Positions 1-64,000 of a stretch of DNA of 64,000 nt are shown piece by piece. The position numbers and the translations under genes are program-made. The notes beneath the pieces are model-generated. The model was not told the origin of the DNA. It did not search any database and worked only from the letters and a program-made list of their open reading frames with translations. This DNA is from Fulvimarina manganoxydans (GTDB taxonomy: Bacteria > Pseudomonadota > Alphaproteobacteria > Rhizobiales > Rhizobiaceae): positions 1 to 64,000 of the forward strand of contig NZ_FWXR01000012.1 of assembly GCF_900176465.1 (NCBI RefSeq). The letters are read 5' to 3'. How positions within the stretch are numbered: the stretch's first letter is position 1; every line of letters starts with the position of its first letter.

Positions 1-2
1 CC

Positions 3-77
3 GTCGCAACCATGCGAAAGCTCCTCACCATCCTCAACGCCATCATAAGGGACAAAAGACCATGGCAAAGCGCTTGA
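3..77 (+). mobile_element. C-terminal end of an IS110-family transposase (partial at window edge)
   Basis: The frame starting at base 3 reads VATMRKLLTILNAIIRDK followed by RPWQSA and a stop. This is the typical C-terminal tail of IS110-family DEDD transposases (MRKLL-ILNAI-RD-PW). Only the last 24 residues are inside the window, so the element lies mainly upstream. The right end of the element must be in the next few hundred bases, but I cannot place its boundary without a second copy. In the IS1111 subgroup the non-coding bridge RNA lies downstream of the transposase, so bases 78-170 could carry part of it; that is inference only. Confidence 0.7.
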
Positions 78-163
78 CCGGAAAGACAGTCGCTCCCCCC
101 TCGGAAACGAACGGTCCATATAAAGGAACATACTGGAAAGGAAGACCAAGAAAGGGAACCTAG
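62..163 (+). CDS. possible 33-aa basic peptide overlapping the transposase end
   Basis: An ATG at 62 opens a 33-codon frame (MAKRLTGKTVAPPSETNG and so on, with a GRPRKGT end) that overlaps the last codons of the transposase in another frame and stops four bases before the TTG of the next gene. The peptide is very basic. I do not recognise it. Its only support is the tight spacing to the downstream gene; it may simply be chance coding in the right end of the IS element. Confidence 0.2.
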   Translation: MAKRLTGKTVAPPSETNGPYKGTYWKGRPRKGT

Positions 164-167
164 CTGC

Positions 168-1049
168 TTGGCCGGCACGCTCGCTCCGCTCACGTCCGGC
201 GGGCAGCTTTTCGACCCGAACGAAGGCTGGGAACATCCGGAGGAGGCAGAGCCCTTGTCTTCGCGGAAGTCTTCTTCCCTCCCCCCGGTTGCGCCGCCCC
301 CCCTCCCGGAATTGTTCGACCGGCTGGCGCCGCTGACCGGGCCGCGCAAACAGCGCGCCAAGTCCGTCACGCCGGAGGAAGTCATCCAGGTGTTCAACCG
401 CGCCTTCGATGAAGTCCACGGCGCCATCCCGAACGTCGTCCGCCCTCAGTGGGGCGAAAACGCAGCCCATAAAATTCGATCGGCGCTGATGAAACCCTGG
501 AAGGACGGCACCAAGACCGAGGAAAGCGGGCAAGAGCTTCTGGCCTTCGTCGATTGGTTCGTCCGGGAGTGGGGGGACATTCGAGGCGTAGCTCTCAGGT
601 TCCGCACTCAGCGCCCCGCGCCCGAGTTCCCGACCGTTGGCTTCCTCCTCTCAGCCAGGGCACGTGAGCCGATCGTCGATTACTGGAACGGCCGGGCAAC
701 CGCCGACTGGACGCGCTCGATGCCCGCCGGAAAGCGCCGCCGCCTGGAGGAGCTGACCCGCAAGAAGGGCCTCAGCCGGGAGGAAGCCCTGGTTCAGTTC
801 GGCAAGGAACAGTCGGCCGAGGAGAACGAGCGCAAGATGGCCGAGGTCCGGCAGCAGGCGGACGACGCGACCAAGCGAGCAGCTTACGAGCGTCGAAATT
901 GGGAAGCCGAGCGTCGCACGCTTCAGAACGTCCCGGACATCAAAGAAGGGGCACGCCGCTTGCGCGAGCAGGTCGAAGCAAGAGCGCGCGGCCGGTCAAT
1001 CTTCGCGTCCCGTGTGCATCCGGTTTCAAACTCGGGGAACGACGCATAA
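168..1049 (+). CDS. hypothetical protein with charged coiled-coil C terminus
   Basis: This is a 293-aa protein of unknown family starting at TTG 168, with a purine-rich stretch (AAAGGGAA, about 151-158) as a possible ribosome binding site. The first 60 residues are Pro/Ser-rich and look disordered. Residues about 65-185 form a compact region rich in Trp and Arg. Residues about 190-275 are Glu/Arg/Ala-rich and probably form a coiled coil. There is no signal peptide or membrane segment. It lies between two IS110 fragments and is followed by a short frame starting inside its stop codon (TAATG), so it may be part of mobile or plasmid-derived DNA. A replication or partition role is conceivable, but no diagnostic motif was seen. 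Confidence 0.6.
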   Translation: MAGTLAPLTSGGQLFDPNEGWEHPEEAEPLSSRKSSSLPPVAPPPLPELFDRLAPLTGPRKQRAKSVTPEEVIQVFNRAFDEVHGAIPNVVRPQWGENAAHKIRSALMKPWKDGTKTEESGQELLAFVDWFVREWGDIRGVALRFRTQRPAPEFPTVGFLLSARAREPIVDYWNGRATADWTRSMPAGKRRRLEELTRKKGLSREEALVQFGKEQSAEENERKMAEVRQQADDATKRAAYERRNWEAERRTLQNVPDIKEGARRLREQVEARARGRSIFASRVHPVSNSGNDA

Positions 1050-1192
1050 TGAACGCTTATACCGCCGAAGAGCGCAACGCTGAAAATGAGGCGCTGGCTG
1101 ATAGCGTTACGATACGACCTAAACGCTTCCCGCTGAACAACTTCAGTCGCCCCCTAAGCGTTGCGCAATCAAGCGGTAAACTTTCGCATTAG
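1049..1192 (+). CDS. small hypothetical protein coupled to the preceding gene
   Basis: ATG at 1049 overlaps the TAA stop of the upstream gene (TAATG) and opens a 47-codon frame beginning MNAYTAEERNAENEALAD. The overlap suggests translational coupling. The product is hydrophilic, has no recognisable domain and could be a decayed remnant. Confidence 0.3.
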   Translation: MNAYTAEERNAENEALADSVTIRPKRFPLNNFSRPLSVAQSSGKLSH

Positions 1193-1584
1193 CGATTGGT
1201 ACAGAAGCTCGGTACACAAAACGTGGCGTTCAAGCCTTAAGATATTGATTTTTCGATTTAATTTTTGCCGCGTGGCGTCCCCGCTCAGCTCCACCAACTC
1301 CACCTTTCTTCATCAATTCCCATTGAAAACAATGGCTTAGGCATTAGGGCTGAATTGCCTTGCACCCAAATTCGTGCCCATAGTTGGCGTCAGCGGAGCC
1401 CAAAATGTTTGGGGAAAAATCCGAGCGGTCATCTAGATGAATGTGAGCGCGTGCTTCCCCCCTTACCGGGGGTCCCTTCGATCCCTAAAGCTCCGCGAAA
1501 GCGTTTCGATCGACGGTCACCTCAGGCACCATCTTCACTGTGACGCCAAGGCGATGCTCCTTGAGAAGCTCGCAGAGATCGGTC
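1193..1584. other. non-coding stretch between the small ORF and the IS110 remnant
   Basis: No convincing gene, RNA or terminator was found in these roughly 390 bases. Base composition is more AT-rich near 1230-1270 than in the rest of the window, which fits foreign or degenerate DNA. Possible reading frames here show no family resemblance. Confidence 0.4.
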
Positions 1585-1815
1585 TGAACTGATGCGGTGG
1601 ATGCCCCCGCGCAGCGGCATCTTGTATGCCATGACGGTTCTATAGGAACCCGTCGGAGGGCGCATCCACGACGAAGACCTGCATTTTTGGCGATCGACCT
1701 GGCAAAGGGAAGCTTTCAAGTCTGCGCCGTTGGGCTAGATGGGGCGATCGTCTACAATCGGGTGCTGTCGCGACCCCGAAGCCGTGTCGGCAAGCGCATG
1801 TGGCGGGGGCAAAGA
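1585..1815 (+). mobile_element. 5' remnant of an IS110-family element (left end plus transposase N terminus)
   Basis: From TGAACTGATGCGGTGG at 1585 the sequence closely matches the minus-strand element end at about 47862. That gives a shared element terminus, a conserved GGCAT-loop-ATGCC hairpin (1616-1630), a conserved CGGTTCTATAG block and then a transposase N terminus reading LAIDLAKGSFQVCAVGLDGA (about 1687-1746). DLAK...FQV is the first acidic motif of IS110/IS1111 transposases. Similarity is lost near 1800-1815, so only about 40 transposase codons remain and the element is dead. Confidence 0.65.
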
Positions 1816-1866
1816 TAGAGCACCCCATCCCCATCTGATCGGCACAGTCCCCTCGCAGGATGACGG

Positions 1867-2085
1867 ATGAAGGATGACGGAACCAGACTCGATCGATGCC
1901 GCTCGGGGCGATGGGTAGAACCGAAATCGACACTGTCGATTGGATTCGTGAGCGTTGGATCCAACATTCGCCGAGTCCGCGCTTGGCTGACGATTTTTAT
2001 CGTCTGCATCGGCGCGGCGATCATCAGCCTCTTTGGCGCCCGTGACATCCACGGGCGCCGCCTAAAGAGCTCTCTTCACAGCTGA
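1867..2085 (+). CDS. possible small membrane protein, unrecognised
   Basis: A 72-codon frame contains one convincing hydrophobic segment (WLTIFIVCIGAAIISLFGA, about residues 41-59) flanked by Arg-rich ends, which would be compatible with a single-pass inner membrane protein. The ATG lies in a short direct repeat (AGGATGACGGA at 1858 and 1872). No ribosome binding site or family match was seen, so this may be a remnant. Confidence 0.25.
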   Translation: MKDDGTRLDRCRSGRWVEPKSTLSIGFVSVGSNIRRVRAWLTIFIVCIGAAIISLFGARDIHGRRLKSSLHS

Positions 2086-2118
2086 CGATTTCGCGAGAGG
2101 CGAGAGGCGAGAGCGCGG

Positions 2119-3078
2119 TCAAAGCCGGGAGAGAAGCTCGGCCTTCTTGGCTTGAAACTCCTCGTCGGTCAGGATGCCGTCCTTATGGAGATCGGAGAGC
2201 TTGCGAAGGAGTTCCAAGGGATCGCCCTGCGCCGACGCCTTCGGTCGGCTCTCTTCGGTCCTCGATGCCGGGGCTTGGGATGCGGGCTGAAACACCGGCT
2301 CGGGCTGCTGGGCCGGCGCGAAAGGCTCGGCCGCAGCGCTCGCCTCGGCCGGGACGAAATTGGACGGCTCGAGATCGTGACCGGATCGTTGGGGCTCGGA
2401 CGCCGTCGTCCCAATCGGCTCCGAGGAGGCGGCGGGATCGGCCATGGTCGGCTGGGAGAGCGGTGCCGTCGCCGGACTCGGCTGGCTGAAGGAAGGCTCC
2501 GGACTCATCTCGCCGCCGCCGCTCACGAGGGGCAGGTCCTCCGCCGCGATCGTTCCGAACTGGCTGGAAAAGCGCAAGGTCGATGTGCCGCCCTGCTGCT
2601 GCGAGACGCCGCCGATCTGATGATCGCCCGTATCGTAGAGCCTGACGCCGGACCCGGTGTCGAGCGCGAGACGCCGCGCGCCGGGAAAGACGGCATAGCG
2701 CACGCCGTTCTGCGATCCGCTGGAGGACGGTTGGCCAAGTCCGTCCGGCCACCAAGCGCCACCGCCGAAACCGAAACCCGAACCGCCCATGCCCTGGCTC
2801 TGGCTCTGTCGCACCGGCAGGCGACCCTCATAGAGCGAGGACGAAGCCATGTCGGCGAGTTGGGCGACCCGGCCCTTCAGCGAATTGTTGAACATGTCGC
2901 CGATCATCAGCATTCCGCCGGACGACCATTGGCCGAAACCGCCGAGCTCGGGGTGATCGAACTGCGCCATGGTGCCGCCGCCGGCGCGCAGCGCCTCGAC
3001 CATCGTGCGCACAGCGCCCTCGCTGAAACCCGTCATGGATGCAATGCGCAGAATTTCGTCCTGACCCTCGGTCATCAT
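2119..3078 (-). CDS. SHOCT domain-containing protein
   Basis: A soluble protein of about 320 aa whose last 34 residues (DPLELLRKLSDLHKDGILTD then EEFQAKKAELL) form a SHOCT domain, a short C-terminal helical module often found at the end of otherwise unrelated bacterial proteins. The middle is Gly/Ser-rich, and about residues 185-285 are a Pro/Ala/Ser low-complexity linker. The start at 3075-3078 (MMTEGQ) is preferred because AAAGGA lies just upstream; an ATG at 3117 would add 13 residues without a good ribosome site. It is transcribed in the same direction as the protease gene upstream. Molecular function is unknown. Confidence 0.75.
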   Translation of the reverse strand: MMTEGQDEILRIASMTGFSEGAVRTMVEALRAGGGTMAQFDHPELGGFGQWSSGGMLMIGDMFNNSLKGRVAQLADMASSSLYEGRLPVRQSQSQGMGGSGFGFGGGAWWPDGLGQPSSSGSQNGVRYAVFPGARRLALDTGSGVRLYDTGDHQIGGVSQQQGGTSTLRFSSQFGTIAAEDLPLVSGGGEMSPEPSFSQPSPATAPLSQPTMADPAASSEPIGTTASEPQRSGHDLEPSNFVPAEASAAAEPFAPAQQPEPVFQPASQAPASRTEESRPKASAQGDPLELLRKLSDLHKDGILTDEEFQAKKAELLSRL

Positions 3079-3262
3079 GGGTCCTTTCTTGAGCGATCCG
3101 CCCGCGGCGAACATCACGCTTCAGGTGGACCAAACCAGCGGTCAGCGAAAGGGGGCAGGCACGATTTGTCGAGATGAACGCAGGGTTGTCGGCAGAGTGA
3201 GATCTTACGAAAGCCTCGCACCATCATCGGTAAGGGCTTTCGCGCGCCAGAGGCATTTGGCC

Positions 3263-4807
3263 TCATTCGTCGTCGAGGCAAAGAACCGGAAGAACGGAAT
3301 CCTTCACCATCGCCGTCGCATCCGGGACGCTGACGAGCTCGGCCTTGGGATTGGCCGTCAGATAGTCGACGCCATTCTTGTCGAGAAAGGTCGTGACCGT
3401 ATCCGGCCGGATCGCGAAATTGATCGACTGGGGAATGTCGCCGGTCGCATCGGCGATCGCCACAGCGTTGAGCTTGGCGGTGACGACGCCCACGACGCGG
3501 CCGGCGAGATCGACCAGCGGGCCGCCGGAATTGCCCGGCTGGACTGGCGCCGAGATCTGCAAATAGCGCGGATCGTTCATGAGGCCAAGCAGCGAGGAGA
3601 CGTTGCCGCGCGTCACATTGAGCGAGTCGGCGAGGATCGAGCGCAGCGGGAAGCCAAGCGCGAGAATGTCTTCGCCAAGACGGGGCTTGGTCACCGAAAC
3701 ACGTAGAGGATTCTCGAAGCGGCCGGAGACCTTCACGAGAGCAAGATCGTTCGCCTCGTCTACGACCTTCTCCACCGCCCGGCCATGCCCGCTGACGAGC
3801 ACCGAGCGGCACGCCTTGACCACATGAGCATTGGTCAGGACCCAGCCATCCTTAGAGACCGCGAAGCCGGAGCCCGCCATGTCGAAGGCGACATCGGAGG
3901 GGTCCTTCTCGATCGCGGACTCGCCCATGGGCGGGATCGCGAAATAGTTCGGCTGGCTCGGATCGGCATAGGCCATGGCGAAGCGGCGATCGCTCGGCGC
4001 ATCTAGATTGCGCTGGCGGGCCATCATGGTCGTAAAGGGCTTGTCGTCGCGGCTTGCCAGAAGCGGAGCGCGCGCATCGCCCGCAAAGGGCTCGAACAGC
4101 TCCGAGGCGACCGCCACATAGGGACGCATCTCTTGGCCGACCGCCGGATCGTAGGACACGGAGAAACCGCGCAGGTCATGGCTGTCCGAGCCGGATGCCG
4201 CAAAGCGCATGACATAGCTGCGCCCGCTTTCCTTGCCTTCCACCCGGAACCAGGTGCCGGCAAATTCAGCGCCCGACACCGAGCGCGTATCGGTCTCGAC
4301 CTTCAGGACATCAAAGAGGCCGCGCAAGGTCTGCCCCGTATCGGCGATACGAACGGTCTCCATCTCGACGCGGCCGTCTTCGGCGCGCCACAGATTGCCC
4401 ACATCGGTGCGGCCGGAATCGATCACACGGCCGAAGGGAACGAGGATCCGCGCGCCGGTCGCGGCATCGTCCACCAGCGAGACGCCGAGGCTGTTCTGGA
4501 TCGCGTCGGACTTGTCGACGAGGCGACGCAGCATGCCGTCGGTGATGACGCCGTCCGGCTCCATTCCGTGACGGGCCTGAAAGTCCCGAATTGCCCGCAG
4601 CGAGCGCGGCCCGATGACGCCGTCGAACGCGCCGTCATAATCGCCGGTCCATGCCAGACGAATCTGGAGGCCCTGGCGGAAATCCTTGTCCGTTTGGCTA
4701 TTGTAAGCCTCGGCCAGACCCATGGCATGGGCAGCCGGGACGGGCAGCACGGCCGGCAGCATCGCCAGCCCCAGAACCGCCATCATCGTCCGCGCAGCGC
4801 GCCGCAT
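3263..4807 (-). CDS. secreted trypsin-like serine protease with N-terminal peptidoglycan-binding domain
   Basis: A protein of about 514 aa with a signal peptide ending near PAAHA (residue 28). A PG-binding-1-like segment follows (about 33-95, GDYDGAFDGVIGPRSLRAIR), then a middle region, then a C-terminal S1C/DegP-like protease domain. All three catalytic residues are visible: His in LTNAHVV (about 326), Asp in ANDLALVKV and Ser in PGNSGGPLVD (about 426). No PDZ domain is present. It probably acts in the periplasm, tethered to or near the cell wall, in protein quality control or processing. The start at 4807 (MRRAARTMM) is chosen because it yields a standard Sec signal; the frame is open to 4876. 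Confidence 0.85.
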   Translation of the reverse strand: MRRAARTMMAVLGLAMLPAVLPVPAAHAMGLAEAYNSQTDKDFRQGLQIRLAWTGDYDGAFDGVIGPRSLRAIRDFQARHGMEPDGVITDGMLRRLVDKSDAIQNSLGVSLVDDAATGARILVPFGRVIDSGRTDVGNLWRAEDGRVEMETVRIADTGQTLRGLFDVLKVETDTRSVSGAEFAGTWFRVEGKESGRSYVMRFAASGSDSHDLRGFSVSYDPAVGQEMRPYVAVASELFEPFAGDARAPLLASRDDKPFTTMMARQRNLDAPSDRRFAMAYADPSQPNYFAIPPMGESAIEKDPSDVAFDMAGSGFAVSKDGWVLTNAHVVKACRSVLVSGHGRAVEKVVDEANDLALVKVSGRFENPLRVSVTKPRLGEDILALGFPLRSILADSLNVTRGNVSSLLGLMNDPRYLQISAPVQPGNSGGPLVDLAGRVVGVVTAKLNAVAIADATGDIPQSINFAIRPDTVTTFLDKNGVDYLTANPKAELVSVPDATAMVKDSVLPVLCLDDE

Positions 4808-4972
4808 GGTATCCCCCTCGTGATCGAACACAGTCACGCATAAAAATGCGCATGGCTCAATTTCGATCCCGGACAATTTAACCTTTCAGTAACTTTAAAC
4901 TGGATCGGGCCGAGTGAACAGCGGCTGAACATGCCGGAATTCGGCCATTTTTCCGCAACGTTAATGGCACCT

Positions 4973-6145
4973 TCACGAAGACGTGTAGGTGGCCGGTCGC
5001 GGCACCGCTCCGCCTTCATCCTGAAACGGCAAGGTCTCGATCCTGTCCGCCCGCTGCATCACCTTGCGCGTTGCGGTCAGGATCTCGTCGACGTCGCGTC
5101 CCGTGCGGTTAAAATGGGTTTTCAGAGCGCCGACGCGCTCGTCGAGACGCCCCAGTTCTTCGGCCAGATGGCGCACTTCGGTCTGGATGCGCCCGGCCTC
5201 CTGGCGCATGCGCGCATCCTTCAGAAGGTTCTGGACGAGCTGAATCGACAGCATCAACAGGCTGGGCGAGACAATGACGACACGGGCCCGATAGGCTCGC
5301 TGAAGAATTTCAGGCAGCTTCTCGCCGATTTCCGCATAGACCGATTCCGAGGGCACGAACATGAAGGCGGTGTCCTGGGTCTCGCCGGGAATGAGATATT
5401 TCGAGGCGATCGCGCGGATATGGACGTCCATGTCCCGTCGCAGTTTGGCGAGGGCGAAGTCCTCGGCGTCCTTGGTCTCGGCATCCTTCAACGCCGCATA
5501 GGCCTCCAGGGGAAACTTCGCATCGATGGCGAGCGGCGGTGCCTTGTTCGGCATAAGGACGAGACAGTCGGGACGCTTCCCGTTGGAAAGCTGCGACTGG
5601 AACCGATAGGCGGAGGCGGGAAGCGCATCGGCGACGATCGCCTGCATCCGCGCTTCGCCAAAGGCGCCGCGCGTCTGTTTGTTGTCGAGAATGTCCTGAA
5701 GCCGGCCGATATCGCCTGCCAGATCGGCGATGCGCGACTGGGCCCGGTCGATGACCGCAAGACGCTCGCCGAGCGCCGACAGGGACGAATGGGTCTGGTC
5801 GGTGGTCGAGGCGAGCGACTGGCCGATCCGGCTCGACAGCCCGTCGAAGCGATCGGCGAGCGTCCGGGTCATCTCCGCCTGGCGCGAGCCCATGATGTCG
5901 GCCATGGATTGCAGCCGCCCGGCCATTTCGGCCTGGGAGCGCAGCAGCGTCTCGATCCGCCCTTCCCCGGACAGATCGACGCCGAGATCGGCCCGCAGCG
6001 CGCGCAGCCGGCGCCAGACGCGGATCAAGAGCAACAGGAGCAAGGCGGCGAGCCCGATCGCCACGAGCGCCGCGCCGGACAGCGGCACGCCGGCGATATC
6101 GACATGGGTCGCGGCCAGAAAGGCGATGAGCGCTTCGACGGTCAT
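4973..6145 (-). CDS. rmuC: DNA recombination protein RmuC
   Basis: A 390-aa RmuC-family protein. One N-terminal membrane segment (about residues 18-42, LVAIGLAALLLLLLIRVWRR) is followed by a long coiled coil (about 60-165). The RmuC core comes next, with NKQTRGAFGEARMQAIV, the PDxxV strand in GKRPDCLVLMP, AIDAKFPLEAY and the ETQDTAFMFVPSESVYAE block. These nuclease-like PD-(D/E)xK-related motifs are diagnostic. In E. coli the protein limits inversions at short inverted repeats. The ATG at 6145 (MTVEAL) is preferred to the ATG at 6184. Confidence 0.92.
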   Translation of the reverse strand: MTVEALIAFLAATHVDIAGVPLSGAALVAIGLAALLLLLLIRVWRRLRALRADLGVDLSGEGRIETLLRSQAEMAGRLQSMADIMGSRQAEMTRTLADRFDGLSSRIGQSLASTTDQTHSSLSALGERLAVIDRAQSRIADLAGDIGRLQDILDNKQTRGAFGEARMQAIVADALPASAYRFQSQLSNGKRPDCLVLMPNKAPPLAIDAKFPLEAYAALKDAETKDAEDFALAKLRRDMDVHIRAIASKYLIPGETQDTAFMFVPSESVYAEIGEKLPEILQRAYRARVVIVSPSLLMLSIQLVQNLLKDARMRQEAGRIQTEVRHLAEELGRLDERVGALKTHFNRTGRDVDEILTATRKVMQRADRIETLPFQDEGGAVPRPATYTSS

Positions 6146-6250
6146 GGTTCGATCCTGACGCAGAACCCTTAACGAATGGATCAAATCATGAACGAAATTG
6201 GATCGATCGTCGAGTGTCGGCCTTTTCCGGCACTCGCAGCCTGAAGACGG

Positions 6251-8161
6251 TCAGCGACCGAAGCCAGCCCTTCGGCGATAGGTGGACTGCATGGCCGGCC
6301 CCTCCTCGGCAAAGAGGGCGGCCAGCTGTTCGGTCATGGCGCCAGCCAGTTCCTCGGCATCGACGATCGTCACCGCCCGGCGATAGTAGCGGGTCACGTC
6401 ATGACCGATGCCGATGGCCAGAAGCTCCACCGGCGAGCGCTGCTCGATCTCCTCGATCACGCCACGCAAGTGACGCTCCAGAAAGTTGCCGGCATTGACC
6501 GAAAGCGTCGAATCATCGACCGGCGCGCCATCTGAAATGACCATGAGAATGCGCCGCTGCTCGGGCCGGCGCATCAGGCGCGAATGGGCCCAGATCAGCG
6601 CCTCGCCGTCGATATTCTCTTTCAGAAGCCCTTCGCGCATCATCAGGCCGAGATTGTTGCGCGCCCGCCGCCAGGGGGCATCGGCCGACTTGTAGACGAT
6701 ATGGCGCAGATCGTTGAGCCGGCCGGGCTTTTGCGGCTTGCCAGCCTTCAGCCAGGCTTCGCGGGATTGACCGCCCTTCCAGGCGCGGGTGGTGAAGCCC
6801 AGCACCTCGACCTTAACCCCGCAGCGCTCCAGCGTGCGGGCGAGAATGTCGGCGCAGGTGGCGGCCACCGTGATCGGCCGACCGCGCATCGAGCCGGAAT
6901 TGTCGATCAGAAGCGAGACAGTCGTGTCGCGAAATTCGGTGTCGCGCTCCATCTTGAAGGAGAGCGGCTGCATGGGATCGATGACGATGCGGGTGAGGCG
7001 CGCAGTGTCGAGATAACCCTCTTCCAGATCGAAGTCCCAGGAGCGGTTCTGCTGGGCCATCAGACGGCGCTGCAACCGGTTGGCAAGACGCCCGACGACC
7101 CCCTGAAGGCTCGTCAGCTGCTTGTCGAGAAAGCCGCGCAGCCGGTCGAGCTCGGCCTCGTCGCATAGTTCCTCGGCGCCCACCTCCTCGTCGAATTCGC
7201 GCGTGAACACCTGATAGTCGAGCGCCATCAAGGGGTCGGGCGGCGTCGTGTTCGGCCGGCGCGAGTCGCCCGGCGTCTCGGAATTCTCCTCGCCCTCGTC
7301 GACCGGGTCTTCGCCGGTCACCTCGGAGGATTCGGCTTCGGCCGTCTCCTCGCTTTCGCCCTCGGCCTCCCGATCTTCAGCCTCGGCGGCCTCCGAACCG
7401 CTCTCGTTCTCTTCGCCGCCCTCGTCCTGATCTCGGACCTGATTGTCGCCGTCTTCTTCGTCGTCCTCGGACTCGTCGTCGTTCTGTTCGGGTTCGGCCA
7501 GTTCCTCGGCCATTTCGAGCGAGACGAGGACATCGCGCACGGCCCGGGCGAAGGCCGCTTGGTCTTCGACGATGTCAGATAGGTTTTCGAAGCGTTGGCC
7601 GACCTTCTCCTCGATGAAGTCGCGCCAGACATTGACCAAGGCCTTGGCGCTGTCGGGCGCGGCGCGGCCGGTCAAGGCCTCGCGGACCATCAAGGCGACG
7701 GCATCCTCGATCGGCGCTTCGCTGCGCTCGGTCACCGCGCCGAGATTGGAGCGGACATATTTGTCCTCCAGCATGGAGGCGAGATTGTCGGCGACGCCGG
7801 ACATGGCCTTTGCCCCGATCGCCTCGCAGCGCGCCTGCTCGACCGCGTCATAAACGGCGCGCGCAGACTGGCTGTCGGGCGAAAGCTGGGCGTGAAGCTT
7901 CGGATCGTGGCGCGCCCGTCGCAGCGCCATGGCGTCGGCCACGCCGCGCGTTACCGAGACGTCGTTCTTCGTCGCCCGTTTGGGAAGCTCGGGAAGCCTT
8001 GCCCGATTGCCGGCCAGGCCCGGCCGGTCGGAGGAGAAGGTCACCTCCATCTCCGCATCGCCCGAGATCGCCCGCAACGTGTTGGCGAGCGAACGCCGAA
8101 AGGGCTCCCGGTCGGTCGTCTTCTGGGAAGTGGGACGCTTGTTATCGCCGATCTTGCTCAT
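6251..8161 (-). CDS. cobT: cobaltochelatase subunit CobT
   Basis: A 636-aa protein matching the aerobic cobaltochelatase CobT, which with CobS and CobN inserts Co2+ into hydrogenobyrinate a,c-diamide during B12 synthesis. The N-terminal part has the CobT arrangement. The middle (about 215-300) is the typical highly acidic Glu/Asp/Ser low-complexity stretch. The C-terminal von Willebrand factor A domain carries the MIDAS motif in [13 protein letters not shown] (about residue 420) and the [12 protein letters not shown] segment. The start at 8161 ([10 protein letters not shown]) was chosen by family length. cobS, usually next to cobT in rhizobia, is not adjacent; the upstream neighbour is the divergent GGDEF gene. 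Confidence 0.93.
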
Positions 8162-8414
8162 GGAGACGAGATAAGGGGTTTGTGCGACGATGGGCAAGGG
8201 AGCAGGCCGCCCGTCGGCGAAAAGACGATTGCGCGCCAACGCCGCATCCAGACCGCCGCCCTGAGGCTGCCGCGATTTCAGCCTGCGTTTACACGCTGGA
8301 AACGGCGAACGCATTGTTCCCCGTCACGCCTCAAGTTCAACCGTGACAATCATAGATAGTTCGCTTTATAGACGGGCGGTGCCTGAAAATTTGAGTGATA
8401 TCCGATCGATAGTC

Positions 8415-9440
8415 ATGACTGAGAAGACAAGCATCTTCGATTCGGTCGAGGCTTACCGACGAGCGGTTCTGTTCATTCTGCTGCTCTTCACCGCCACCTT
8501 CGGCGCAGTGTTCTCCATCCTCAATTTTCGCAACGACAATTACATCGCCATGGCGGGCGAATTGGCGATGGGCTGCTTCGCTCTGTGCCTCGCGCCAGTC
8601 ATCCGGACGACCCATCGCCTGCTCCTTTGGTCGTTCGTCTATCTCCTGCTCTTCAATTCGACGATGATGGCGATCATCGCGACGCCTGAGGCCTCGCCCT
8701 CGGTCTTTGCTTGGGTTCTTATGATCCCGATCCTGTCCCATATGCTGCTCGGACGGGCGCTCGGCGGCGGCGTTACGCTGGTGTTTCTCGCGATCGCCTT
8801 TTGGCTCTATATTACAAAATACGGAAGCGATGCCGCTCTCGGCAGCGACCGGGCTCTTCTCAACGTCGCGGGTGTTGCTCTGTGCATCTTCGGCTTTTCC
8901 TATGTCTATGAGACATCGCGGGCACGCGCCGAGATCGCGCTGAAACGCCGAGCTTATACCGATCCGCTGACCGGCCTTGGCAATCGCGCCGCCTTCTATC
9001 ATCGGTTCGGCGAGGCCATCGCGCGCTTCGAGCGTCAAGGCGCCGGACCGGCCATCGTTCTGCTCGACATCGATCATTTCAAGGCCATCAATGACGATCA
9101 TGGTCACGAGACCGGCGACGATGCGCTCAAACAGCTCTCGGCGATCCTGATCGAGACCATACGCCCGAGCGACGACGCCTTTCGCTATGGAGGCGAGGAA
9201 TTCTGCCTGCTTCTTAACGACACCTCGCCGGCAGAGGCTGCAAACTTTGCCGAGACTTTACGCAAGGTCGTCGAGGCTGCGGAGATGAGCCGCGAAGACC
9301 ACATGATCCATCTGACGGTCAGCCTCGGCGTCGCGACCGTTTGTGAAGACGGGACCGACCTCAAAAAGCTTCTGCAAGCGGCCGACCAACGGCTCTATGA
9401 GGCTAAGGCGAAGGGCCGCAATCGGGTCGTCTCCGGGTAA
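8415..9440 (+). CDS. membrane-anchored GGDEF diguanylate cyclase
   Basis: A protein of about 341 aa with an N-terminal membrane region of roughly six hydrophobic helices (residues 18-175) and a C-terminal GGDEF domain (about 185-340). The domain begins RAYTDPLTGLGNRAAF and has the metal-binding DIDHFKAIND. The active loop is GGEEF (about 259-263), a catalytically competent variant. It should make cyclic di-GMP from two GTP in response to a signal sensed by the membrane part. No RxxD inhibitory site is evident four residues before GGEEF (sequence DDAFRYGGEEF). The start at ATG 8415 is assumed; a GTG at 8343 would add 24 residues. Confidence 0.88.
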   Translation: MTEKTSIFDSVEAYRRAVLFILLLFTATFGAVFSILNFRNDNYIAMAGELAMGCFALCLAPVIRTTHRLLLWSFVYLLLFNSTMMAIIATPEASPSVFAWVLMIPILSHMLLGRALGGGVTLVFLAIAFWLYITKYGSDAALGSDRALLNVAGVALCIFGFSYVYETSRARAEIALKRRAYTDPLTGLGNRAAFYHRFGEAIARFERQGAGPAIVLLDIDHFKAINDDHGHETGDDALKQLSAILIETIRPSDDAFRYGGEEFCLLLNDTSPAEAANFAETLRKVVEAAEMSREDHMIHLTVSLGVATVCEDGTDLKKLLQAADQRLYEAKAKGRNRVVSG

Positions 9441-9616
9441 GCGCACCGACAAGCGCACGCTCGCCGTTGGCTGAGGGCGAGCGTGGACGATCTTGCCCTT
9501 ACAGAAAAGACATGGGCTGCCGCGAAACCGCGCGAACCCGCAAGCGTTGGAGAAAAACATCACGCGCGATCCATTTACCGCGCGATGACGTCATTCCAAC
9601 TGCAAGGGGACGATCC

Positions 9617-10474
9617 ATGCCGACGATAGCCTTTCTCGGATTGGGCGCCATGGGAAGCCGCATCGCGAAGAATCTTCTCGATGCGGATCACGATCTCATC
9701 GTCTGGAACCGCAGCGACGAGAAGACGAAACCACTGGTGGAGGCGGGCGCCAGACGGGTGGAAACGCCGCGCGAGGCCGGCGAGACAGCCGATATCGTCA
9801 TGGCGATGGTCGCCGATGACGAGGCCTCGCGTGCCGTCTGGCTCGATCCTGAAACCGGCGCGCTCGCCGGCATGGGAGCAGGCAAGACCGCCATCGAGAT
9901 CTCGACGCTCCAGCCCGGCTGGGTCGAGGAACTCGGCAAGGCAATGAAGGCGCAGGGCGTCGATCTTCTGGAAGCGCCGGTCTCCGGAACCCTGCCCCAG
10001 GCCGAGAATGCTGATCTCGTCTTCTTTCTCGGCGGGGATCGCTCCGTTGTCGAGAAGGCTGAGCCCTTCCTGAAATCGATCGGCAAGGCCTCGACCCATG
10101 TGGGCCAATGGGGTGACGGCGCGCGCGTGAAACTTGCCACCAACGCCATGCTCGGCATCCATGTGGCAGCCTGGGCCGAAATCCTCTCCATGCTGGACCG
10201 CTCACCAACGGACACGCAGACCGCCGTCGAGGCGATCTCCAAAACCTCCGTCTGGGCGCCGAATTTCGGCTATCTGACGAAGACGATGATCGACCGGAAC
10301 TTCGAGCCGAAATTCCCGATCGATCTGATCGAGAAGGATTTTCGCTATGCGATGGGCGTTGCCGGCGAGGCGGAGGCGCCGCTTATGCGTCAGGTCCATG
10401 AGACGATCGCACGGGCGATTTCAAAGGGCTATGGCAAGGACAATATGACGGCTCTGCGCAAGCTCTACGAATGA
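9617..10474 (+). CDS. NAD(P)-dependent beta-hydroxyacid dehydrogenase (HIBADH family)
   Basis: A 285-aa protein with a Rossmann N terminus (IAFLGLGAMGSRIAKNLL), the substrate-binding EAPVSGTLPQAENADL segment and the conserved catalytic Lys region KLATNAMLG (about 175). These mark the 3-hydroxyisobutyrate/tartronate-semialdehyde/glyoxylate reductase superfamily. The exact substrate cannot be told. AAGGGGA at 9604-9610 is a good ribosome site six bases before the ATG at 9617. A second, divergent paralogue is encoded on the other strand 0.5 kb downstream. Confidence 0.85.
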   Translation: MPTIAFLGLGAMGSRIAKNLLDADHDLIVWNRSDEKTKPLVEAGARRVETPREAGETADIVMAMVADDEASRAVWLDPETGALAGMGAGKTAIEISTLQPGWVEELGKAMKAQGVDLLEAPVSGTLPQAENADLVFFLGGDRSVVEKAEPFLKSIGKASTHVGQWGDGARVKLATNAMLGIHVAAWAEILSMLDRSPTDTQTAVEAISKTSVWAPNFGYLTKTMIDRNFEPKFPIDLIEKDFRYAMGVAGEAEAPLMRQVHETIARAISKGYGKDNMTALRKLYE

Positions 10475-10550
10475 AGGGGCCCTCGAAGACGAGCCCGCCC
10501 CTCGATCCGTCATCGGCATCGCGGGGGTGTCCGAGACCAAGTCCGCCGCC

Positions 10551-10850
10551 TTAGCCCGTCCTCGCGGCGGCATAGAGGCGCCGACACAACGCGCCCAGCA
10601 GCAAGAGAAGGCCAATCGCGGCAATCGGAAGGCCGATCGGCAGGGTCATCAGGCCCAACCATCCCAGAACCCCGAACTGGTAAAGCGTTTCGCCGATGTC
10701 GTAGCCCCAGAGCGGGCAAGGATGAATAGAGCCTTCGTTCACCTCGCAGCCGAGGCTCGCGCCGAGTGTGCCGGCGCCGATGGCCAAGGCGACAGGCGCA
10801 ATGCCGAACAGGAGCCCCCCAAGGGTGAGAAACAAGCCCAGCCTGATCAA
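10551..10850 (-). CDS. small integral membrane protein, unknown
   Basis: A 99-aa product starting at TTG (MIRLGLFLT) with two or three hydrophobic helices (about 3-30 and 60-90) around a short loop with two Cys (GCEVNEGSIHPCPLW). The paired cysteines in an extracytoplasmic loop could form a disulfide. No family is recognised. It is convergent with the upstream dehydrogenase gene. Confidence 0.5.
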   Translation of the reverse strand: MIRLGLFLTLGGLLFGIAPVALAIGAGTLGASLGCEVNEGSIHPCPLWGYDIGETLYQFGVLGWLGLMTLPIGLPIAAIGLLLLLGALCRRLYAAARTG

Positions 10851-10939
10851 CCCTGCAAAATCCCTTCCTGACCATCACGACGGGTCTGATACGGTGTCCG
10901 ACGGATAGTGCTCTCAAATCGGCAGCGGCAACGAGCTTC

Positions 10940-11830
10940 CTACGGTGCCATCTTCGCTTCGCGAAAAGCATCGCAGGCCTCCGGCATCATGCGGCGCCCA
11001 TGGCCGTTGTGGTTCAGCCATTCGAGCGCGGCGAGAATACCTTTCGCCGCCTCGTGGCGCGCTCCCGTCTCGGCCACAAGGCTCTGATAATAGTCGATAT
11101 CCTTGAGAGCATTGGCATTGGAAAAGCGCATGGCGGAAACGTCCTTCGACAAGATGAAGGGCGCCATCCGATCGAGCGCGGCGCCATAGCCCCCGCCCCG
11201 CTTCAGGCAATCGACGAGGACTTCCGCCGCGATGCCGCATTCGGCGGCGCAGGCCGCAGCTTCGGCGACGACGACCGCCGTTCCGAGCGAGACATAATTA
11301 TGGAGGAGTTTCAGCGTCTGCCCTGCCCCGACCGCTCCCGCATGGAAACGGTTTTCGGAAAATGTCGCGAGAAGAGGCGTCAGCGCCTCGATCACCTCCA
11401 AATCGCCGCCGATGAGGAGATTGAGCCGTCCGGCCTTGGCCTCCGCCGGCGTGCGGGTCATGGCGGCGTCGACGAAGCGGCAGCCCGTGGCTTCGATCCG
11501 CTCCGCGACACGGCGCGTCTCGCTCGGAATGCCCGTCGAGCAGTCGACGACGATGGTTCTCGGCCGAAGCTTTGCCACCAGATCGTCCTCGCCAGTGAGA
11601 ATCGCCTTGATCTCCCGACTGCCCGTCACGCAGAGAATGAGGATATCGATCTTCGAGACGAGGGTGGACGCATCGCTTTCGCGCTTTGCGCCCGCCTGAT
11701 CGAGATCGTCGGTCGACTGATTGCCTTCGTGATGAAGATAGAAAAGGGGCCATCCCGCCGCGACGATGTTGGAGGCAATGCCATGCCCCATCATCCCGAC
11801 CCCGATCATTCCGATGGTCTGCTTCGTCAT
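10940..11830 (-). CDS. NAD(P)-dependent 3-hydroxyisobutyrate dehydrogenase-like oxidoreductase
   Basis: A 296-aa member of the same superfamily as the gene at 9617, with Rossmann motif IGVGMMGHGIASNIV, the DAAMTRTPAEAKAGRLNLLI substrate region and the catalytic Lys in TLKLLHNYVSLG (about 172). It is divergent from the aldehyde dehydrogenase gene across 243 bases. Together they could oxidise a hydroxyacid and a semialdehyde in the same pathway, a combination seen in valine-type and glyoxylate metabolism. The substrate is not deducible. Confidence 0.85.
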   Translation of the reverse strand: MTKQTIGMIGVGMMGHGIASNIVAAGWPLFYLHHEGNQSTDDLDQAGAKRESDASTLVSKIDILILCVTGSREIKAILTGEDDLVAKLRPRTIVVDCSTGIPSETRRVAERIEATGCRFVDAAMTRTPAEAKAGRLNLLIGGDLEVIEALTPLLATFSENRFHAGAVGAGQTLKLLHNYVSLGTAVVVAEAAACAAECGIAAEVLVDCLKRGGGYGAALDRMAPFILSKDVSAMRFSNANALKDIDYYQSLVAETGARHEAAKGILAALEWLNHNGHGRRMMPEACDAFREAKMAP

Positions 11831-12073
11831 GTTTTTCCCTCCTCACCGGATGCCGTCCGAGCCGCGACATGGACGATCGCTTGGGTCGTTTCGTTGCGCC
11901 GCGCATCTGAATCGACGGCCATCGAACGACACGCCCGAGCGAATCGCGCCTCACGCTCCCGATGCGCGCGGATGCTATCCAATATGCCGACGGGACGATA
12001 ACAAAGCGCTCGAGACAACGGCCGGAGCGGGACGGTCCGGCCATCAGCCCGCCGCGACCCCATCGGAGGAAAG

Positions 12074-13528
12074 ATGACGATCCATTTCGGTTTCGAGCGC
12101 ACGAAACTCTTCATCGGCGGGGCTTGGTGCGACAGCGCCTCACACGAGACGATCGATGTGGAGGACCCTTCGACGGGGGAGCGCATCGGCCGGATCGCCC
12201 GAGGAACGGAACGGGATGTCGACGCGGCGGTGGCGGCGGCGCAAGCGGCCCTTATAGGCGAGTGGGGGGCGAAGAGCGCGACGGAGCGCGGCCGCATCCT
12301 CACCCGCCTCGGCGCGCTGGTTGAGGCAAATGTCGAGCGGCTCGCCGAGCTGGAGTCGCGCGATGTGGGCAAACCGCTCAACCAGGCACGGAACGACGCG
12401 AAGGCGCTCGCCCGCTATTTCGAATTCTACGGCGGCTCGGCCGACAAGGTCACCGGCGAGACGATCCCCTATCAAGAAGGCTCGACCGTCCTCACCTTGC
12501 GCGAGCCCCATGGCGTGACGGCCCATGTCATTCCCTGGAACTATCCCATGCAGATCCTCGGGCGTTCGGTCGGGGCGGCGCTCGCCATGGGCAATGCCTG
12601 CGTCCTGAAGCCTGCGGAAGATGCATCGCTCTCGGCCCTTGCCATCGCCGAACTCAGCCTCGAAGCCGGTCTGCCGGCCGGTGCCCTCAATATCGTCACC
12701 GGCTATGGCCATGATGTCGGCGCAGCGCTTTCCGCCCACCCCCATGTCCATCATGTCTCCTTCACCGGCTCGGTCGGGACAGGCCGCCGCATTCAGGAAG
12801 CGGCCGCCGCGAATGTCGTGCCCGTGACGCTGGAGCTCGGCGGAAAGTCGCCGCATATCGTGTTCGACGATTGCGATCTGGAAGCCGCATTGCCGACCCT
12901 TGTCGGCGCCTGCCTCCAGGCTGCCGGCCAGACCTGTTCCGCCGCCTCGCGCGTCCTCGTCCAGCGCGGTCTCTACACCGAAGTGAAAGAGCGTATGGCG
13001 GAGGTCTATCGCGGCCTCGTCGCCGGTCCTGCGAGCCAGTCCCGCGATCTCGGGCCTTTGGTCTCGGCCAAGCAGAAGCGGCTGGTGATCGAGTTCATCG
13101 CGAAGGGCCGCGAGGATTTGACCGTCGCCGCGGAAGGCTCGATCGCCGAGGATGCGCCCTCCGCCGGCCACTATGTTGCACCGATCCTCTTTGCCGACGT
13201 GCCGCCCGATCATCGCCTCGCCCAGGAGGAGATTTTCGGACCGGTCCAGGTTCTGATCCCCTTTGACGACGAGGCGGATGCGATCCGCATCGCCAATGGG
13301 ACCGAATACGGTCTCGTCGCCGGGGTCTGGACCGAGAATGGCGGGCGCCAGATGCGGCTTGCCCGCGCGCTCCATTGCGGCCAGGTCTTCATCAACAATT
13401 ACGGGGCCGGCGGTGGCGTCGAACTTCCCTTCGGCGGCGTCGGTAAATCAGGCCACGGCCGGGAAAAGGGCTTCGAGGCGCTTTACGGCTTTTCGCGGCT
13501 GAAGACGATCTCGATCAAGCACGGCTGA
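12074..13528 (+). CDS. aldehyde dehydrogenase family protein
   Basis: A 484-aa NAD(P)-dependent aldehyde dehydrogenase. The oxyanion Asn lies in VIPWNYPMQILG, the general base Glu in LELGGKSPHIVFDD (about 257) and the catalytic Cys in GQTCSAASRVLV (about 291). The C-terminal LPFGGVGKSGHGREKGFEA block is standard. AGGAAAG lies just before the ATG at 12074. It is probably cytoplasmic and converts a pathway semialdehyde or aldehyde to the acid. It opens the cluster that contains the TRAP transporter and acyl-CoA genes. Confidence 0.9.
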   Translation: MTIHFGFERTKLFIGGAWCDSASHETIDVEDPSTGERIGRIARGTERDVDAAVAAAQAALIGEWGAKSATERGRILTRLGALVEANVERLAELESRDVGKPLNQARNDAKALARYFEFYGGSADKVTGETIPYQEGSTVLTLREPHGVTAHVIPWNYPMQILGRSVGAALAMGNACVLKPAEDASLSALAIAELSLEAGLPAGALNIVTGYGHDVGAALSAHPHVHHVSFTGSVGTGRRIQEAAAANVVPVTLELGGKSPHIVFDDCDLEAALPTLVGACLQAAGQTCSAASRVLVQRGLYTEVKERMAEVYRGLVAGPASQSRDLGPLVSAKQKRLVIEFIAKGREDLTVAAEGSIAEDAPSAGHYVAPILFADVPPDHRLAQEEIFGPVQVLIPFDDEADAIRIANGTEYGLVAGVWTENGGRQMRLARALHCGQVFINNYGAGGGVELPFGGVGKSGHGREKGFEALYGFSRLKTISIKHG

Positions 13529-13564
13529 CCGCCGCCTCGCTCCTGCGCCCAACGCAATGGACGC

Positions 13565-14944
13565 TCACCGCCCGACGGTGCCGAGAAGATGGGAGAGCTC
13601 CGGGAAGCCCGCGATGATGGCAAGGCCGATCAAGGCGGTGAGGAGGAAAGGCAACGCCCCGATGGCGATCTTCTCCAACGACAGTCGCGTGATATTCGCC
13701 GCGACGAAGAGATTGATGCCGACCGGCGGAGTGAACAGGCCGATCGCCAGATTGATCATCAAGAGAACGCCGAACCAGACCGGATCCCATCCAAGCGTGC
13801 GAACGACGGGCAGGAAGATCGGCAGGGCGATGAACATGATGGTGATCGCGTCCATGAACATGCCGGCGATCAGGACGACGATCATGATGATCGCCAGGAT
13901 CACCCATTCATTGCTGGACAGACCGAGCAGCACCTCGGAATATTTGCCCACGAGATCGTCGACCGTGACCACCCAGCCGAACAGGCTGGCATAGGCAACG
14001 ACCAGCATGACGACCGCCGAAGAGGCCGCCGATTCCGTCAGCACCGTATAAAGATTGCGGATGGTGAGCGTGCGATAGACGAGTGCGCCGACGGCGAGCG
14101 CATAGACGGTCGCCACGATCGCCGCCTCGGTGGGGGTGAAGACGCCGGTATAGATGCCACCGAGAATGACCACCGGCGTCATGAGCCCCCAGAAGGCATC
14201 GCGGAAAGAGCGTGCCAGGCGCTGGAAATAGGGCAGGCCTTCATAAGGGGCCGGCGAAATCGCCTGAAGACCGGTCACCGCTTTCGCATCGGGCGGCACC
14301 GGCGCCCCTTCCGGGATCGAGGCGCCGGACACGGAGGCCGTAAGCGGCTTCGTGCGCTTGGCGAAGGGAAGCGTCGCGAGCATCAGCACACCCATGATCA
14401 AGCCCGGCACGATGGCAGACAGAAAGAGCTGGGCGATCGAGGTCTCGGCGATGACGCCATAGATGACGAGGCCGATCGAAGGCGGAATGACGATGGAAAG
14501 CGCAGCGCCCGTGCAGACCAGCGCCGCGGCGAAGGGCCTTGGATAGCCGTCCTCCGCCATACCCTTGATGATCAGCGGACCGATCGCTGCGACCGAGGCC
14601 GGCCCCGATCCCGACACCGCGCCCCAGAACAGGCAGACCACCGTGCCGACGACGCCCATGCCGCCAGGGAGCGAGCCGATCAGCACGCGAAAGAAGCCGA
14701 TCATCCGTTCGGCGATGCCAACGACGCCCATCAGCGTGCCGGCAAGGATGAAGAAGGGGATGGCGAGGAGCGAGAATTTGGCGATGCCGGCCGATAGGAG
14801 ATCGCCGACGAGATCGAGGCCGAAGCCGATCTGCCACATGGCTAGAAGCGCCGAACAGCCAAGTGCAAAAGCGACCGGAACGCGCAGGGCGAGAAGCACG
14901 AAGAAGGAGATGATCATCATCGTGCCGGGATCGAGATCAAGCAC
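13565..14944 (-). CDS. dctM: TRAP transporter large permease (DctM)
   Basis: A 459-aa polytopic membrane protein of the DctM/SiaM type, the ion-coupled channel subunit of TRAP transporters. It has about 12 hydrophobic helices, including the family segment FFILAGTLMGVVGIAERM and the SGSGPASVAAIGPL loop. A polar insertion of about 40 residues near the middle (around 200-240) is longer than usual. Its start overlaps the end of dctQ by eight bases, so the two are translationally coupled. Confidence 0.92.
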   Translation of the reverse strand: MLDLDPGTMMIISFFVLLALRVPVAFALGCSALLAMWQIGFGLDLVGDLLSAGIAKFSLLAIPFFILAGTLMGVVGIAERMIGFFRVLIGSLPGGMGVVGTVVCLFWGAVSGSGPASVAAIGPLIIKGMAEDGYPRPFAAALVCTGAALSIVIPPSIGLVIYGVIAETSIAQLFLSAIVPGLIMGVLMLATLPFAKRTKPLTASVSGASIPEGAPVPPDAKAVTGLQAISPAPYEGLPYFQRLARSFRDAFWGLMTPVVILGGIYTGVFTPTEAAIVATVYALAVGALVYRTLTIRNLYTVLTESAASSAVVMLVVAYASLFGWVVTVDDLVGKYSEVLLGLSSNEWVILAIIMIVVLIAGMFMDAITIMFIALPIFLPVVRTLGWDPVWFGVLLMINLAIGLFTPPVGINLFVAANITRLSLEKIAIGALPFLLTALIGLAIIAGFPELSHLLGTVGR

Positions 14945-15410
14945 GGTCGCCCCCTTCCCGAAAATCGCCGATCATGGACTGGATGAGACGCAAGGCGATC
15001 AGAAGGAAGCCGAGGGGAACCCCGAGCGAATAGTACCAGGCCGGAAGGCCGAGGCCGGGAGACGTGACGCCGCTGACGTACTGATTGAAGAGCAGATCAG
15101 CCGAATACCAGGCCGACAAGACGAGAAGGCCGACCGAAAGCGCCGTCGCAAAGAGAATGACGGCCTTGCGCGCCCCCTCGGGCAGAATATCGGACAGGAG
15201 CGTGACGGCCAGATGCTCACCGCGCCGGGCCGCGATCGCCGCGCCGAAAACGGTCATCAACAAAAAACCGTTGAGAAGCACCTCCTGCGTTGAAGCGAAG
15301 GAGTAGCTCGTCAGATAGCGGACCACCACATTGGCGAAGCCGAGGACCGTCATCACGATGAAGATGACGGCGCAGACGATCTTCTCGAAATCATCGAGGA
15401 GAAAGCGCAT
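14937..15410 (-). CDS. dctQ: TRAP transporter small permease (DctQ)
   Basis: A 157-aa membrane protein with four helices, matching the DctQ subunit that pairs with DctM. The segment ARRGEHLAVTLLSDILPEGA between helices 2 and 3 is typical. It is encoded between dctP and dctM in the standard P-Q-M order. A strong hairpin separates it from dctP upstream. Confidence 0.9.
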   Translation of the reverse strand: MRFLLDDFEKIVCAVIFIVMTVLGFANVVVRYLTSYSFASTQEVLLNGFLLMTVFGAAIAARRGEHLAVTLLSDILPEGARKAVILFATALSVGLLVLSAWYSADLLFNQYVSGVTSPGLGLPAWYYSLGVPLGFLLIALRLIQSMIGDFREGGDRA

Positions 15411-15471
15411 GGGGTCTTGGTCCTTGTGGAAATGCCGTGACGAGGGGGCTGCGCCTGCCGCAACCGGTCAG

Positions 15472-15520
15472 AAAAGGCCCGAAACGCCCGACCGGCGAAC
15501 CGGCCGGGCTTTCGGGTTTT
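15472..15520 (-). terminator. intercistronic hairpin between dctP and dctQ
   Basis: Just downstream of the dctP stop, read on the minus strand, arms CCCGAAAGCCCGGCCGG and CCGGTCGGGCGTTTCGGG pair around TTCG, followed by CTTTTC. A GC-rich stem with a T-rich tail is the shape of an intrinsic terminator or attenuator. Because dctQM lie 60 bases further on, it probably lets the binding protein be made in excess over the membrane subunits. Confidence 0.65.
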
Positions 15521-15527
15521 GCTCGCC

Positions 15528-16550
15528 TCAGTTCGACGAGGCGGCGTCCTTGCCGCCTTTTTCCTCGGCGATCGTCGTCTCGAAGACGGAGACGAGATCG
15601 GGACCAATGCGCTCGGCCCATTTGTCATAGGCCGGCTTGGTGGCCTGGCGGAAGGCGTCGATCTCGGCGTCCGAGGGCACAAAGACCTCCATGCCCTGTT
15701 CCTTCAGGAAGTCGACACCGCTCGCGGTTCCCTCGCGGGTGATTTCCTTCTGATAGGCCATCGCCTCTTCGGCGGCGGCGCGAATCTGCTCGCGCTTCTC
15801 TTCGTCCCAGCTGTCCCAGAGCTTCTGGCTGACGCCGATGAAGATCGGATCGTAGGAATAGTGCCAGGTGGTGATGTATTTCTGGGCCTCGTAGACGCGC
15901 AAGGGGACGATCACGGCGCCGATCGGGTTTTCCTGGCCGTCGACGACGCCTTGCTGGAGCGCGGAGAAGGTCTCGGTCCACTGCATCTGCTGAGGATTGG
16001 CGCCGAGAGCCTCCATCACGTCGATATACATCGGGCCGGCGACACGCATCTTCAGGCCCTTCATATCCTCGGGCGACTTGATCGGGCGAACATTGTTGGT
16101 GACCTCGCGAAAGCCGTTCTCGCCCCATGCCAGAACCACGATCCCGTGACCGGCCATGATCTCGGTCATCTTCTCGCCGGGCGCGCCGTCGACCGTGGCG
16201 TCCACCTCGTCGTAATTGCCATAGAGATAGGGCAGCGAGAACACCGCCATTTCCGGCACGAGCGGCGTGACATTGATGGCCGAGGTCATGACGAAGTCGA
16301 GCGCACCGCGTCCGACCATCTCGGCCTGCTTCATCTGATCGCCGCCGGTGAGCTGGGCCATTGGGAAGACGCGAACGTCCGTTTCGCCGCCGGTTTTCTC
16401 CTGGACGAGCTCGTTGAACTTTTCTCCGCCCTTGTGCCAGGTCGAGGTGTCGCCGGTGTTGTGCGACAGGCGCAAGGTCTCGGCCCCGGCCGCGCCGTGA
16501 AGCGCGATGAGGGCGATTGCGGTGGCGGCGGCGAAGCGCTTCAGGCTCAT
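15528..16550 (-). CDS. dctP: TRAP transporter substrate-binding protein (DctP)
   Basis: A 340-aa periplasmic binding protein with a Sec signal peptide ending at about residue 22 (LHGAAGA). The DctP fold is recognised by LRLSHNTGDTSTWHKGGEKF at the N terminus, the RxAGPMYIDVMEALGANP region that carries the carboxylate-binding Arg (KMRVAGP), and the NPIGAVIVPLRVYEAQKY block. It should capture a carboxylate and hand it to DctQM. The likely regulator, an IclR protein, is divergently encoded. Confidence 0.92.
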   Translation of the reverse strand: MSLKRFAAATAIALIALHGAAGAETLRLSHNTGDTSTWHKGGEKFNELVQEKTGGETDVRVFPMAQLTGGDQMKQAEMVGRGALDFVMTSAINVTPLVPEMAVFSLPYLYGNYDEVDATVDGAPGEKMTEIMAGHGIVVLAWGENGFREVTNNVRPIKSPEDMKGLKMRVAGPMYIDVMEALGANPQQMQWTETFSALQQGVVDGQENPIGAVIVPLRVYEAQKYITTWHYSYDPIFIGVSQKLWDSWDEEKREQIRAAAEEAMAYQKEITREGTASGVDFLKEQGMEVFVPSDAEIDAFRQATKPAYDKWAERIGPDLVSVFETTIAEEKGGKDAASSN

Positions 16551-16605
16551 GGATTCTCCTCCCAGTCATTGTGCGCCGCAGCACTCATTCTCCCGATCCA
16601 TCCAT

Positions 16606-16642
16606 ATTATGGACGTCAAATACAGCGGCTTGACGCCATAAT
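16606..16642. promoter_or_regulatory. inverted repeat between dctP and iclR, candidate IclR operator
   Basis: ATTATGGACGTCAA (16606-16619) and TTGACGCCATAAT (16630-16642) form an inverted repeat with one extra base in the left arm and a 10-base gap; CCATATTATGG within it is itself palindromic. It lies in the divergent intergenic region, 50-110 bases from both start codons, where an IclR-type regulator would bind. Binding by the adjacent regulator is inference. Confidence 0.5.
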
Positions 16643-16715
16643 GTCAGCGAAAAAAGGATTTGCAACCCTCCTAATGCTTGTTATCGTCTGAGACACGAAT
16701 AAAGAGGTCCACGAT

Positions 16716-17642
16716 ATGGACGCCTATGAGGCGAGCAGAGATACAGGCGAAGGCGGCGGCGCGCAGAGCGTCGACCGGGCCTTGTCGCTTCTGTCCTTCG
16801 TCAGCCGCTTCGGCGACGAAGGGGTCTCGATCGCCGTCATCGTCACCGAGACCGGCCTCAGCCGCCCGACGGTCCGGCGCCTGCTCCTGGCCCTGATCCG
16901 CGCCAATCTCGTCGAACAGGACGAGACGAGCCGGCGCTATTTTCTCGGCGAGGAAGCCTTCGTGCTCGGCATTCTCGCCTCCCGCCGCTACGGCATCCAG
17001 GATGCGGCGATCGAGAGCCTTTCGGCGCTTTCGGCAGCAAGCGGCGATACGAGCTTTCTGTGCGTGCGCCGGGGCGTCTATGCGGTCTGCACCTGGCGCG
17101 AAGAGGGCAGCTATCCGATCCGCACCCACGCGCTCGACGTCGGCCAGCGCCACCCCTTGGGCGTCGGCGCGGGCTCCATGGCGCTTCTCGCCGCCATGCC
17201 CGACGACGAGATCGAGACGGTGATCGAGGCCAATGCCGCGATCCTCGCCAGCGCCTATCCGGGCTATGACCGCGAACAGCTCTGGGCCGACATCGCCTTC
17301 ACCCGCGAGCATGGCTGGTCGCTCAATCCCGGCCGCGTCATCCCCAATTCCTGGGCAATCGGCTGTGCCATCGCCTATCCGAATGGCCGTGTGGCCGGCG
17401 CGATCTCGATCTCGGCCATCGACAGCCGCCTGCGCGAGGCCCGCCAGCTCGAACTCGCCGGCCTGATGCTGGGCGAGGCGCGGCGCATCGAAAAGCGTCT
17501 CGCCGATCTCTTCGATGCCGCGAGCGCGGCGCGCAAATCCACGAAAAGCACTGGCGGCGACGGCCATGAGCCGGCCGGCGGGCGCCCGGCAAGACGCGGC
17601 GCCCGCACGGGCGAAGCCGCCACCATGGGAGGAACAAGATGA
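16716..17642 (+). CDS. IclR family transcriptional regulator
   Basis: A 308-aa protein with an N-terminal winged helix-turn-helix (about residues 15-75, GVSIAVIVTETGLSRPTVRR) and the IclR effector-binding domain (about 85-260), including the GVGAGSMALLAAMPDDEIE loop. The last 40 residues are a basic disordered tail. It is divergent from the TRAP operon and overlaps the following thiolase gene (ATGA), so it probably controls the transport and degradation genes in response to the substrate. Confidence 0.9.
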   Translation: MDAYEASRDTGEGGGAQSVDRALSLLSFVSRFGDEGVSIAVIVTETGLSRPTVRRLLLALIRANLVEQDETSRRYFLGEEAFVLGILASRRYGIQDAAIESLSALSAASGDTSFLCVRRGVYAVCTWREEGSYPIRTHALDVGQRHPLGVGAGSMALLAAMPDDEIETVIEANAAILASAYPGYDREQLWADIAFTREHGWSLNPGRVIPNSWAIGCAIAYPNGRVAGAISISAIDSRLREARQLELAGLMLGEARRIEKRLADLFDAASAARKSTKSTGGDGHEPAGGRPARRGARTGEAATMGGTR

Positions 17643-18808
17643 CCAAGGCACGGATGGTGGGCTGGGCCCACAGCCCCTTCGGCAAGCGTGAGGCACCCGA
17701 CACGAAGGCACTGATGGCCGAGGTCGCAAAGCCTGCCCTCGACCATGCGGGGCTCGGGGCCAACCAGGTCGACGGCGTCTTTGTCGGCGTCCTCAATGGC
17801 GGCTTTTCCAAACAGGACTTTCAGGCCGCCCTCGTCGGCATGGCTGAGGATGGGCTGGCGATGGTGCCGGCGGTCCGCATGGAAAATGCCTGCGCCACCG
17901 GCTCGGCCGCCCTTTACTCGGCGATCGACTTCATCGAGGCCGGACGCGGCCGCGTCGCTCTCGTCGTCGGCGCCGAGAAGATGACCGGCCTGCCGACCGC
18001 CGAGACCGGCGACATTCTCCTCAGCGCGAGCTATCGCGAGGAGGAGGCCAATGTCGAAGGCGGCTTTGCTGGCCTCTTCGGGCGCATTGCGCAAGGCTAT
18101 TTCCAGCGCTTCGGCGACCGCTCCGAAGAGCTGGCGATGATCGCCGCCAAGAACCACGCCAACGGCATGGCCAATCCTTATGCCCATATGCGCCGGGATT
18201 TCGGCGTCGAATTCTGCAACACCGTCTCGGACAAGAATCCTTATGTCGCCGCGCCCCTGCGGCGGACCGACTGCTCGCTGATCTCCGACGGGGCGGCTGC
18301 GATCGTTCTCGCCGACGAGGAGATCGCGGCCGATCTCGAACGCGCTATCGCCTTCCGCGCCCGGGCCCATGTCAACGACGTGTTGGCGCTGTCGCGGCGC
18401 GATCCAAGCGAATTCGCCGGCCCGCGCGAGGCTTGGAAACGGGCGCTCGCCGCCTCCGGTCTCACCCTTGACGATCTCGACATGGTCGAGACCCATGACT
18501 GCTTCACCATCGCCGAGCTCATCCAGTATGAGGCGATGGGCCTGGCGGCACGCGGCGAAGGCTACAAGGTCGTGCGCGAGGGCATCAATCGGAAGGATGG
18601 CAAACTGCCGATCAATCCCTCCGGCGGGCTGAAGTCGAAGGGCCATCCGATCGGCGCGACGGGGGTCTCCATGCATGTCATGGCCGCCATGCAGCTCATG
18701 GGCGAGGCCGGCGACATGCAGATCGAGAACACGTGCCTTGCCGGCGTCTTCAATATGGGCGGCGCCGCCGTCGCCAATTACGTCTCGATCCTGGAGCGCG
18801 CCAATTGA
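17639..18808 (+). CDS. thiolase family protein (acetyl-CoA acetyltransferase, SCPx-like)
   Basis: A 389-aa thiolase-fold protein. The acyl-accepting Cys lies in RMENACATGSAALYSAIDF (about 86) and the His in GLKSKGHPIGATGVSMHVM (about 340). The terminal NTCLAGVFNMGGAAV lacks the standard CxG pattern, as in SCP2/SCPx-like thiolases. It would cleave a 3-oxoacyl-CoA or condense acyl-CoAs. It is coupled to iclR upstream (ATGA) and to the ligase downstream (TTGA), so it is in the same operon. Confidence 0.88.
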   Translation: MTKARMVGWAHSPFGKREAPDTKALMAEVAKPALDHAGLGANQVDGVFVGVLNGGFSKQDFQAALVGMAEDGLAMVPAVRMENACATGSAALYSAIDFIEAGRGRVALVVGAEKMTGLPTAETGDILLSASYREEEANVEGGFAGLFGRIAQGYFQRFGDRSEELAMIAAKNHANGMANPYAHMRRDFGVEFCNTVSDKNPYVAAPLRRTDCSLISDGAAAIVLADEEIAADLERAIAFRARAHVNDVLALSRRDPSEFAGPREAWKRALAASGLTLDDLDMVETHDCFTIAELIQYEAMGLAARGEGYKVVREGINRKDGKLPINPSGGLKSKGHPIGATGVSMHVMAAMQLMGEAGDMQIENTCLAGVFNMGGAAVANYVSILERAN

Positions 18809-20430
18809 GCCCGAACAATGCCATCGATCCCGCCGGCGGCGTCGCGCGTCAGTCGCGGCGGGTCTCCAATCTCGCCCATTTTCTGACCAAGGCCGCCCGC
18901 CGGCTGAAGGAGCGCCCTGCCCTCGTCTGGGGGGATAAGAGCTGGAGTTGGTCCGAGCTCGACGACCGGGTCAGCGCCATCGCGGCGGCGATGACCGAGC
19001 GCTTTTCCGTCGAAAAGGGCGACCGCGTGCTGGTACAGTCCCAGAACTGCAATCAGATGTTCGAGACGATGTTCGCCTGTTTTCGCATCGGCGCGGTCTA
19101 TGTGCCGACGAATTTTCGCCAGACGCCCGACGAGGTCGCCTATCTCGCCTCGGCCAGCGGCGCTAAGCTGATGATCTGCAACGCCGCCTTCCCAAAGCAT
19201 GCGAGCGCCTGCCGGGAGGCGAGCCCTGCCCTTTCCGCTGTGATTGCCATTGGCGAGGCCGATTTCGGCCCCTCCTTCGACGCTCTCGTCGACGAGTTTT
19301 CCGGCAGAACCGTGCCGAACGCGGCCGTCGATCACGACGATCCCTGCTGGTTCTTCTTCACCTCCGGCACGACCGGCCGGCCGAAAGCCTCCGTCCTGAC
19401 GCACGGCCATATGGCTTTCGTCATCGTTAATCATCTCTTCGATCTGATGCCGGGCACGGGGCCGCACAGCGTTTCGCTCGTGGTCGCGCCGCTCTCCCAT
19501 GGGGCGGGCGTCCATCAGCTGATTCAGGTGGCCGCCGGCGCGACGACCCTTCTTATGCCCGGCGAGCGCTTCGACATTCCGGCCGCCTTCGAGCTCATCG
19601 AGCGCTGGAAGGTGACCAATATGTTCACCGTGCCGACGATCCTGAAGATGATGGTCGAGCATGAAGCGATCGAGCGATACGACCATTCGAGCCTGACCCA
19701 CATCATCTATGCTGGCGCCCCCATGTATCGGGCCGACCAGAAGCGAGCGCTCGACAAGCTCGGCAGCGTCATCGTCCAATATTTCGGGCTTGGCGAAGTC
19801 ACCGGCGCCATCACCGTCCTGCCGGCGAGCGAACATCAGATCGACGACGAGCGCCACCGGATCGGCACCTGCGGTTTCGAGCGCACGGGCATGGAAGTCG
19901 AGATTCAGGACGAGACCGGCAAGGCTCTCGCCTCCGGCGAAACGGGCGAAATCTGCGTGATCGGCCCCGCGGTCTTCGCCGGCTATTACGACAATCCGGA
20001 AGCCAATGCCAAAGCCTTCCGCAATGGCTGGTTCCGCACCGGCGATCTCGGCCATATGGACGCCGAGGGCTATCTCTACATCACCGGCCGCGCCTCGGAC
20101 ATGTATATTTCAGGCGGCTCGAACGTCTATCCGCGCGAGATCGAGGAGAAGATCCTCACCCATCCGGCGATCAGCGAGGCGGCGATCGTCGGCGTGCCCG
20201 ATCCGGTCTGGGGCGAAGTCGGCATCGCCGTCGTCGTTGCCGCCAATGGCCAGAGCGTCGATCCGGCGGAGATCGCCGCTTTCCTTGAGCCAAAGCTCTC
20301 GCGCTACAAGCTGCCCAAACGCATCCTCGTCTGGGACGAGATGCCGAAATCGGCTTACGGCAAGATCACCAAGAAAATGATCCGCGAAGAGCTGGAACGG
20401 CGCGGCGAGCTGAGCCCTGCCGGACAATAA
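18805..20430 (+). CDS. AMP-dependent acyl-CoA synthetase/ligase
   Basis: An adenylate-forming enzyme of about 541 aa. The P-loop is FFFTSGTTGRPKASVLTHGH, the A5-type motif is QYFGLGEVTG, the hinge Asp is in RTGDLGHMDAEGYLYITGR, and the catalytic Lys is in KSAYGKITKKM near the C terminus. It should activate a carboxylic acid to its CoA thioester, supplying the thiolase encoded just upstream. The TTG at 18805 overlaps the thiolase stop (TTGA) and gives the family length; the frame is open further upstream to 18733. Confidence 0.9.
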   Translation: MSPNNAIDPAGGVARQSRRVSNLAHFLTKAARRLKERPALVWGDKSWSWSELDDRVSAIAAAMTERFSVEKGDRVLVQSQNCNQMFETMFACFRIGAVYVPTNFRQTPDEVAYLASASGAKLMICNAAFPKHASACREASPALSAVIAIGEADFGPSFDALVDEFSGRTVPNAAVDHDDPCWFFFTSGTTGRPKASVLTHGHMAFVIVNHLFDLMPGTGPHSVSLVVAPLSHGAGVHQLIQVAAGATTLLMPGERFDIPAAFELIERWKVTNMFTVPTILKMMVEHEAIERYDHSSLTHIIYAGAPMYRADQKRALDKLGSVIVQYFGLGEVTGAITVLPASEHQIDDERHRIGTCGFERTGMEVEIQDETGKALASGETGEICVIGPAVFAGYYDNPEANAKAFRNGWFRTGDLGHMDAEGYLYITGRASDMYISGGSNVYPREIEEKILTHPAISEAAIVGVPDPVWGEVGIAVVVAANGQSVDPAEIAAFLEPKLSRYKLPKRILVWDEMPKSAYGKITKKMIREELERRGELSPAGQ

Positions 20431-20585
20431 GACCGCCGGACGAACGAGTTGAGTCCGAGGGCCAATCCAAATCTGCCGGCTTTAGAACGGGCGATTGGCG
20501 CCCAAGGCCATGCGCCCTCGCCGCCAAAAAGGATCAAGGCCACACCGGGTGGAGCGGGTGGCCAAGACGCCATTCGAGAAGGAAG

Positions 20586-21341
20586 ATGAGAATGAACGAG
20601 CGTTTGGCCGTCGTCACTGGTGGCGGTTCAGGGATAGGCCTTGCGACGGTCACCCGGCTTCTGGACGATGGCTGGCAGGTCGCGGCCCTCGACCGTGATG
20701 CAGCCGCGCTCGATCGGCTGGCGGCAAATAACGGCGGCGATGGACTGACCACCCACGCGCTCGACATCACCGACGGGGCGGCGGTGGAAGCCTTGGCCGC
20801 GTCCGTTGCCGGCAAACCGCTGCGCGCCCTCGTCAACTGCGCCGGGCTCGGCGCCAATACGAGCTTCATGGAGACGAGCGTCGAGGACTTCCGCCGCATC
20901 TATGAGGTCAACGTCGTCGCGGCCTTCGCCCTGGCGAAACATCTCGTATCGCTCATGGAGACGGCCGGCGGCGGGGCCATCGTCAACATCGCCTCGGTCT
21001 CCGGCATCGTCGGCAATTACGGGCGCTCGGCCTATGGCGCCTCGAAGGGCGCGCTGATCACCCTGTCGAAGATCATGGCGGTGGAACTCGCCGCGCGAAA
21101 GATCCGCGTCAATGTGGTTGCCCCGGGTCCGATCGAAACGCCGCTCGCCCAGCAATATCACACTGAGACGACGCGGCGTCTGTGGGACCAGACGGTCCCA
21201 ATGCGCCGCTATGGAACGCCGGAAGAGGTGGCGGAGGCCGTGCGCTTCTTCATCGATCCGAACGCCTCGTCTTACGTGACGGGCCAGATCCTTTCCGTCG
21301 ATGGCGGATTCATCGCCGCCGGTCTGACGCAAGCAAGCTGA
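20586..21341 (+). CDS. SDR family oxidoreductase
   Basis: A 251-aa classical short-chain dehydrogenase/reductase. TGGGSGIG binds the cofactor, NCAG is the second structural motif, the catalytic Ser lies in IASVSG, and Tyr/Lys in YGASKGA (about 155/159). The PGPIETPL motif follows. D in ALDRDAAALD suggests NAD preference. GAGAAGGAAG lies before the ATG at 20586 or 20592. The gene continues the ligase/thiolase operon, and a 3-hydroxyacyl dehydrogenase role would fit. Confidence 0.88.
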   Translation: MRMNERLAVVTGGGSGIGLATVTRLLDDGWQVAALDRDAAALDRLAANNGGDGLTTHALDITDGAAVEALAASVAGKPLRALVNCAGLGANTSFMETSVEDFRRIYEVNVVAAFALAKHLVSLMETAGGGAIVNIASVSGIVGNYGRSAYGASKGALITLSKIMAVELAARKIRVNVVAPGPIETPLAQQYHTETTRRLWDQTVPMRRYGTPEEVAEAVRFFIDPNASSYVTGQILSVDGGFIAAGLTQAS

Positions 21342-21364
21342 GCGAGCGCAAAGGACGAAACGCC

Positions 21365-22267
21365 ATGCGCGAATCCGACACCGGCTTCGACCCGCAAGCA
21401 ACGAGCGGCATCGACGCAGACGACCGGCAGCGGCGCACGGGGCGCGATCTGCTCACCCATGGCGGCCCGCCAGCCGAAGAGCGCATCGAAACGCTGCCGA
21501 TCGAGACGGTGGCAATCTCCGGCAGGCTTGAACCCAACCAGACCGTCACCCAAGCCCTTGCCGGTCTCGTCGCCTCGGCCGGATGCCGGGGCGCGGTGAT
21601 CGAGATGCGCGGCGGGCATGGCGAGCCTTTCGCCTTTGTCGGCCCAGCGGAATCGACGGATGAGGAACATGCCGCCTGGTATAGCGAGACGCGACGGCCC
21701 GAAGGCGGCGCAAGGCTTCTCTTCGCCACCGCGATCGTCGGCTGGCGGGACGGCAAGCCCTTCATCCACTGCCACGGCCATTGGCAGTTCGAGGGCGAGA
21801 CGGTGCTTGGCCATCTCCTCTGCGACGAGACGGTTCTGACCGAACCGGTCGAGGTCACGGGCATCGGCAGCCGCAAGGCCGCCTTCGAGAGCCTTCCCGA
21901 CGCGGAAACGCGCTTCACGCTCTTTACGCCGCGCGGCGAGGCTGCCGAAGACGGCGACGGCTTTTTCCTGCGCGTTCGCCCGCATGAGGACATCGTCTTA
22001 GGGGTCGAAGCCGCCTGCCGCCGTCATGGCGTACGAAACGGGACGATCCTCGGCATCGGCAGCCTGATCGGCATTCGTTTCGACGATGCGCCGCCGCTGG
22101 CCGGTCCTCCGACCGAAGTCGTCGTCGAGCGCGGACGGATCGACAGTGGCCGAGCGACGCTCGACATCGCCGGCGTCGACGCAAGCTGGGATCAAGGGGT
22201 GGGCCGGCTGACCCGTGGCGACAATCCTGTCTGCGTCACCTTCGAGCTTCTCGTGGCCAAAACCTGA
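21365..22267 (+). CDS. PCC/DUF296 domain protein with two repeats
   Basis: A 300-aa protein with two successive copies of the plants-and-prokaryotes conserved domain (PCC, DUF296). The first (about 45-165) contains KPFIHCHGHWQFEGETVLGH, resembling the His-rich metal site of PCC trimers. The second (about 185-300) is more divergent. Bacterial PCC proteins bind metals or small ligands; the enzymatic role is not established. The position at the end of the catabolic operon suggests an accessory catabolic function. ATG 21365 is preceded by GCAAAGGACG. Confidence 0.72.
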   Translation: MRESDTGFDPQATSGIDADDRQRRTGRDLLTHGGPPAEERIETLPIETVAISGRLEPNQTVTQALAGLVASAGCRGAVIEMRGGHGEPFAFVGPAESTDEEHAAWYSETRRPEGGARLLFATAIVGWRDGKPFIHCHGHWQFEGETVLGHLLCDETVLTEPVEVTGIGSRKAAFESLPDAETRFTLFTPRGEAAEDGDGFFLRVRPHEDIVLGVEAACRRHGVRNGTILGIGSLIGIRFDDAPPLAGPPTEVVVERGRIDSGRATLDIAGVDASWDQGVGRLTRGDNPVCVTFELLVAKT

Positions 22268-22284
22268 CTTTCGGCTGCGCCTCG

Positions 22285-22323
22285 GGCGATCATCAAGGCA
22301 CCCCCGCCGTCTTGATAATCGCC
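22285..22323. terminator. hairpin between convergent genes
   Basis: GGCGATCATCAAG and CTTGATAATCGCC pair with a single mismatch around a 13-base loop in the gap between the PCC-protein gene and the convergent GMC oxidoreductase gene. There is no U-tract, so it is only a candidate for a bidirectional transcription end or RNA-stabilising structure. Confidence 0.35.
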
Positions 22324-22432
22324 TGCCGTCGCGTCGACAACTTCAGCACGGGACCGGCCGCAGAGTGCGACGGCCTGAATTCCTCCATTCTTCCAGCGAA
22401 ACGATGACGAAGCGTTGGGACCGAGCCCGTCT

Positions 22433-24025
22433 TCAGTTCAGCCGTTCGACGATGCGGTCCGCGACGCGCAGGGCATTGGCGATGATGGTGAGCGTGGGGT
22501 TCACCGCGCCGATCGAGGGAAAGAAGCTCGCATCGGTGACATAAAGATTGTCGAGGCCGTGGGCGCGGCAATCGAGATCGAGGACGTTTGTCTCCGAGTC
22601 TTCACCGAAGCGCAGGGTGCCGGCCTGATGGGCGGTGCCGCCGATCGGGGTGTTTTTGCCGAGATAGAGCTTCTGATCGAGAAGATGGGGGTGAATATCC
22701 ACCTTGTCGCAGATCTGGCGCAGGGTTTCGCGCAGGATCTCGTGGGCCTCCATATTGGTGGGCGCGAGATCGAGATGGACCTGTCCGTTCCGGTAATAGA
22801 TGCGGTTGTCCGCGATCGGCAGGTCTTCGGAGGTCAGCCAGAAATCGATGGAATGGCGGGCGATCCAGTCGAACGGCTTCTGTGGTAGCCAGTGGAGCAT
22901 CTCCGGCAGGCCCTCAGCTTCGATCTGGGTGCCATCCGACTTGCCGACCATCTGGATATGGCCGAGCGGAAATTCGCGAGGATTGGCCGGCGATTTGTCA
23001 TGCGCGTGGTAGAAATCGTTGAGACCGAGGGTCTTCTGGAACTCGGTCGGGTTCGGCGTGCGGGAGATGGCGAGAACCGTCGCATTGTTGTGGCGCATAT
23101 AGTTTCGCCCGACCTGCCCCGATCGATTGGCAAGGCCGCTCGGATGTGCGTCATTGCCTGACCGCAGGAAGAGAAGCGCCGAGGACAGGGCCCCGCAGGC
23201 GACCACCACGATATCGCCACGGATGACATGGCGCCGGCTCTCGATGATCGTTTCAAGCCCCGTGACCTCCCGGCCGGCCGGATCGGTGAGAAGCTTGTCC
23301 ACATAAGCGTTTTTCAAAAGCGTCAGATTCGGATGGGCGGCAAGCGCCGGGTCGACACAGATGATCTGGGAATCGGACTTGCCATTGGTGAGGCTCGGAT
23401 AGCCGTCGAACGGGTCGCAGCGCAGAAGCTTCGAATGAGGCGTCGCCGCGCCGGTCTCGTCCTGGTCCATCAGCCCGCCCATGGGCAGATGAAAGGGGTG
23501 CAGCCCCTCGCGCTTCAATCCCTCCGAAAGTTCCGCGATCCGGGGTTCATGGGCAATGGGCGGGTGTTTGTAGGGTTTGGGCGAGTGGGGCTCGGTCGGG
23601 TCCTCGCCGCGGACCCCGCGCACCTCGAACAGCTCCTCGGCCACCTGATAATAGGGCTCGAATTCGTCGTATTTCACCGGCCATTCCGGCGACAGCCCGC
23701 CTGCATGGCGAATGGTGTCGAAGTCCTCCTCCCGCAAGCGAAGGAGCACGGCGCCATACACCTTGGAATTGCCTCCGACGAAATAGTGGAGGCCCGGCTT
23801 GAAGGTCTCGCCCGATGCCGAGGTCCAGGTCTCGTTCACCTGATAGCGCCCGTCGACGAAGACGGCTTTCGTATCCCAATTCTCGCGCTCGCGCTTCAGA
23901 TAATCGCCGCGCTCGACGAGGAGGACGCGCTTTCCGGTTTGGGCGAGTTTCCAGGCCATGGTTCCGCCGCCGGGGCCGGAGCCCACAATGACCACATCGT
24001 AGCGCTCTTCGATATCCGGGGTCAT
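22433..24025 (-). CDS. GMC family oxidoreductase
   Basis: A 530-aa flavoprotein with an N-terminal FAD site (VVIVGSGPGGGTMAWKLA, about residues 11-28; LLVERG). The C-terminal GMC block GLDNLYVTDASFFPSIGAVN is followed by PTLTIIANALRVADRIVERL. The catalytic His is probably that of GGTAHQAGTLRFG. There is no signal peptide. Many short GMC enzymes oxidise alcohols or sugars at C1 with FAD. It is divergent from a DoxX-type gene. The substrate is unknown. Confidence 0.9.
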   Translation of the reverse strand: MTPDIEERYDVVIVGSGPGGGTMAWKLAQTGKRVLLVERGDYLKRERENWDTKAVFVDGRYQVNETWTSASGETFKPGLHYFVGGNSKVYGAVLLRLREEDFDTIRHAGGLSPEWPVKYDEFEPYYQVAEELFEVRGVRGEDPTEPHSPKPYKHPPIAHEPRIAELSEGLKREGLHPFHLPMGGLMDQDETGAATPHSKLLRCDPFDGYPSLTNGKSDSQIICVDPALAAHPNLTLLKNAYVDKLLTDPAGREVTGLETIIESRRHVIRGDIVVVACGALSSALLFLRSGNDAHPSGLANRSGQVGRNYMRHNNATVLAISRTPNPTEFQKTLGLNDFYHAHDKSPANPREFPLGHIQMVGKSDGTQIEAEGLPEMLHWLPQKPFDWIARHSIDFWLTSEDLPIADNRIYYRNGQVHLDLAPTNMEAHEILRETLRQICDKVDIHPHLLDQKLYLGKNTPIGGTAHQAGTLRFGEDSETNVLDLDCRAHGLDNLYVTDASFFPSIGAVNPTLTIIANALRVADRIVERLN

Positions 24026-24222
24026 CAGCGGACCTCATCCTCTTTGCTGGCTGAAGGCGCTCAACGTGGTTCGCACTCGCACTCGCACAATCTATTTAGC
24101 CGCCCGGACCGCCGGAGCAGCCCTTAAGGCCGAATTCGTAAACCTAAAAAATGTGTAAGGCCGGAACGGCGCGCTCATCGCCGGCTTATCGGTTTCATAA
24201 GAGACGAGGCAATCAACCTGCG

Positions 24223-24693
24223 ATGACCCTGGAAATCCTGATCACCTTCCTGACGCGGCTTTCCCTCGTTCTTCTGTTCTTCCCCTTCAGCGCCTTCGAC
24301 AAAACCGCCAATTTCAAGGCCGCCGCCGGCCAGGCCGGACAGGCAGTGTCCAGTCCGATGTTGGCACGCGGCTTGATCCTCATCGGTCTCTTCGTCGAAA
24401 TCGTCATGTCGCTCGGCATCCTCACCGGCATTGCCGACCGGCTCGCCGCCTTCATCCTCGCTGGCTATTGCGCAGCGACGGCGATCTTCTTCAAGCAGTT
24501 CTGGCGCACTTCGGATTTCCGCCTGATCGGCGCCTCCAAGGGGCGCGAGATGTTCTGGGATTTCCTGAAGAACTTCGCAGTCGCCGGCGGCTTCCTGCTG
24601 ATTACCTTCGGCACTACGGCCGGAACGGTAGACGATTTCTTCGTCAATCCCCTTTCTTCCACCAACCCCTATACGATCGGAGCCCAGCCATGA
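24223..24693 (+). CDS. DoxX family membrane protein
   Basis: A 156-aa protein with four hydrophobic helices, starting MTLEILITFLTRLSLVLLFF. The DoxX pattern (RLSLVLLFFPFSAFDK, then a GLFVEIVMSLGILTGIADRL helix) is clear. DoxX proteins are membrane partners in thiosulfate oxidation in some archaea and are otherwise poorly understood. The ATG at 24223 is chosen; the frame is open from 24151. It ends at an ATGA that would start the VOC protein in another frame. Confidence 0.8.
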   Translation: MTLEILITFLTRLSLVLLFFPFSAFDKTANFKAAAGQAGQAVSSPMLARGLILIGLFVEIVMSLGILTGIADRLAAFILAGYCAATAIFFKQFWRTSDFRLIGASKGREMFWDFLKNFAVAGGFLLITFGTTAGTVDDFFVNPLSSTNPYTIGAQP

Positions 24694-24718
24694 GCATTGC
24701 GCCATCATCGTTTCGCGC

Positions 24719-25282
24719 ATGGAAGACGCGATGGCGCAGCTTGAAAGAACGAGTGGCTGGACGGCGATCTCCGAAGCCGGGCCTGAGCGCCTGCCGGCGG
24801 CGTCCGGCGGGGCGACGGCCTTCAAGTTCCGCGATCCCGATGGCCATCCGCTGGAATTTCTCGAATTTCCGGCGGGTGCGGTTCCCGAGCGCTGGCGCCG
24901 AGCCGAGACGGCGAACCCCTGTCTCGGGATCGATCACAGCGCGATCACCGTCGCCGATGTCGATCGCGCGATCACCTTTTACGAAGGCTTCGGCTTCCGC
25001 GTCACGGGGCGCCAGCGCAATGAAGGCGCCGAACAGGGCCGGATGGACGGGCTCGGAAGCTTTGCTCGATGCGAGGTGGTGACGCTGCGACTGCCCGGCG
25101 CCCCGGCGCCGCATCTCGAACTTCTCGGCTACCGAGAGCCCGGGGTGATCTTGGAAGAGGTTGAGGACGATTCGCCGTTTGCGACGACGCTGCTTCTCGA
25201 AAGAAGCGACCGGCCGGCCGAAAGCCTACGGGACCCGAGCGGGCATCGCCTCGAATTCCGGTCCGAACCGGCCGTGTCGTGA
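24719..25282 (+). CDS. VOC family (glyoxalase/bleomycin-resistance fold) protein, N-terminal domain truncated
   Basis: A 187-aa frame contains the second half of one VOC module (TAFKFRDPDGHPLEFLEFP, about 33-51) and then a complete VOC module (about 68-187, IDHSAITVADVDRAITFYEG through RDPSGHRLEFRSE). Metal-ligand-like His and Glu positions are retained. A complete two-domain protein would need about 90 more residues at the N terminus. An ATGA overlap with doxX at 24690 gives a start in a different frame, so an internal deletion or frameshift is likely near 24700. The surviving second domain could still fold. Confidence 0.65.
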   Translation: MEDAMAQLERTSGWTAISEAGPERLPAASGGATAFKFRDPDGHPLEFLEFPAGAVPERWRRAETANPCLGIDHSAITVADVDRAITFYEGFGFRVTGRQRNEGAEQGRMDGLGSFARCEVVTLRLPGAPAPHLELLGYREPGVILEEVEDDSPFATTLLLERSDRPAESLRDPSGHRLEFRSEPAVS

Positions 25283-25476
25283 CACGCCATGAAGGCGTGT
25301 TCGAGGTCGCAAAGGACGCGGATCGAGCGCTCGATGTTGCAGCGCAATGGTAATTTGCTGTCCCGTGAGCCTCGGTCTATCGCTGGCCAAGAAAGCCAAG
25401 TCCCTGCTTATGCCGGGTCGACAACAGTGACGGATCGGCGAACCATGTCGGAGCAAGTCATGAAGGGAGTGGCTTT

Positions 25477-26643
25477 GTGAGATCATCAGCAGCGCAAGAA
25501 GCTCTGGAACGCGGACAACGCGCCGTGTCCAAGCCGGCCCTCTTCAGTCGGCAAAAGATCATCACTGTTCTCGCGCTTCTCGCCGCATGCCTGGCCCTTC
25601 CGGTCTCGGCCGCTGCCGCCGATCTTTTCAATCCAATCGGTCCGGTCCTCGCCGCTGAGGCTTGGCATCTGGTCCGCGTGACACTGATCGGCGCCTTCGT
25701 CGTCACGCCGCCGCTTCTCCTCATCGTCTTCGTCATCTGGCGCTATCGGATCGGCGGCGGTTCTTCCAGCTACTGGCCGACCTGGGAGTTCAATGGCTTT
25801 TACGAAACCGCGATCTGGGCGGGGCCGTTGGTGGTTGTCGGTTTCCTTGGTATCTGGCTGGTTTCCTCGACCGTGGAACTCGATCCGTACGCGCCACTGC
25901 CCGGCGCCGATCCGCTCCGCATTGATCTCGTCGGTCTCGACGACAAATGGCTCGCCCTCTATCCGGACGAACGGGTTGCCGCGCTGAACGAGATCGTCCT
26001 GCCGGTCGGGCGGCCCGTCACCTTTCGCATCACGTCCGATACGGTCATGCAGAGCTTCCTGCCGCAAGGTTTTGCCGGCCAGATCTATCTGATGCCGGGC
26101 ATGGTCACGGAGCTGAATCTCGCCGCAAGCGAGCCCGGCGAGGGCAAGGCGATCCAGACACAGTATAATGGGTCGGGCTTTGCCAATCAGCGCGTGCCGA
26201 TGCGCGCCGTGAGCAAGGCGGACTTCGAGACCTGGGTGACCAGCGCCTCCGGCGCGCCGCTCACCGCCGACCGCTACCCGACGCTGATTTCCAGCGGCAA
26301 GAGCGTTCAAGAGTTTCACGCGGCGCAAGCGGTCTTGATGCCACTTTCCGATGACTGCCTGTTCGAGCGAGTGGTCGCTCGCTACCACCAGAATGCGCCG
26401 ATCCCGGTCGCCGCCCAGCCCGGAAGCCCGACCTATGATCCGGGCGCCGCGCCGCTTCCGGCAGGGGCTTGCGGAGCGCTTCTGCCAGCGAATTTCGGCC
26501 CCGCCGGCATGGCGATGGGCACTGGAGAGACGAACCCTATGGCCGACGAAACCATGTCTGGCGCCGCCGATTCCGGCGCCCAGGGCGCCGGCGCCAAGGG
26601 TTCCGGAGAACAAGAAGGCGATCGGATGAGCGGGAGCGAGTGA
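25477..26643 (+). CDS. cyoA: cytochrome bo3-type ubiquinol oxidase subunit II
   Basis: A 388-aa protein with a signal segment (to about residue 48), two membrane helices (about 60-90 and 105-130) and a periplasmic cupredoxin domain. The domain carries ITSDTVMQSFLPQGFAGQIY and MPGMVTELNLAASEPGEG. No Cys/His CuA ligands are present, as expected of quinol oxidases rather than cytochrome c oxidases. The last 60 residues are a Gly/Ala-rich tail, longer than in E. coli CyoA. GTG 25477 is preceded by AAGGGAG at 25463-25469. Confidence 0.88.
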   Translation: MRSSAAQEALERGQRAVSKPALFSRQKIITVLALLAACLALPVSAAAADLFNPIGPVLAAEAWHLVRVTLIGAFVVTPPLLLIVFVIWRYRIGGGSSSYWPTWEFNGFYETAIWAGPLVVVGFLGIWLVSSTVELDPYAPLPGADPLRIDLVGLDDKWLALYPDERVAALNEIVLPVGRPVTFRITSDTVMQSFLPQGFAGQIYLMPGMVTELNLAASEPGEGKAIQTQYNGSGFANQRVPMRAVSKADFETWVTSASGAPLTADRYPTLISSGKSVQEFHAAQAVLMPLSDDCLFERVVARYHQNAPIPVAAQPGSPTYDPGAAPLPAGACGALLPANFGPAGMAMGTGETNPMADETMSGAADSGAQGAGAKGSGEQEGDRMSGSE

Positions 26644-28730
26644 TGAACGAGACTTTTCTTCTCGGCCGGTTGTCCCTTGCCGATATCGAACCGCTGAAGC
26701 TTTTCCAGAATCCCGATATCAGCACCGCGATCGGCTCGCTGGCGAGCTGGGTCGTGATCGTCGGCGCCATCGCCGTGGTTGCTCTGCTCACAGTCAAGGG
26801 CTGGTGGAAGCCGCTCTTCACCGAATGGCTGAACACCACCGATCACAAGAAGATCGGCATCATGTATCTGACCTTTGCCGGGGTCATGTTCATCCGCGGG
26901 GTGCTCGAGGGCGTCGTGATGCGCGCCCATCTGATGACGTCCTATGAGGGCGGCTTTCTCACTTCCGAGCACTTTGCCGAGCTCTTCTCCACCCACGGCA
27001 CGATCATGATCTTCTTCGTGCTGATGCCGGCCCTGATCGGCCTGATGAACCTTCTCGTGCCCCTTCAGATCGGAGCGCGGGACGTCGCCTTTCCGAAGCT
27101 CAATCAGATCAGCCTCGGCTTCACCGCCGTCGGCGGCGTCTTGATCATGCTGTCCCTCGTCGTCGGCGGGTTCGAGACCGGCGGATGGACCGCCTATCCG
27201 CCCTATACCGGTGCCGCTTTCCAGCCGGGCCCTGGCCCCGACTACTGGGTCTGGGCGATCGGCCTGTCCGGTGTCGGCTCGCTTCTCACCGGGCTCAACT
27301 TCGCCGTCACCATCTACAAGATGCGGTGTCCCGGCATGACCTTCATGCGCATGCCGCTTTTTGTCTGGACCGCGCTCTGCACCTCCATTCTTCTCATCTT
27401 CGCGCTGCCGCCGCTCACCGCCGTGACCCTGATGCAGGCCCTCGACCGGTATCTGGATTTCCACTTCTTCACCAATGACCTTGGCGGCAACATGATGAAC
27501 TATGCGAACATGTTCTGGATGTTCGGCCATCCGGAGGTCTATATCCTGATCCTGCCCGCCTTCGGCATCTATTCGGAGATCTCCCAGACCTATTCGGGCA
27601 AGATGCTCTACGGTTATACCTCGCTGGTGCTGGCGACCATGGCGATCGCCGTCCTCTCCTTCACCGTCTGGCTCCACCACTTCTTCACCATGGGCCAGAG
27701 CGCGGCGATCAATGCCGCCTTCGGCGTCGCCACCATGCTGATCGCGATCCCGACGGGGGTGAAGGTCTATGTATGGATCGCCACTCTCTGGCGGGGGCGG
27801 GTGCGCCTCAGAACGCCGATCGTCTATCTCGCCGGCTTCATCGTCTTCTTCGTCATCGGCGGTTACACGGGCGTCATTCTCGCCAATCCGACCATCAATT
27901 TCGCGGTCCACAACTCGCAATTCGTGGTCGCGCATTTTCACAATGTGCTGCTCCCGGGAACGCTGTTTGCGATTCTCGCCGGCATCTACACCTGGTTTCC
28001 GAAATTCTTCGGCTTCCGGCTCGATGAAACCTGGAGCCTTCGCACCGCCTATCTCTTCGTCATCGGCTTCGCGGTCACCTTCCTGCCGCTCTATGTGCTT
28101 GGCCTGATGGGCTATCCGCGCCGCAGTCCCGCCTTCGACGATCCGACCTTCATTCCTTACGTCATCGTCTCCTTCCTCGGCGCCGTGATGCTTCTCGGCG
28201 CGCTCACGAGCCTCATCGTCAGCTTTGTCGTCTCGGTCCGAAAGCGCGACGAGCTCGCGGTTCCCGGCGGCGATCCCTGGGATGGCTGGACGCTGGAATG
28301 GGCGACGCCCGCCCCGGTCCCCGAATGGAACTTCGCCGTCATTCCGGAAGTCCATTCCCGCCACGCCTTCGGCATCGAGAAGATGTCGGGGAACGCCTTC
28401 AGTTTTGAGGAGAGCGAGATCGAGGCGATCGAGATGCCCGCCGGCTCCTATATCGGCCTTGCCATCGCCGTCTTCGGAACGCTTCTGGGCTTTGCCTTGG
28501 TCTTCTGGATCTGGTGGCTCGCCGCGCTCTCGCTTCTGGTCATGGTCGGCTATGGCATCGCCCTCGGCTTCCTGCCCAACCGGCCGATTATCGTTCCGGC
28601 CGAAGAGGTCGCCCGCGTCCACAAGAGCTGGGCCGACGCGGCCCTCGGCGAACGGCGCACCCGCCGCGAGGACGAGACCCTCCCCACCAATCGCGGCTAT
28701 GCCGCACCGATCGCGGGAGCGCACGCATGA
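26643..28730 (+). CDS. cyoB: cytochrome bo3-type ubiquinol oxidase subunit I
   Basis: A 695-aa heme-copper oxidase subunit closely resembling CyoB. Heme and CuB ligands are visible in STHGTIMIFF, GHPEVYILILPAFG, VWLHHFFTMG and VVAHFHNVLLPG. The helix VI Glu is present (HPEVY), as is the K-channel Lys (IPTGVKVYVW). The quinone-site segment reads IRGVLEGVVMR, where E. coli has RGFADAIMMR; the Asp of that site is replaced by Glu. It overlaps cyoA by one base and cyoC by four. Confidence 0.95.
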   Translation: MNETFLLGRLSLADIEPLKLFQNPDISTAIGSLASWVVIVGAIAVVALLTVKGWWKPLFTEWLNTTDHKKIGIMYLTFAGVMFIRGVLEGVVMRAHLMTSYEGGFLTSEHFAELFSTHGTIMIFFVLMPALIGLMNLLVPLQIGARDVAFPKLNQISLGFTAVGGVLIMLSLVVGGFETGGWTAYPPYTGAAFQPGPGPDYWVWAIGLSGVGSLLTGLNFAVTIYKMRCPGMTFMRMPLFVWTALCTSILLIFALPPLTAVTLMQALDRYLDFHFFTNDLGGNMMNYANMFWMFGHPEVYILILPAFGIYSEISQTYSGKMLYGYTSLVLATMAIAVLSFTVWLHHFFTMGQSAAINAAFGVATMLIAIPTGVKVYVWIATLWRGRVRLRTPIVYLAGFIVFFVIGGYTGVILANPTINFAVHNSQFVVAHFHNVLLPGTLFAILAGIYTWFPKFFGFRLDETWSLRTAYLFVIGFAVTFLPLYVLGLMGYPRRSPAFDDPTFIPYVIVSFLGAVMLLGALTSLIVSFVVSVRKRDELAVPGGDPWDGWTLEWATPAPVPEWNFAVIPEVHSRHAFGIEKMSGNAFSFEESEIEAIEMPAGSYIGLAIAVFGTLLGFALVFWIWWLAALSLLVMVGYGIALGFLPNRPIIVPAEEVARVHKSWADAALGERRTRREDETLPTNRGYAAPIAGAHA

Positions 28731-29365
28731 CCTCCGCCGCCGCTTCCCCAAAGCCCTTGCATCCCGGTCTCAATCTCGGCCCCGCCCATGGCAAGGCCAA
28801 CATGGAAGCTGAACCCGTCGTCTTCGGGTTCTGGGTCTTTCTGATGAGCGACCTCGTCACCTTCGCGATGTTCTTCGCGGTCTATGCGACGTCGGTTCAT
28901 GCCACGGCCGGCGGCCCCGGCAATGCGGCAATCACGGATCTGACCAGTATCGCCATCCAGACCGGCGCCCTTTTGATCAGCTCGCTCCTCTTCGGCCTCG
29001 GCACGATCGCCATGAAATATGACGAGGGCCGCGCCAAGGTCGCCGGCTTCCTCGCCGCAGCGCTTGCCTTCGGCCTCGTCTTCCTCGGCTTCGAAATCCG
29101 CGACTTCATGCATGCCGCCGAGATCGGCGCCGTTCCCATGCGCTCGGGCTATCTGTCGTCCTATTGGGCACTCGTTGGCCTCCACGGGCTCCATGTCACC
29201 GTCGGCAGCATCATCATCCTCGCCATGATCGCCCAGATCGCGATTTTCGGCCTCAGATCGGACGTCAAATCGCGCATTCTGCGCCTCGGCCTTTACTGGC
29301 ACTTTCTCGACGTGATCTGGGTCGGCATCATCACCGTCGTCTTCCTGCCGGGAGCAGTCGCTTGA
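28727..29365 (+). CDS. cyoC: cytochrome bo3-type ubiquinol oxidase subunit III
   Basis: A 212-aa membrane protein with five helices of the COX3/CyoC family. Typical segments are GFWVFLMSDLVTFAMFFAVY, the Glu-containing helix FLGFEIRDF, and the C-terminal GLYWHFLDVIWVGIITVVF. It starts at ATG 28727, overlapping the cyoB stop (ATGA). It stabilises subunit I and surrounds its proton entry. Confidence 0.93.
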   Translation: MTSAAASPKPLHPGLNLGPAHGKANMEAEPVVFGFWVFLMSDLVTFAMFFAVYATSVHATAGGPGNAAITDLTSIAIQTGALLISSLLFGLGTIAMKYDEGRAKVAGFLAAALAFGLVFLGFEIRDFMHAAEIGAVPMRSGYLSSYWALVGLHGLHVTVGSIIILAMIAQIAIFGLRSDVKSRILRLGLYWHFLDVIWVGIITVVFLPGAVA

Positions 29366-29367
29366 GC

Positions 29368-29703
29368 ATGAGCACCGACGCGAGCACACAAGAGTCCATC
29401 AAGGCCGAACACCGCCGGGAGCTTCGCTCCTATTACTGGGGTTTTGCCGGGGCGGTCGTTCTGACAGCCTTTTCCTTCCTTGCCGCCATCTGGCAGCCCT
29501 TCGGCCCCTTTGTGGCCTATTGCGGGCTCGGCGTCTTCGCCGTGGCGCAGATCCTCGTCCATTTCCGCTGCTTCCTGCATATCGACCTCAGCAGCCAGAA
29601 GCGCGAGGATCTGCAGCTGCTTCTCTTCACCGCGATGATCATCTTCATCATGGTGGCGGGCACGGTCTGGATTCTCGGCTCGCTCATGGACCGGATGATG
29701 TAA
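29368..29703 (+). CDS. cyoD: cytochrome bo3-type ubiquinol oxidase subunit IV
   Basis: A 111-aa three-helix membrane protein of the CyoD/COX4 prokaryotic type, with VAQILVHFRCFLHIDLSSQK as the family signature. ATG 29368 is preferred; a TTG at 29362 overlapping the cyoC stop would add two residues. No cyoE (heme O synthase) follows. Instead the next start codon is inside the cyoD stop (TAATG). Confidence 0.9.
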   Translation: MSTDASTQESIKAEHRRELRSYYWGFAGAVVLTAFSFLAAIWQPFGPFVAYCGLGVFAVAQILVHFRCFLHIDLSSQKREDLQLLLFTAMIIFIMVAGTVWILGSLMDRMM

Positions 29704-32363
29704 TGACCGGCAAAGAGGACCGGCCAACCTCGCCGATTTTCGACACCGTCGAGGGCAAGCGCGTCGCACGGGCGTCCCAAGACGGCTGGCGGCGCTGGGG
29801 GCCTTATCTCGCCGAGCGCCAATGGGGCACGGTGCGCGAGGATTACAGCGCCGATGGCGATGCTTGGGTTTATCTGCCCCATGACCATGCTCGCTCGCGG
29901 GCCTATCGCTGGGGCGAGGACGGGATTGCCGGCTTCTCGGACGAAAAGCAGCGCTGGTGCCTGTCGCTCGGCCTGTGGAACGGCGCCGACCCGATCCTGA
30001 AGGAGCGTATGTTCGGCCTTGCCAATGCCGAGGGCAATCACGGCGAGGACGTGAAGGAGCTGTGGTGGCATCTCGACGCCGTGCCGAGCCATGCCTTCCA
30101 GCGCATGCTCTATCGCTATCCTCAAGGCCCCTTTCCTTATGACGATCTGATCGCGGAGAACGCTCGGCGTAAAGGCAAGGACGAGCCGGAATACGAGCTG
30201 GAAGACACCGGAATCCTGACCGGCGACCGCTTCTTCGACGTGACGGTCGATTATGCCAAGGGCGCGCCGGACGAGATCCTGATGCGCGTCACGATCGTCA
30301 ATCGCGGACCGGAGGCGAAGACGCTCCACGTCCTGCCCCAGCTCGTCGCCCGCAATATCTGGAGCTGGCGCGACGACGCGCCGAAGCCGGCACTCACGCC
30401 TGAGACGAAAGACGCCGTCCGCGCGACCCATCCTCTGATGGAGGCGATGCGGTTCGAGGCGCTCCAGCCGGCGACATGGCTCTTCTGCGAAAATGAGACG
30501 AACGCCAGGCGCCTTTACGGCGAGCCGGTCGAAGGCGCCTTCAAGGACGCGATCAACGATCATATCGTCGGCGGCGATGCCTCGCCCCTCCCCTCATCCG
30601 GCACGAAATGCGCCGCGCTGTCGATCCATGAGCTGGCCCCCGGTGAAAGCCTCACCTTGCGCTATCGGTTTGCGCCGCCATCGGCCGAGCCGCTCACCGT
30701 GACAGGTTTCGATCGCCTGGCCGCCAAACGCCAGGACGAGGCCGACGCCTTTTATGCGGCGCTTCAGCAAGGCATGCAGGACGAAGATGCAAGGCTCGTC
30801 CAGCGCCGGGCGCTCGCCGGCCTTCTCTGGTCGAAGCAGACCTATCGCTACAACGTGAAACGCTGGCTGGACGGCGATCCAGCCCAACCCGCGCCGCCGG
30901 AAGAGCGCCGACAGGGCCGCAATGCGGATTGGACCAACCTCGACAATAGCGAGGTGATCCTGATGCCGGACACGTGGGAATATCCCTGGTACGCCTCCTG
31001 GGATCTTGCCTTCCACGCCATGGCCGCCGCGCTCGTCGATCCGGACTTCGCCAAACAGCAGCTCCTGCTTCTCACCCGCGAATGGTACATGCATCCGAGC
31101 GGCCAGATCCCGGCCTATGAGTGGAATTTCGGCGATGCGAACCCGCCGATCCAGGCTTTTGCGGCCCTGCGTGTCTTCCGCATGGATCAGGCGGCGACCG
31201 GCAAGCCCGATCTCGATTTCCTCGAACGCCTTTTCCACAAGCTGACGATCAACTTCACCTGGTGGGTGAACCGCAAGGATTCGCGCGGGCGCAATCTCTT
31301 CCAGGGCGGTTTTCTCGGCCTCGACAATATCGGCGTCTTCGATCGCTCCGCGCCCGTGCCGGGCGGCGGCACGCTGGAACAGGCGGATGGCACCGCCTGG
31401 ATGGCGATGTATGCCCTCAACCTCATGCGCATCGCGCTGGAGCTTTCGACACGCAATCCCGTCTATGAGGACATCGCGACCAAATTTTTCGAGCATTTCC
31501 TGGTCATCGCCTCGGCCATGGCCCGTGTCGGCCAGACGGAGGGCGACAAAGACGGGGACGGGCTGTGGGACGAGGAGGACGGCTTCTTCTATGACGAACT
31601 CGTGCTGCCCGATGGATCTGAGGAAAAGCTCCGGGTGCGCTCTCTCGTCGGCCTCATCCCGCTCTGCGCGGTGGAAGTGCTCGATCCGGGGCTCGCCGAC
31701 CGACATCCCGGTTTTGCCCGCAGGCTCGGCTGGATGCTGCGCCACCGACCCGATCTGACGCAGCAGGTCTCCCATTATGAGGATCGCGGCCGGAATTCTC
31801 GCATGCTGCTGTCGCTCCTGCGGGCCCACCGGATGCGGGCGATCCTGACGCGGATGCTCGACGAGGCGGAGTTTCTCTCACCCTTCGGAATACGCTCGCT
31901 GTCGAAAGCCCATGCCAAGGCGCCCTTCACCCTGGATCGCGACGGCATCAGCGCCAGCGTCGACTACGAACCCGGCACCTCGACCTCCGGCATTTTCGGC
32001 GGCAATTCGAACTGGCGCGGCCCGGTCTGGATGCCGCTCAACGTCATGCTGGTCGAAGCCCTCGCCGAGTTCGATCGTTTCTATGGCGACGGCCTGAAGG
32101 TCGAGTGCCCGACCGGATCAGGCCAGATGGCGAGCCTTTCCGAGGTCGCGGACGAACTCGCCCAACGCCTGACACGGCTCTTCCTCAAGGACGCCAAGGG
32201 TGAACGCCCCGCCCTTAGCGGCGCCGCGCCGCGCATGGTAGACGGCACCGAGCTCATCCTCTTCAACGAATATTTCCACGGCGACACCGGCCAGGGCCTC
32301 GGGGCCTCCCACCAGACCGGCTGGACCGCCCTCGTCGCCCTCCTTCTGCAAAACCGCGTCTGA
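29703..32363 (+). CDS. GH63-like (MGH1-type) glycoside hydrolase
   Basis: An 886-aa soluble protein related to the bacterial glucosidase/mannosylglycerate hydrolase group of GH63. The N-terminal part is a beta-rich domain (about 1-340, EEILMRVTIVNRG-type strands). The rest is an (alpha/alpha)6 barrel, recognised by MPDTWEYPWYASWDLAFHA, EWNFGDANPPIQAFAALRVF, QGGFLGLDNIGVFDRS and NSNWRGPVWMPLNVMLVEAL. Acidic residues in WDLAFH and GDANPP are candidate catalytic or substrate-binding residues. There is no signal peptide, so it is probably a cytoplasmic alpha-glycosidase acting on glucosylglycerate- or trehalose-like solutes. Its ATG overlaps the cyoD stop, so it is co-transcribed with the oxidase genes. 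Confidence 0.82.
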   Translation: MTGKEDRPTSPIFDTVEGKRVARASQDGWRRWGPYLAERQWGTVREDYSADGDAWVYLPHDHARSRAYRWGEDGIAGFSDEKQRWCLSLGLWNGADPILKERMFGLANAEGNHGEDVKELWWHLDAVPSHAFQRMLYRYPQGPFPYDDLIAENARRKGKDEPEYELEDTGILTGDRFFDVTVDYAKGAPDEILMRVTIVNRGPEAKTLHVLPQLVARNIWSWRDDAPKPALTPETKDAVRATHPLMEAMRFEALQPATWLFCENETNARRLYGEPVEGAFKDAINDHIVGGDASPLPSSGTKCAALSIHELAPGESLTLRYRFAPPSAEPLTVTGFDRLAAKRQDEADAFYAALQQGMQDEDARLVQRRALAGLLWSKQTYRYNVKRWLDGDPAQPAPPEERRQGRNADWTNLDNSEVILMPDTWEYPWYASWDLAFHAMAAALVDPDFAKQQLLLLTREWYMHPSGQIPAYEWNFGDANPPIQAFAALRVFRMDQAATGKPDLDFLERLFHKLTINFTWWVNRKDSRGRNLFQGGFLGLDNIGVFDRSAPVPGGGTLEQADGTAWMAMYALNLMRIALELSTRNPVYEDIATKFFEHFLVIASAMARVGQTEGDKDGDGLWDEEDGFFYDELVLPDGSEEKLRVRSLVGLIPLCAVEVLDPGLADRHPGFARRLGWMLRHRPDLTQQVSHYEDRGRNSRMLLSLLRAHRMRAILTRMLDEAEFLSPFGIRSLSKAHAKAPFTLDRDGISASVDYEPGTSTSGIFGGNSNWRGPVWMPLNVMLVEALAEFDRFYGDGLKVECPTGSGQMASLSEVADELAQRLTRLFLKDAKGERPALSGAAPRMVDGTELILFNEYFHGDTGQGLGASHQTGWTALVALLLQNRV

Positions 32364-32625
32364 CGAACGAGGCCCCCCGCTTTCGATTGCCGCTTCGTGG
32401 ACGGCCCGGACGGGTGACCAGCGCCGCTTTCCCGTCATCCGCGCTCGTTCCAGAAGCGCTGCCCGGCCAGTTCGGAGTTCCGCGCTGAAGATCAGGCAAC
32501 CGAGCGAGAATTGACGAGACGGATCGAATCAGTCGCCTGGCCATTTGCTCAAACGCCGCTCGCGCTGCCGGCAGCTGTTCGAAAGCAATGCCTTCATAGG
32601 TTCGCGGGTCTGATCCCCCGATGGC
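32364..32625. other. gap between convergent genes, nothing recognised
   Basis: About 260 bases separate the glycoside hydrolase gene from phnX on the opposite strand. No open frame with family resemblance and no strong hairpin with a T-tract was found. Confidence 0.4.
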
Positions 32626-33399
32626 TCAAAGCCGTTCGAGAAGCGCCGGCAGGTCCGCGACCGTGTCGATGACGTGGTGGGCACCGGCGGCCTTCAGCTT
32701 CGCGCCGACCCGCTCGCGAATGGCCCTGCGTTCCGCGTCTTCCAGCGCTTCAAATTCTGCGAAGGAAAGGCCGGCTTCGTTGCCAGAGAGGGCGACGCCG
32801 ACCGTGATGCAGCCGGCGCTCGCGCCCTCCGCGATTCCGGGCTCGGTGTCGTCGACCTTCACGACCGCTCCCGCCGGCCAGACACCAAGGTCGAGGAAGC
32901 ATCGATACATGCCCATCGGCGTCGGACGGCCGATCGCCAGATCGTCGGCACAGACGCAGTTTTCCGGCGCAAAGCCTTGGCTTTTCGCGAGCGGCAGAAC
33001 CTTCTCCATGATCGCTCTCGTATAGCCAGTGGTCGAACCCACCTTGATCCCTTGCGATTTCAGCCAGTCGAACGTCTCAGCTGCTCCGGGCACAAGATCG
33101 CAATAGGCCGAGACGACATCGATGTTCTTTGGCACGAAGTGCTCGTAGACGCGTGTCACGGCGTCGTCGTCCGGCTTCTTGCCTTGCGCTTTTTTCCAGC
33201 GCTCGGCGATGTGCGGTTCGGCGAGCATCTGTGCGATATGATCGCGCTTCGGCAGTCCCATCGGCTTGCGCGCATCCGCGATCTGGACGTCGACGCCGAA
33301 GCCGGAGAAGGTCTCGATGAAGGCGCCCATCGGGGCGAAGGAGCCAAAATCGATGACGGTGCCGGCCCAGTCGAAAACAACGGCCTTGATGGTGTCCAT
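32626..33399 (-). CDS. phnX: phosphonoacetaldehyde hydrolase
   Basis: A 257-aa HAD-superfamily enzyme that splits phosphonoacetaldehyde into acetaldehyde and phosphate. The nucleophilic Asp is in VFDWAGTVIDFG (about residue 10), the Schiff-base Lys in RKPMGLPKRDHIAQM (about 51), and the HAD acidic motif in VKVDDTEPGIAEG. It is the last gene of the second phosphonate operon. phnW, the usual aminotransferase partner, is absent; an FAD-dependent oxidoreductase gene precedes it instead. Confidence 0.93.
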   Translation of the reverse strand: MDTIKAVVFDWAGTVIDFGSFAPMGAFIETFSGFGVDVQIADARKPMGLPKRDHIAQMLAEPHIAERWKKAQGKKPDDDAVTRVYEHFVPKNIDVVSAYCDLVPGAAETFDWLKSQGIKVGSTTGYTRAIMEKVLPLAKSQGFAPENCVCADDLAIGRPTPMGMYRCFLDLGVWPAGAVVKVDDTEPGIAEGASAGCITVGVALSGNEAGLSFAEFEALEDAERRAIRERVGAKLKAAGAHHVIDTVADLPALLERL

Positions 33400-33402
33400 G
33401 GA

Positions 33403-34542
33403 TCAGGCTCCCGATTGCGTGCCGTAAAGCGCGGCGATGGTCTCCTCGCCGATGGCGAAGGATGTGGAGGCGCCGCAACCCGCAGTGACGACGACGAGAC
33501 GAACGCCCTCCATCGGCGTGTCGGTGAACCGCCAACGATCGTCGGCGGAAGCATAGGTGCCGATCCAGTTCTCGGTGACCCGCCGGTTCGGCAGACTGAG
33601 CACCCGGTCGAACTCGTCCAGGATGAGATCGTTGACCTTGGCGTTGCCGAACGGATCGGGCGTCTGGGCGTAGTGATGACTGTCGCCGACAACCAGCGAG
33701 CCGTCCGCCGACTGCGTCACGATGAGGTGGACGCCGTTTGCGCGAGCGTCGCGCCGCTCGTCATCCATGCGGGCCTTGAGCGCGGAGGCCTCGGACATGT
33801 CGGCATAGCCGCGATAGCGCGCGAGGCCGAGGTCGGACATGACGGCGGTTTTCAGCGCCACCGGCGAAGCTGGTTCGAGCCGCATCATCTGAAGCTTGCA
33901 CCGGGTGACCCCGTAAGCCAGGCTGCGATCCGGAAACAGCGTCCTCGTATCGTCGCCGGGACAGACGACGATCGTCTCAGCCTCGGTGACACCCCTCGCC
34001 GTGGCCAGCCGCCCGGTCTCGACATTTCGGACGGCTTCACCAAACCGGAAGACGACGCCGAAACGCTCCGTTAGAAAGGCGGCGATCTGCCTGATCGCGG
34101 TCTTCGACTCGACCCGGATTTCGTGCGGGCTGTGGAGCGCGCAACGGACGTCGCTCGTAAGCGGCGGCACGTATTTCGAGGCTTCCTCATGGCCGAGTTT
34201 CTGGCAGCCTTCCCCCATCTCGCTCGCCAGAAAGGCGTCGATGACCGCCTCGGATTCCGGATACCGCGCAGCGACGATCAGCCCGCGCTGCAGGATCGGG
34301 ATGCGGGCAGCCGCTGCGATTTCCTGCCAGATCGCACAGGACCGTCTCGCCTTCTCCCAGCAATCGCCGGCCTCTTGGCCTGATACGGTGATGAAGCCGA
34401 AATTGCGCACTGAAGCCCCGTTCGCCTGCGCGTCCCTGTCGAAAACGACGACCCGCTTGCCCCGTTTGGCGGCGGCAAGCGCGTGGGCGAGGCCGATGAT
34501 CCCGGCTCCGACGACCGCGACATCGAATGTTCGATCGGTCAC
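33403..34542 (-). CDS. FAD-dependent oxidoreductase of the phosphonate-linked DAO type (TIGR03364-like)
   Basis: A 379-aa protein with the FAD-binding start FDVAVVGAGIIGLAHALAAA (about residues 4-23) and a D-amino-acid-oxidase fold, including NLAYG-like and TAGCGASTSFAIGEETIAAL C-terminal elements. This subfamily is recurrently found beside phnX. A likely role, by inference, is oxidative removal of an amino or N-alkylamino group from aminoethylphosphonate-type compounds to give phosphonoacetaldehyde. The gene overlaps phnN by four bases (ATGA) and ends three bases before phnX, so all are co-translated. Confidence 0.82.
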   Translation of the reverse strand: MTDRTFDVAVVGAGIIGLAHALAAAKRGKRVVVFDRDAQANGASVRNFGFITVSGQEAGDCWEKARRSCAIWQEIAAAARIPILQRGLIVAARYPESEAVIDAFLASEMGEGCQKLGHEEASKYVPPLTSDVRCALHSPHEIRVESKTAIRQIAAFLTERFGVVFRFGEAVRNVETGRLATARGVTEAETIVVCPGDDTRTLFPDRSLAYGVTRCKLQMMRLEPASPVALKTAVMSDLGLARYRGYADMSEASALKARMDDERRDARANGVHLIVTQSADGSLVVGDSHHYAQTPDPFGNAKVNDLILDEFDRVLSLPNRRVTENWIGTYASADDRWRFTDTPMEGVRLVVVTAGCGASTSFAIGEETIAALYGTQSGA

Positions 34543-35123
34543 GATGCGATCTCTTCAAGGGCCGCGCAGAAGCCGCTCACTGCATCGTCCAGAGTGCCGG
34601 AATTGTCGACGACCCAGTGCCCAACCAGCCCGTCTGGAAGCTCGCTCTCGCCCTTCCGCGCCACGCGCTCCTTGGCCGACCATCGATCCTCGCGGCCACG
34701 CGCGAGGATCCGCTCGACCAGAATCTCCCTCGGCGCGCTGACCGTGATCGCGGCGACATGGGGCATAAGATCGACCGCCTGCGCGATCGAGCGCCGGGAT
34801 AGATTGGCGATGACGCTTGCGCCATTTGCCAAGTCGGTCTGCAGCTTCGCCGGCAGCCCATATGCGAGCCCATGCGCCCGCCAAGTCAGGCAGAAGCGGC
34901 CATCGGCTTCCCACGCCTCGAACGTCACCTCATCGAGCGTATCGTGGTCTTCCGATCCCACATCGGCAGGCCGGGTGATGACGCGCCGGGCGAAGACGAA
35001 GCGCCGATCGCCCTCATAGCGCTCGGCGGCCCGGCGGATCAGCGTGTCCTTGCCGGCGCCGCTCGGACCGACCACCGCGATCAGGGTGCCGGTGCGGCTC
35101 AGCGTTGCGGTTTCAAGCGACAC
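34539..35123 (-). CDS. phnN: ribose 1,5-bisphosphate phosphokinase
   Basis: A 194-aa guanylate-kinase-like protein with P-loop VVGPSGAGKDTLIRRA. VITRPADVGSEDHDTL is the substrate loop of PhnN, which converts ribose 1,5-bisphosphate to PRPP in the C-P lyase pathway. GTG 35123 (VSLETATL) is chosen because it gives the family length; it overlaps phnM by 11 bases. Longer starts in the same frame extend into phnM. Confidence 0.9.
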   Translation of the reverse strand: MSLETATLSRTGTLIAVVGPSGAGKDTLIRRAAERYEGDRRFVFARRVITRPADVGSEDHDTLDEVTFEAWEADGRFCLTWRAHGLAYGLPAKLQTDLANGASVIANLSRRSIAQAVDLMPHVAAITVSAPREILVERILARGREDRWSAKERVARKGESELPDGLVGHWVVDNSGTLDDAVSGFCAALEEIAS

Positions 35124-36246
35124 GTCGGCCCTCCCGGTAGACAGCGCGAACGATCGGCGGTGCGCCGTTCCTATCGTCGATGCGCACGAGATCGGCGCGT
35201 CTGCCGGCAGCGATCTCCCCGCGATCGAGAAGGCCGACCGCCCGGGCCGGCGCACTCGTCACGAGTTGGATGGCCTTCGGCAGGGAGATAACCTTGTCCC
35301 CTGCGAGTTGGAAGGCGGCCTGCAGCAACGAAAACGGAACATAATCCGACGAGAGAATATCGAGGCGGCCCGCTTCGATGAGGTCGAGCGCTGCGATATT
35401 GCCGGAGTGCGAGCCGCCGCGCACCACGTTCGGCGCGCCCATCAGCACCGAGAGACCGGCCTTTCTCGAGGCCTCGGCAGCCTCAGTCGTCGTCGGGAAT
35501 TCGGCGATCACCGTGCCGTAGGATACCGCCTCCTCGACATGGGCCTCGGTCGCATCGTCGTGAGAGGCGAGCGCGATGTTTCTCTCGCGGGCCGTCGACG
35601 CGATCGACCTGCGGCTGCGATCAGAATACTGTTCGGAATCCGCAATCCGTTTTGCGCTGAACGCCTGAAATTCCTCTTCCGTCAGATTCTTCTTGCGCTG
35701 GTAGAAGGTTCGATAGGCCTCGAGATCGGTGAACTGGCGCTGGCCGGGTGCGTGATCCATCAGCGAGGCGAGCTTGACACGTGGATTGTCCGCCATGCGC
35801 TCGAAGCCCTCGACCGCGTCCGCGGCGGAGACTTCGCATCGAACATGGATGAAATGGTCGGCGCGCGTACGACCGGTTTCGGCCGCTTCACCGATGAGGC
35901 TGCCGAGTTCGACCATGTCGTCGACGGTGATCGTCTGGTCCTCGTCGGTGCCCACACGGATCGCATCGAACACCGTCGTGATACCGGAAGCCGCGATCTG
36001 CGCGTCGTGCGCCTGGATCGCCGCGAGCTTGTTCCAGAACACTTTGGGGCGCGGGATGTAATGGCCTTCGATATGGTCGGTGTGGAGTTCGACGAGACCG
36101 GGGATCAGGAGGTCGCCGTCCATGTCCTCGCCGGCCGCCGGACCTTTGCCGATCTCGGCGATCCGGCCGTCTCGCAGGACGAGATGACCATGGATGATCT
36201 CATTGGGCAGGACGATGCGGGCATTGGTGAATACGGTCTCGGTCAT
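35113..36246 (-). CDS. phnM: alpha-D-ribose 1-methylphosphonate 5-triphosphate diphosphatase
   Basis: A 377-aa amidohydrolase-fold enzyme. The metal ligands are in LIPGLVELHTDHIEGHYIPR (the phnM HTDxxExH motif), ASHDDATEAHVEEA, and the later SSDYVPFSL segment. It removes diphosphate from the nucleotide-like intermediate made by PhnGHIL before C-P cleavage. It is followed directly by phnN. Confidence 0.95.
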   Translation of the reverse strand: MTETVFTNARIVLPNEIIHGHLVLRDGRIAEIGKGPAAGEDMDGDLLIPGLVELHTDHIEGHYIPRPKVFWNKLAAIQAHDAQIAASGITTVFDAIRVGTDEDQTITVDDMVELGSLIGEAAETGRTRADHFIHVRCEVSAADAVEGFERMADNPRVKLASLMDHAPGQRQFTDLEAYRTFYQRKKNLTEEEFQAFSAKRIADSEQYSDRSRRSIASTARERNIALASHDDATEAHVEEAVSYGTVIAEFPTTTEAAEASRKAGLSVLMGAPNVVRGGSHSGNIAALDLIEAGRLDILSSDYVPFSLLQAAFQLAGDKVISLPKAIQLVTSAPARAVGLLDRGEIAAGRRADLVRIDDRNGAPPIVRAVYREGRRVA

Positions 36247-36261
36247 CGCGATTGTCTCTCC

Positions 36262-36453
36262 TCAGCGGCCGCCGAAAGGCTGCGCGGAGCGCACAGAAAA
36301 AGGCACCCCCGCTTCCTGTTCCTCGAATACCGCGAGCCTGTCGATAGCGAGCGGCGTTCGGGGAAAGTCCGCGAAAGGCTTCTGTGCCACGGGTTGGATC
36401 CGGTCGAATTCGGCTTCCTCATGTCGCAGATCGGTTCGGACTGCGACGTCCAA
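36262..36453 (-). pseudogene. C-terminal remnant resembling a DUF1045 phosphonate-metabolism protein
   Basis: In the 222-base gap between phnE and phnM a 63-codon minus-strand frame reads PFADFPRTPLAIDRLAVFEE followed by QEAGVPFSV. This looks like the end of DUF1045 proteins (2H phosphoesterase-like, usually encoded in C-P lyase operons; typical tail LxIDxLALFxQ-xPGAPFRL). A full DUF1045 protein is over 200 aa, so only the tail survives, probably after deletion. The frame could start at TTG 36453. Confidence 0.5.
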
Positions 36454-36468
36454 CGGATTGTCCGCTCG

Positions 36469-37293
36469 TCACGTCACGAACTTCCTCAGCTGCTGTGAGA
36501 GAAGATCGGTCAGGACGACCGTGATGACCACAATGATCAGGATCGCCGCTGACTCGGCGTAGTAGAAGCCGCGGATCGATTCGAAAAGAATTTGTCCGAT
36601 CCCACCGGCGCCGATGACACCGAGGATCGTCGCCGAGCGCACATTGGTCTCGAAGCGGTAGAGGAAATAGGAAACCCAGAGCGGAAGCACCTGCGGAATG
36701 ACGCCGTAGATCACCTCCTGAACGCGTGATGCGCCGGTCGACCGGATGCCTTCGACCGGGCGCGGATCGATCGATTCGACCGCTTCCGAAAACAGCTTCG
36801 CCATGATGCCGGTGTTGTGGATGAAGAGCGCCATTACGCCTGCGAAGGGGCCGAGACCGACGGCGACGACGAAGAGGACGGCCCAAACCAGTTCGTGGAT
36901 CGCGCGGAAGAAGTCCATCAGCCGGCGGGTCGGCTGGAGAATCCACCAGGGAACCATGTTGCGGGCCGAGAGGATGCCGAACGGGACCGAGAGGATGAGC
37001 GAGAGGAACGTGCCCCAGAGCGCGATTTGCAACGTGACGAGCATCTCGCGGGCATAAAATTCCCACTGGGAGAAGTTCGGATCGGTGAAGCCTGACGCAT
37101 ATTCCAGCATATTGCCGGCATCGGTGAACAGGAATGGCCAGCGTTCCATTTCCGACGGGCCCCAGCTGAGTATCAACAGGACCAGCAGCGCGACCCCGAT
37201 GCCGATATTCCAATAGGTTCGTGCCCAATCGCGGCCTTCGTTGACGTCGATGGCTTTGCGCTCGTCACGGGTTTCAGCCGTCGTCATCGTCAT
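36469..37293 (-). CDS. phnE: phosphonate ABC transporter permease
   Basis: A 274-aa inner membrane protein with about six helices. The conserved EAA-type loop VEGIRSTGASRVQEVIYGVI (about 175-195) contacts PhnC. GAGGIGQILFESIRGF near the C terminus is typical of PhnE. Only one permease gene is present, so the channel would be a homodimer. A hairpin separates it from phnD upstream. Confidence 0.93.
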   Translation of the reverse strand: MTMTTAETRDERKAIDVNEGRDWARTYWNIGIGVALLVLLILSWGPSEMERWPFLFTDAGNMLEYASGFTDPNFSQWEFYAREMLVTLQIALWGTFLSLILSVPFGILSARNMVPWWILQPTRRLMDFFRAIHELVWAVLFVVAVGLGPFAGVMALFIHNTGIMAKLFSEAVESIDPRPVEGIRSTGASRVQEVIYGVIPQVLPLWVSYFLYRFETNVRSATILGVIGAGGIGQILFESIRGFYYAESAAILIIVVITVVLTDLLSQQLRKFVT

Positions 37294-37329
37294 GAGGATT
37301 TCGCCGTCAGAAGTTGAACAGAAAAGAAG

Positions 37330-37360
37330 GCGGCGGCTTCCTCGACGAAGAAGCCGCCGC
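37330..37360 (-). terminator. intercistronic hairpin between phnD and phnE
   Basis: Read on the minus strand, GCGGCGGCTTC and GAAGCCGCCGC form a perfect 11-bp stem with a 9-base loop, followed by CTTCTTTTCTG. It lies 45 bases past the phnD stop and 36 before the phnE start. It probably acts as an attenuator that favours production of the binding protein. Confidence 0.6.
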
Positions 37361-37404
37361 GTTGTTTCAAATCACGACCGGCGAACCGGGCGATCGAACC
37401 CGGC

Positions 37405-38421
37405 TCAAGCGCCGGGATTCTCGCCATTGGCCTCGATCTTCGCCTCGTACTCGGCCTTCTGCGCCTCGAGTTCCTTGATCTTGGCAGCCTTCTCCTCGTC
37501 ACTCATCGAGCTATCACCCTGCATCTGGGCGATGGTCTTGGAAATCTCCATGACACGGATCGGGAGGAGCTGGTCGTTCGTGGATTTGCGGAAGGGTGCC
37601 CATTCGAGACCGGCAAGCACCTCCTTCTCCGCCTTGGCGTCGCCATGAGAGTCCGGCGTACCGTAGGACAGGATGAAGTCTTCGATCTTGGTCTTAGTCT
37701 CTTCCGGCAGATCGGCCTTGATCACGAGCGGATCGGAGGGGATCAGCGGCGACTTCCAGATAACCTTGATCTTTTTGAAGGCGTCCGGATTGTTCTTTTC
37801 GATGAGGCCGAGGTTTTCGGTGTTGTTCGAAGCCGCATCGACCTGGCCATTCGCCACCGCCATCGCGTTGGTTTCATGGTTGGCGTTGCGGACCGTCTTG
37901 AAGCACTTCTTCGGGTCGACGCCGTTCTTGGCGAAGACGAAGGTCATCGGCACGAGATAGCCGGAAGTGGAGTTCGGATCGCCCAGGCCGAAGTTCAGGG
38001 ACTGGTCGCACTTCAGGAGATCATCGACCGAATTCAGCTTGGAATCGGCAGGCGCGAGAATCAGCGACCAATAGCCGGGATTGCCGGTGACGTCGACGGT
38101 CTGGGCAAAGATCTCGCCGCCGGCGCGGTCGACGGCTTCCATCGCCGACTTGTTGCCAAACCATGCGACATCGACCTTGCCGAAACGCATACCCTCGATG
38201 ACACCGGCATAATCGGTCGCGAAGAACGGGTTCACGGACAGGCCCGTCTTCTCTTCCATGTCCTTCAGGAACGGCTCCCACTTCGGACGCAGGTTCTGCT
38301 GGCTTTCGGTCGAGATGATTCCGAAGTTGATCTCGCTCTTCGGAGCGTCCTGGGCGATAGCGGGCGCGGAGATCGAGAGCGCGACCGCGCAGGCGGTGAG
38401 CGCTTTGGTGAAAGCATTCAT
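37405..38421 (-). CDS. phnD: phosphonate ABC transporter substrate-binding protein
   Basis: A 338-aa periplasmic protein with a Sec signal (to about residue 23, ISAPAIAQ). The PhnD fold is seen in INFGIISTESQQNLRPKWEP, KVDVAWFGNKSAMEAVDRAG, and the STSGYLVPMTFVFAKNGVDP ligand-binding segment. It binds phosphonates or phosphite for uptake by PhnCE. The last 35 residues form a charged helix (EELEAQKAEYEAKIEA-like), a small extension. Confidence 0.94.
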   Translation of the reverse strand: MNAFTKALTACAVALSISAPAIAQDAPKSEINFGIISTESQQNLRPKWEPFLKDMEEKTGLSVNPFFATDYAGVIEGMRFGKVDVAWFGNKSAMEAVDRAGGEIFAQTVDVTGNPGYWSLILAPADSKLNSVDDLLKCDQSLNFGLGDPNSTSGYLVPMTFVFAKNGVDPKKCFKTVRNANHETNAMAVANGQVDAASNNTENLGLIEKNNPDAFKKIKVIWKSPLIPSDPLVIKADLPEETKTKIEDFILSYGTPDSHGDAKAEKEVLAGLEWAPFRKSTNDQLLPIRVMEISKTIAQMQGDSSMSDEEKAAKIKELEAQKAEYEAKIEANGENPGA

Positions 38422-38478
38422 CGTGTTCGTTTCCCTGTCTGGATCCGTTTTGGTGTTTTGCTCGATTGGCCTGGAGGT

Positions 38479-39339
38479 TCAGGCAGGCTCCAACGCGCCG
38501 AGATTCGGCTCGATGGTCTTCGCCGGCTTGTCACGCCGTCTCTTCGCGCTCTCCACCGGCAGGTCCGCCGGCAGGACGAGCTCTTCCGAAGCCGAGCCGT
38601 AGAGCTCGGTCAGGAAATCGTTGGACAGCGCTTTCGAAGGTCCGTCATAGACGACCTTACCGTCGCGAAGGGCGATCGTGCGGGGGCAATAGACGCGCGC
38701 ATATTCGACCTGATGCAGCGAGACGAGGATCGTCATCTTCTCTCGGCTGTTGATGTCTGCAAGGACATCCATGACCCGGCGCGCGGAGGCGGGATCGAGC
38801 GAGGCGATCGGCTCGTCGGCGAGCAGGATCTTCGAGCGCTGCATTAGAACGCGGGCGATCGCCGCCCGCTGCTGCTGACCGCCCGAAAGCGTCGAGGCCC
38901 GCTGCCAGGCAGTCTTCGGGATGCCGACACGGCCAAGCGCTTCGATGGCCTTGCGCTTTTCAGCCTCCGTAAAGATGCCGAGCGTGCCGCGCCAACGCGG
39001 GATACGACCGAGAATGCCGACGAGCACGTTGATCATCACCGGCAGGCGGTTGACGAGGTTGAATTGCTGGGAAATGACGCCGATCTGGCTGCGAAGCTCA
39101 CGTGCCTTCGATCCGATCTTTCCGCCCTTCTGCTGAGTTTCGCCGAGGATCCGCACATGGGACGCGCCGGCATCGCCGCGCTCCAGGCCAGCAATATGCC
39201 GCATCAAAGTCGATTTCCCGGAACCCGACGCGCCGATCAGCGCGACCATCTCGCCCTCATCGATGGAAAGATCGATCCCATTCAGGGCCTTGACCCTGCC
39301 GAAGGTCTTCGAGAGCTTCTCAACTGCAATCGCGGTCAT
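38479..39339 (-). CDS. phnC: phosphonate ABC transporter ATP-binding protein
   Basis: A 286-aa ABC ATPase with Walker A GASGSGKSTLMRHI, signature LSGGQQQRAAIARVLMQ, Walker B ILLADEPIASLDP and an H-loop His in LVSLHQVEYAR. NQFNLVNRLPVMINVLVG is typical of PhnC. A C-terminal extension of about 40 residues (from DLPVESAKRRRDK) is not needed for the ATPase. It is the first gene of the second phosphonate operon and lies 150 bases downstream of a Pho box. Confidence 0.94.
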   Translation of the reverse strand: MTAIAVEKLSKTFGRVKALNGIDLSIDEGEMVALIGASGSGKSTLMRHIAGLERGDAGASHVRILGETQQKGGKIGSKARELRSQIGVISQQFNLVNRLPVMINVLVGILGRIPRWRGTLGIFTEAEKRKAIEALGRVGIPKTAWQRASTLSGGQQQRAAIARVLMQRSKILLADEPIASLDPASARRVMDVLADINSREKMTILVSLHQVEYARVYCPRTIALRDGKVVYDGPSKALSNDFLTELYGSASEELVLPADLPVESAKRRRDKPAKTIEPNLGALEPA

Positions 39340-39474
39340 CGACGGAAACTCCGAAAGTTGGGACAGGGCTCGTCCTTCGAGCCGACGGATTGGTTGCCCC
39401 CGAAATGGTGCGATGCACTCAGCGGGAGCGAGCGCTCAGTTGCGAGGACGAACGCTCAACCAAGTTTCGGGGGA

Positions 39475-39488
39475 GAGCTTTAAAGCTC
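39475..39488. promoter_or_regulatory. 14-bp palindrome at the presumed -10 of the phnC promoter
   Basis: GAGCTTTAAAGCTC is a perfect palindrome. It starts five bases downstream (minus strand) of the Pho box, where the -10 element of a PhoB-dependent promoter is expected. It may be the -10 itself (TTTAAA) within an operator, or chance. Confidence 0.35.
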
Positions 39489-39492
39489 GTTC

Positions 39493-39510
39493 ATGAGAGT
39501 CGAATGACAT
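39493..39510 (-). promoter_or_regulatory. Pho box upstream of phnC
   Basis: The minus strand reads ATGTCATTCGACTCTCAT, which matches the PhoB consensus CTGTCAT-N4-CTGTCAT at 12 of 14 specified positions with the exact 4-base spacer. It faces phnC, whose ATG is 154 bases downstream. Phosphate-starvation control of the transport/phnMNX operon is therefore likely. Confidence 0.7.
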
Positions 39511-39546
39511 CCCTGCCACAATAAGGTGATAGAAAGTTTCCAGTGA

Positions 39547-40170
39547 TTACAGTGCCTTGCCGGAATATCGATCGACGAATGCGGCAGCATCGAGCGAGCG
39601 AAAATCATCAAGGGTCGAGCGCAGCTTCTCATGCGGCCAATCCCACCAGGCGAGCGCGTCCATTCGCTGCCCGAGCTCCTGCGGGAAACGTCTACGGATG
39701 AGTTTCGCCGGCACGCCGCCGACGATCGTGTAGCGTTCGACGTCCTTCGAAACGACGGCACCGGCCCCGATCACCGCGCCATTGCCGATGGTAACGCCCG
39801 GCAGAATGGTCGCGCCGTGCCCGATCCAGACATCGTGTCCGATGGTGACGCTCTGCTCGCGCCGCCAGTCGAAGAACGCCTGCTCGTCGTCTTCGCCTTC
39901 GAAATAGTCACGAGCCCGATAGGTGAAGTGATGCAGAGTCGCTCGCCAAACCGGGTGATTGGTGGCGTTGATCCTGACGCTTGCGGCGATGTTGACGAAC
40001 TTGCCGATCTCGGCGCGCCAAACCCCGCAGTCCTGCATCATGTAGGAGTAGTCGCCGAGCCGGGTTTCGGCGACCCGGCACCGATCGGCGACTTCTGTGT
40101 ATCGGCCGAGATGAGAGTGCTCGATCTCGGCGGTCGGATGGACCAGCGGGGTCACTGACAGCTTGGGCAT
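39547..40170 (-). CDS. hexapeptide-repeat acetyltransferase of C-P lyase loci (TIGR03308-like)
   Basis: A 207-aa left-handed beta-helix acyltransferase. Hexapeptide repeats are seen in VTIGHDVWIGHGATILPGVT and IGNGAVIGAGAVVSKDVE; the catalytic His is in INATNHPVWRATLHHF. This subfamily is regularly encoded with phn genes and probably acetylates aminoalkylphosphonates or detoxifies a related amine, like PhnO. Its start codon overlaps the phnL stop region, and it is the last gene of the phnG operon. Confidence 0.85.
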   Translation of the reverse strand: MPKLSVTPLVHPTAEIEHSHLGRYTEVADRCRVAETRLGDYSYMMQDCGVWRAEIGKFVNIAASVRINATNHPVWRATLHHFTYRARDYFEGEDDEQAFFDWRREQSVTIGHDVWIGHGATILPGVTIGNGAVIGAGAVVSKDVERYTIVGGVPAKLIRRRFPQELGQRMDALAWWDWPHEKLRSTLDDFRSLDAAAFVDRYSGKAL

Positions 40171-40889
40171 CAGGCGGCCGCCTTCCGCGCCGAGAATGTC
40201 GAGACATCGACGATGCGCCCGCCAAGCCGGTCCCGCACCTCCTCGTCGTGGAAGATGCCGAGGATCGCAGTGCCGTTCTCCCGCTTTTCCTCGATCATCG
40301 CACAGACGACGGCGCGATTCTCGGCATCGAGAGAGGCAGTCGGTTCATCGAGGAGGAGGATCGGATGGCTTGTGGCAAAGCCGCGGGCGATGTTGACCCG
40401 CTGTTTCTCTCCGCCGGAAAAGGTTGCCGGCGGAAGCTCGAAGAGTGCCTTCGGAAGGTTGAGGCGCGTAAGGAGCGCACGTGCGAGATCGCGGGCCTCG
40501 TCTGCGTTCGTGCCCCTCTCACGCAAGGGCTGTGCGACCACGTCGATGGCGCTGACCCGCGGGATTGCCCGCAGGAACTGGCTGACATAGCCGATCGTCG
40601 AACGGCGCAGGGCGATCACCTCTCGCGGGCTCACAGCCGCAAGATCGACGAACTGGCTATCAAGGCTGGAACGCATCAAGATCTTGCCGAATTCTATGCC
40701 GTAATTGCCGTAGATCATCCTCAGGATCGAAGATTTGCCGACCCCGGACGGTCCGCCAAGGATGACGATCTCGCCGGCGGCAACGTCGAAGCCGACTTTG
40801 TCCACCACCGGCAGATGCACCGCACCACGCAGATGGTTGGTGAAGCTCTTCGAGACATTGTCGAGCCGCAGTAAAATTCGCTCGGACAT
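40170..40889 (-). CDS. phnL: phosphonate C-P lyase system protein PhnL
   Basis: A 239-aa ABC-type ATPase-like protein with Walker A GGPSGVGKSSILRMIYG, signature FSGGEKQRVNIARGFA and Walker B LLLDEPTASLD. It associates with the C-P lyase core together with PhnK. It directly follows phnK with no gap and is followed by the acetyltransferase. Confidence 0.94.
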   Translation of the reverse strand: MSERILLRLDNVSKSFTNHLRGAVHLPVVDKVGFDVAAGEIVILGGPSGVGKSSILRMIYGNYGIEFGKILMRSSLDSQFVDLAAVSPREVIALRRSTIGYVSQFLRAIPRVSAIDVVAQPLRERGTNADEARDLARALLTRLNLPKALFELPPATFSGGEKQRVNIARGFATSHPILLLDEPTASLDAENRAVVCAMIEEKRENGTAILGIFHDEEVRDRLGGRIVDVSTFSARKAAA

Positions 40890-41666
40890 TCAGACCTCCA
40901 AGATCGAGGCGACGAGGAGCTGGGTGTAGGGATGGCGCGGATCGTCGAGGACGCGATCGGTCAACCCGGTCTCGATCACGCGGCCGCCCTTCATGACGAT
41001 CATTCGATGCGACAGAAGTCGCGCCACGGCGAGATCGTGCGTGACGACGATCGCCGCGAGTGCGAGTTGATCGACGAGGCCGCGCAACAGGTCGAGCAGC
41101 CGTGCCTGAACGGAAACATCCAGCCCGCCGGTCGGCTCGTCCATGAAGACGAGGCGCGGATTTGTGACGAGATTGCGTGCGATCTGGAGGCGCTGACGCA
41201 TCCCGCCGGAAAAGGCGGTCGGACGATCGTCGATGCGGACGCCGGGGATTTCGACGCGGGAGAGCCAATCATGGGCCGTCTCGCGGATCTGACCGTAATG
41301 CCGGTCGCCGATCGCCATCAGCCGCTCGCCGATGTTCGCTCCCGCAGATACGCGGATGCGCAGGCCATCTGCGGGATTTTGGTGGACGAAGCCCCAGTCC
41401 GTTCGCATCAGAAAGCGCCGTTCGGCCTCCGTCAGGCCCGCCAAATCGCGGGTCGTCCCATCTCTCATCCGATACGACACCCTGCCGGCCGTCATCGGCA
41501 GCCGCTGGGCAAGACAATTGAGCAGCGTCGTCTTGCCCGACCCGGACTCTCCGACGATGGCGAGCACTTCGCCTTCATGGATATCCAGCGAGATGTTTTC
41601 GCAACCAATTTGCGAGCCGTAGGTCTTGGTGATCGCGGTTGCGTTGAGGAGTGGCGCTTCGCTCAT
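40890..41666 (-). CDS. phnK: phosphonate C-P lyase system protein PhnK
   Basis: A 258-aa ABC-type ATPase that docks on PhnJ of the C-P lyase core. Walker A is VGESGSGKTTLLNCLAQRLP, the signature is FSGGMRQRLQIARNL, and Walker B is LVFMDEPTGGLDVSVQARLL. ATG 41666 (MSEAPLL) overlaps phnJ by four bases (ATGA), so a longer start at 41693 is unlikely. Confidence 0.95.
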   Translation of the reverse strand: MSEAPLLNATAITKTYGSQIGCENISLDIHEGEVLAIVGESGSGKTTLLNCLAQRLPMTAGRVSYRMRDGTTRDLAGLTEAERRFLMRTDWGFVHQNPADGLRIRVSAGANIGERLMAIGDRHYGQIRETAHDWLSRVEIPGVRIDDRPTAFSGGMRQRLQIARNLVTNPRLVFMDEPTGGLDVSVQARLLDLLRGLVDQLALAAIVVTHDLAVARLLSHRMIVMKGGRVIETGLTDRVLDDPRHPYTQLLVASILEV

Positions 41667-42508
41667 GCGGCGCGCTCCCGGCGTTCCTCGCAATAGTCCG
41701 TGTCAGAGCAGGCAAAGAGCCGGCCTCCGCGGTCGTCAGTGACGATCTCGTCGAGATAGACGTCCGTGGCACCGCAAAGGCCGCAGGGACGGTCGAATTC
41801 CTGCACCCGGAACGGATGGTCCTCGAAGTCGAGGCTCTCGATCCGCGTATGCGGCGGGATTGCATAAATCCGCTGCTCGCGGCCCGCTCCGAACAACTGA
41901 AGCGCCGGGCAATCGTCCATCTTCGGATTATCGAATTTCGGGATCGGCGAAGGGTCCATCACATAGCGGCCCTCGACCTTCACCGGATAGGCGTAGGTGG
42001 TCGCGATATGGCCGTTCTGGGCAATGTCCTCGTAGAGCTTCACATGCATCAGTCCGTATTCCTCGAGAGCGTGCATGATCCGCGTCTCGGTCTCGCGGGG
42101 TTCGAGAAACCGCAAGGGCTCGGGGATCGGCACTTGGTAGACGAGGATCTGACCTTCGCTGAGGGGTGTTTCAGGGATCCGGTGACGGGTCTGGATCACC
42201 GTCGCCTCGACGGTCTTCGTGGTCACTGCGACGTTCGCGACGCGGGCGAAGAAGGCGCGGATCGAGACGGCATTGGTGGTGTCGTCGGAACCTTGATCGA
42301 TGACCTTCAAAATGTCGTCCGGGCCGATGACGGAGGCGGTGACCTGCACACCGCCGGTGCCCCAGCCGTAGGGCATCGGCATTTCGCGGGAGGCGAACGG
42401 CACCTGATAGCCGGGTATCGCGACCGCCTTCAGGATCGCGCGACGGATCATCCGCTTGGTCTGTTCGTCGAGATAGGCGAAGTTGTAGGCGGGAAGCGTG
42501 GCGTTCAT
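41663..42508 (-). CDS. phnJ: alpha-D-ribose 1-methylphosphonate 5-phosphate C-P lyase
   Basis: A 281-aa radical-SAM enzyme that breaks the C-P bond. The C-terminal cysteines that hold the Fe-S cluster and the radical-bearing Cys are present in CGLCGATDVYLDEI and ACSDTDYCEERRE. YNFAYLDEQTKRMIRRAILK and the GYQVPFASREMPMPYGWGTG segment are diagnostic. The gene overlaps phnI and phnK by four bases each. Confidence 0.96.
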   Translation of the reverse strand: MNATLPAYNFAYLDEQTKRMIRRAILKAVAIPGYQVPFASREMPMPYGWGTGGVQVTASVIGPDDILKVIDQGSDDTTNAVSIRAFFARVANVAVTTKTVEATVIQTRHRIPETPLSEGQILVYQVPIPEPLRFLEPRETETRIMHALEEYGLMHVKLYEDIAQNGHIATTYAYPVKVEGRYVMDPSPIPKFDNPKMDDCPALQLFGAGREQRIYAIPPHTRIESLDFEDHPFRVQEFDRPCGLCGATDVYLDEIVTDDRGGRLFACSDTDYCEERRERAA

Positions 42509-43602
42509 TGAGCCGCTTCCTTATGCGCGTCTTCGTATTGTTGCTCGCTCCGCATCCGGCGCAGAAGTTCCAGCTCGGCCTGAAAATCCACGTAATGCGG
42601 CAGCTTCAAGTGCTCGACAAAGCCGGTCGCCTGAACGTTGTCGGAATGGGCAAGCACGAATTCCTCGTCCTGGGCAGGCGACACGCGCTCCTCGTCGAAT
42701 TCCTCCGCTCGAAGCGCTCTATCGACCAGGCTCATCGACATCGCCTTCCGCTCAGATTGCCCGAAGACGAGGCCATAGCCGCGCGTGAACTGAGGCGGCT
42801 CGGACTTCGAGCCCTTGAACTGGGAAATCATCTGGCATTCCGTCACCTTCACGCGGCCGATCGCCACCGGAAAGCCAAGTTCAGGAAGTTCGATCTCCAC
42901 CTCGACTTCACCGATGCGAATCTCGCCGACGAAAGGGTGCGTGCGCCCGTATCCCCGCTGGGTCGAATAGCCGAGCGCCAGCAAAAAACCTTCGTCGCCC
43001 CGTGCGAGCGCCTGCAGACGCGCGTCCCGATCGGCTGGAAAGGTGCGCGGTGAGCGGGTCAGATCGGCCGGTTCGCGCTCGGGTGTCCCCTCGCCATCGG
43101 GCTCGATCATTGCGTCGGCGCCGAGAATGTCGGTGACGCGCGGCGCGCTCTCGTGCCGATCGCACGACCTCCGCTCCGGCTCGGGCACCGGGCGATCATC
43201 GGCCATGTCCGGCTCGATCAGTCGATGCGTATAGTCGAAGGTCGGCCCAAGAAGCTGGCCGCCGGGTAGGTCCTTATAGGTGGCGGAAATCCGCCGCTCG
43301 ATCTTCATCGCGCCTGTATCGATCGGCTTCGATGCCGCAAAGCGTGGCAGCGTCGTACGATAGGCGCGAAGCAGGAAGATCGCCTCGATAAGATCGCCCC
43401 GCGCCTGTTTCACGGCCATCGCGGCAAGCTCCGGGTCATAGAGCGAGCCCTCCGCCATCACCCGGTCGACCGCCAACGCCAGCTGCTGCGTGATTTGGTC
43501 GAGGGTGAGCACCGGCACCGATCGGTCGCCACGCCTTCGATCGTCCAGCAGACGATGCGCATTCGCGATGGCGGCCTCTCCGCCCTTGACGGCGACATAC
43601 AT
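42505..43602 (-). CDS. phnI: C-P lyase core subunit PhnI
   Basis: A 365-aa protein beginning MYVAVKGGEAAIANAHRLLD, the usual PhnI start. The LLALGYSTQRGYGRTHPFVG region is conserved. PhnI with PhnG, PhnH and PhnL attaches the phosphonate to the ribose of ATP, displacing adenine. It is co-translated with phnJ. Confidence 0.95.
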   Translation of the reverse strand: MYVAVKGGEAAIANAHRLLDDRRRGDRSVPVLTLDQITQQLALAVDRVMAEGSLYDPELAAMAVKQARGDLIEAIFLLRAYRTTLPRFAASKPIDTGAMKIERRISATYKDLPGGQLLGPTFDYTHRLIEPDMADDRPVPEPERRSCDRHESAPRVTDILGADAMIEPDGEGTPEREPADLTRSPRTFPADRDARLQALARGDEGFLLALGYSTQRGYGRTHPFVGEIRIGEVEVEIELPELGFPVAIGRVKVTECQMISQFKGSKSEPPQFTRGYGLVFGQSERKAMSMSLVDRALRAEEFDEERVSPAQDEEFVLAHSDNVQATGFVEHLKLPHYVDFQAELELLRRMRSEQQYEDAHKEAAQ

Positions 43603-43605
43603 GGC

Positions 43606-44202
43606 TCAGACCTCCGTCACGATGGTCGAGCGCGGAAGAGCGAGGAGCTCTGAGCCGCAGGTGAAAACGAGATCGAGCCCACAGGGAAACAGCGCATGAT
43701 TGGCTTTTCGGAACTCCGCGAAATCGTCGAGTAATCCAGCGAGGACTATCCGGCTCGTGCCGTTAATACCCGGGCCTTCGAGGGTGAAGCTGTGTCCGTC
43801 CTTGAGGCTTTCGACTTCGACGAGGACGGTTGCCGAACGATCGGGATAGGCGAGCGTCCCGAGAGGCAGCCTCTCTAGCCATTCGCGAGACGGCCGCGAG
43901 ACAATAGCGAACTGCGCTTCGCTCGGTTCGCCGATCCGCGCTCCGGTGTGAAAGGCGAGCCACTCGGCCATCGCCTCCGAGCCCTCCTCCACGAAGACCG
44001 GCGTGTCGCCGTCAGCAATGGCGAGAAGCAAAGCACCCTGCGCCATACTCAGCGGCGCCGGTGATCGGCAGCAAACCCCGAGATCGACGACGGTTCCGGG
44101 CCGGCTGATGGCGGTGAGCAGTCTTGCGAAGACGCCTTGCGCGTCGAAAGCCGGATCGAGGAAGCCGCCATCGATTGCCGTCTGGCTCTGCGTGAAGGAC
44201 AT
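43606..44202 (-). CDS. phnH: C-P lyase core subunit PhnH
   Basis: A 198-aa PhnH with PAFDAQGVFARLLTAISRPG at the N terminus and LRGPGI-type THLEGPGINGTSRI in the middle. It forms part of the PhnGHIJ core. Three bases separate its stop from the phnI start. Confidence 0.93.
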   Translation of the reverse strand: MSFTQSQTAIDGGFLDPAFDAQGVFARLLTAISRPGTVVDLGVCCRSPAPLSMAQGALLLAIADGDTPVFVEEGSEAMAEWLAFHTGARIGEPSEAQFAIVSRPSREWLERLPLGTLAYPDRSATVLVEVESLKDGHSFTLEGPGINGTSRIVLAGLLDDFAEFRKANHALFPCGLDLVFTCGSELLALPRSTIVTEV

Positions 44203-44205
44203 CGC

Positions 44206-44703
44206 TCAGTCCTCCCCGCGGACCATGGTGAAGAAGTCGACGCGGGTCGCCTCCGTCTCTTCAGTCCGTTTCCGATCGCCTTCCGCAAGGGCCTCTTCGA
44301 TCGGCGCGACGACCTCGGTTTCGATGCGTTCGCGCTGATCGCCGACCTGCCAGAGCGCGTCGAACCGCGCCGCGAGACCGGCCTTATCCGGATCGCGGCC
44401 CAAAACCATCGCATGGCCGACGACCGCGCCGTCGCGATCCTCCAGCCGAACGCTCGCCCGGGTGACGCTCGCTTCGCCGAGATTGAACGGCGCGCCGCCC
44501 CCGCCCGCGCGTCCGCGAACCATGACGAGACCGACTTCGGGACCGCGAACGGGCAGAGCGGTGCGGCCCGCTCCGAGCCGCTCCCACGCATCCGCGAGAA
44601 ACGTCGAACCGGCTTGCGCAAACGCCGCCATGGCCCGTCGCCGGGCCTCGATCTGCGCATCGACCTGTTGCTCGTGGGATCGGTGTTTCGCACTGACGGT
44701 CAC
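44206..44703 (-). CDS. phnG: C-P lyase core subunit PhnG
   Basis: A 165-aa PhnG, first gene of the C-P lyase operon. Recognised by the VRGPEVGLVMVRGRAGGGGA and PFNLGEASVTRASVRLEDRD segments. It starts at GTG 44703 with GAGAGG ten bases upstream. The leader of about 210 bases between the predicted promoter and the start carries a long inverted repeat (44793-44831). Confidence 0.93.
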   Translation of the reverse strand: MTVSAKHRSHEQQVDAQIEARRRAMAAFAQAGSTFLADAWERLGAGRTALPVRGPEVGLVMVRGRAGGGGAPFNLGEASVTRASVRLEDRDGAVVGHAMVLGRDPDKAGLAARFDALWQVGDQRERIETEVVAPIEEALAEGDRKRTEETEATRVDFFTMVRGED

Positions 44704-44792
44704 GGCCTGCCTCTCGTCATCAATTCACACGAAATCCGTTTGGTCGCTCCGCGAAACGGATTCTCAAACCCGCCCGAGCACCGCGCGGGCTT

Positions 44793-44831
44793 TGATACGG
44801 AGCCCGGCTGAATCAGTCGGGCCCCGTATCA
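44793..44831. repeat. 39-bp imperfect inverted repeat, copy 1, in the phnG leader
   Basis: TGATACGG...CCGTATCA, with inner CCCGGCTGA and TCAGTCGGG arms, forms a long stem in the untranslated region upstream of phnG. A related but decayed copy lies on the other side of phnF at 45730-45767, in the same orientation. Confidence 0.55.
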
Positions 44832-44892
44832 TTCGGGTCCGAACGCTCCCAACTGCGATCAAAAGAGTGACGATCGACCCTGCATCCAAAAT

Positions 44893-44912
44893 TTGTCTAT
44901 TTGTGTAGACAA
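44893..44912. promoter_or_regulatory. candidate PhnF operator
   Basis: TTGTCTA and TAGACAA form a perfect 7-bp inverted repeat with a 6-base gap, in the phnG/phnF intergenic region. GTCTA...TAGAC half-sites resemble operators described for PhnF/GntR-HutC regulators. It overlaps or just follows the predicted phnG transcription start, the right place for repression. Confidence 0.65.
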
Positions 44913-44940
44913 CACGTTGATTTGAGATACCATGACCGCA

Positions 44941-44958
44941 ATGACAGCCTGATGACGG
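44941..44958 (-). promoter_or_regulatory. Pho box of the phnG operon
   Basis: The minus strand reads CCGTCATCAGGCTGTCAT, which is 13 of 14 to the PhoB consensus CTGTCAT-N4-CTGTCAT with the correct spacer. TATCTC lies 11 bases downstream as a weak -10. A further GTCAT follows nine bases after the second half-site. The element faces phnG and ends eight bases before the phnF start codon. Confidence 0.8.
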
Positions 44959-44965
44959 ACCGCAG

Positions 44966-45700
44966 ATGGCCTATGCTCATAGCAATGATGGGATCGCTCG
45001 CTGGCGTCGGATCGCCGACAGGCTCGAAAGCGACATCCTGAGCGGCGCGATCGCCGTGAAGCTCCCGCCGGAAGTCGAGCTCTCGAAGCGCTTTTCCGTC
45101 AATCGCCTCACCATCCGCAAGGCGATCGCCGCCCTCGCGGAGAAAGAATTGGTGAGGGCCGAGCAGGGCCGCGGCACGTTCGTCAACGACAGGCAGGAGC
45201 GACGGCTCGCCTATCCTGTCGGTCCGACCACTCGGTTCACGGAAAATATCGGTTCGCTCGCAAAGGATCCCGGGGGACGCCTGATCGGCTCGAAGCGGGA
45301 AGCGGCAGACCGCGATGTGTCAGAGCGCCTGGGCTGCCGCCTTGGCGAACCGCTCATCCGGCTTGAAATGTTGCGGGTCGCAGACGCCCTGCCGGTCCTC
45401 GTTTCGACCCTCTGGTTCGTCGCCGATCGCTTCTCCGGCATCGTCGCAAGTTACGCCGAGACCGGGACCCTCACCGCCGGGCTGGCGAAATGCGGCGTCT
45501 GCTCCTATCGCCGCCTCAACACAGAGGTTACTGCAGAGAGCGCCCATCCCGATGATGCGGAACATCTCCAGATTGCCATCGGCGACCCGGTTCTCGTCAC
45601 TCGCTCCGTCGATGTTGATGAGGAAGGCGTGCCGGTTCAGACGGCCCGAACACGCTTCCGGGCAGATCGCATCGCACTGATGTTCGACCACCCGCAATAA
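44966..45700 (+). CDS. phnF: phosphonate metabolism transcriptional regulator PhnF (GntR/HutC family)
   Basis: A 244-aa protein with a GntR winged helix at residues about 10-75 (LPPEVELSKRFSVNRLTIRK) and a UTRA ligand-binding domain (about 90-240). It is divergent from phnG and probably represses the C-P lyase operon until a phosphonate or pathway intermediate is present. Its own start codon sits beside the Pho box, so PhoB binding may also affect its expression. Confidence 0.92.
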   Translation: MAYAHSNDGIARWRRIADRLESDILSGAIAVKLPPEVELSKRFSVNRLTIRKAIAALAEKELVRAEQGRGTFVNDRQERRLAYPVGPTTRFTENIGSLAKDPGGRLIGSKREAADRDVSERLGCRLGEPLIRLEMLRVADALPVLVSTLWFVADRFSGIVASYAETGTLTAGLAKCGVCSYRRLNTEVTAESAHPDDAEHLQIAIGDPVLVTRSVDVDEEGVPVQTARTRFRADRIALMFDHPQ

Positions 45701-45729
45701 AAGCGGTTTTCCTCCGCTGATTGACTTGC

Positions 45730-45767
45730 TGATACGGGATCCAAGCGATTCAGTCGGGCTCTGCATG
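45730..45767. repeat. repeat copy 2, downstream of phnF
   Basis: TGATACGG followed at the same distance by ATTCAGTCGGGCTCTG matches the 39-bp element at 44793 in the same orientation, but the left inner arm has decayed. It lies 30 bases past the phnF stop and may be part of its transcription end. Confidence 0.45.
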
Positions 45768-45968
45768 ACCGTTCGAAGCGAGGCCGAAACCGCCGTTCGT
45801 ACGGCCTCAGCCACAGCTCGGAAGAAACAGTAGACAGCCATCGTCGCACAAGGTGGCGTGTCGAGCCCATCCTTGGCGTCCCGCTGTAGCAGTTGGCTGT
45901 ATCAGGAGCCGATCTGGCCAGGTTCACGCATGGGCAAGTTTAGCTTGACCAAAGGGTTACAGGTTAAG

Positions 45969-45992
45969 TGGCGGAGAGGCAGGGACTCAACC
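45969..45992 (-). other. tRNA-Ser-like 3' end, possible attachment-site remnant
   Basis: The minus strand reads GGTTGAGTCCCTGCCTCT then CCGCCA, the pattern of the T-arm plus acceptor end of alphaproteobacterial tRNA-Ser genes including the CCA. The T loop lacks one base and no upstream tRNA body can be folded, so this is a fragment. Such 3' ends are common attL/attR cores of integrative elements. Confidence 0.4.
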
Positions 45993-46189
45993 AGCCTGAC
46001 GATTAAGCCATTGAATAGTTAAAATTATATCGCCACTTTTCGGAGCCGTGTGCACCACTCTTATGGTCCAGCATCAAGCAAATGATGTCAGCCAATGATG
46101 ATCGTCGTTAGGCCGGGCGGCTCCCGGTGTCGCAAACGGCCCAGCATCTCATTTTCACACGACCCAACGCATACTGAAGCCGGCCAAGA

Positions 46190-46412
46190 TCACTTCGAGC
46201 GAAGGCTTTTGACAAGTTCGACTAGCATCGCGTCTCGCTCATTGGCGAGAGTCTGGATGCTTTTGCGGCCCGCCTCGCTGAGCGTTTCCCCAATCAGCTT
46301 TTCTCGCAGGTCCTTCGTCAAGGCTGGGGTCCCAAGATCGTCCCAGCGCCGCTGCTGGCTGTCGCCGAGATGGTCGAGGTAAGAGGCGATCCCGCCCTCG
46401 CCGCCCCCGAGA
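46190..46412 (-). pseudogene. C-terminal fragment, 3-hydroxyacyl-CoA dehydrogenase-like
   Basis: A minus-strand frame reads EGGIASYLDHLGDSQQQRRW then DDLGTPALTKDLREKLIGET and ends ERDAMLVELVKSLRSK with a stop at 46190-46192. The pattern GGI--YL-HLG---WWDDLG-P-LT-EL resembles the C-terminal region of lambda-crystallin/3-hydroxyacyl-CoA dehydrogenase proteins. The N-terminal NAD domain is missing; the sequence joins the AtuA-like fragment directly near 46410. Confidence 0.45.
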
Positions 46413-47240
46413 TGACCGGACGTGGCTTGCCCTTCGCACCGAACACCCGGACACGATCACGTCCGACTTCGCGAACCTCTACCGAGCTCAGATCGAGGAC
46501 GACGTCAGGAGTCAGATACGCGGACGGATCGTGGATCTCGTAAAGCAGCTGTTCCTTGACGATCCGCTCGTCGACGCAGCCGCCGGTCCCTTCCGGCTTG
46601 GTGAGAACGAGAGACCCGTCCGGACTGACCTCGCAGATCGGAAAGCCGATCGCCTCGAGCCCGTTGACGTCCTTGAAGCCTGGATCGGCGAAGTAGCCGC
46701 CGGTCACCTGCGCTCCGCATTCGAGAAGATGGCCAGCCATGGTCGCGGCGGCGATGCGGTCATCATCCCCCAAATCCCAGCCGAAATGCGCCGCGATGGA
46801 GCCGACGGCGAGAGCGGGGTCGGCGACACGGCCAGTGACGACGATGTCGGCGCCTTTGGTGAGCGCCGCGGCGATCTCACGGGCCCCCAGATAGGCGTTC
46901 GCGCTGACAACCGTTTCACCCGGGGCACGGCAGCGGCGAGCAGGGACGCAAGTTCATCATCCGCGGCTGCCGGGGACAGATCGTCGCCTGTGACAATCGC
47001 GATCCGCGGCGCGCGGCATCCGATGCGAAGCGCGAGCTGCGCGATCGCCTCGGCGGCCCCCTCCGGGTCGGCGGCGCCGAAATTGCCGATGATGGCGATC
47101 CGGTAATCGAGACAATCCTTCAAGATTGGAGAGAGCCGGGCAAGAAGATGGGCGTCGTAGCCGATCCGCCCTGCCCCGCGCTCCAACTGCGCCAGTGCGA
47201 GCGTCCGTTCGGCAAGGGTTTCGAACATCAGGCAGGCGGG
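46405..47240 (-). pseudogene. acyclic terpene utilization AtuA family (DUF1446) protein, frameshifted and truncated
   Basis: Two minus-strand frames together give a central portion of an AtuA/DUF1446 protein: LRIGCRAPRIAIVTGDDL in the first (about 47240-46925), then ETVVSANAYLGAREIAAALT, ADIVVTGRVADPAL and GHLLECGAQVTGGYFADPG in the second (about 46920-46405). The frame changes at about 46922 by one base. The N terminus is lost at the junction with the IS110 fragment and the C terminus at the junction with the dehydrogenase-like fragment. AtuA-type proteins are used in citronellol/geraniol degradation in pseudomonads; this copy cannot be functional. Confidence 0.75.
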
Positions 47241-47862
47241 TCCGCCGGCCTCCGACGGCAGGCAGGTCGCTGGTCTCGTCGGACAGGGCTTCCTCCAGTC
47301 CCTTGAAGTTCGCCGGCCCCTTCGGCGCGACGATGCCGAACTCGGCCAGATGACCTCGCAGCGCGTTGATAAGCTGCGTGCGCTGGCGGACCAGACACTG
47401 GTGCGTGCGGCACGCCACGGCACGCCCCTGCGTCTCGGCGCCCTTTATCGCCACGAAGCGCATGGCCGGGCGCGAAGCCGCTTCGGCGATCGCCTCCGCA
47501 TCGGCACGATCGTTCTTTTGACGCTTCACGAAGGGCTTCACGTAGATCGCGGGCACGATCCGCACCTCATGCCCGTTCTTCTGTGCCACGCGACCCCAGT
47601 GATGCGACGTCGCACACGCCTCCATCGCCACGACGCAAGCCGGCTGGTCGGCCAGCAGCGCCGAGAAGCGCGCTGGCGAAAGCGCGCTTGTACAGAACCG
47701 TCCCGTCCGAGCCGATGGCGCAGACCTGGAAACTCCCCTTCGACAGATCGACCGCCAGCATGCTGATCTGCGCCATCATCGATGAATTCCTTCGATCGGT
47801 TTCTATAGAACCGTCCTGGCATAAGTGATGCCGCCGGTGGGGGCATTCACCGCATCAGTTCA
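47241..47862 (-). mobile_element. broken IS110-family element (left end and transposase N-terminal half)
   Basis: The transposase starts at about 47776-47779 (MMAQISMLAVDLSKGSFQVC) and continues in a second frame with VAMEACATSHHWGRVAQKNG, VKRQKNDRADAEAIAEAASR and CLVRQRTQLINALRGHLAEF, all typical of the DEDD RuvC-like domain of IS110/IS1111. A one-base indel near 47680 breaks the frame, and the sequence changes abruptly to AtuA-like coding at about 47240. The left end (TGAACTGATGCGG at 47851-47862) and the hairpin GGCAT-loop-ATGCC at 47818-47832 are shared with the remnant at 1585. Confidence 0.8.
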
Positions 47863-48334
47863 TTCTGTCGGATTTGCTTTCGTTGTTATCGAGCGGATCG
47901 GCGCTTTCGCAATTCGGGAGAATCCAGCGGGATCGTCCCGCCGCGATTTCGCGCGTTCTAATGCTGATATCACCGCCTCGGTTCCGCCTTGTCCGGGCAA
48001 GGACGTCTCATCGCCCAAAGCCCGACAATACCCAACGCACGATTCCGGCTTTCCCGTCCGGCCCGGTCGTCAAGATTCGCGCAAAATTGTTGGCGCTGAC
48101 GACGGCCTCCGCAATCAATGGGTCGATAATCCGGAGATTACGCCGATGATCCTGTCGAACCGCTTCGACGCCGCCGGCGCGGCTTTCGTCGCCGATGGCG
48201 AGGGCGCCAAGCGCGCGCTGCTTCTCCTCGGCGCCTCGCAATAAGGGCTCGACGCCCTTGGGTCAGACTTTGAAAACCGGCGAGCCTCATGACGGCTTTC
48301 GAGCGCGCCATGGGGCCGCGATCGGACGTTGGCG
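47863..48334. other. gene-free stretch, possibly decayed coding sequence
   Basis: No complete gene is recognised in these 470 bases. The plus-strand frame ending at 48244 closes with NPEITPMILSNRFDAAGAAF then VADGEGAKRALLLLGASQ, which has a protein-like composition and may be the tail of a lost gene; I could not assign it. Confidence 0.35.
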
Positions 48335-48751
48335 TCAGAGAAAAGCCGAAGCGGCGGCGGTCACGATCTCCACATCCTGATCCACCGTGCCGCCGCTCGC
48401 GCCCACGGCGCCGATGATCTTGCCGCCGGATTCGATTGGCACCCCGCCGCCAAAGACGACCACACGCTCGTCATTCGTGGCGTGAATACCGAAAAGCGGC
48501 TGCCCCGATTGCGACATACCCGACAGCTTGGATGTCGGCATGTCGAACGCCCGCGAGGTCCAGGCCTTGTTGATGGCGATATCGACCGAGCCGCGCCAGG
48601 CGCCGTCCATGCGAACGAGAAGGAGGAGATCGCCACCGGCATCGACCACTGCGAGATTGTAGGGAACGCCAATCTCGCGCGCCTTGTCTTCGCCCGCCGC
48701 GACCATCTTGCGCGCGTCATCGAGGGTCAGGGTATCGATCGACTGAACCAT
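48335..48751 (-). CDS. GlcG/HbpS family heme-binding-like protein
   Basis: A 138-aa protein of the GlcG/HbpS (DUF336) family, with LTLDDARKMVAAGEDKAREI at the start and the glycine-rich GGVPIESGGKIIGAVGASGG segment (about 104-123). Members bind heme, cobalamin or other ligands and often lie near alcohol and diol oxidation genes. ATG 48751 (MVQSID) is chosen, with GAAAGGGCC upstream; the open frame extends to 48832. It lies 0.4 kb downstream of the quinoprotein/oxidase cluster. Confidence 0.85.
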   Translation of the reverse strand: MVQSIDTLTLDDARKMVAAGEDKAREIGVPYNLAVVDAGGDLLLLVRMDGAWRGSVDIAINKAWTSRAFDMPTSKLSGMSQSGQPLFGIHATNDERVVVFGGGVPIESGGKIIGAVGASGGTVDQDVEIVTAAASAFL

Positions 48752-49118
48752 GAGAGAGGCCCTTTCATGAGTTGTTTCTTGGATCGAGGCTCGGCGCTTG
48801 ACGTCTTGCGGACAAAGGTTGCGCCCTCCCAAGTCAAGGAGGGCGTTCAGCGCTCAAGGCCTCGTTCGAACAATCCCTTGTGCGGCAGGTCAGTTCAGGC
48901 CCTCGCCGGTGATTTGTGCTTAGGCGCCTCGAAAGCGGCCGAGGCCGGTGGTAGGGTCGACCGTGCGCCGTCGAACGTCGAAGGGCATTGCGCCTCGAAA
49001 ACGGATTCGTGTCGCAGCTCGGACGAAGAGCACGAAAGCCTGGACCCATTCCGACATGGCTTTGCTTGCGGCGACGAACCCATCCGCCATATCGTCAAAA
49101 CGCCGCCGCCGTTTTCCC
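48752..49118. other. intergenic stretch with one perfect hairpin
   Basis: No gene was recognised. CGCCCTCC and GGAGGGCG (48822-48829 and 48838-48845) form a perfect 8-bp stem with an 8-base loop in the leader region of the GlcG-like gene or the end of the cytochrome transcript. No T-tract follows. Confidence 0.4.
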
Positions 49119-49499
49119 CTATCGCAAACTCTCGAGATAGGCGGCGACGTCTTCGGCTTCGTCCGCCTCGAGGCCGGTGTCGGGCATGGCGTTGCCGGGG
49201 ACGACCGATTGCGGGTCCGTCAGCCAGACTTGCATGTTTTCGGCCGTGTTTCGGATCATGCCGGCGATGAACATGCGATCGCCCATATGGTCGAGCGGCG
49301 GACCGACGCGGCCGGTCGCGCCGTCGATGCCGGGGATTTCGTGGCAGGTGCCGCAGCCCTTGGCGGCGATCAGTTCGGCACCGCGGGCCGCTTGGTCCTT
49401 TCGGTCGGATACCGCTCCGTCACCGCCGCTCTCGCTGCAGCCGGCAAAGGCGAGGAGGCAGGCGGCAAGGGCTAAGGCAGGATGGATCAGACGCCGCAT
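49119..49499 (-). CDS. class I c-type cytochrome, lipoprotein
   Basis: A 126-aa protein with a lipobox (LLAFAGCSES, Cys at about 21), so the mature form is probably anchored to a membrane. One heme site is present, CGTCH (about 49-53), with axial Met probably in GNAMPDTGLEADEA. It resembles small cytochromes used between dehydrogenase and oxidase. It overlaps the preceding membrane-protein gene by 13 bases and is the last gene of the oxidase operon. Confidence 0.85.
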   Translation of the reverse strand: MRRLIHPALALAACLLAFAGCSESGGDGAVSDRKDQAARGAELIAAKGCGTCHEIPGIDGATGRVGPPLDHMGDRMFIAGMIRNTAENMQVWLTDPQSVVPGNAMPDTGLEADEAEDVAAYLESLR

Positions 49500-49948
49500 A
49501 GGTCCCCCCAGACATAGGCCAAGAGATTGACGGCGACGGCGAGGGCGAAGAGGCCGTTCGCCCAGATCGACCAGATGGCGACGAAACGCGTTCGCCCCTG
49601 ACCGGCCTCCATCACGCTTTCCTCATTGCTGGGTTCCCGGTCTCCGGTGCGACGCAGGACGAGGATCGAGACCGCGAAGGCGGCGAGCGCAACGAGCAGG
49701 GCGATTATCGTCACGCCGATCATCGCGGGCGTTGCCCAGGACAGGGAGGCCGCATCGAGCTTCTGCCCGTCGCCGCCGATACAGGCGATGCCGCTCGCCG
49801 CCGAGCCGAAGAACAATTGCAGGGACCAGGCGATCGGTCCGGCCGAAAAGATGGCGAGGAGCGCGAGATCGGAGATCTTTTCCCGATCGGGTGCCGGATC
49901 GCCGATGTCGAAGATCGGATAGGTTCTGTCTTTGGATCGAGAGGTCAT
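49487..49948 (-). CDS. unknown three-helix membrane protein of the oxidase operon
   Basis: A 153-aa protein with three hydrophobic helices (about 28-48, 72-97 and 123-145). A short loop between the first two contains a single Cys (SGIACIGGDGQKLD). No family is recognised. It overlaps the subunit III gene by four bases (ATGA) and the terminal cytochrome c gene by 13, so it is synthesised with the oxidase. An assembly factor or a fourth oxidase subunit is the most economical guess. Confidence 0.7.
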   Translation of the reverse strand: MTSRSKDRTYPIFDIGDPAPDREKISDLALLAIFSAGPIAWSLQLFFGSAASGIACIGGDGQKLDAASLSWATPAMIGVTIIALLVALAAFAVSILVLRRTGDREPSNEESVMEAGQGRTRFVAIWSIWANGLFALAVAVNLLAYVWGDLCGV

Positions 49949-50562
49949 CGCAGATACGGCGTGATGTAGAAGGTGAAGAAGACGGCCAGCCAGACGGCGT
50001 CGACGAAGTGCCAATAGATCGTGCCGATATCGACGGCGCTCATGCGCCGCTCGTCGAAGGCGCCGAGCCCGGACCAGAGGGCGAGCGCAAGGAGGATACC
50101 GAGGCCGGCGACCACATGGGCCATGTGAAAGCCCGTAATGGTGAAGAAGGCGGACCCATAGGCATGCGAGGCGATCGTGTAGGGCTTCTCGCTCCATTCG
50201 AAGATCTGAAGGCCGACGAAGAGCGCGCCGAGCGCGATCGTGACGAGAAGACCGGCGAGAAGTTGGGCGCGTGAGCCCCGCCGCGCGCCGCGCTGGCCGA
50301 ACCAGAGCGTGACGCTGGAGGCGATCAGGATCGCCGTGCCGGGACCGGAGAGGTGGAAGGAGGGCAGAGCCTCGGGCAGAAAGCCGGGGCCCGATCGGGC
50401 CGCGAAATAGTAATAGGCAAAGAGCAGGTAGACGAAGAGCGAGCTCTCCGTCACCACCAGCATCATCATGCCCCACCAGCCATTGGCGGCCCGGCCGATC
50501 GAGCCGATTGGCAGCCTGCCGATATTGAGGGGCGCGCGACTATCCAGGGGAAGCTCACTCAT
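49945..50562 (-). CDS. cytochrome c oxidase subunit III
   Basis: A 205-aa, five-helix COX3-family protein. Family features are GMMMLVVTESSLFVYLLFAY, LFVGLQIFEWSEKP (helix Glu), FFTITGFHMAHVVAGLGILL and IYWHFVDAVWLAVFFTFY. ATG 50562 (MSELPL) overlaps the end of subunit I by eight bases. Confidence 0.9.
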   Translation of the reverse strand: MSELPLDSRAPLNIGRLPIGSIGRAANGWWGMMMLVVTESSLFVYLLFAYYYFAARSGPGFLPEALPSFHLSGPGTAILIASSVTLWFGQRGARRGSRAQLLAGLLVTIALGALFVGLQIFEWSEKPYTIASHAYGSAFFTITGFHMAHVVAGLGILLALALWSGLGAFDERRMSAVDIGTIYWHFVDAVWLAVFFTFYITPYLR

Positions 50563-52498
50563 GGGCCGTTCCCTTCGTCTGGGCGAGATCGCCGCGCGGC
50601 CAGAGCCAGAAGACGCAGCCAAGAAGCGTGGCGACGCCGGCGGCAAGGCCGATCCACCACCAATGGAGAAGGAGGGCCGTGAAGCCGAGCGTCATGGCGA
50701 GCGTCACCAGGAAGGGCCATGGATCGTCCTCCGGCATTTTCAGGATGGCGCGGGGCGCGGCGTCGATCACGGATGTGGCAAGCATCTCCTTGCCGTCGTC
50801 GAGGATCAGGCCGCGCTCGATCGAGGAATGGCCCTCGCTCTCGCCAAGCCGATCTTCCCAGAGAGGGTGACGGCTCGCGACCACCGGCATGACCGTGAAA
50901 TTATAGGCCGGGGGCGGCGAGGCGGTCGCCCATTCCAGGCTCGGCGCATCCCAAGGGTTCGCCCCGGCCGCGACACCCCGCCGAAGGCTCATCCAGACAT
51001 TGACGAAGAGAAGCAGGATGCCGAAGGCGAGGATGAAGGAGCCAACGGTGGTCAGCATGTTGACCCAGGACCAGCCGGCACCCTCGGGATAGGTGTAGAT
51101 GCGCCGCGGCATGCCGAGCAGCCCGGTCCAATGCATGGGTAGGAAGGCAAGATTGAAGCCCAGGAAGGTCAGCCAGAAATTCCAGCGGCCGAGCCGCTCG
51201 CTCAGCATCTTCCCGCTCATCTTCGGGAACCAGAAATAGAGGCCGCCGAGAACACCGAAGAGATTGATGCCGATCAGGACGTAATGGATATGCGCCACGA
51301 CGAAATAGGTATCGTGAAGCTGCAGATCCGCCGCCACCGAGGCGGTGACGACACCCGAAACACCGCCGATCACGAACATGGAGATGAAGCCGGCGAAGTA
51401 GAGGAACGCCGTCGTCACGACGACGCGCCCCGTCCAGATCGTCGCGATCCAGGCGAAGGTCGCGATGGCGCTCGGAATGGTGATGATGAAGGAGGCGCCG
51501 GAGAAATAGGACATGGACAGGAAGGGAATGCCCGTCGCGAACATGTGGTGGACCCAGACGCCGAAGCCGAGCAGCATGGTGGTGATCGTGGCGAGGATGA
51601 CGAGCGTATAGGCGACGAGCGGGCGCCGGCAGAAGACCGGCAGCGCATCCGAAACCATGCCCATGGCCGGCAGCACGATGATGTAGACCCAAGGGTGGGC
51701 GAAGATCCAGAAGAGATGCTGCCATAGGAGGGGCTGGCCGCCGCCAGCGGTGTCGTAGAAATGGGTGCCGAACTGGCGATCGAGCCAGAGCAGGAAGAAG
51801 GCGAGGCTGACCGCCGGATTGGCCAGCAGAATGCCGACCGAGACCGTCGTCGTGCCCCAGATCATGATCGGCAGCCGGTTGATCGACATGCCCGGCGCGC
51901 GGTTACGCATGACGGTCACGACGAAATTGGCCGCGCCGACCGTCGTCGAAATGCCGAAAAACACCATCCCCAGCGCATAGAAATCCATGTTGAGGCCGGG
52001 ATTGAAGGGCTTCAGCGCGTAAGGGGCGTAGTTGAACCAGCCATTGTTCGGTGCCTGGCCGATCAAGAAGCTCGCATACATGAAGAGGCCGGAGGCGAGA
52101 TAGACCCAGTAGGAAAAGGCGTTGAGCCTCGGAAAGGCCATGTCCCGCGTGCCGAGAAGCAGCGGAAACAGATAGTTCGAAAAGCCCGACAGGATCGGCA
52201 GGGCATAAAGGAAGATCATCGTGATGCCGTGCATCGAGAACAGCTGATTGTACTGTTCCGGCGTCAGGATGGTCTGATCGGGCTGCGCCAGCTGAAGGCG
52301 CATGAGAAGGGCCTGGAGGCCGCCGACCACCAGGAAGGCGAAGGCGGTGACGATGTAGCGAATGCCGATCACCTTGTGATCGACGGTTGCGATGACGCCG
52401 AAGAGGCCGGGCTTCGTCTCCCACATCTTGTGGAGCTTCGCCTCCAACTCCTTCGTCACATAGCCTGCTTCGGGGCGCTTCTGATAGTCGACGGCCAA
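50555..52498 (-). CDS. cytochrome c oxidase subunit I, variant lacking D-channel Glu and K-channel Lys
   Basis: A 647-aa heme-copper oxidase subunit with all redox ligands: heme a His in SMHGITMIF; CuB His and cross-linked Tyr in FAHPWVYIIVLPAMGM; CuB His pair in VHHMFATG; heme a3/a His in HDTYFVVAHIHYVLIG. Two proton-path residues are replaced. The Glu of the usual GHPEVYI is Trp (about residue 269), without the Tyr-Ser of A2-type enzymes. The Lys of the usual PTGIK is Ala in PSAIATFAW (about 346). The D-channel entrance (GTRDMAFPRLN) is kept. About 100 residues at the C terminus form an extra subunit III-like extension with two helices. It pairs with a CuA- and cytochrome-c-containing subunit II. 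Confidence 0.92.
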   Translation of the reverse strand: MAVDYQKRPEAGYVTKELEAKLHKMWETKPGLFGVIATVDHKVIGIRYIVTAFAFLVVGGLQALLMRLQLAQPDQTILTPEQYNQLFSMHGITMIFLYALPILSGFSNYLFPLLLGTRDMAFPRLNAFSYWVYLASGLFMYASFLIGQAPNNGWFNYAPYALKPFNPGLNMDFYALGMVFFGISTTVGAANFVVTVMRNRAPGMSINRLPIMIWGTTTVSVGILLANPAVSLAFFLLWLDRQFGTHFYDTAGGGQPLLWQHLFWIFAHPWVYIIVLPAMGMVSDALPVFCRRPLVAYTLVILATITTMLLGFGVWVHHMFATGIPFLSMSYFSGASFIITIPSAIATFAWIATIWTGRVVVTTAFLYFAGFISMFVIGGVSGVVTASVAADLQLHDTYFVVAHIHYVLIGINLFGVLGGLYFWFPKMSGKMLSERLGRWNFWLTFLGFNLAFLPMHWTGLLGMPRRIYTYPEGAGWSWVNMLTTVGSFILAFGILLLFVNVWMSLRRGVAAGANPWDAPSLEWATASPPPAYNFTVMPVVASRHPLWEDRLGESEGHSSIERGLILDDGKEMLATSVIDAAPRAILKMPEDDPWPFLVTLAMTLGFTALLLHWWWIGLAAGVATLLGCVFWLWPRGDLAQTKGTAHE

Positions 52499-52508
52499 GT
52501 GTGTCCCC

Positions 52509-53597
52509 TCAGTCGAGCGTTTCGAGATAGTGGCGGATGGCGTTCAGCTCCGGGCCCGAAAGGTCCGGGTTCGGCATCGTCGTTCCCGGCTTTTGATGCT
52601 GCGGATCGGCGATCCATCCGGAAAGATGGCCGGGCGTATTGGGCAGCGTTACCGACGCGATCGTGGTGCGGTCCATGAGGTGGGTGAGGTCCGGCCCCGC
52701 CTCGCCGCCCGCCAGCGTTCCGCGCACCGCGTGGCAGGCGCCGCATTGGAGACGGAACTGTCGCTCCCCGACGGCCAGCAGCTCGGACCCTTCCGGCACC
52801 TCGTCGGCGGGTTCGAGTTGATGATCCCACCAGGCCTGGAACGCCTCCGGCGCGTCGGCAAAGATCCGCAGGGCCATATGGGCATGCTGCAGGCCGCAAT
52901 ATTCGGCGCATTGGCCGCGATAGACGCCTTCGCGGTCGGCCTGCAGCCAGGTCTCGTTGGTCTGACCGGGAATGACATCCGTTTTGCCCGCAAGCGCCGG
53001 CACCCAGAAGGAGTGGATCACGTCGCGCGAGGCCAAGGTGATGCGAACCGGCTCGCCCACGGGGATATGCAGCTCGTTCGCTGTCACGAAGCTGCGCGAA
53101 GGGTCGTCGGGATCGACATATCGCGCTTCCCACCACCATTGCTGGCCTGTCACTTCGATGGTGAAGGCGGGTTCGCCCGCCGGCTCGTCGATCTCGGCCA
53201 GAACGTCCATCGTCCAGATCACCAAGGCGATCAGAACGAGCGTCGTCAGAGCAAGGCCGAGATAGATCCAGCGATGGCCGCCGGGCGGATGCGCGATGGG
53301 AAGAGGCGAGCCCGGCGTTGCCATCGACGAGCGCCCGTTGCGGAACATGGCGACGATGACGAGAACCGACATGAGCACCGAAACCCCGGCCGCGATCGCC
53401 AGAAGTCCCCAGGTGAGCGAGGCCGTGATGTCGCCCTTCGGTCCGAAGGTCTTAAGATAATACATCGGCGCCGAAGTGGATTCCTCGCTCGCGGCGATGG
53501 CGGGCGAAGCAAGCGCCAGCAACGGCGCCAGAGCGAGCCGACCGACGATCCTCGGCGCCTGGATAGAGGGCTTACGGTTCCACAGGCGTTCCATCAT
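52509..53597 (-). CDS. cytochrome c oxidase subunit II with C-terminal cytochrome c (caa3 type)
   Basis: A 362-aa protein with a signal peptide (to about 36), two membrane helices (about 58-83 and 110-130) and a cupredoxin domain with a complete CuA site. That site consists of DVIHSFWVP and CAEYCGLQHAHM (two Cys, Glu, His, Met). A C-terminal cytochrome c domain carries CGACH (about 285) with a Met in PGTTMPNPDL. It therefore takes electrons from cytochrome c, not quinol. It overlaps the upstream cytochrome gene by four bases (ATGA). Confidence 0.92.
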   Translation of the reverse strand: MMERLWNRKPSIQAPRIVGRLALAPLLALASPAIAASEESTSAPMYYLKTFGPKGDITASLTWGLLAIAAGVSVLMSVLVIVAMFRNGRSSMATPGSPLPIAHPPGGHRWIYLGLALTTLVLIALVIWTMDVLAEIDEPAGEPAFTIEVTGQQWWWEARYVDPDDPSRSFVTANELHIPVGEPVRITLASRDVIHSFWVPALAGKTDVIPGQTNETWLQADREGVYRGQCAEYCGLQHAHMALRIFADAPEAFQAWWDHQLEPADEVPEGSELLAVGERQFRLQCGACHAVRGTLAGGEAGPDLTHLMDRTTIASVTLPNTPGHLSGWIADPQHQKPGTTMPNPDLSGPELNAIRHYLETLD

Positions 53598-54364
53598 TGC
53601 TCGGAAGGGCTCCCTTCGTCGACCGCGACGGGCCGCTCGACATCGGCGAAAGGCGCCTGGCCATAGGAGAAGGGCTGCGTATGCGCCCAGGGGTCGGTGG
53701 TCGAGAGATATTCGGCGGGAACCTGCTCCGGCCCCATATCGTCGAGCGACATCGTCTGGCCCCAGGCATTCTCCGGCGGATCCTTGGCGATCGCCCGGAC
53801 ATAGGCGACGAGATCCCAGATGACGCTATCGGGCAGGAGTTCGCCATAAGCCGGCATGCCGGCGGGTCTGCCTTGCAGGATCGTCAGATAGATATTGGCG
53901 GGCTCGCGCCCATAGATGAAGGCGGCATTCGACAGGGACGGCCCCATGCCGCCCGCGCCATTCGGTGCGTGGCAGCCGACGCAGTTCATCTGGTTGAAAT
54001 AGGTCATGCCGCGCTCGATCGCGGCCTCGGTCTCTTCGGGCGTGTTCAAAGTGGGCGAGACCTCGACATCACCCGGATAGACGCCGGTCACGGGCGTTCG
54101 CATCAGCGCGCTCGGATCGATGTCCCCATCCGGTGACGGCGTCTCGCCGACAGCCTCTGCCGCCTGGTCCTCGACCGAGGCGCCCGGTTCGGCTGTCCGC
54201 TCCACGCTATCGCTCTGCGTCTCGCCGCCGCCATCCTGGGCCAGCGCCAAGAGGGGATAGGAGGACAGCGCAGCGATCGCGAGCGGCAGGAGAAGAGCGC
54301 GTCTCAGGCCGGGGGCCGGATCGGGGGCGATGGCGTGTGTCTTCAGGGCTGGATGCCGGATCAT
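53594..54364 (-). CDS. periplasmic c-type cytochrome of the quinoprotein/oxidase operon
   Basis: A 256-aa protein with a signal peptide ending near LLALAQ (about 41). An acidic Ser/Thr-rich linker follows, then a cytochrome c domain (about 115-215) with CVGCH and Met in GRPAGMPAYGELL. The C-terminal 45 residues have no known fold. AAAGGGA precedes the ATG at 54364. It probably accepts electrons from the PQQ dehydrogenase and passes them to subunit II. Confidence 0.85.
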   Translation of the reverse strand: MIRHPALKTHAIAPDPAPGLRRALLLPLAIAALSSYPLLALAQDGGGETQSDSVERTAEPGASVEDQAAEAVGETPSPDGDIDPSALMRTPVTGVYPGDVEVSPTLNTPEETEAAIERGMTYFNQMNCVGCHAPNGAGGMGPSLSNAAFIYGREPANIYLTILQGRPAGMPAYGELLPDSVIWDLVAYVRAIAKDPPENAWGQTMSLDDMGPEQVPAEYLSTTDPWAHTQPFSYGQAPFADVERPVAVDEGSPSEQ

Positions 54365-54524
54365 CGAAATCCCTTTCCCATGGTTCGACGTGACTTGGTT
54401 CGGCGCGGGGCCGCACGGGCCGCCCGCCAGATCAGGCGACCGCAGACCGGCGTCTCGTTGTTCGTTCGGCCCGCCAAAGCGCATGGCGGAAACGGGAATG
54501 CCGGTTTTTCGACAACCCGGCGCG

Positions 54525-55349
54525 CTAGCGGCGCGGAACGCCGTAATCGGAAAGGATCGCGTCGATGGCCTCGCTCTTCTTAGCGATGACCTGGTCGAGC
54601 TTGTCCTTGAGGTCGTGGTCGTCCTTGCGAACGCCCATGGCGACGACGAATTCGAAGACGAGCGGGAGATAAGTCTCCGTGCCAGTGACCGGCGTGACCG
54701 TCAGCGGCACCTTGGAGGTCTGGGCGAACCAACCGGCGCGCGGACCCCAATCGATGGCCAAGTCGATCTCGCCGGCTTCCAGCGCGCGAAGGAGGTTCTC
54801 CGCCGGCGCTTCCTCACGATAGTCGCCATAGATCGGGAAGCCGACGACATTTTCCGAGATGCCGCGCCGAGCGAGCGCATGGGCGGGCGGCGTATTGGTG
54901 CCGTCGTCGCCGATGAGGCTCACGCCGATCGTCAGATCCTCCAGTTCCGGCGCATTGAGCGAGGAGATGTCGAGATCGTCCTCTGCCCGGCTCACCATCA
55001 CATAGGTCGAGCCGTAATAGGGATGGGTCGTGTCGATCATGTCGAGCGGCGGGATGCCCATGACCACGTCGCAGCTGCCCGCCATCAACGTGTTGCGCAG
55101 GAAACCGCGCCGCTGGGGCCACCATGTATAGGCGACATGCGTGCCCATTTCCTGTGCCACGAGATCGGCGATCCTGTTCTCGAACCCCTCCTCGCGCTTG
55201 TTGGAGAAGGGCATGTTGTTGGGATCGGCGCAGACTTTCAAAGGAAGCGGGGCCGCGCCACTTTGCGGCTCCGCTGTCAGTGCCTTGGCCGGGAAGAGGA
55301 TGGCGAGGCACGCAAGGAGCGTCAGGCCGAGATCATTGCGTGGAGCCAT
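54525..55349 (-). CDS. quinoprotein-associated periplasmic substrate-binding-like protein (MoxJ/XoxJ-type)
   Basis: A 274-aa protein with a Sec signal (to about residue 26) and a solute-binding fold type 3: PLKVCADPNNMPFSNKREEG, then RGFLRNTLMAGSCDVVMGIP, TYVMVSRAEDD and LRALEAGEIDLAIDWGPRAG. These are typical of the proteins found beside PQQ alcohol dehydrogenases (XoxJ/MxaJ group). They are thought to help activate or present the dehydrogenase rather than work in an ABC transporter. It overlaps the dehydrogenase gene by 17 bases. Confidence 0.88.
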   Translation of the reverse strand: MAPRNDLGLTLLACLAILFPAKALTAEPQSGAAPLPLKVCADPNNMPFSNKREEGFENRIADLVAQEMGTHVAYTWWPQRRGFLRNTLMAGSCDVVMGIPPLDMIDTTHPYYGSTYVMVSRAEDDLDISSLNAPELEDLTIGVSLIGDDGTNTPPAHALARRGISENVVGFPIYGDYREEAPAENLLRALEAGEIDLAIDWGPRAGWFAQTSKVPLTVTPVTGTETYLPLVFEFVVAMGVRKDDHDLKDKLDQVIAKKSEAIDAILSDYGVPRR

Positions 55350-57315
55350 TGCCTGCCCTCCCGGCGTCGTTGTCCCTCACGGCATCGCCTTCGTCGACCG
55401 AGGCCGCCTGCGCCACATCCTCGGGCAGGGCGAAGACCAGAAGCGTCGAGCCGCCTTTGGTAAAAGCCGGCAGGTCTTGGCTGGCGCCGACGAAGCCGAG
55501 CGCGCCATTGCGCACCTGCGGGTCGAGTTCGGCCGTGGCGACCGCGCCCGACCAACCGCCGACCCCCGACAGGATCGCCACATATTGGCGCCCGTCCGAG
55601 CCGCGATAGGTGGAGGGCTGGCCGATGAAGCCGGAGGGGGCGCGGAACTGCCAGAGGACTTCGCCGGTCTTGGCATTCACAGCCTTCAGCCAGCGATCCA
55701 TGGTCCCGTAGAAGGCGACGTCGCCGGCGGTCACGACCGTGCCGGACCAGACGGGAAAACGCTCCTTGATCGACCAGACCTCCTTCTGCTCGACCGGGTC
55801 CCACGCCATGAACTCGCCGCGATAGCCGTCGCCGGGGCCGGCATACATGTCGACCGTCGCGCCGAGATAGGGCGTGCCGGCGATATAGCCGACCTCTGAG
55901 GCCTTGAAGTTCATGCAAAGATGCTGGTGAGGGACGTAGAGGAGTTGGTTTTTCGGGGACCAGGCGACCGGCTGCCAATCCTTGGCTCCCGGAGGGGCCG
56001 GGCAGATATTCTCGACCGTCTTGCCGAGATCGGGGTGGAGATCCTCGTTCGGAATGATGCGGCCGGTTTCAAGATCGACGCCCTTATAGGCCGTGACCGT
56101 ATCGAAGGGTTCGGCCGAGATGACCTTCCCATTGGTGCGGTCGATCACATACATATAGCCGGTGCGCCCGGCGCGCACGGCGACCTTGCGCTCTTCTCCC
56201 TCGATCTTAAGGTCGAGCAGCACCAATTCGTTGACACCGTCATGGTCCCATAGATCGTGCGGCGAGGTCTGATAGGCCCATTTCGCCATCCCCGTATCGG
56301 GGTCGCGGGCGAAAATCGTGGTCGTCCAGAGATTGTCGCCTTCGCGCTGATTAGGGTTCCAAGGGCCGGGATTGCCGGTGCCGTAGAAGATCAGGTCGAG
56401 TTCGGGATCGTAGGAGATCCAACCCCAGACGGTGCCGCCGCCGGTCCGCCAGGCGCCGGCGGGCCAAGTCTTTTCGCCGAGATCCTCGCCGCGCATCCAC
56501 TCATAGGGCGCCTCGAAATCCTCGCCGATCTTCACGTCCTCGTCGGAGCCCGTGTGATAGCTGCGCCAGGCGATCTCGCCGCTTTCGGCATCGAGCGCCG
56601 TCAGCCAGCCCCGCACACCCATCTCGCCGCCGGAATTGCCGACAAAGACTTTCCCCTTCACGAAAAGGGGGGCCATGGTCATGGTCTCGCCCTTGGATAT
56701 CTCCCCGAGCTTGGTGTGCCAGACTTCCCTACCGGTTTCGGCATCGACCGCGACCGTATGGTTGTCGAGCGTGTTGTAGAAGATCTTGCCATTGCCATAG
56801 GTCGCGCCGCGATTGACCACATCGCAGCAGGCGACGCCTTGCGCGGCGCGATCGGTCGGCGGGGAGAAGACCCATTTCAATTCACCGGTCGTCGCTTCGA
56901 GGGCGAAGAGATCGTTCGGCCAGGGACCGACGATATACATGGTGTCGCCGACGACGAGAGGGATCGATTCCTGCCCACGATTGACCCCGTTTGAAAAGCT
57001 CCAGGCGAGCTGAAGCTTGTCGACATTCTCCGTATCGATCTGGTCGAGCTCGCTATAGCGGGTGCTCGCATAGGTCTTGGCCGGCATCACCCACTGGTCG
57101 GGATCGCGCTGGAGCTGGTCGATACCTTGGGCGCCGACGTTCTGAGCGACGGAGCCCGAGCTCTCCTCACCTTGTGTCTTTCCGCCTTGAGCGAGCGCGA
57201 GACCGGGAAGCGCCAGAACAAGGGCGAGCGCCGTCATGGCTCGGAAAGTATGCCGTCCCCGCGCGACCCCTGCGCTCGGTCCGGTCTTCGTTTGCGGATG
57301 AACCCATGCCGCCAT
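55333..57315 (-). CDS. PQQ-dependent alcohol dehydrogenase, lanthanide-type (XoxF/ExaF-like)
   Basis: A 660-aa periplasmic quinoprotein with a signal peptide (cleavage near LPGLALAQ, about 43) and an eight-bladed propeller. The vicinal cysteines that stack on PQQ are in GVACCDVVNRG (about 163). Metal ligands are Glu in GNSGGEMGVRGW (about 231), Asn in YGTGNPGPWNPNQ and Asp in HDLWDHDGVNE (about 354). The Asp two positions later marks lanthanide-dependent enzymes; calcium MxaF has Ala there. It probably oxidises methanol, ethanol or other short alcohols. GAGGGGAG six bases before the ATG supports the start at 57315. A 40-residue C-terminal tail is extra. Confidence 0.92.
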   Translation of the reverse strand: MAAWVHPQTKTGPSAGVARGRHTFRAMTALALVLALPGLALAQGGKTQGEESSGSVAQNVGAQGIDQLQRDPDQWVMPAKTYASTRYSELDQIDTENVDKLQLAWSFSNGVNRGQESIPLVVGDTMYIVGPWPNDLFALEATTGELKWVFSPPTDRAAQGVACCDVVNRGATYGNGKIFYNTLDNHTVAVDAETGREVWHTKLGEISKGETMTMAPLFVKGKVFVGNSGGEMGVRGWLTALDAESGEIAWRSYHTGSDEDVKIGEDFEAPYEWMRGEDLGEKTWPAGAWRTGGGTVWGWISYDPELDLIFYGTGNPGPWNPNQREGDNLWTTTIFARDPDTGMAKWAYQTSPHDLWDHDGVNELVLLDLKIEGEERKVAVRAGRTGYMYVIDRTNGKVISAEPFDTVTAYKGVDLETGRIIPNEDLHPDLGKTVENICPAPPGAKDWQPVAWSPKNQLLYVPHQHLCMNFKASEVGYIAGTPYLGATVDMYAGPGDGYRGEFMAWDPVEQKEVWSIKERFPVWSGTVVTAGDVAFYGTMDRWLKAVNAKTGEVLWQFRAPSGFIGQPSTYRGSDGRQYVAILSGVGGWSGAVATAELDPQVRNGALGFVGASQDLPAFTKGGSTLLVFALPEDVAQAASVDEGDAVRDNDAGRAGNGSTQ

Positions 57316-57479
57316 GACGTCTCCCCTCGTCTCGTCGAAGCACCAGCCGCTGCCGTTTTTGGTCTCTGAGGACGCACCGTCGACAAGAGTGATGCAGTCG
57401 AGGCCAACCGAGAGAGAACACGAGGAGTTCCTGCGAATGTGATTGGCGGGCTAGGGAACCAATTCGACCGGCGAGGTCG

Positions 57480-57929
57480 TCACCCCGGCTCGCAACGCCC
57501 TAATGTCTCGCCGCCATGGGCCGGCAGATATTCCCGCCGCTCGCCCCGTTTCAGTGTGATTTCGTCAAGGTTCGGCGCCTGCAAGGCAGACCAGAGGGCG
57601 CGGAAATCCTGAGCGCAATCCGGGCAATCCGTGACGCCGACGCCGACCACGTCGTGCCTGACGAGATACCGGGTGTCATCGATGAAGATCTCCGTCCGCG
57701 ACCGAGGCTCGGGATCGGACCCGTCGACGACGATATCGAGAACAGCGCCGCCGCCGAAGCGATCCTTGACGCATTCGACGATCAGATGGGTCTGGGACGT
57801 GCCGAGTTCATAGCGCGTCTCGGTCAGCGTCTCCTCGATGCGCCAATCGCTTGGCTGGCTCTCAGCCAGCGGTGCGAAGGCGACCATGCCGATAGTTCCG
57901 AACATGACGACGACGAAAGAACGAAGCAT
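57480..57929 (-). CDS. small secreted protein, unknown function
   Basis: A 149-aa protein with a Sec signal (MLRSFVVVMFGTIGMVAFAP, cleavage about residue 25), a mainly beta-type mature part and three Cys (IVECVKDRF; VTDCPDCAQDF). Nearby members of the quinoprotein clusters are often small secreted proteins, but no family is recognised. It is encoded directly upstream of the PQQ dehydrogenase on the same strand. The start at 57929 is chosen by the signal peptide; the frame is open far upstream. Confidence 0.65.
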   Translation of the reverse strand: MLRSFVVVMFGTIGMVAFAPLAESQPSDWRIEETLTETRYELGTSQTHLIVECVKDRFGGGAVLDIVVDGSDPEPRSRTEIFIDDTRYLVRHDVVGVGVTDCPDCAQDFRALWSALQAPNLDEITLKRGERREYLPAHGGETLGRCEPG

Positions 57930-58515
57930 TTGAGGGGCCTTCTCTACTGTCAGGCGAGTTGCGGTGAAGGGCGGCGAAAGCCAATGGCGCGGCCCTATGA
58001 GACCGCAGCCCGATCGAGGCGGGTCGTTACGCCCGGCACGCGCTGGCGCAAGAGGCAACGCTCCGCGGCGATGGCGCCCAGCCGCGGCGTGTCTCTCCGC
58101 CTCGTTGGGCGGATCCATTGATCCAAACCACGCAAGAAAAACGGCCGGGCAATCCAGCGATTGCAGGCGGCGCGTTCGATCTGCGTGCAGCCAATCATAG
58201 GGCACCGAAGGAGTAGGAGGACTGTTGCGAAGAGCCCTGATCCTCCTTCGAGCCCGGATTTCAGATGCGACGTCTAACAATCGAAACGGCAAGATATCGC
58301 GGGACGGTGATCGTGTCTTACCAGCGAAAGCCATGGCCACGGTTCGCTGCGTCAGTCTGTATTTCAAATCACAGCCTATGAGCTGAATGTATAATTCGTT
58401 GTTCGGCAAGGTTTTTCGATGGCGCAATCTCGGAACTGGCGACGCGAAGGCCGCATTGCTTTGCCGTTCCGCACATCAACCCAAAACCGCCAAACGATGC
58501 GAGAAGGGAAACCTC
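57930..58515. other. divergent intergenic region upstream of the Tat-SDR gene
   Basis: No gene is supported in the roughly 590 bases. A good sigma-70-like -10 (TATAAT, 58390-58395) lies 120 bases before the SDR start on the plus strand. The stretch 57960-58200 shows no conserved frame. Confidence 0.4.
58390..58395 (+). promoter_or_regulatory. -10 element of a possible promoter for the SDR gene
   Basis: TATAAT matches the sigma-70 -10 consensus exactly in an otherwise GC-rich genome, 120 bases upstream of ATG 58516. No clear -35 hexamer is seen 16-18 bases upstream. Confidence 0.35.
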
Positions 58516-59517
58516 ATGGCCGAATTCGACCCAACCCGGCGTGCAATCGTCGCCGGCGCCGCGCTGACGGGCGCCGCCGCCGTCACCGGGAGCGCCTTTG
58601 CCCAAGGCGATCAACCGAGCAATGGCGATGCGCCTATGACCCAGAAAGCGGCCGATTTCCCCGAGCCTCCCTATCCGCAGCAGGAGCAGCCTTGGCCGGG
58701 TCTCGCTCAGAAAATGAATCCTCGGCCCGATCACGGCGAGGAAAGCTATCAGGGATCTGGTCGCCTGAAAGGCAAGCGCGCTCTGATTACCGGTGGCGAT
58801 AGCGGTATCGGCCGCGCCGCTGCCATCGCCTTTGCCAAGGAGGGCGCCGATGTGGCGATCTGTTATCTCGAGCAGGAAGAGCCCGACGCCCAAGACGTGA
58901 AGCGGGTGGTCGAGGACCAGGGGCGCACCTTCGCAGCCTTTCCAGGCGATCTGCGTGACAAGGACTACACCACCTCGCTGCCGCAGCGAGCAGTCGATGA
59001 AATCGGCGGGCTCGACATTCTGGTCAACAACGCGGCGTATCAGCAATGGGTGCCGGGCTTGGAAGAACTGTCGGACGAGCAGTTCGACCAGACGATGCAG
59101 ACCAATCTCTATGCCATGTTCTGGCTGACGAAGGCCGCGCTGCCCCATCTCAATCCTGGGGCTGCGATTATCAACACTTCGAGTGAAGTCGCGGCGTCCC
59201 CGCCCAAGATCCTCATCGATTATTCCATGACGAAGGCGGCGATCCTGGCGTTCACGAAAACCATGGCGAAACAGCTCGGCCCGCGTGGCATTCGGGTCAA
59301 CGCCGTGGCGCCCGGACCGATCTGGACGCCGCTTCAAGTGGCAGGTGGGCAGAAGCCGGAGAACCTCGTGCAGTTCGGTTCGAGCACCCCTGTCGGACGC
59401 GCTGGCCAACCGGTGGAACTCGCCCCGCTCTACGTCGCGCTTGCGGACCCCGCCTTCAGCTATTCGACCGGACAGGTTTTCGGGGCCACCGGCGGTGATC
59501 CGCAGCCGGGCGCCTGA
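58516..59517 (+). CDS. SDR family oxidoreductase with Tat-type signal
   Basis: A 333-aa protein of the general-stress SDR group (YhdF/YdaD-like). A twin-arginine leader (DPTRRAIVAGAALTGAAAVT) is followed by a Pro/Gln-rich linker and an SDR domain. The domain has TGGDSGIG (cofactor), NNAA, Ser in INTSSEVA, and Tyr/Lys in IDYSMTKAA. The Tat signal suggests export of the folded, cofactor-loaded enzyme. GAGAAGGG before ATG 58516 supports the start; the frame is open to 58387. Confidence 0.88.
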   Translation: MAEFDPTRRAIVAGAALTGAAAVTGSAFAQGDQPSNGDAPMTQKAADFPEPPYPQQEQPWPGLAQKMNPRPDHGEESYQGSGRLKGKRALITGGDSGIGRAAAIAFAKEGADVAICYLEQEEPDAQDVKRVVEDQGRTFAAFPGDLRDKDYTTSLPQRAVDEIGGLDILVNNAAYQQWVPGLEELSDEQFDQTMQTNLYAMFWLTKAALPHLNPGAAIINTSSEVAASPPKILIDYSMTKAAILAFTKTMAKQLGPRGIRVNAVAPGPIWTPLQVAGGQKPENLVQFGSSTPVGRAGQPVELAPLYVALADPAFSYSTGQVFGATGGDPQPGA

Positions 59518-59586
59518 TGCCAACGATCCATCGCGCCGGCCCTACCGCCATACCCCAGGCGCCTTGGGCCGGTTGCGCTTGATCCT

Positions 59587-59838
59587 TCAGTTGGTGAGCG
59601 GATCGAGTGGATCGACCTCGCCATTGGCGGTCGCAATAGGGGAAAAGAGAACCGGGATGCCTCGGATGTGGGCTTCCTGTAAAATTCGACGTTCCACCAG
59701 CGCCAGGAGGACGGCGTCAGACCTTCCCAACGCCTTCGAAGCCCGGGCTGTCGCTTCGCAGAAAATAAGGACGCCCGACTGTCGGGAGTCTTCCAAGGCC
59801 GTGTCGATCGCGACGTCCAATGAAATAGCCATTTCCAT
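59587..59838 (-). CDS. small hypothetical protein with a strong ribosome site
   Basis: An 83-aa soluble protein (MEMAISLDVAIDTALEDSRQ at the start) of mixed helix/strand composition. CCAGGAGGGA lies three bases before the ATG at 59838, one of the best Shine-Dalgarno sequences in the window, so translation is very likely. It is convergent with the SDR gene. No domain is recognised. Confidence 0.65.
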   Translation of the reverse strand: MEMAISLDVAIDTALEDSRQSGVLIFCEATARASKALGRSDAVLLALVERRILQEAHIRGIPVLFSPIATANGEVDPLDPLTN

Positions 59839-60373
59839 GATCCCTCCTGGCGAAAGCCAGAGAGTCGTGCGTTTTCATCGCCCCATCTTCCACTTATGTA
59901 TAATTCTGGTTGAGAAATATTGTTCGCCGACTTGGTCGATCCACGCTTCACGGTTGAACGCGCTCAAGCGTCTTCTGTGCGGAGGGGTCACCACCACTGT
60001 GGGATGTCTTCAACTCTGGTGCACCGCCCGCATGTTCGAATACCAGCGGGGCGTTCGATCAGGCCTTGTACCACCGGACGAATGTATTGACCCCTCGGGG
60101 TCAATACACGTCTGGCGAAGGGCTCACACGCCGCTCGGATCGCTGCTGGCGTCCCAAAAAGGACGCTTCGATGTCCGCACAAAGTATAAACCGATCGAAT
60201 TTTTACGCAAAAGTGGTAGGCGCCATCATAAGTTAATGAGAATGCGCACCAGTCCCTTATAGATCAATCAAACGGCTTAGACGCAGACCATTTCGCTACT
60301 CATGATCGATCGAGATCGGAGCGTGGTATAAGAACGATAAGTCAAGTCTAGAGTTGAGCGGACAGGACGACGT
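59839..60373. other. gene-free regulatory stretch upstream of the Crp/Fnr gene
   Basis: About 535 bases without a convincing gene. It contains the 26-bp palindrome at 60083-60108. The 150 bases before the Crp/Fnr gene are relatively AT-rich and probably hold its promoter; no single promoter could be chosen. Confidence 0.4.
60083..60108. promoter_or_regulatory. 26-bp palindrome, candidate operator
   Basis: TGTATTGACCCC and GGGGTCAATACA are perfect 12-base inverted arms around TC. No T-tract follows, so it is not an ordinary terminator. It lies 265 bases upstream of the Crp/Fnr gene. The half-site TTGAC is FNR-like, but the 8-base gap between TTGAC and GTCAA does not fit the 4-base FNR spacer. 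Confidence 0.5.
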
Positions 60374-61123
60374 TTGACCTTCTCATTAAACAAACCCGTG
60401 TGGGCTCGTCCTTTCATCAAGAAGCTGCGTCATGGGGCGCCCCTTACCGAAGGCGACGTGCAGATCCTGATCGAACTTGCCCGGCGCACACAGCGTCTTG
60501 AGGCTGGGAAAGACATTGTAACCGAGAGCGGTCAACCGCGTTCAATTATTTTGATTCTGGATGGCTGGGCCTGCCGCTACAAAATTCTCCCGGATGGAAG
60601 ACGGATGAATACCTCTGTATTTCTAGCCGGTGATCTCTGCGAGCCGTTCGGTGTGCTTCCGCGCTTCCTGGATCATGGGCTTGCCAGCCTGACGCCGATC
60701 GTTTTTGCACGTATACTGTTGAGTGAAATCAAAGCGCTGGTTCGGGAGAATCCCCGTATCGAGGAGGCCCTCTGGTGGGATCTGCTCGCAACGAATGCGA
60801 TCGAGCGCGAGCACATGGTCAGTCTCGGGCGCCGGCTGGCGGTGGAGCGCCTCGGACACGTCTTCTGCGAGTTCCATCTCCGGCTCCAAATGGTGGGCCG
60901 GACCGATGGGTCGAGTTATGACATGCCGCTGACGCAAAGCACTTTGAGTGATCTGTTCGGGCTTTCCCTTGTTCAAGCCAATCGTTCAGTGCAAGAATTG
61001 CGGCAACGTGGGCTGATATCCCTACGCAAACGTCGACTGACGATCCACGATCTCGAAGGCTTGCGAGAGCTTTCATCCTTTGACGGAACGTATCTTCAGA
61101 CTGCTGTTCCCAACTCAACCTGA
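60374..61123 (+). CDS. Crp/Fnr family transcriptional regulator
   Basis: A 249-aa protein with an N-terminal cyclic-nucleotide-binding fold (about 25-145) and a C-terminal helix-turn-helix (about 190-225, LTQSTLSDLFGLSLVQANRS). There are no N-terminal cysteines for an Fe-S cluster, so it is not a true FNR. It begins with TTG 60374, preceded by GGACGACG. It is followed 43 bases later by an HWE/HisKA_2 kinase, a pairing common in rhizobial stress and light signalling. Confidence 0.88.
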   Translation: MTFSLNKPVWARPFIKKLRHGAPLTEGDVQILIELARRTQRLEAGKDIVTESGQPRSIILILDGWACRYKILPDGRRMNTSVFLAGDLCEPFGVLPRFLDHGLASLTPIVFARILLSEIKALVRENPRIEEALWWDLLATNAIEREHMVSLGRRLAVERLGHVFCEFHLRLQMVGRTDGSSYDMPLTQSTLSDLFGLSLVQANRSVQELRQRGLISLRKRRLTIHDLEGLRELSSFDGTYLQTAVPNST

Positions 61124-61166
61124 TTTGTCGGCAGCTCCGGTTTGACGACGCGAGTGACAAGACCCC

Positions 61167-61838
61167 ATGAGCGATCCTACGGCACGTTTAGATAAGCTCG
61201 AGGCCGACAATCGAAGGCTGCGGCGTCTTCTCGATCAGAGCAACGCTCCTGGCGAGCTCCGGCATCGGCTTCGCAACACCGTGGCAATGCTGCGGATGAT
61301 CATTCGACGGTCCGCGGACACCGAGCGCGATATCGAGAGCTATGCCGGGCATATAGAGGATCGTCTCGACGCGCTTGCCCGCGCGCAGGCTCAAGCCGAC
61401 GAAACCGGTTGTGTCGACTTGCATAAGATGATTGCCGACGAACTAACTTTCTATAAGGCCGACGAAAGCGAGCGGATCGTTCTGACAGGACCAAAACTTG
61501 CTTTGAGTGCCAAGGCCGGACAGGTTTTTGGCTTGGCGATTCATGAACTTGCCGTCAACGCCGTAGAGCATGGCGAATTGGGCAGTTCGAGAGGACGGCT
61601 CGATGTGGAGTGGCACGTCGTGGACGCGGATCCGCAGGCGATCCTGACCCTCGCATGGCAAGAGGAAGAACGACGCGACGTCGCACAGCCGACACACAAT
61701 GGTTTCGGCATGGAAGTCCTGACGAAGATGCTGGTCTATGAGCTTGATGCTCAGACGAGCCTCGATTTCGCTGGAGATGCGTTCCGTTGCACGATCAGAC
61801 TGCCGCTGACGCAGAAGGTGGGAACTGTCGTGCTCTGA
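61167..61838 (+). CDS. HWE/HisKA_2-type sensor histidine kinase, short soluble form
   Basis: A 223-aa protein with an N-terminal coiled coil, a dimerisation/phosphoacceptor helix (LRHRLRNTVAMLRMIIRRS; His about 33) and an HATPase region. That region has HELAVNAVEHGEL (N box, about 126-138) and GFGMEVLTKML. It lacks any sensor domain. Proteins of this kind often belong to rhizobial general-stress or two-component networks; no response regulator is adjacent. Confidence 0.85.
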   Translation: MSDPTARLDKLEADNRRLRRLLDQSNAPGELRHRLRNTVAMLRMIIRRSADTERDIESYAGHIEDRLDALARAQAQADETGCVDLHKMIADELTFYKADESERIVLTGPKLALSAKAGQVFGLAIHELAVNAVEHGELGSSRGRLDVEWHVVDADPQAILTLAWQEEERRDVAQPTHNGFGMEVLTKMLVYELDAQTSLDFAGDAFRCTIRLPLTQKVGTVVL

Positions 61839-62169
61839 TCGCGGCCCAAAGCTATTTCAGAAGAAATGATCGGCTTTCATCGGTTTGCCGTTTTGGCGAT
61901 CCATCCATCAGAACCATCTCGATTGCGCCCCTGTTTCTTTGAATTATTGGAAATCAGTACCAGGCTGTTTGTCAGCCAAGTCATGAGGCACGGCCGAGGC
62001 GAGAGTGGCCTCGGTGTCTTTCCGGCGCCACCGGTTTCGACTGATCCCGGCGAAGACGCGCTCGACGACCCAGCGGCGAAGATCACCGCGATACGCGAAA
62101 CCAAGCCTTGGTGGCCCATCTTGAAAGCGCAGCGATGCCTCGTATCCTCTTCGGTATGAGGATTCACTC
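61839..62169. other. gap carrying an IS5-type remnant
   Basis: This gap of about 330 bases holds the transposase remnant described separately. The start of the next gene lies at its right edge. No other feature was recognised. Confidence 0.4.
61962..62160 (-). mobile_element. remnant of an IS5-family transposase C terminus
   Basis: A minus-strand frame (62160 to about 61962) reads GFAYRGDLRRWVVERVFAGI then SRNRWRRKDTEATLASA, which fits the IS5/IS427-type transposase end (RWVVER-FAW--RNRRL-KD-E). The following residues and the N-terminal part are missing. There is no inverted-repeat pair, so it is an old fragment. Confidence 0.6.
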
Positions 62170-64000
62170 GTGAACACTTGGCCGCCCGGTGAAGGGGAAA
62201 TGGCCCGCCGCATCCGCAGCATGAATTGGGCGACCACCCCGCTCGGGCCCATCGAGCATTGGCCGCAAAGCCTGCGGACCGCGCTTGACATGGTGCTCGC
62301 AATGTCGCGACCGGCCAGCCTGTTCTGGGATCCCGGTCACATCCAGCTCTACAACGACGCCTATGTCGCGATTGCCCAAGATCGGCACCCGACGCTCCTC
62401 GGCGCACCCGTTGCCGAGGGTTGGCCCGACGCCTACGAAGTCGCGATTCGGCCGGTGATAGAGGCATCCCGTAAGGGGCGATCGACGCGACTTACCGACT
62501 ATGCTGTGACGTTGCAGACGGTGGACGGTGGTACGGAAGAGCGGGTATTTACCGTGGATTGGTCACCCGTCCGCGACGAGGCAGGAGCCGTGGCCGGCTC
62601 GCTAATGCTCGCGATGGAGGTTACGGAGCGCCGACGGGCCGAGCGGTCCCTGCGCGACAGCGAGGCGAGGCACCGGCTTTTGGTCGGAAGTTGGGCGCAG
62701 GCGGTGTGGGAAGCAGACCCCAACGGCGTTGTCATCGCGGACAGCCCAAGCTGGCGCCCCTATACCGGACAGGCCTTGGAGGGGTGGCTCGGCTACGGCT
62801 GGGTGAACGCAATTCACCCAGATGACCGCGCATATGCTGAGCAGCAATGGCGCGAGGCGGTTGCTGCAAGATCCTTGGTCAACGCTGAATTTCGCCTTCG
62901 CTCTCCCGATGGCGGCTGGCGGTGGACCAATGTTCGCGCCGCTCCCGTTCCCGATGCAGGCGGAATCATCGAGAAGTGGGTCGGCATGAATATCGACATC
63001 GACGCGCGCAAACGCGCGGAGATGGCGCTGCAGGAGGGCGAGGAGCGGCAGGCGTTCTTGCTCAAGTTGAGCGATGCCTTGCGGCTGATTGCGGACCCGA
63101 TCGAGATTCAAAAGACTGCCACCCGGCTGCTTGGCGAGCAGATCCAGGCGAGCCGCGTTTTCTACGTCCTGGTCGAGGAGGACGAGGACACGGCGACGAT
63201 CCTCGCGAACTACACGAGTGGCGTTTCGGCCAGGCTCGGTCGTTACTCGCTCTCGGCCTTCTCGTCCTTTGCGGCGGGCGAATGGCGATCCGGACGCACG
63301 GCGAGCACGGACGACGTCGACGCCGACCCGCGCTTTGGCGAGATCGAACGCGCGGCCTACGCTTCGGTGTCGACGCGGGCGGGCTTTGGTCTTCCACTGA
63401 TCAAGGGAGGGCGATTGGTGGCGCTGCTGGGCGTCAACCAGTCGACGCCGCGACACTGGACCGACGACGAGAAGGAACTGGCGCGTGAGGTCGCTGAGCG
63501 CACCTGGGCGGCGGTGGAGCGGACCCGCGCCGAGACGGCCCTGCGGAGGAGCGAGGAGCGGCTGCGCGCCCTGTTCGAGTCCATCGACGAGGGCTTCTCC
63601 GAGATGCAGGTCATCCTCGACGAGGAAGGCCATGTCGTCGATTGGCTTCATCTGGCCCTGAACGGCAACTTCAGCCGGGTCACCGGAATCCCCGACATCA
63701 CCGGGCGCCTCGCAAGCGAGGTTTTTCCGAACTTGGAGGGAGAGTGGTTCAGGCGGATGGACCTGGCCTATCGCACCGGCGAGCCGCAGCGTTTCGAAAC
63801 CGAGCTGGCGGAGCTAGGCCGCTGGTTCGACAACTACATCACCCGATTGGGCGGCGAAGACGACAAACGTGTGTTTGGGGTCTTCGGCGACATCACCGAA
63901 CGCAAGTTGGCGGAGCGGACGCTGCGCGAAAGCGAGGAGCAGCAGGCGTTCCTGCTGAAGCTGAGCGACGCCCTTCGAGGAGAAGTCGAGCCCCGGCAAA
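62170..64000 (+). CDS. multi-domain PAS/GAF sensor protein (partial, runs off the window)
   Basis: A frame open to the window end (610 codons so far) starting at GTG 62170 with GAGGA nine bases upstream; ATG 62200 is an alternative. Domains in order: an N-terminal PAS-like module (about 1-160, starting MNWATTPLGPIEHWPQSLRT, typical of rhizobial and methylobacterial sensors); a PAS_3 module (about 165-290, FRLRSPDGGWRWTNVRA); a GAF domain (about 300-465); and a further PAS module (about 470-585). The 15-residue start of the GAF module (EERQAFLLKLSDALR, residue 291) is repeated at residue 589 (EEQQAFLLKLSDALR), so a second GAF module probably follows. A histidine kinase or HWE kinase output is expected beyond the edge. 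Confidence 0.85.
   Translation, partial: MNTWPPGEGEMARRIRSMNWATTPLGPIEHWPQSLRTALDMVLAMSRPASLFWDPGHIQLYNDAYVAIAQDRHPTLLGAPVAEGWPDAYEVAIRPVIEASRKGRSTRLTDYAVTLQTVDGGTEERVFTVDWSPVRDEAGAVAGSLMLAMEVTERRRAERSLRDSEARHRLLVGSWAQAVWEADPNGVVIADSPSWRPYTGQALEGWLGYGWVNAIHPDDRAYAEQQWREAVAARSLVNAEFRLRSPDGGWRWTNVRAAPVPDAGGIIEKWVGMNIDIDARKRAEMALQEGEERQAFLLKLSDALRLIADPIEIQKTATRLLGEQIQASRVFYVLVEEDEDTATILANYTSGVSARLGRYSLSAFSSFAAGEWRSGRTASTDDVDADPRFGEIERAAYASVSTRAGFGLPLIKGGRLVALLGVNQSTPRHWTDDEKELAREVAERTWAAVERTRAETALRRSEERLRALFESIDEGFSEMQVILDEEGHVVDWLHLALNGNFSRVTGIPDITGRLASEVFPNLEGEWFRRMDLAYRTGEPQRFETELAELGRWFDNYITRLGGEDDKRVFGVFGDITERKLAERTLRESEEQQAFLLKLSDALRGEVEPRQ

Follow-up and report, generated by a model that had tools for sequence, protein, structure and literature searches.

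The window, the whole stretch of 64,000 nucleotides from Fulvimarina manganoxydans analysed here, encodes an oxidase subunit I (COX1) in which the Glu of helix VI is replaced by Trp and the Lys of the K-channel by Ala, with the heme and CuB ligands in place. Judged from the aligned sequences, this Trp variant is a conserved group and no lone oddity. Both residues, the Glu (E286/E278/E242) and the Lys (K362/K354/K319), are central to the proton models of cytochrome oxidase.

The translated COX1 scores 686 bits with the NCBIfam model TIGR02891 (CtaD_CoxA), above its cut-off of 670.75, and 496 bits with Pfam COX1. Both a phmmer alignment to the M. smegmatis subunit (6adq) and an alignment of 102 COX1 rows place FAHPWVY in helix VI, where the solved A1 enzymes have FGHPEVY, and IPSAIA in helix VIII, where they have VPTGIK. 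Thus, the core observation of the initial annotation, the exchange of Glu for Trp and of Lys for Ala, was confirmed for this gene, which lies on the minus strand. Bovine numbering was mapped through plant COX1 (7jro), and by this mapping bovine S255 is retained as well. The initial annotation had also described the heme and CuB ligands and the Asp/Asn of the D-channel mouth as kept, and rightly so: H90, H268, H317, H318, H403 and H405 are invariant in alignments of 63 and 58 rows, as is Y272, the active-site cross-link Tyr, and D91 (Asp119 in the window protein) and N98, both in bovine numbering, are present in the window. The roles of the His ligands and of the Tyr are presumably those established for these positions. 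The coordinates of all features are compiled in Table 1.

Table 1. Features of the oxidase locus in the window and of the bo3-type subunit used for comparison.
Feature	Position	Strand	Basis or remark
COX1 (ctaD), oxidase subunit I, 647 aa	50555..52498	-	TTG start as listed; C-terminal extension
Trp270 = bovine Glu242, top of D-channel	codon TGG 51689..51691	-	alignment, mapping; pattern match 51683-51703
Ala346 = bovine Lys319, K-channel	codon 51461..51463	-	6adq alignment, 102-row alignment, mapping
Ser343 = bovine Thr316, K-channel	codon 51470..51472	-	102-row alignment, mapping
Tyr98, helix II, candidate hydroxyl relay	codon 52205..52207	-	alignment columns; nearness to 270 inferred
Ser104, helix II; Ser in 30/30 Trp rows	codon 52187..52189	-	alignment
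COX2, CuA site GQCAEYCGLQHAHM and C-terminal cytochrome c domain	52509..53597	-	profile matches, alignment
COX2 Ile111, column with Glu in Lys-containing oxidases (presumed K-channel entry)	53265..53267	-	COX2 alignment
COX3, short form, 205 aa	49945..50562	-	profile matches
Hydrophobic protein, 153 aa; similar-sized gene there in many Trp loci	49487..49948	-	position only
Small c-type cytochrome	49119..49499	-	profile matches
c-type cytochrome, probable electron donor of COX2	53594..54484	-	profile matches
MoxJ-like quinoprotein-associated periplasmic protein	54525..55349	-	TIGR03871
PQQ-dependent dehydrogenase, methanol/ethanol family	55333..57315	-	TIGR03075
bo3-type subunit I, for comparison, Glu and Lys	26469..28730	+	listed ORF; start probably further inside

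Regarding class assignment, COX1 carries the six His ligands and the helix-VI cross-link Tyr characteristic of family A together with its D-channel Asp/Asn residues (D91, N80, N98 and N163, each found in 27 to 29 of the 29 rows of the main Trp group). The K-channel Lys of subunit I and the entry Glu of subunit II are replaced by Ala346 and by Ile111 of COX2, respectively. Instead of the XGHPEV motif with the Glu of type A1, the window has AHPWVY. The Tyr-Ser pair of type A2 (YSHPXV) is absent too, as the initial annotation had stated: F266 and A267 precede the His, and in the 30 Trp rows residue 266 is always F and residue 267 either A (16) or G (14). Subunit II has the CuA ligands (GQCAEYCGLQHAHM) and a Cytochrom_C domain, as in a cytochrome c oxidase and not a quinol oxidase. 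In NO reductases helix VI has no cross-link Tyr; Y272 is present in 30 of 30 Trp rows. An AF2 model of COX1 (mean pLDDT 89.7, under 50 at residues 265-267 and 319-322 beside the active site) compares with R. sphaeroides aa3 (3dtu) at 1.6 A over 500 residues, with M. smegmatis 6adq at 1.8 A over 518 and with Thermus caa3 at 2.1 A over 584.

The aligned rows comprise relatives (the best 80 of at least 591 confirmed stretches, and five of the 923 plasmid records that gave a match) and further rows from the own genome and from a set of 41 genomes, its own and those of relatives, with 11 loci entered. Three copies of the window gene (L002, L093, L094) and a cbb3 subunit (L007) were left out before any counts were made. 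In this set, which is centred on the query and is no fair sample of family A, 65 of the 102 rows lack the K-channel Lys, and the term 'near-invariant' used for it in the initial annotation does not hold here. The residues at the Glu and Lys sites pair as E/K in 37 rows, W/A in 26, E/Q in 25, D/Q in 10, W/T in 2, and W/S and W/Q in one each; Trp together with Lys occurs in none of the 30 Trp rows.

A tree was calculated by a quick search with the two key columns removed, SH-aLRT as the only support measure and a midpoint root; its report warns of the long branches of L006, L092, L086 and L083 and of two E/K groups joined by long branches. A single branch (SH-aLRT 99) separates all 65 Lys-less rows from the rest, and the Trp rows, with one exception among the 30, form one group of 29 (SH-aLRT 100). 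This group includes the window, Propylenella, Roseovarius, Methylocystis, Methylocella, a Beijerinckiaceae MAG, Mesorhizobium and a Sphingomonas MAG, as well as gammaproteobacterial MAGs, Nitrosospira, Nitrosovibrio, Burkholderia, Paraburkholderia, Caballeronia, Trinickia, a Gemmatimonadetes MAG and others. The remaining Trp row (L035, from an Actinomycetota MAG, with Trp and Gln) sits among Glu/Gln rows, and a single origin of Trp including it was rejected (AU p 0.007 on the quick tree, where the AU test presumes a group named beforehand and the group was here defined by the residue). On the tree, the presence or absence of Lys is explained by one change and the state of the Glu site by four. 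Given that family A normally has the Lys, which is outside knowledge combined here with a midpoint root, we infer that the Lys disappeared first and that the Glu was lost afterwards, among the Lys-less rows.

The joint occurrence of the two altered motifs, for which the initial annotation had proposed a survey, was followed in 398 genomes of the window's phylum. The exact pattern F-[GA]-HPWVY, which recovers all 30 known Trp rows without matching any of the 72 others, occurred in six of these genomes including the window's own; survey genome G223 is probably the same record as L010, the two contigs having an identical length of 552,301 bases. All six matches are COX1 sequences without the Lys, with PSAVA in four, PSAVT in one and PSAIA in the window, and HPWVY combined with Lys was found in none of the six matches from these 398 genomes. 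A narrower pattern ending in AT, which matched in one of the 398 genomes, was discarded as it recovers only 5 of the 30 known Trp rows.

Loss of the K-channel extends to a second gene. A Glu near the start of the second helix of COX2, which we take to be the K-channel entry, is present in 36 of 36 rows with Lys and in none of the 63 Lys-less rows with data, three rows being gapped. Within the first 16 residues from this column, neither Asp nor Glu occurs in the 65 Lys-less rows, two of which are gapped. The disappearance of this Glu alongside the Lys gives independent support for a loss of the whole K-channel path and not of a single residue. A subunit II Glu of this kind has been named for B-family enzymes (PMC8780969), and repeated K-channel loss in family A has been considered within a hypothesis weighed for archaea (PMC8239418).

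The lower D-channel, in contrast to the K-channel, is preserved in the 29-row Trp group: D91, N98, S101, S156 and N163 are present in all 29 rows and N80 in 27, and position 157 is Thr in 28 rows and Ser in one. In a Glu-keeping group of 15 rows with Gln for Lys, N80 and N163 are found in none, S101 in one, N98 in two and D91 in 12 rows, and three rhizobial plasmid oxidases outside the tree have Asn for D91 and keep N98 and S101. Thus, the lower D-channel positions can change. The same group of 15 has Glu at positions 104 (14 rows), 182 (15), 191 (15) and 238 (13), all four without Glu in the Trp group. Each lineage seems, from these columns, to have kept or built its own proton route, and the conservation in the Trp group may partly stem from packing.

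Compensating Glu or Lys residues in the channels, a possibility raised by the initial annotation against its own proposal, were not found in the 13 helix stretches between positions 41 and 507 that were scanned for ionisable residues (loops and the last two helices lie outside the scan). No position in these stretches is ionisable in at least half of the Trp group alone; R47 and R/K198 are common in other Lys-less rows too. Compared to the Lys rows, the Trp group has mainly gained hydroxyls and amides, namely Tyr98, Ser104, Ser107, Thr186, Thr218, Thr304, Thr307 and Asn412, and likewise Asn223, which is Ile in the window. At residue 98, 28 of 30 Trp rows have Tyr, 34 of 35 Glu/Asp rows with Gln have Phe, and 33 of 37 Lys rows have either Ala or Val; L035, the Trp row outside the main group, has Phe98 and Gly107. 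Met71, the backbone of which binds Glu242 in the bovine oxidase, is conserved in all 37 Lys rows, and 22 of the 29 rows of the Trp group have Leu there. With both key residues gone, no ionisable replacement specific to the Trp group and the group itself conserved, a different proton path or a lower conservation of energy, as suggested initially, is a fair inference.

Our preferred reading, which we regard as about as likely as not, is a working A-family cytochrome c oxidase that would obtain its chemical protons via a D-channel with a terminus of hydroxyls and water and would pump weakly or not at all. Electrons would be supplied by periplasmic dehydrogenases, here the PQQ alcohol dehydrogenase, and would reach CuA via c-type cytochromes. 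The chemical protons would enter from the cytoplasm through the retained D-channel and take their last steps over hydroxyls and water, with Tyr98, Ser104, Ser107 and Thr185/186, picked from alignment columns, as candidates; the active-site Tyr might also serve in place of the carboxylate. With neither a Glu switch nor a K-channel, pumping would be weak or absent, and the enzyme would then be mainly an electron sink, for which we propose that about one charge is conserved per electron. A2 enzymes pump protons. That they also lack the Glu (PMC8780969) counts against low pumping, which would be further weakened by the statement that all heme-copper oxidases are electrogenic pumps (PMC8780969), if valid here. 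The consensus that K-channel delivery needs the Lys (PMC10341450) speaks against the preferred reading as well, and the relay is called into question by L035, which has the Trp yet Phe98 and Gly107.

The same hydroxyls could instead serve a full pump with another gate, in which a hydroxyl and water relay replaces the Glu as Tyr-Ser does in A2 enzymes and pumping is near normal. The kept lower D-channel and the Tyr98, Ser104, Ser107, Thr304/307 and Asn412 of the Trp group would fit such an enzyme, and the A2 Tyr-Ser can replace the Glu at about the same place in space (PMC8361435). We nevertheless consider it unlikely, as Trp is bulky and no proton carrier, Met71 is mostly Leu in the Trp group, L035 has neither Tyr98 nor Ser107, and the K-channel is gone too. 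Protons could also be taken up from the periplasmic side as in the cytochrome-c-dependent NO reductase (cNOR), which has no cytoplasmic channel and is non-electrogenic (PMC3084760); the oxidase would then be a non-electrogenic, pure electron dump, unslowed by a high proton-motive force. In its favour, the key residues are missing from both cytoplasmic inputs and the scanned helices hold no new group-specific ionisable residue, but the invariant lower D-channel would be left unexplained and the active-site Tyr of oxygen reductases is kept, which makes this an improbable solution.

The ratio dN/dS (NG86) is about 0.05-0.31 in nine Trp pairs; the two highest values, 0.31 and 0.25, belong to the two pairs with the window, and the pair with the lowest value has a dS of 2.7 and is thus saturated. 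A dN well below dS together with intact ligands argues for a working enzyme. Mutants in the helix-VI Glu or the K-channel Lys of model enzymes are severely impaired, as might be expected if the protein were decaying or non-catalytic and kept for another role, but this is highly improbable in view of the retained ligands, CuA site and heme c domain, the low dN in all nine pairs and the pairing of COX1 with an adjacent COX2 at all 29 other Trp loci.

In a wider and more tentative proposal, to which we give somewhat less than even credence, the enzyme, as an oxygen reductase shaped by natural selection, would represent a third proton circuit of family A. No carboxylate or Lys would remain on its cytoplasmic inputs above the D-channel mouth, and hydroxyls, water and the active-site Tyr would act in their place. 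It would have arisen in two steps, removal of the K-channel in two genes followed by the exchange of Glu for Trp, the second step apparently taken twice. Keeping the catalytic site and the channel mouth without Glu and Lys, the group offers a natural test of what the chemistry needs and which parts serve pumping only. The nested losses and the Glu-keeping group, in which D-channel Asn residues have disappeared and as many as four buried Glu occur, are ready-made comparisons.

COX1 is part of a run of genes on the same strand in the order PQQ dehydrogenase, MoxJ-like protein, cytochrome c, COX2, COX1, COX3, small hydrophobic protein and cytochrome c. The Nitrosovibrio counterpart of the hydrophobic protein, used as query, gave no match in the window at the limit applied. 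A PQQ dehydrogenase is encoded in the window and at 9 of the 29 other Trp loci; of the 18 loci flanked by 6.5 kb or more on each side, 7 have it. The Trp locus L008 has only MoxJ, at a contig end. None of the 72 non-Trp rows has this neighbour, 52 of these loci being cut short, and it recurs in three of the five survey genomes besides the window's own, of which one is probably identical with L010. At 16 of the 29 Trp loci, including the Burkholderiales and nitrifier rows, there is a c-type cytochrome of a different kind, related to a Nitrosovibrio protein of 429 residues, and at 9 of 29 a thiamine-diphosphate enzyme (PRK08273 for two such proteins). Cassettes of PQQ dehydrogenase, MoxJ and cytochrome also accompany L106 and L107, two of three Glu-keeping rhizobial plasmid oxidases examined after the tree, with dehydrogenases 71% and 61% identical to that of the window. 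PQQ genes are therefore frequent neighbours of the Trp variant, neither universal nor specific, and not its constant companions; the link was dropped as a general rule, and the initially proposed tuning to a high-potential quinoprotein chain is not supported as stated. As L106 and L107 keep the Glu, the quinoprotein link is a trait of the wider Lys-less group. With respect to the other oxidases, the bo3-type subunit I in the window has both Glu and Lys in the 102-row alignment, as annotated initially. The suggested pair of one standard and one aberrant enzyme, however, gives way to seven heme-copper subunit I genes in this genome: three with Glu and Lys (L001, L003, L006), two with Glu and Gln (L004, L005), the window gene and the cbb3 gene L007.

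By its gene arrangement the window oxidase resembles COX operon type a-II (Degli Esposti 2014, PMC4013037), a lineage to which it may well belong and which was later placed under 'A1 oxidases, subtype a' (PMC6431628). COX1 proteins of 630-670 aa with a C-terminal extension, described as COX4-like, often adjoining PQQ-dehydrogenase genes and a short, five-helix COX3 are given for a-II (PMC4013037). The window has a COX1 within this size range, the model of which aligns to residue 635 with bo3/caa3 chains, an adjoining PQQ-dehydrogenase gene, and a COX3 aligned to positions 78-255 of 258 of Pfam COX3. In contrast, lost proton-channel residues are not mentioned in the accessible parts of the a-II description (PMC4013037). 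The Glu-keeping L106 and L107 fit this description too, so that the Trp group would be only part of a-II. We found neither the Trp motif nor the loss of both residues mentioned in the literature searched; supplements and subscription papers were outside reach, and an earlier description is possible. The coxMNOP/CoxN oxidases of Bradyrhizobium, Sinorhizobium and Pseudomonas KF707, compared by description only, are likewise alternative A-type enzymes with a c-type heme on subunit II, and the accessible parts of their description do not discuss the proton-channel residues (PMC5492768).

The A2 oxidases (Rhodothermus and Thermus caa3) share with the window the absence of the A1 helix-VI Glu. They have the K-channel Lys. 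Their helix-VI motif is YSHPXV (PMC8780969, PMC8361435), whereas in the Trp group HPW is preceded by FG or FA and the Lys is missing. M. smegmatis aa3 (6adq), the best solved match by sequence (32-548 aligned), differs in having both Glu and Lys. This enzyme is a proton pump. Compared to these systems, the Trp group suggests that nature may run a famous proton pump in a way unseen in the textbook enzymes.

The Glu-to-Trp change at the helix VI site of the D-channel (bovine Glu242) in the COX1 of L035, a locus from an Actinomycetota metagenome-assembled genome (MAG), apparently represents an independent event. Asp occupies this site, in the motif GHPDVY and together with Gln at the K-channel Lys site, in ten rows of the COX1 alignment (L036, L038, L039, L041, L042, L044, L045, L047, L048 and L051), of which nine come from Micromonosporaceae and one from an actinobacterial MAG. 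A Glu at position 304 in helix VII is found in half of the rows (10 of 20) of the neighbouring Glu/Asp group.

The two further oxidases L004 and L005 belong to a group of 15 rows with buried Glu residues at positions 104, 182, 191 and 238. The D-channel Asn residues are missing from both of these proteins, which are encoded in the same genome as the window oxidase. Lys-less oxidases that keep the Glu were also observed on rhizobial plasmids (L106, L107 and L108); in all three the D-channel entry Asp is replaced by Asn (D91N), and in two of them a PQQ/MoxJ cassette adjoins the oxidase.

Coordinates and characteristics of the features discussed
Feature	Location	Characteristics
L035 oxidase, Actinomycetota MAG	L035:6263-8200	GHPWVY and PSGTQ
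L004 oxidase, own genome	C10:66483-68348	Glu kept, Gln at K-channel Lys site
L005 oxidase, own genome	C29:145939-147807	Glu kept, Gln at K-channel Lys site
L091 oxidase gene, Burkholderia multivorans plasmid	L091:8001-10631	annotated as single 2631-base reading frame
AtuA-family gene	window 46318-47846	spread across two frames
PQQ dehydrogenase	window 55333-57315	motif WDHDG

A gene for a pyruvate-oxidase-like thiamine diphosphate enzyme is present in 9 of the 29 Trp loci besides the window (L013, L019, L023, L026, L028, L030, L031, L088 and L091), and the enzyme is named PRK08273 in L013 and L088. The oxidase reading frame of L091 is long enough for a COX1-COX3 fusion.

Within the window, the AtuA-family gene lies adjacent to an IS110 transposase fragment and looks like a broken gene. 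The PQQ dehydrogenase carries the motif WDHDG; lanthanide-dependent enzymes are marked by an Asp two residues past the catalytic Asp.
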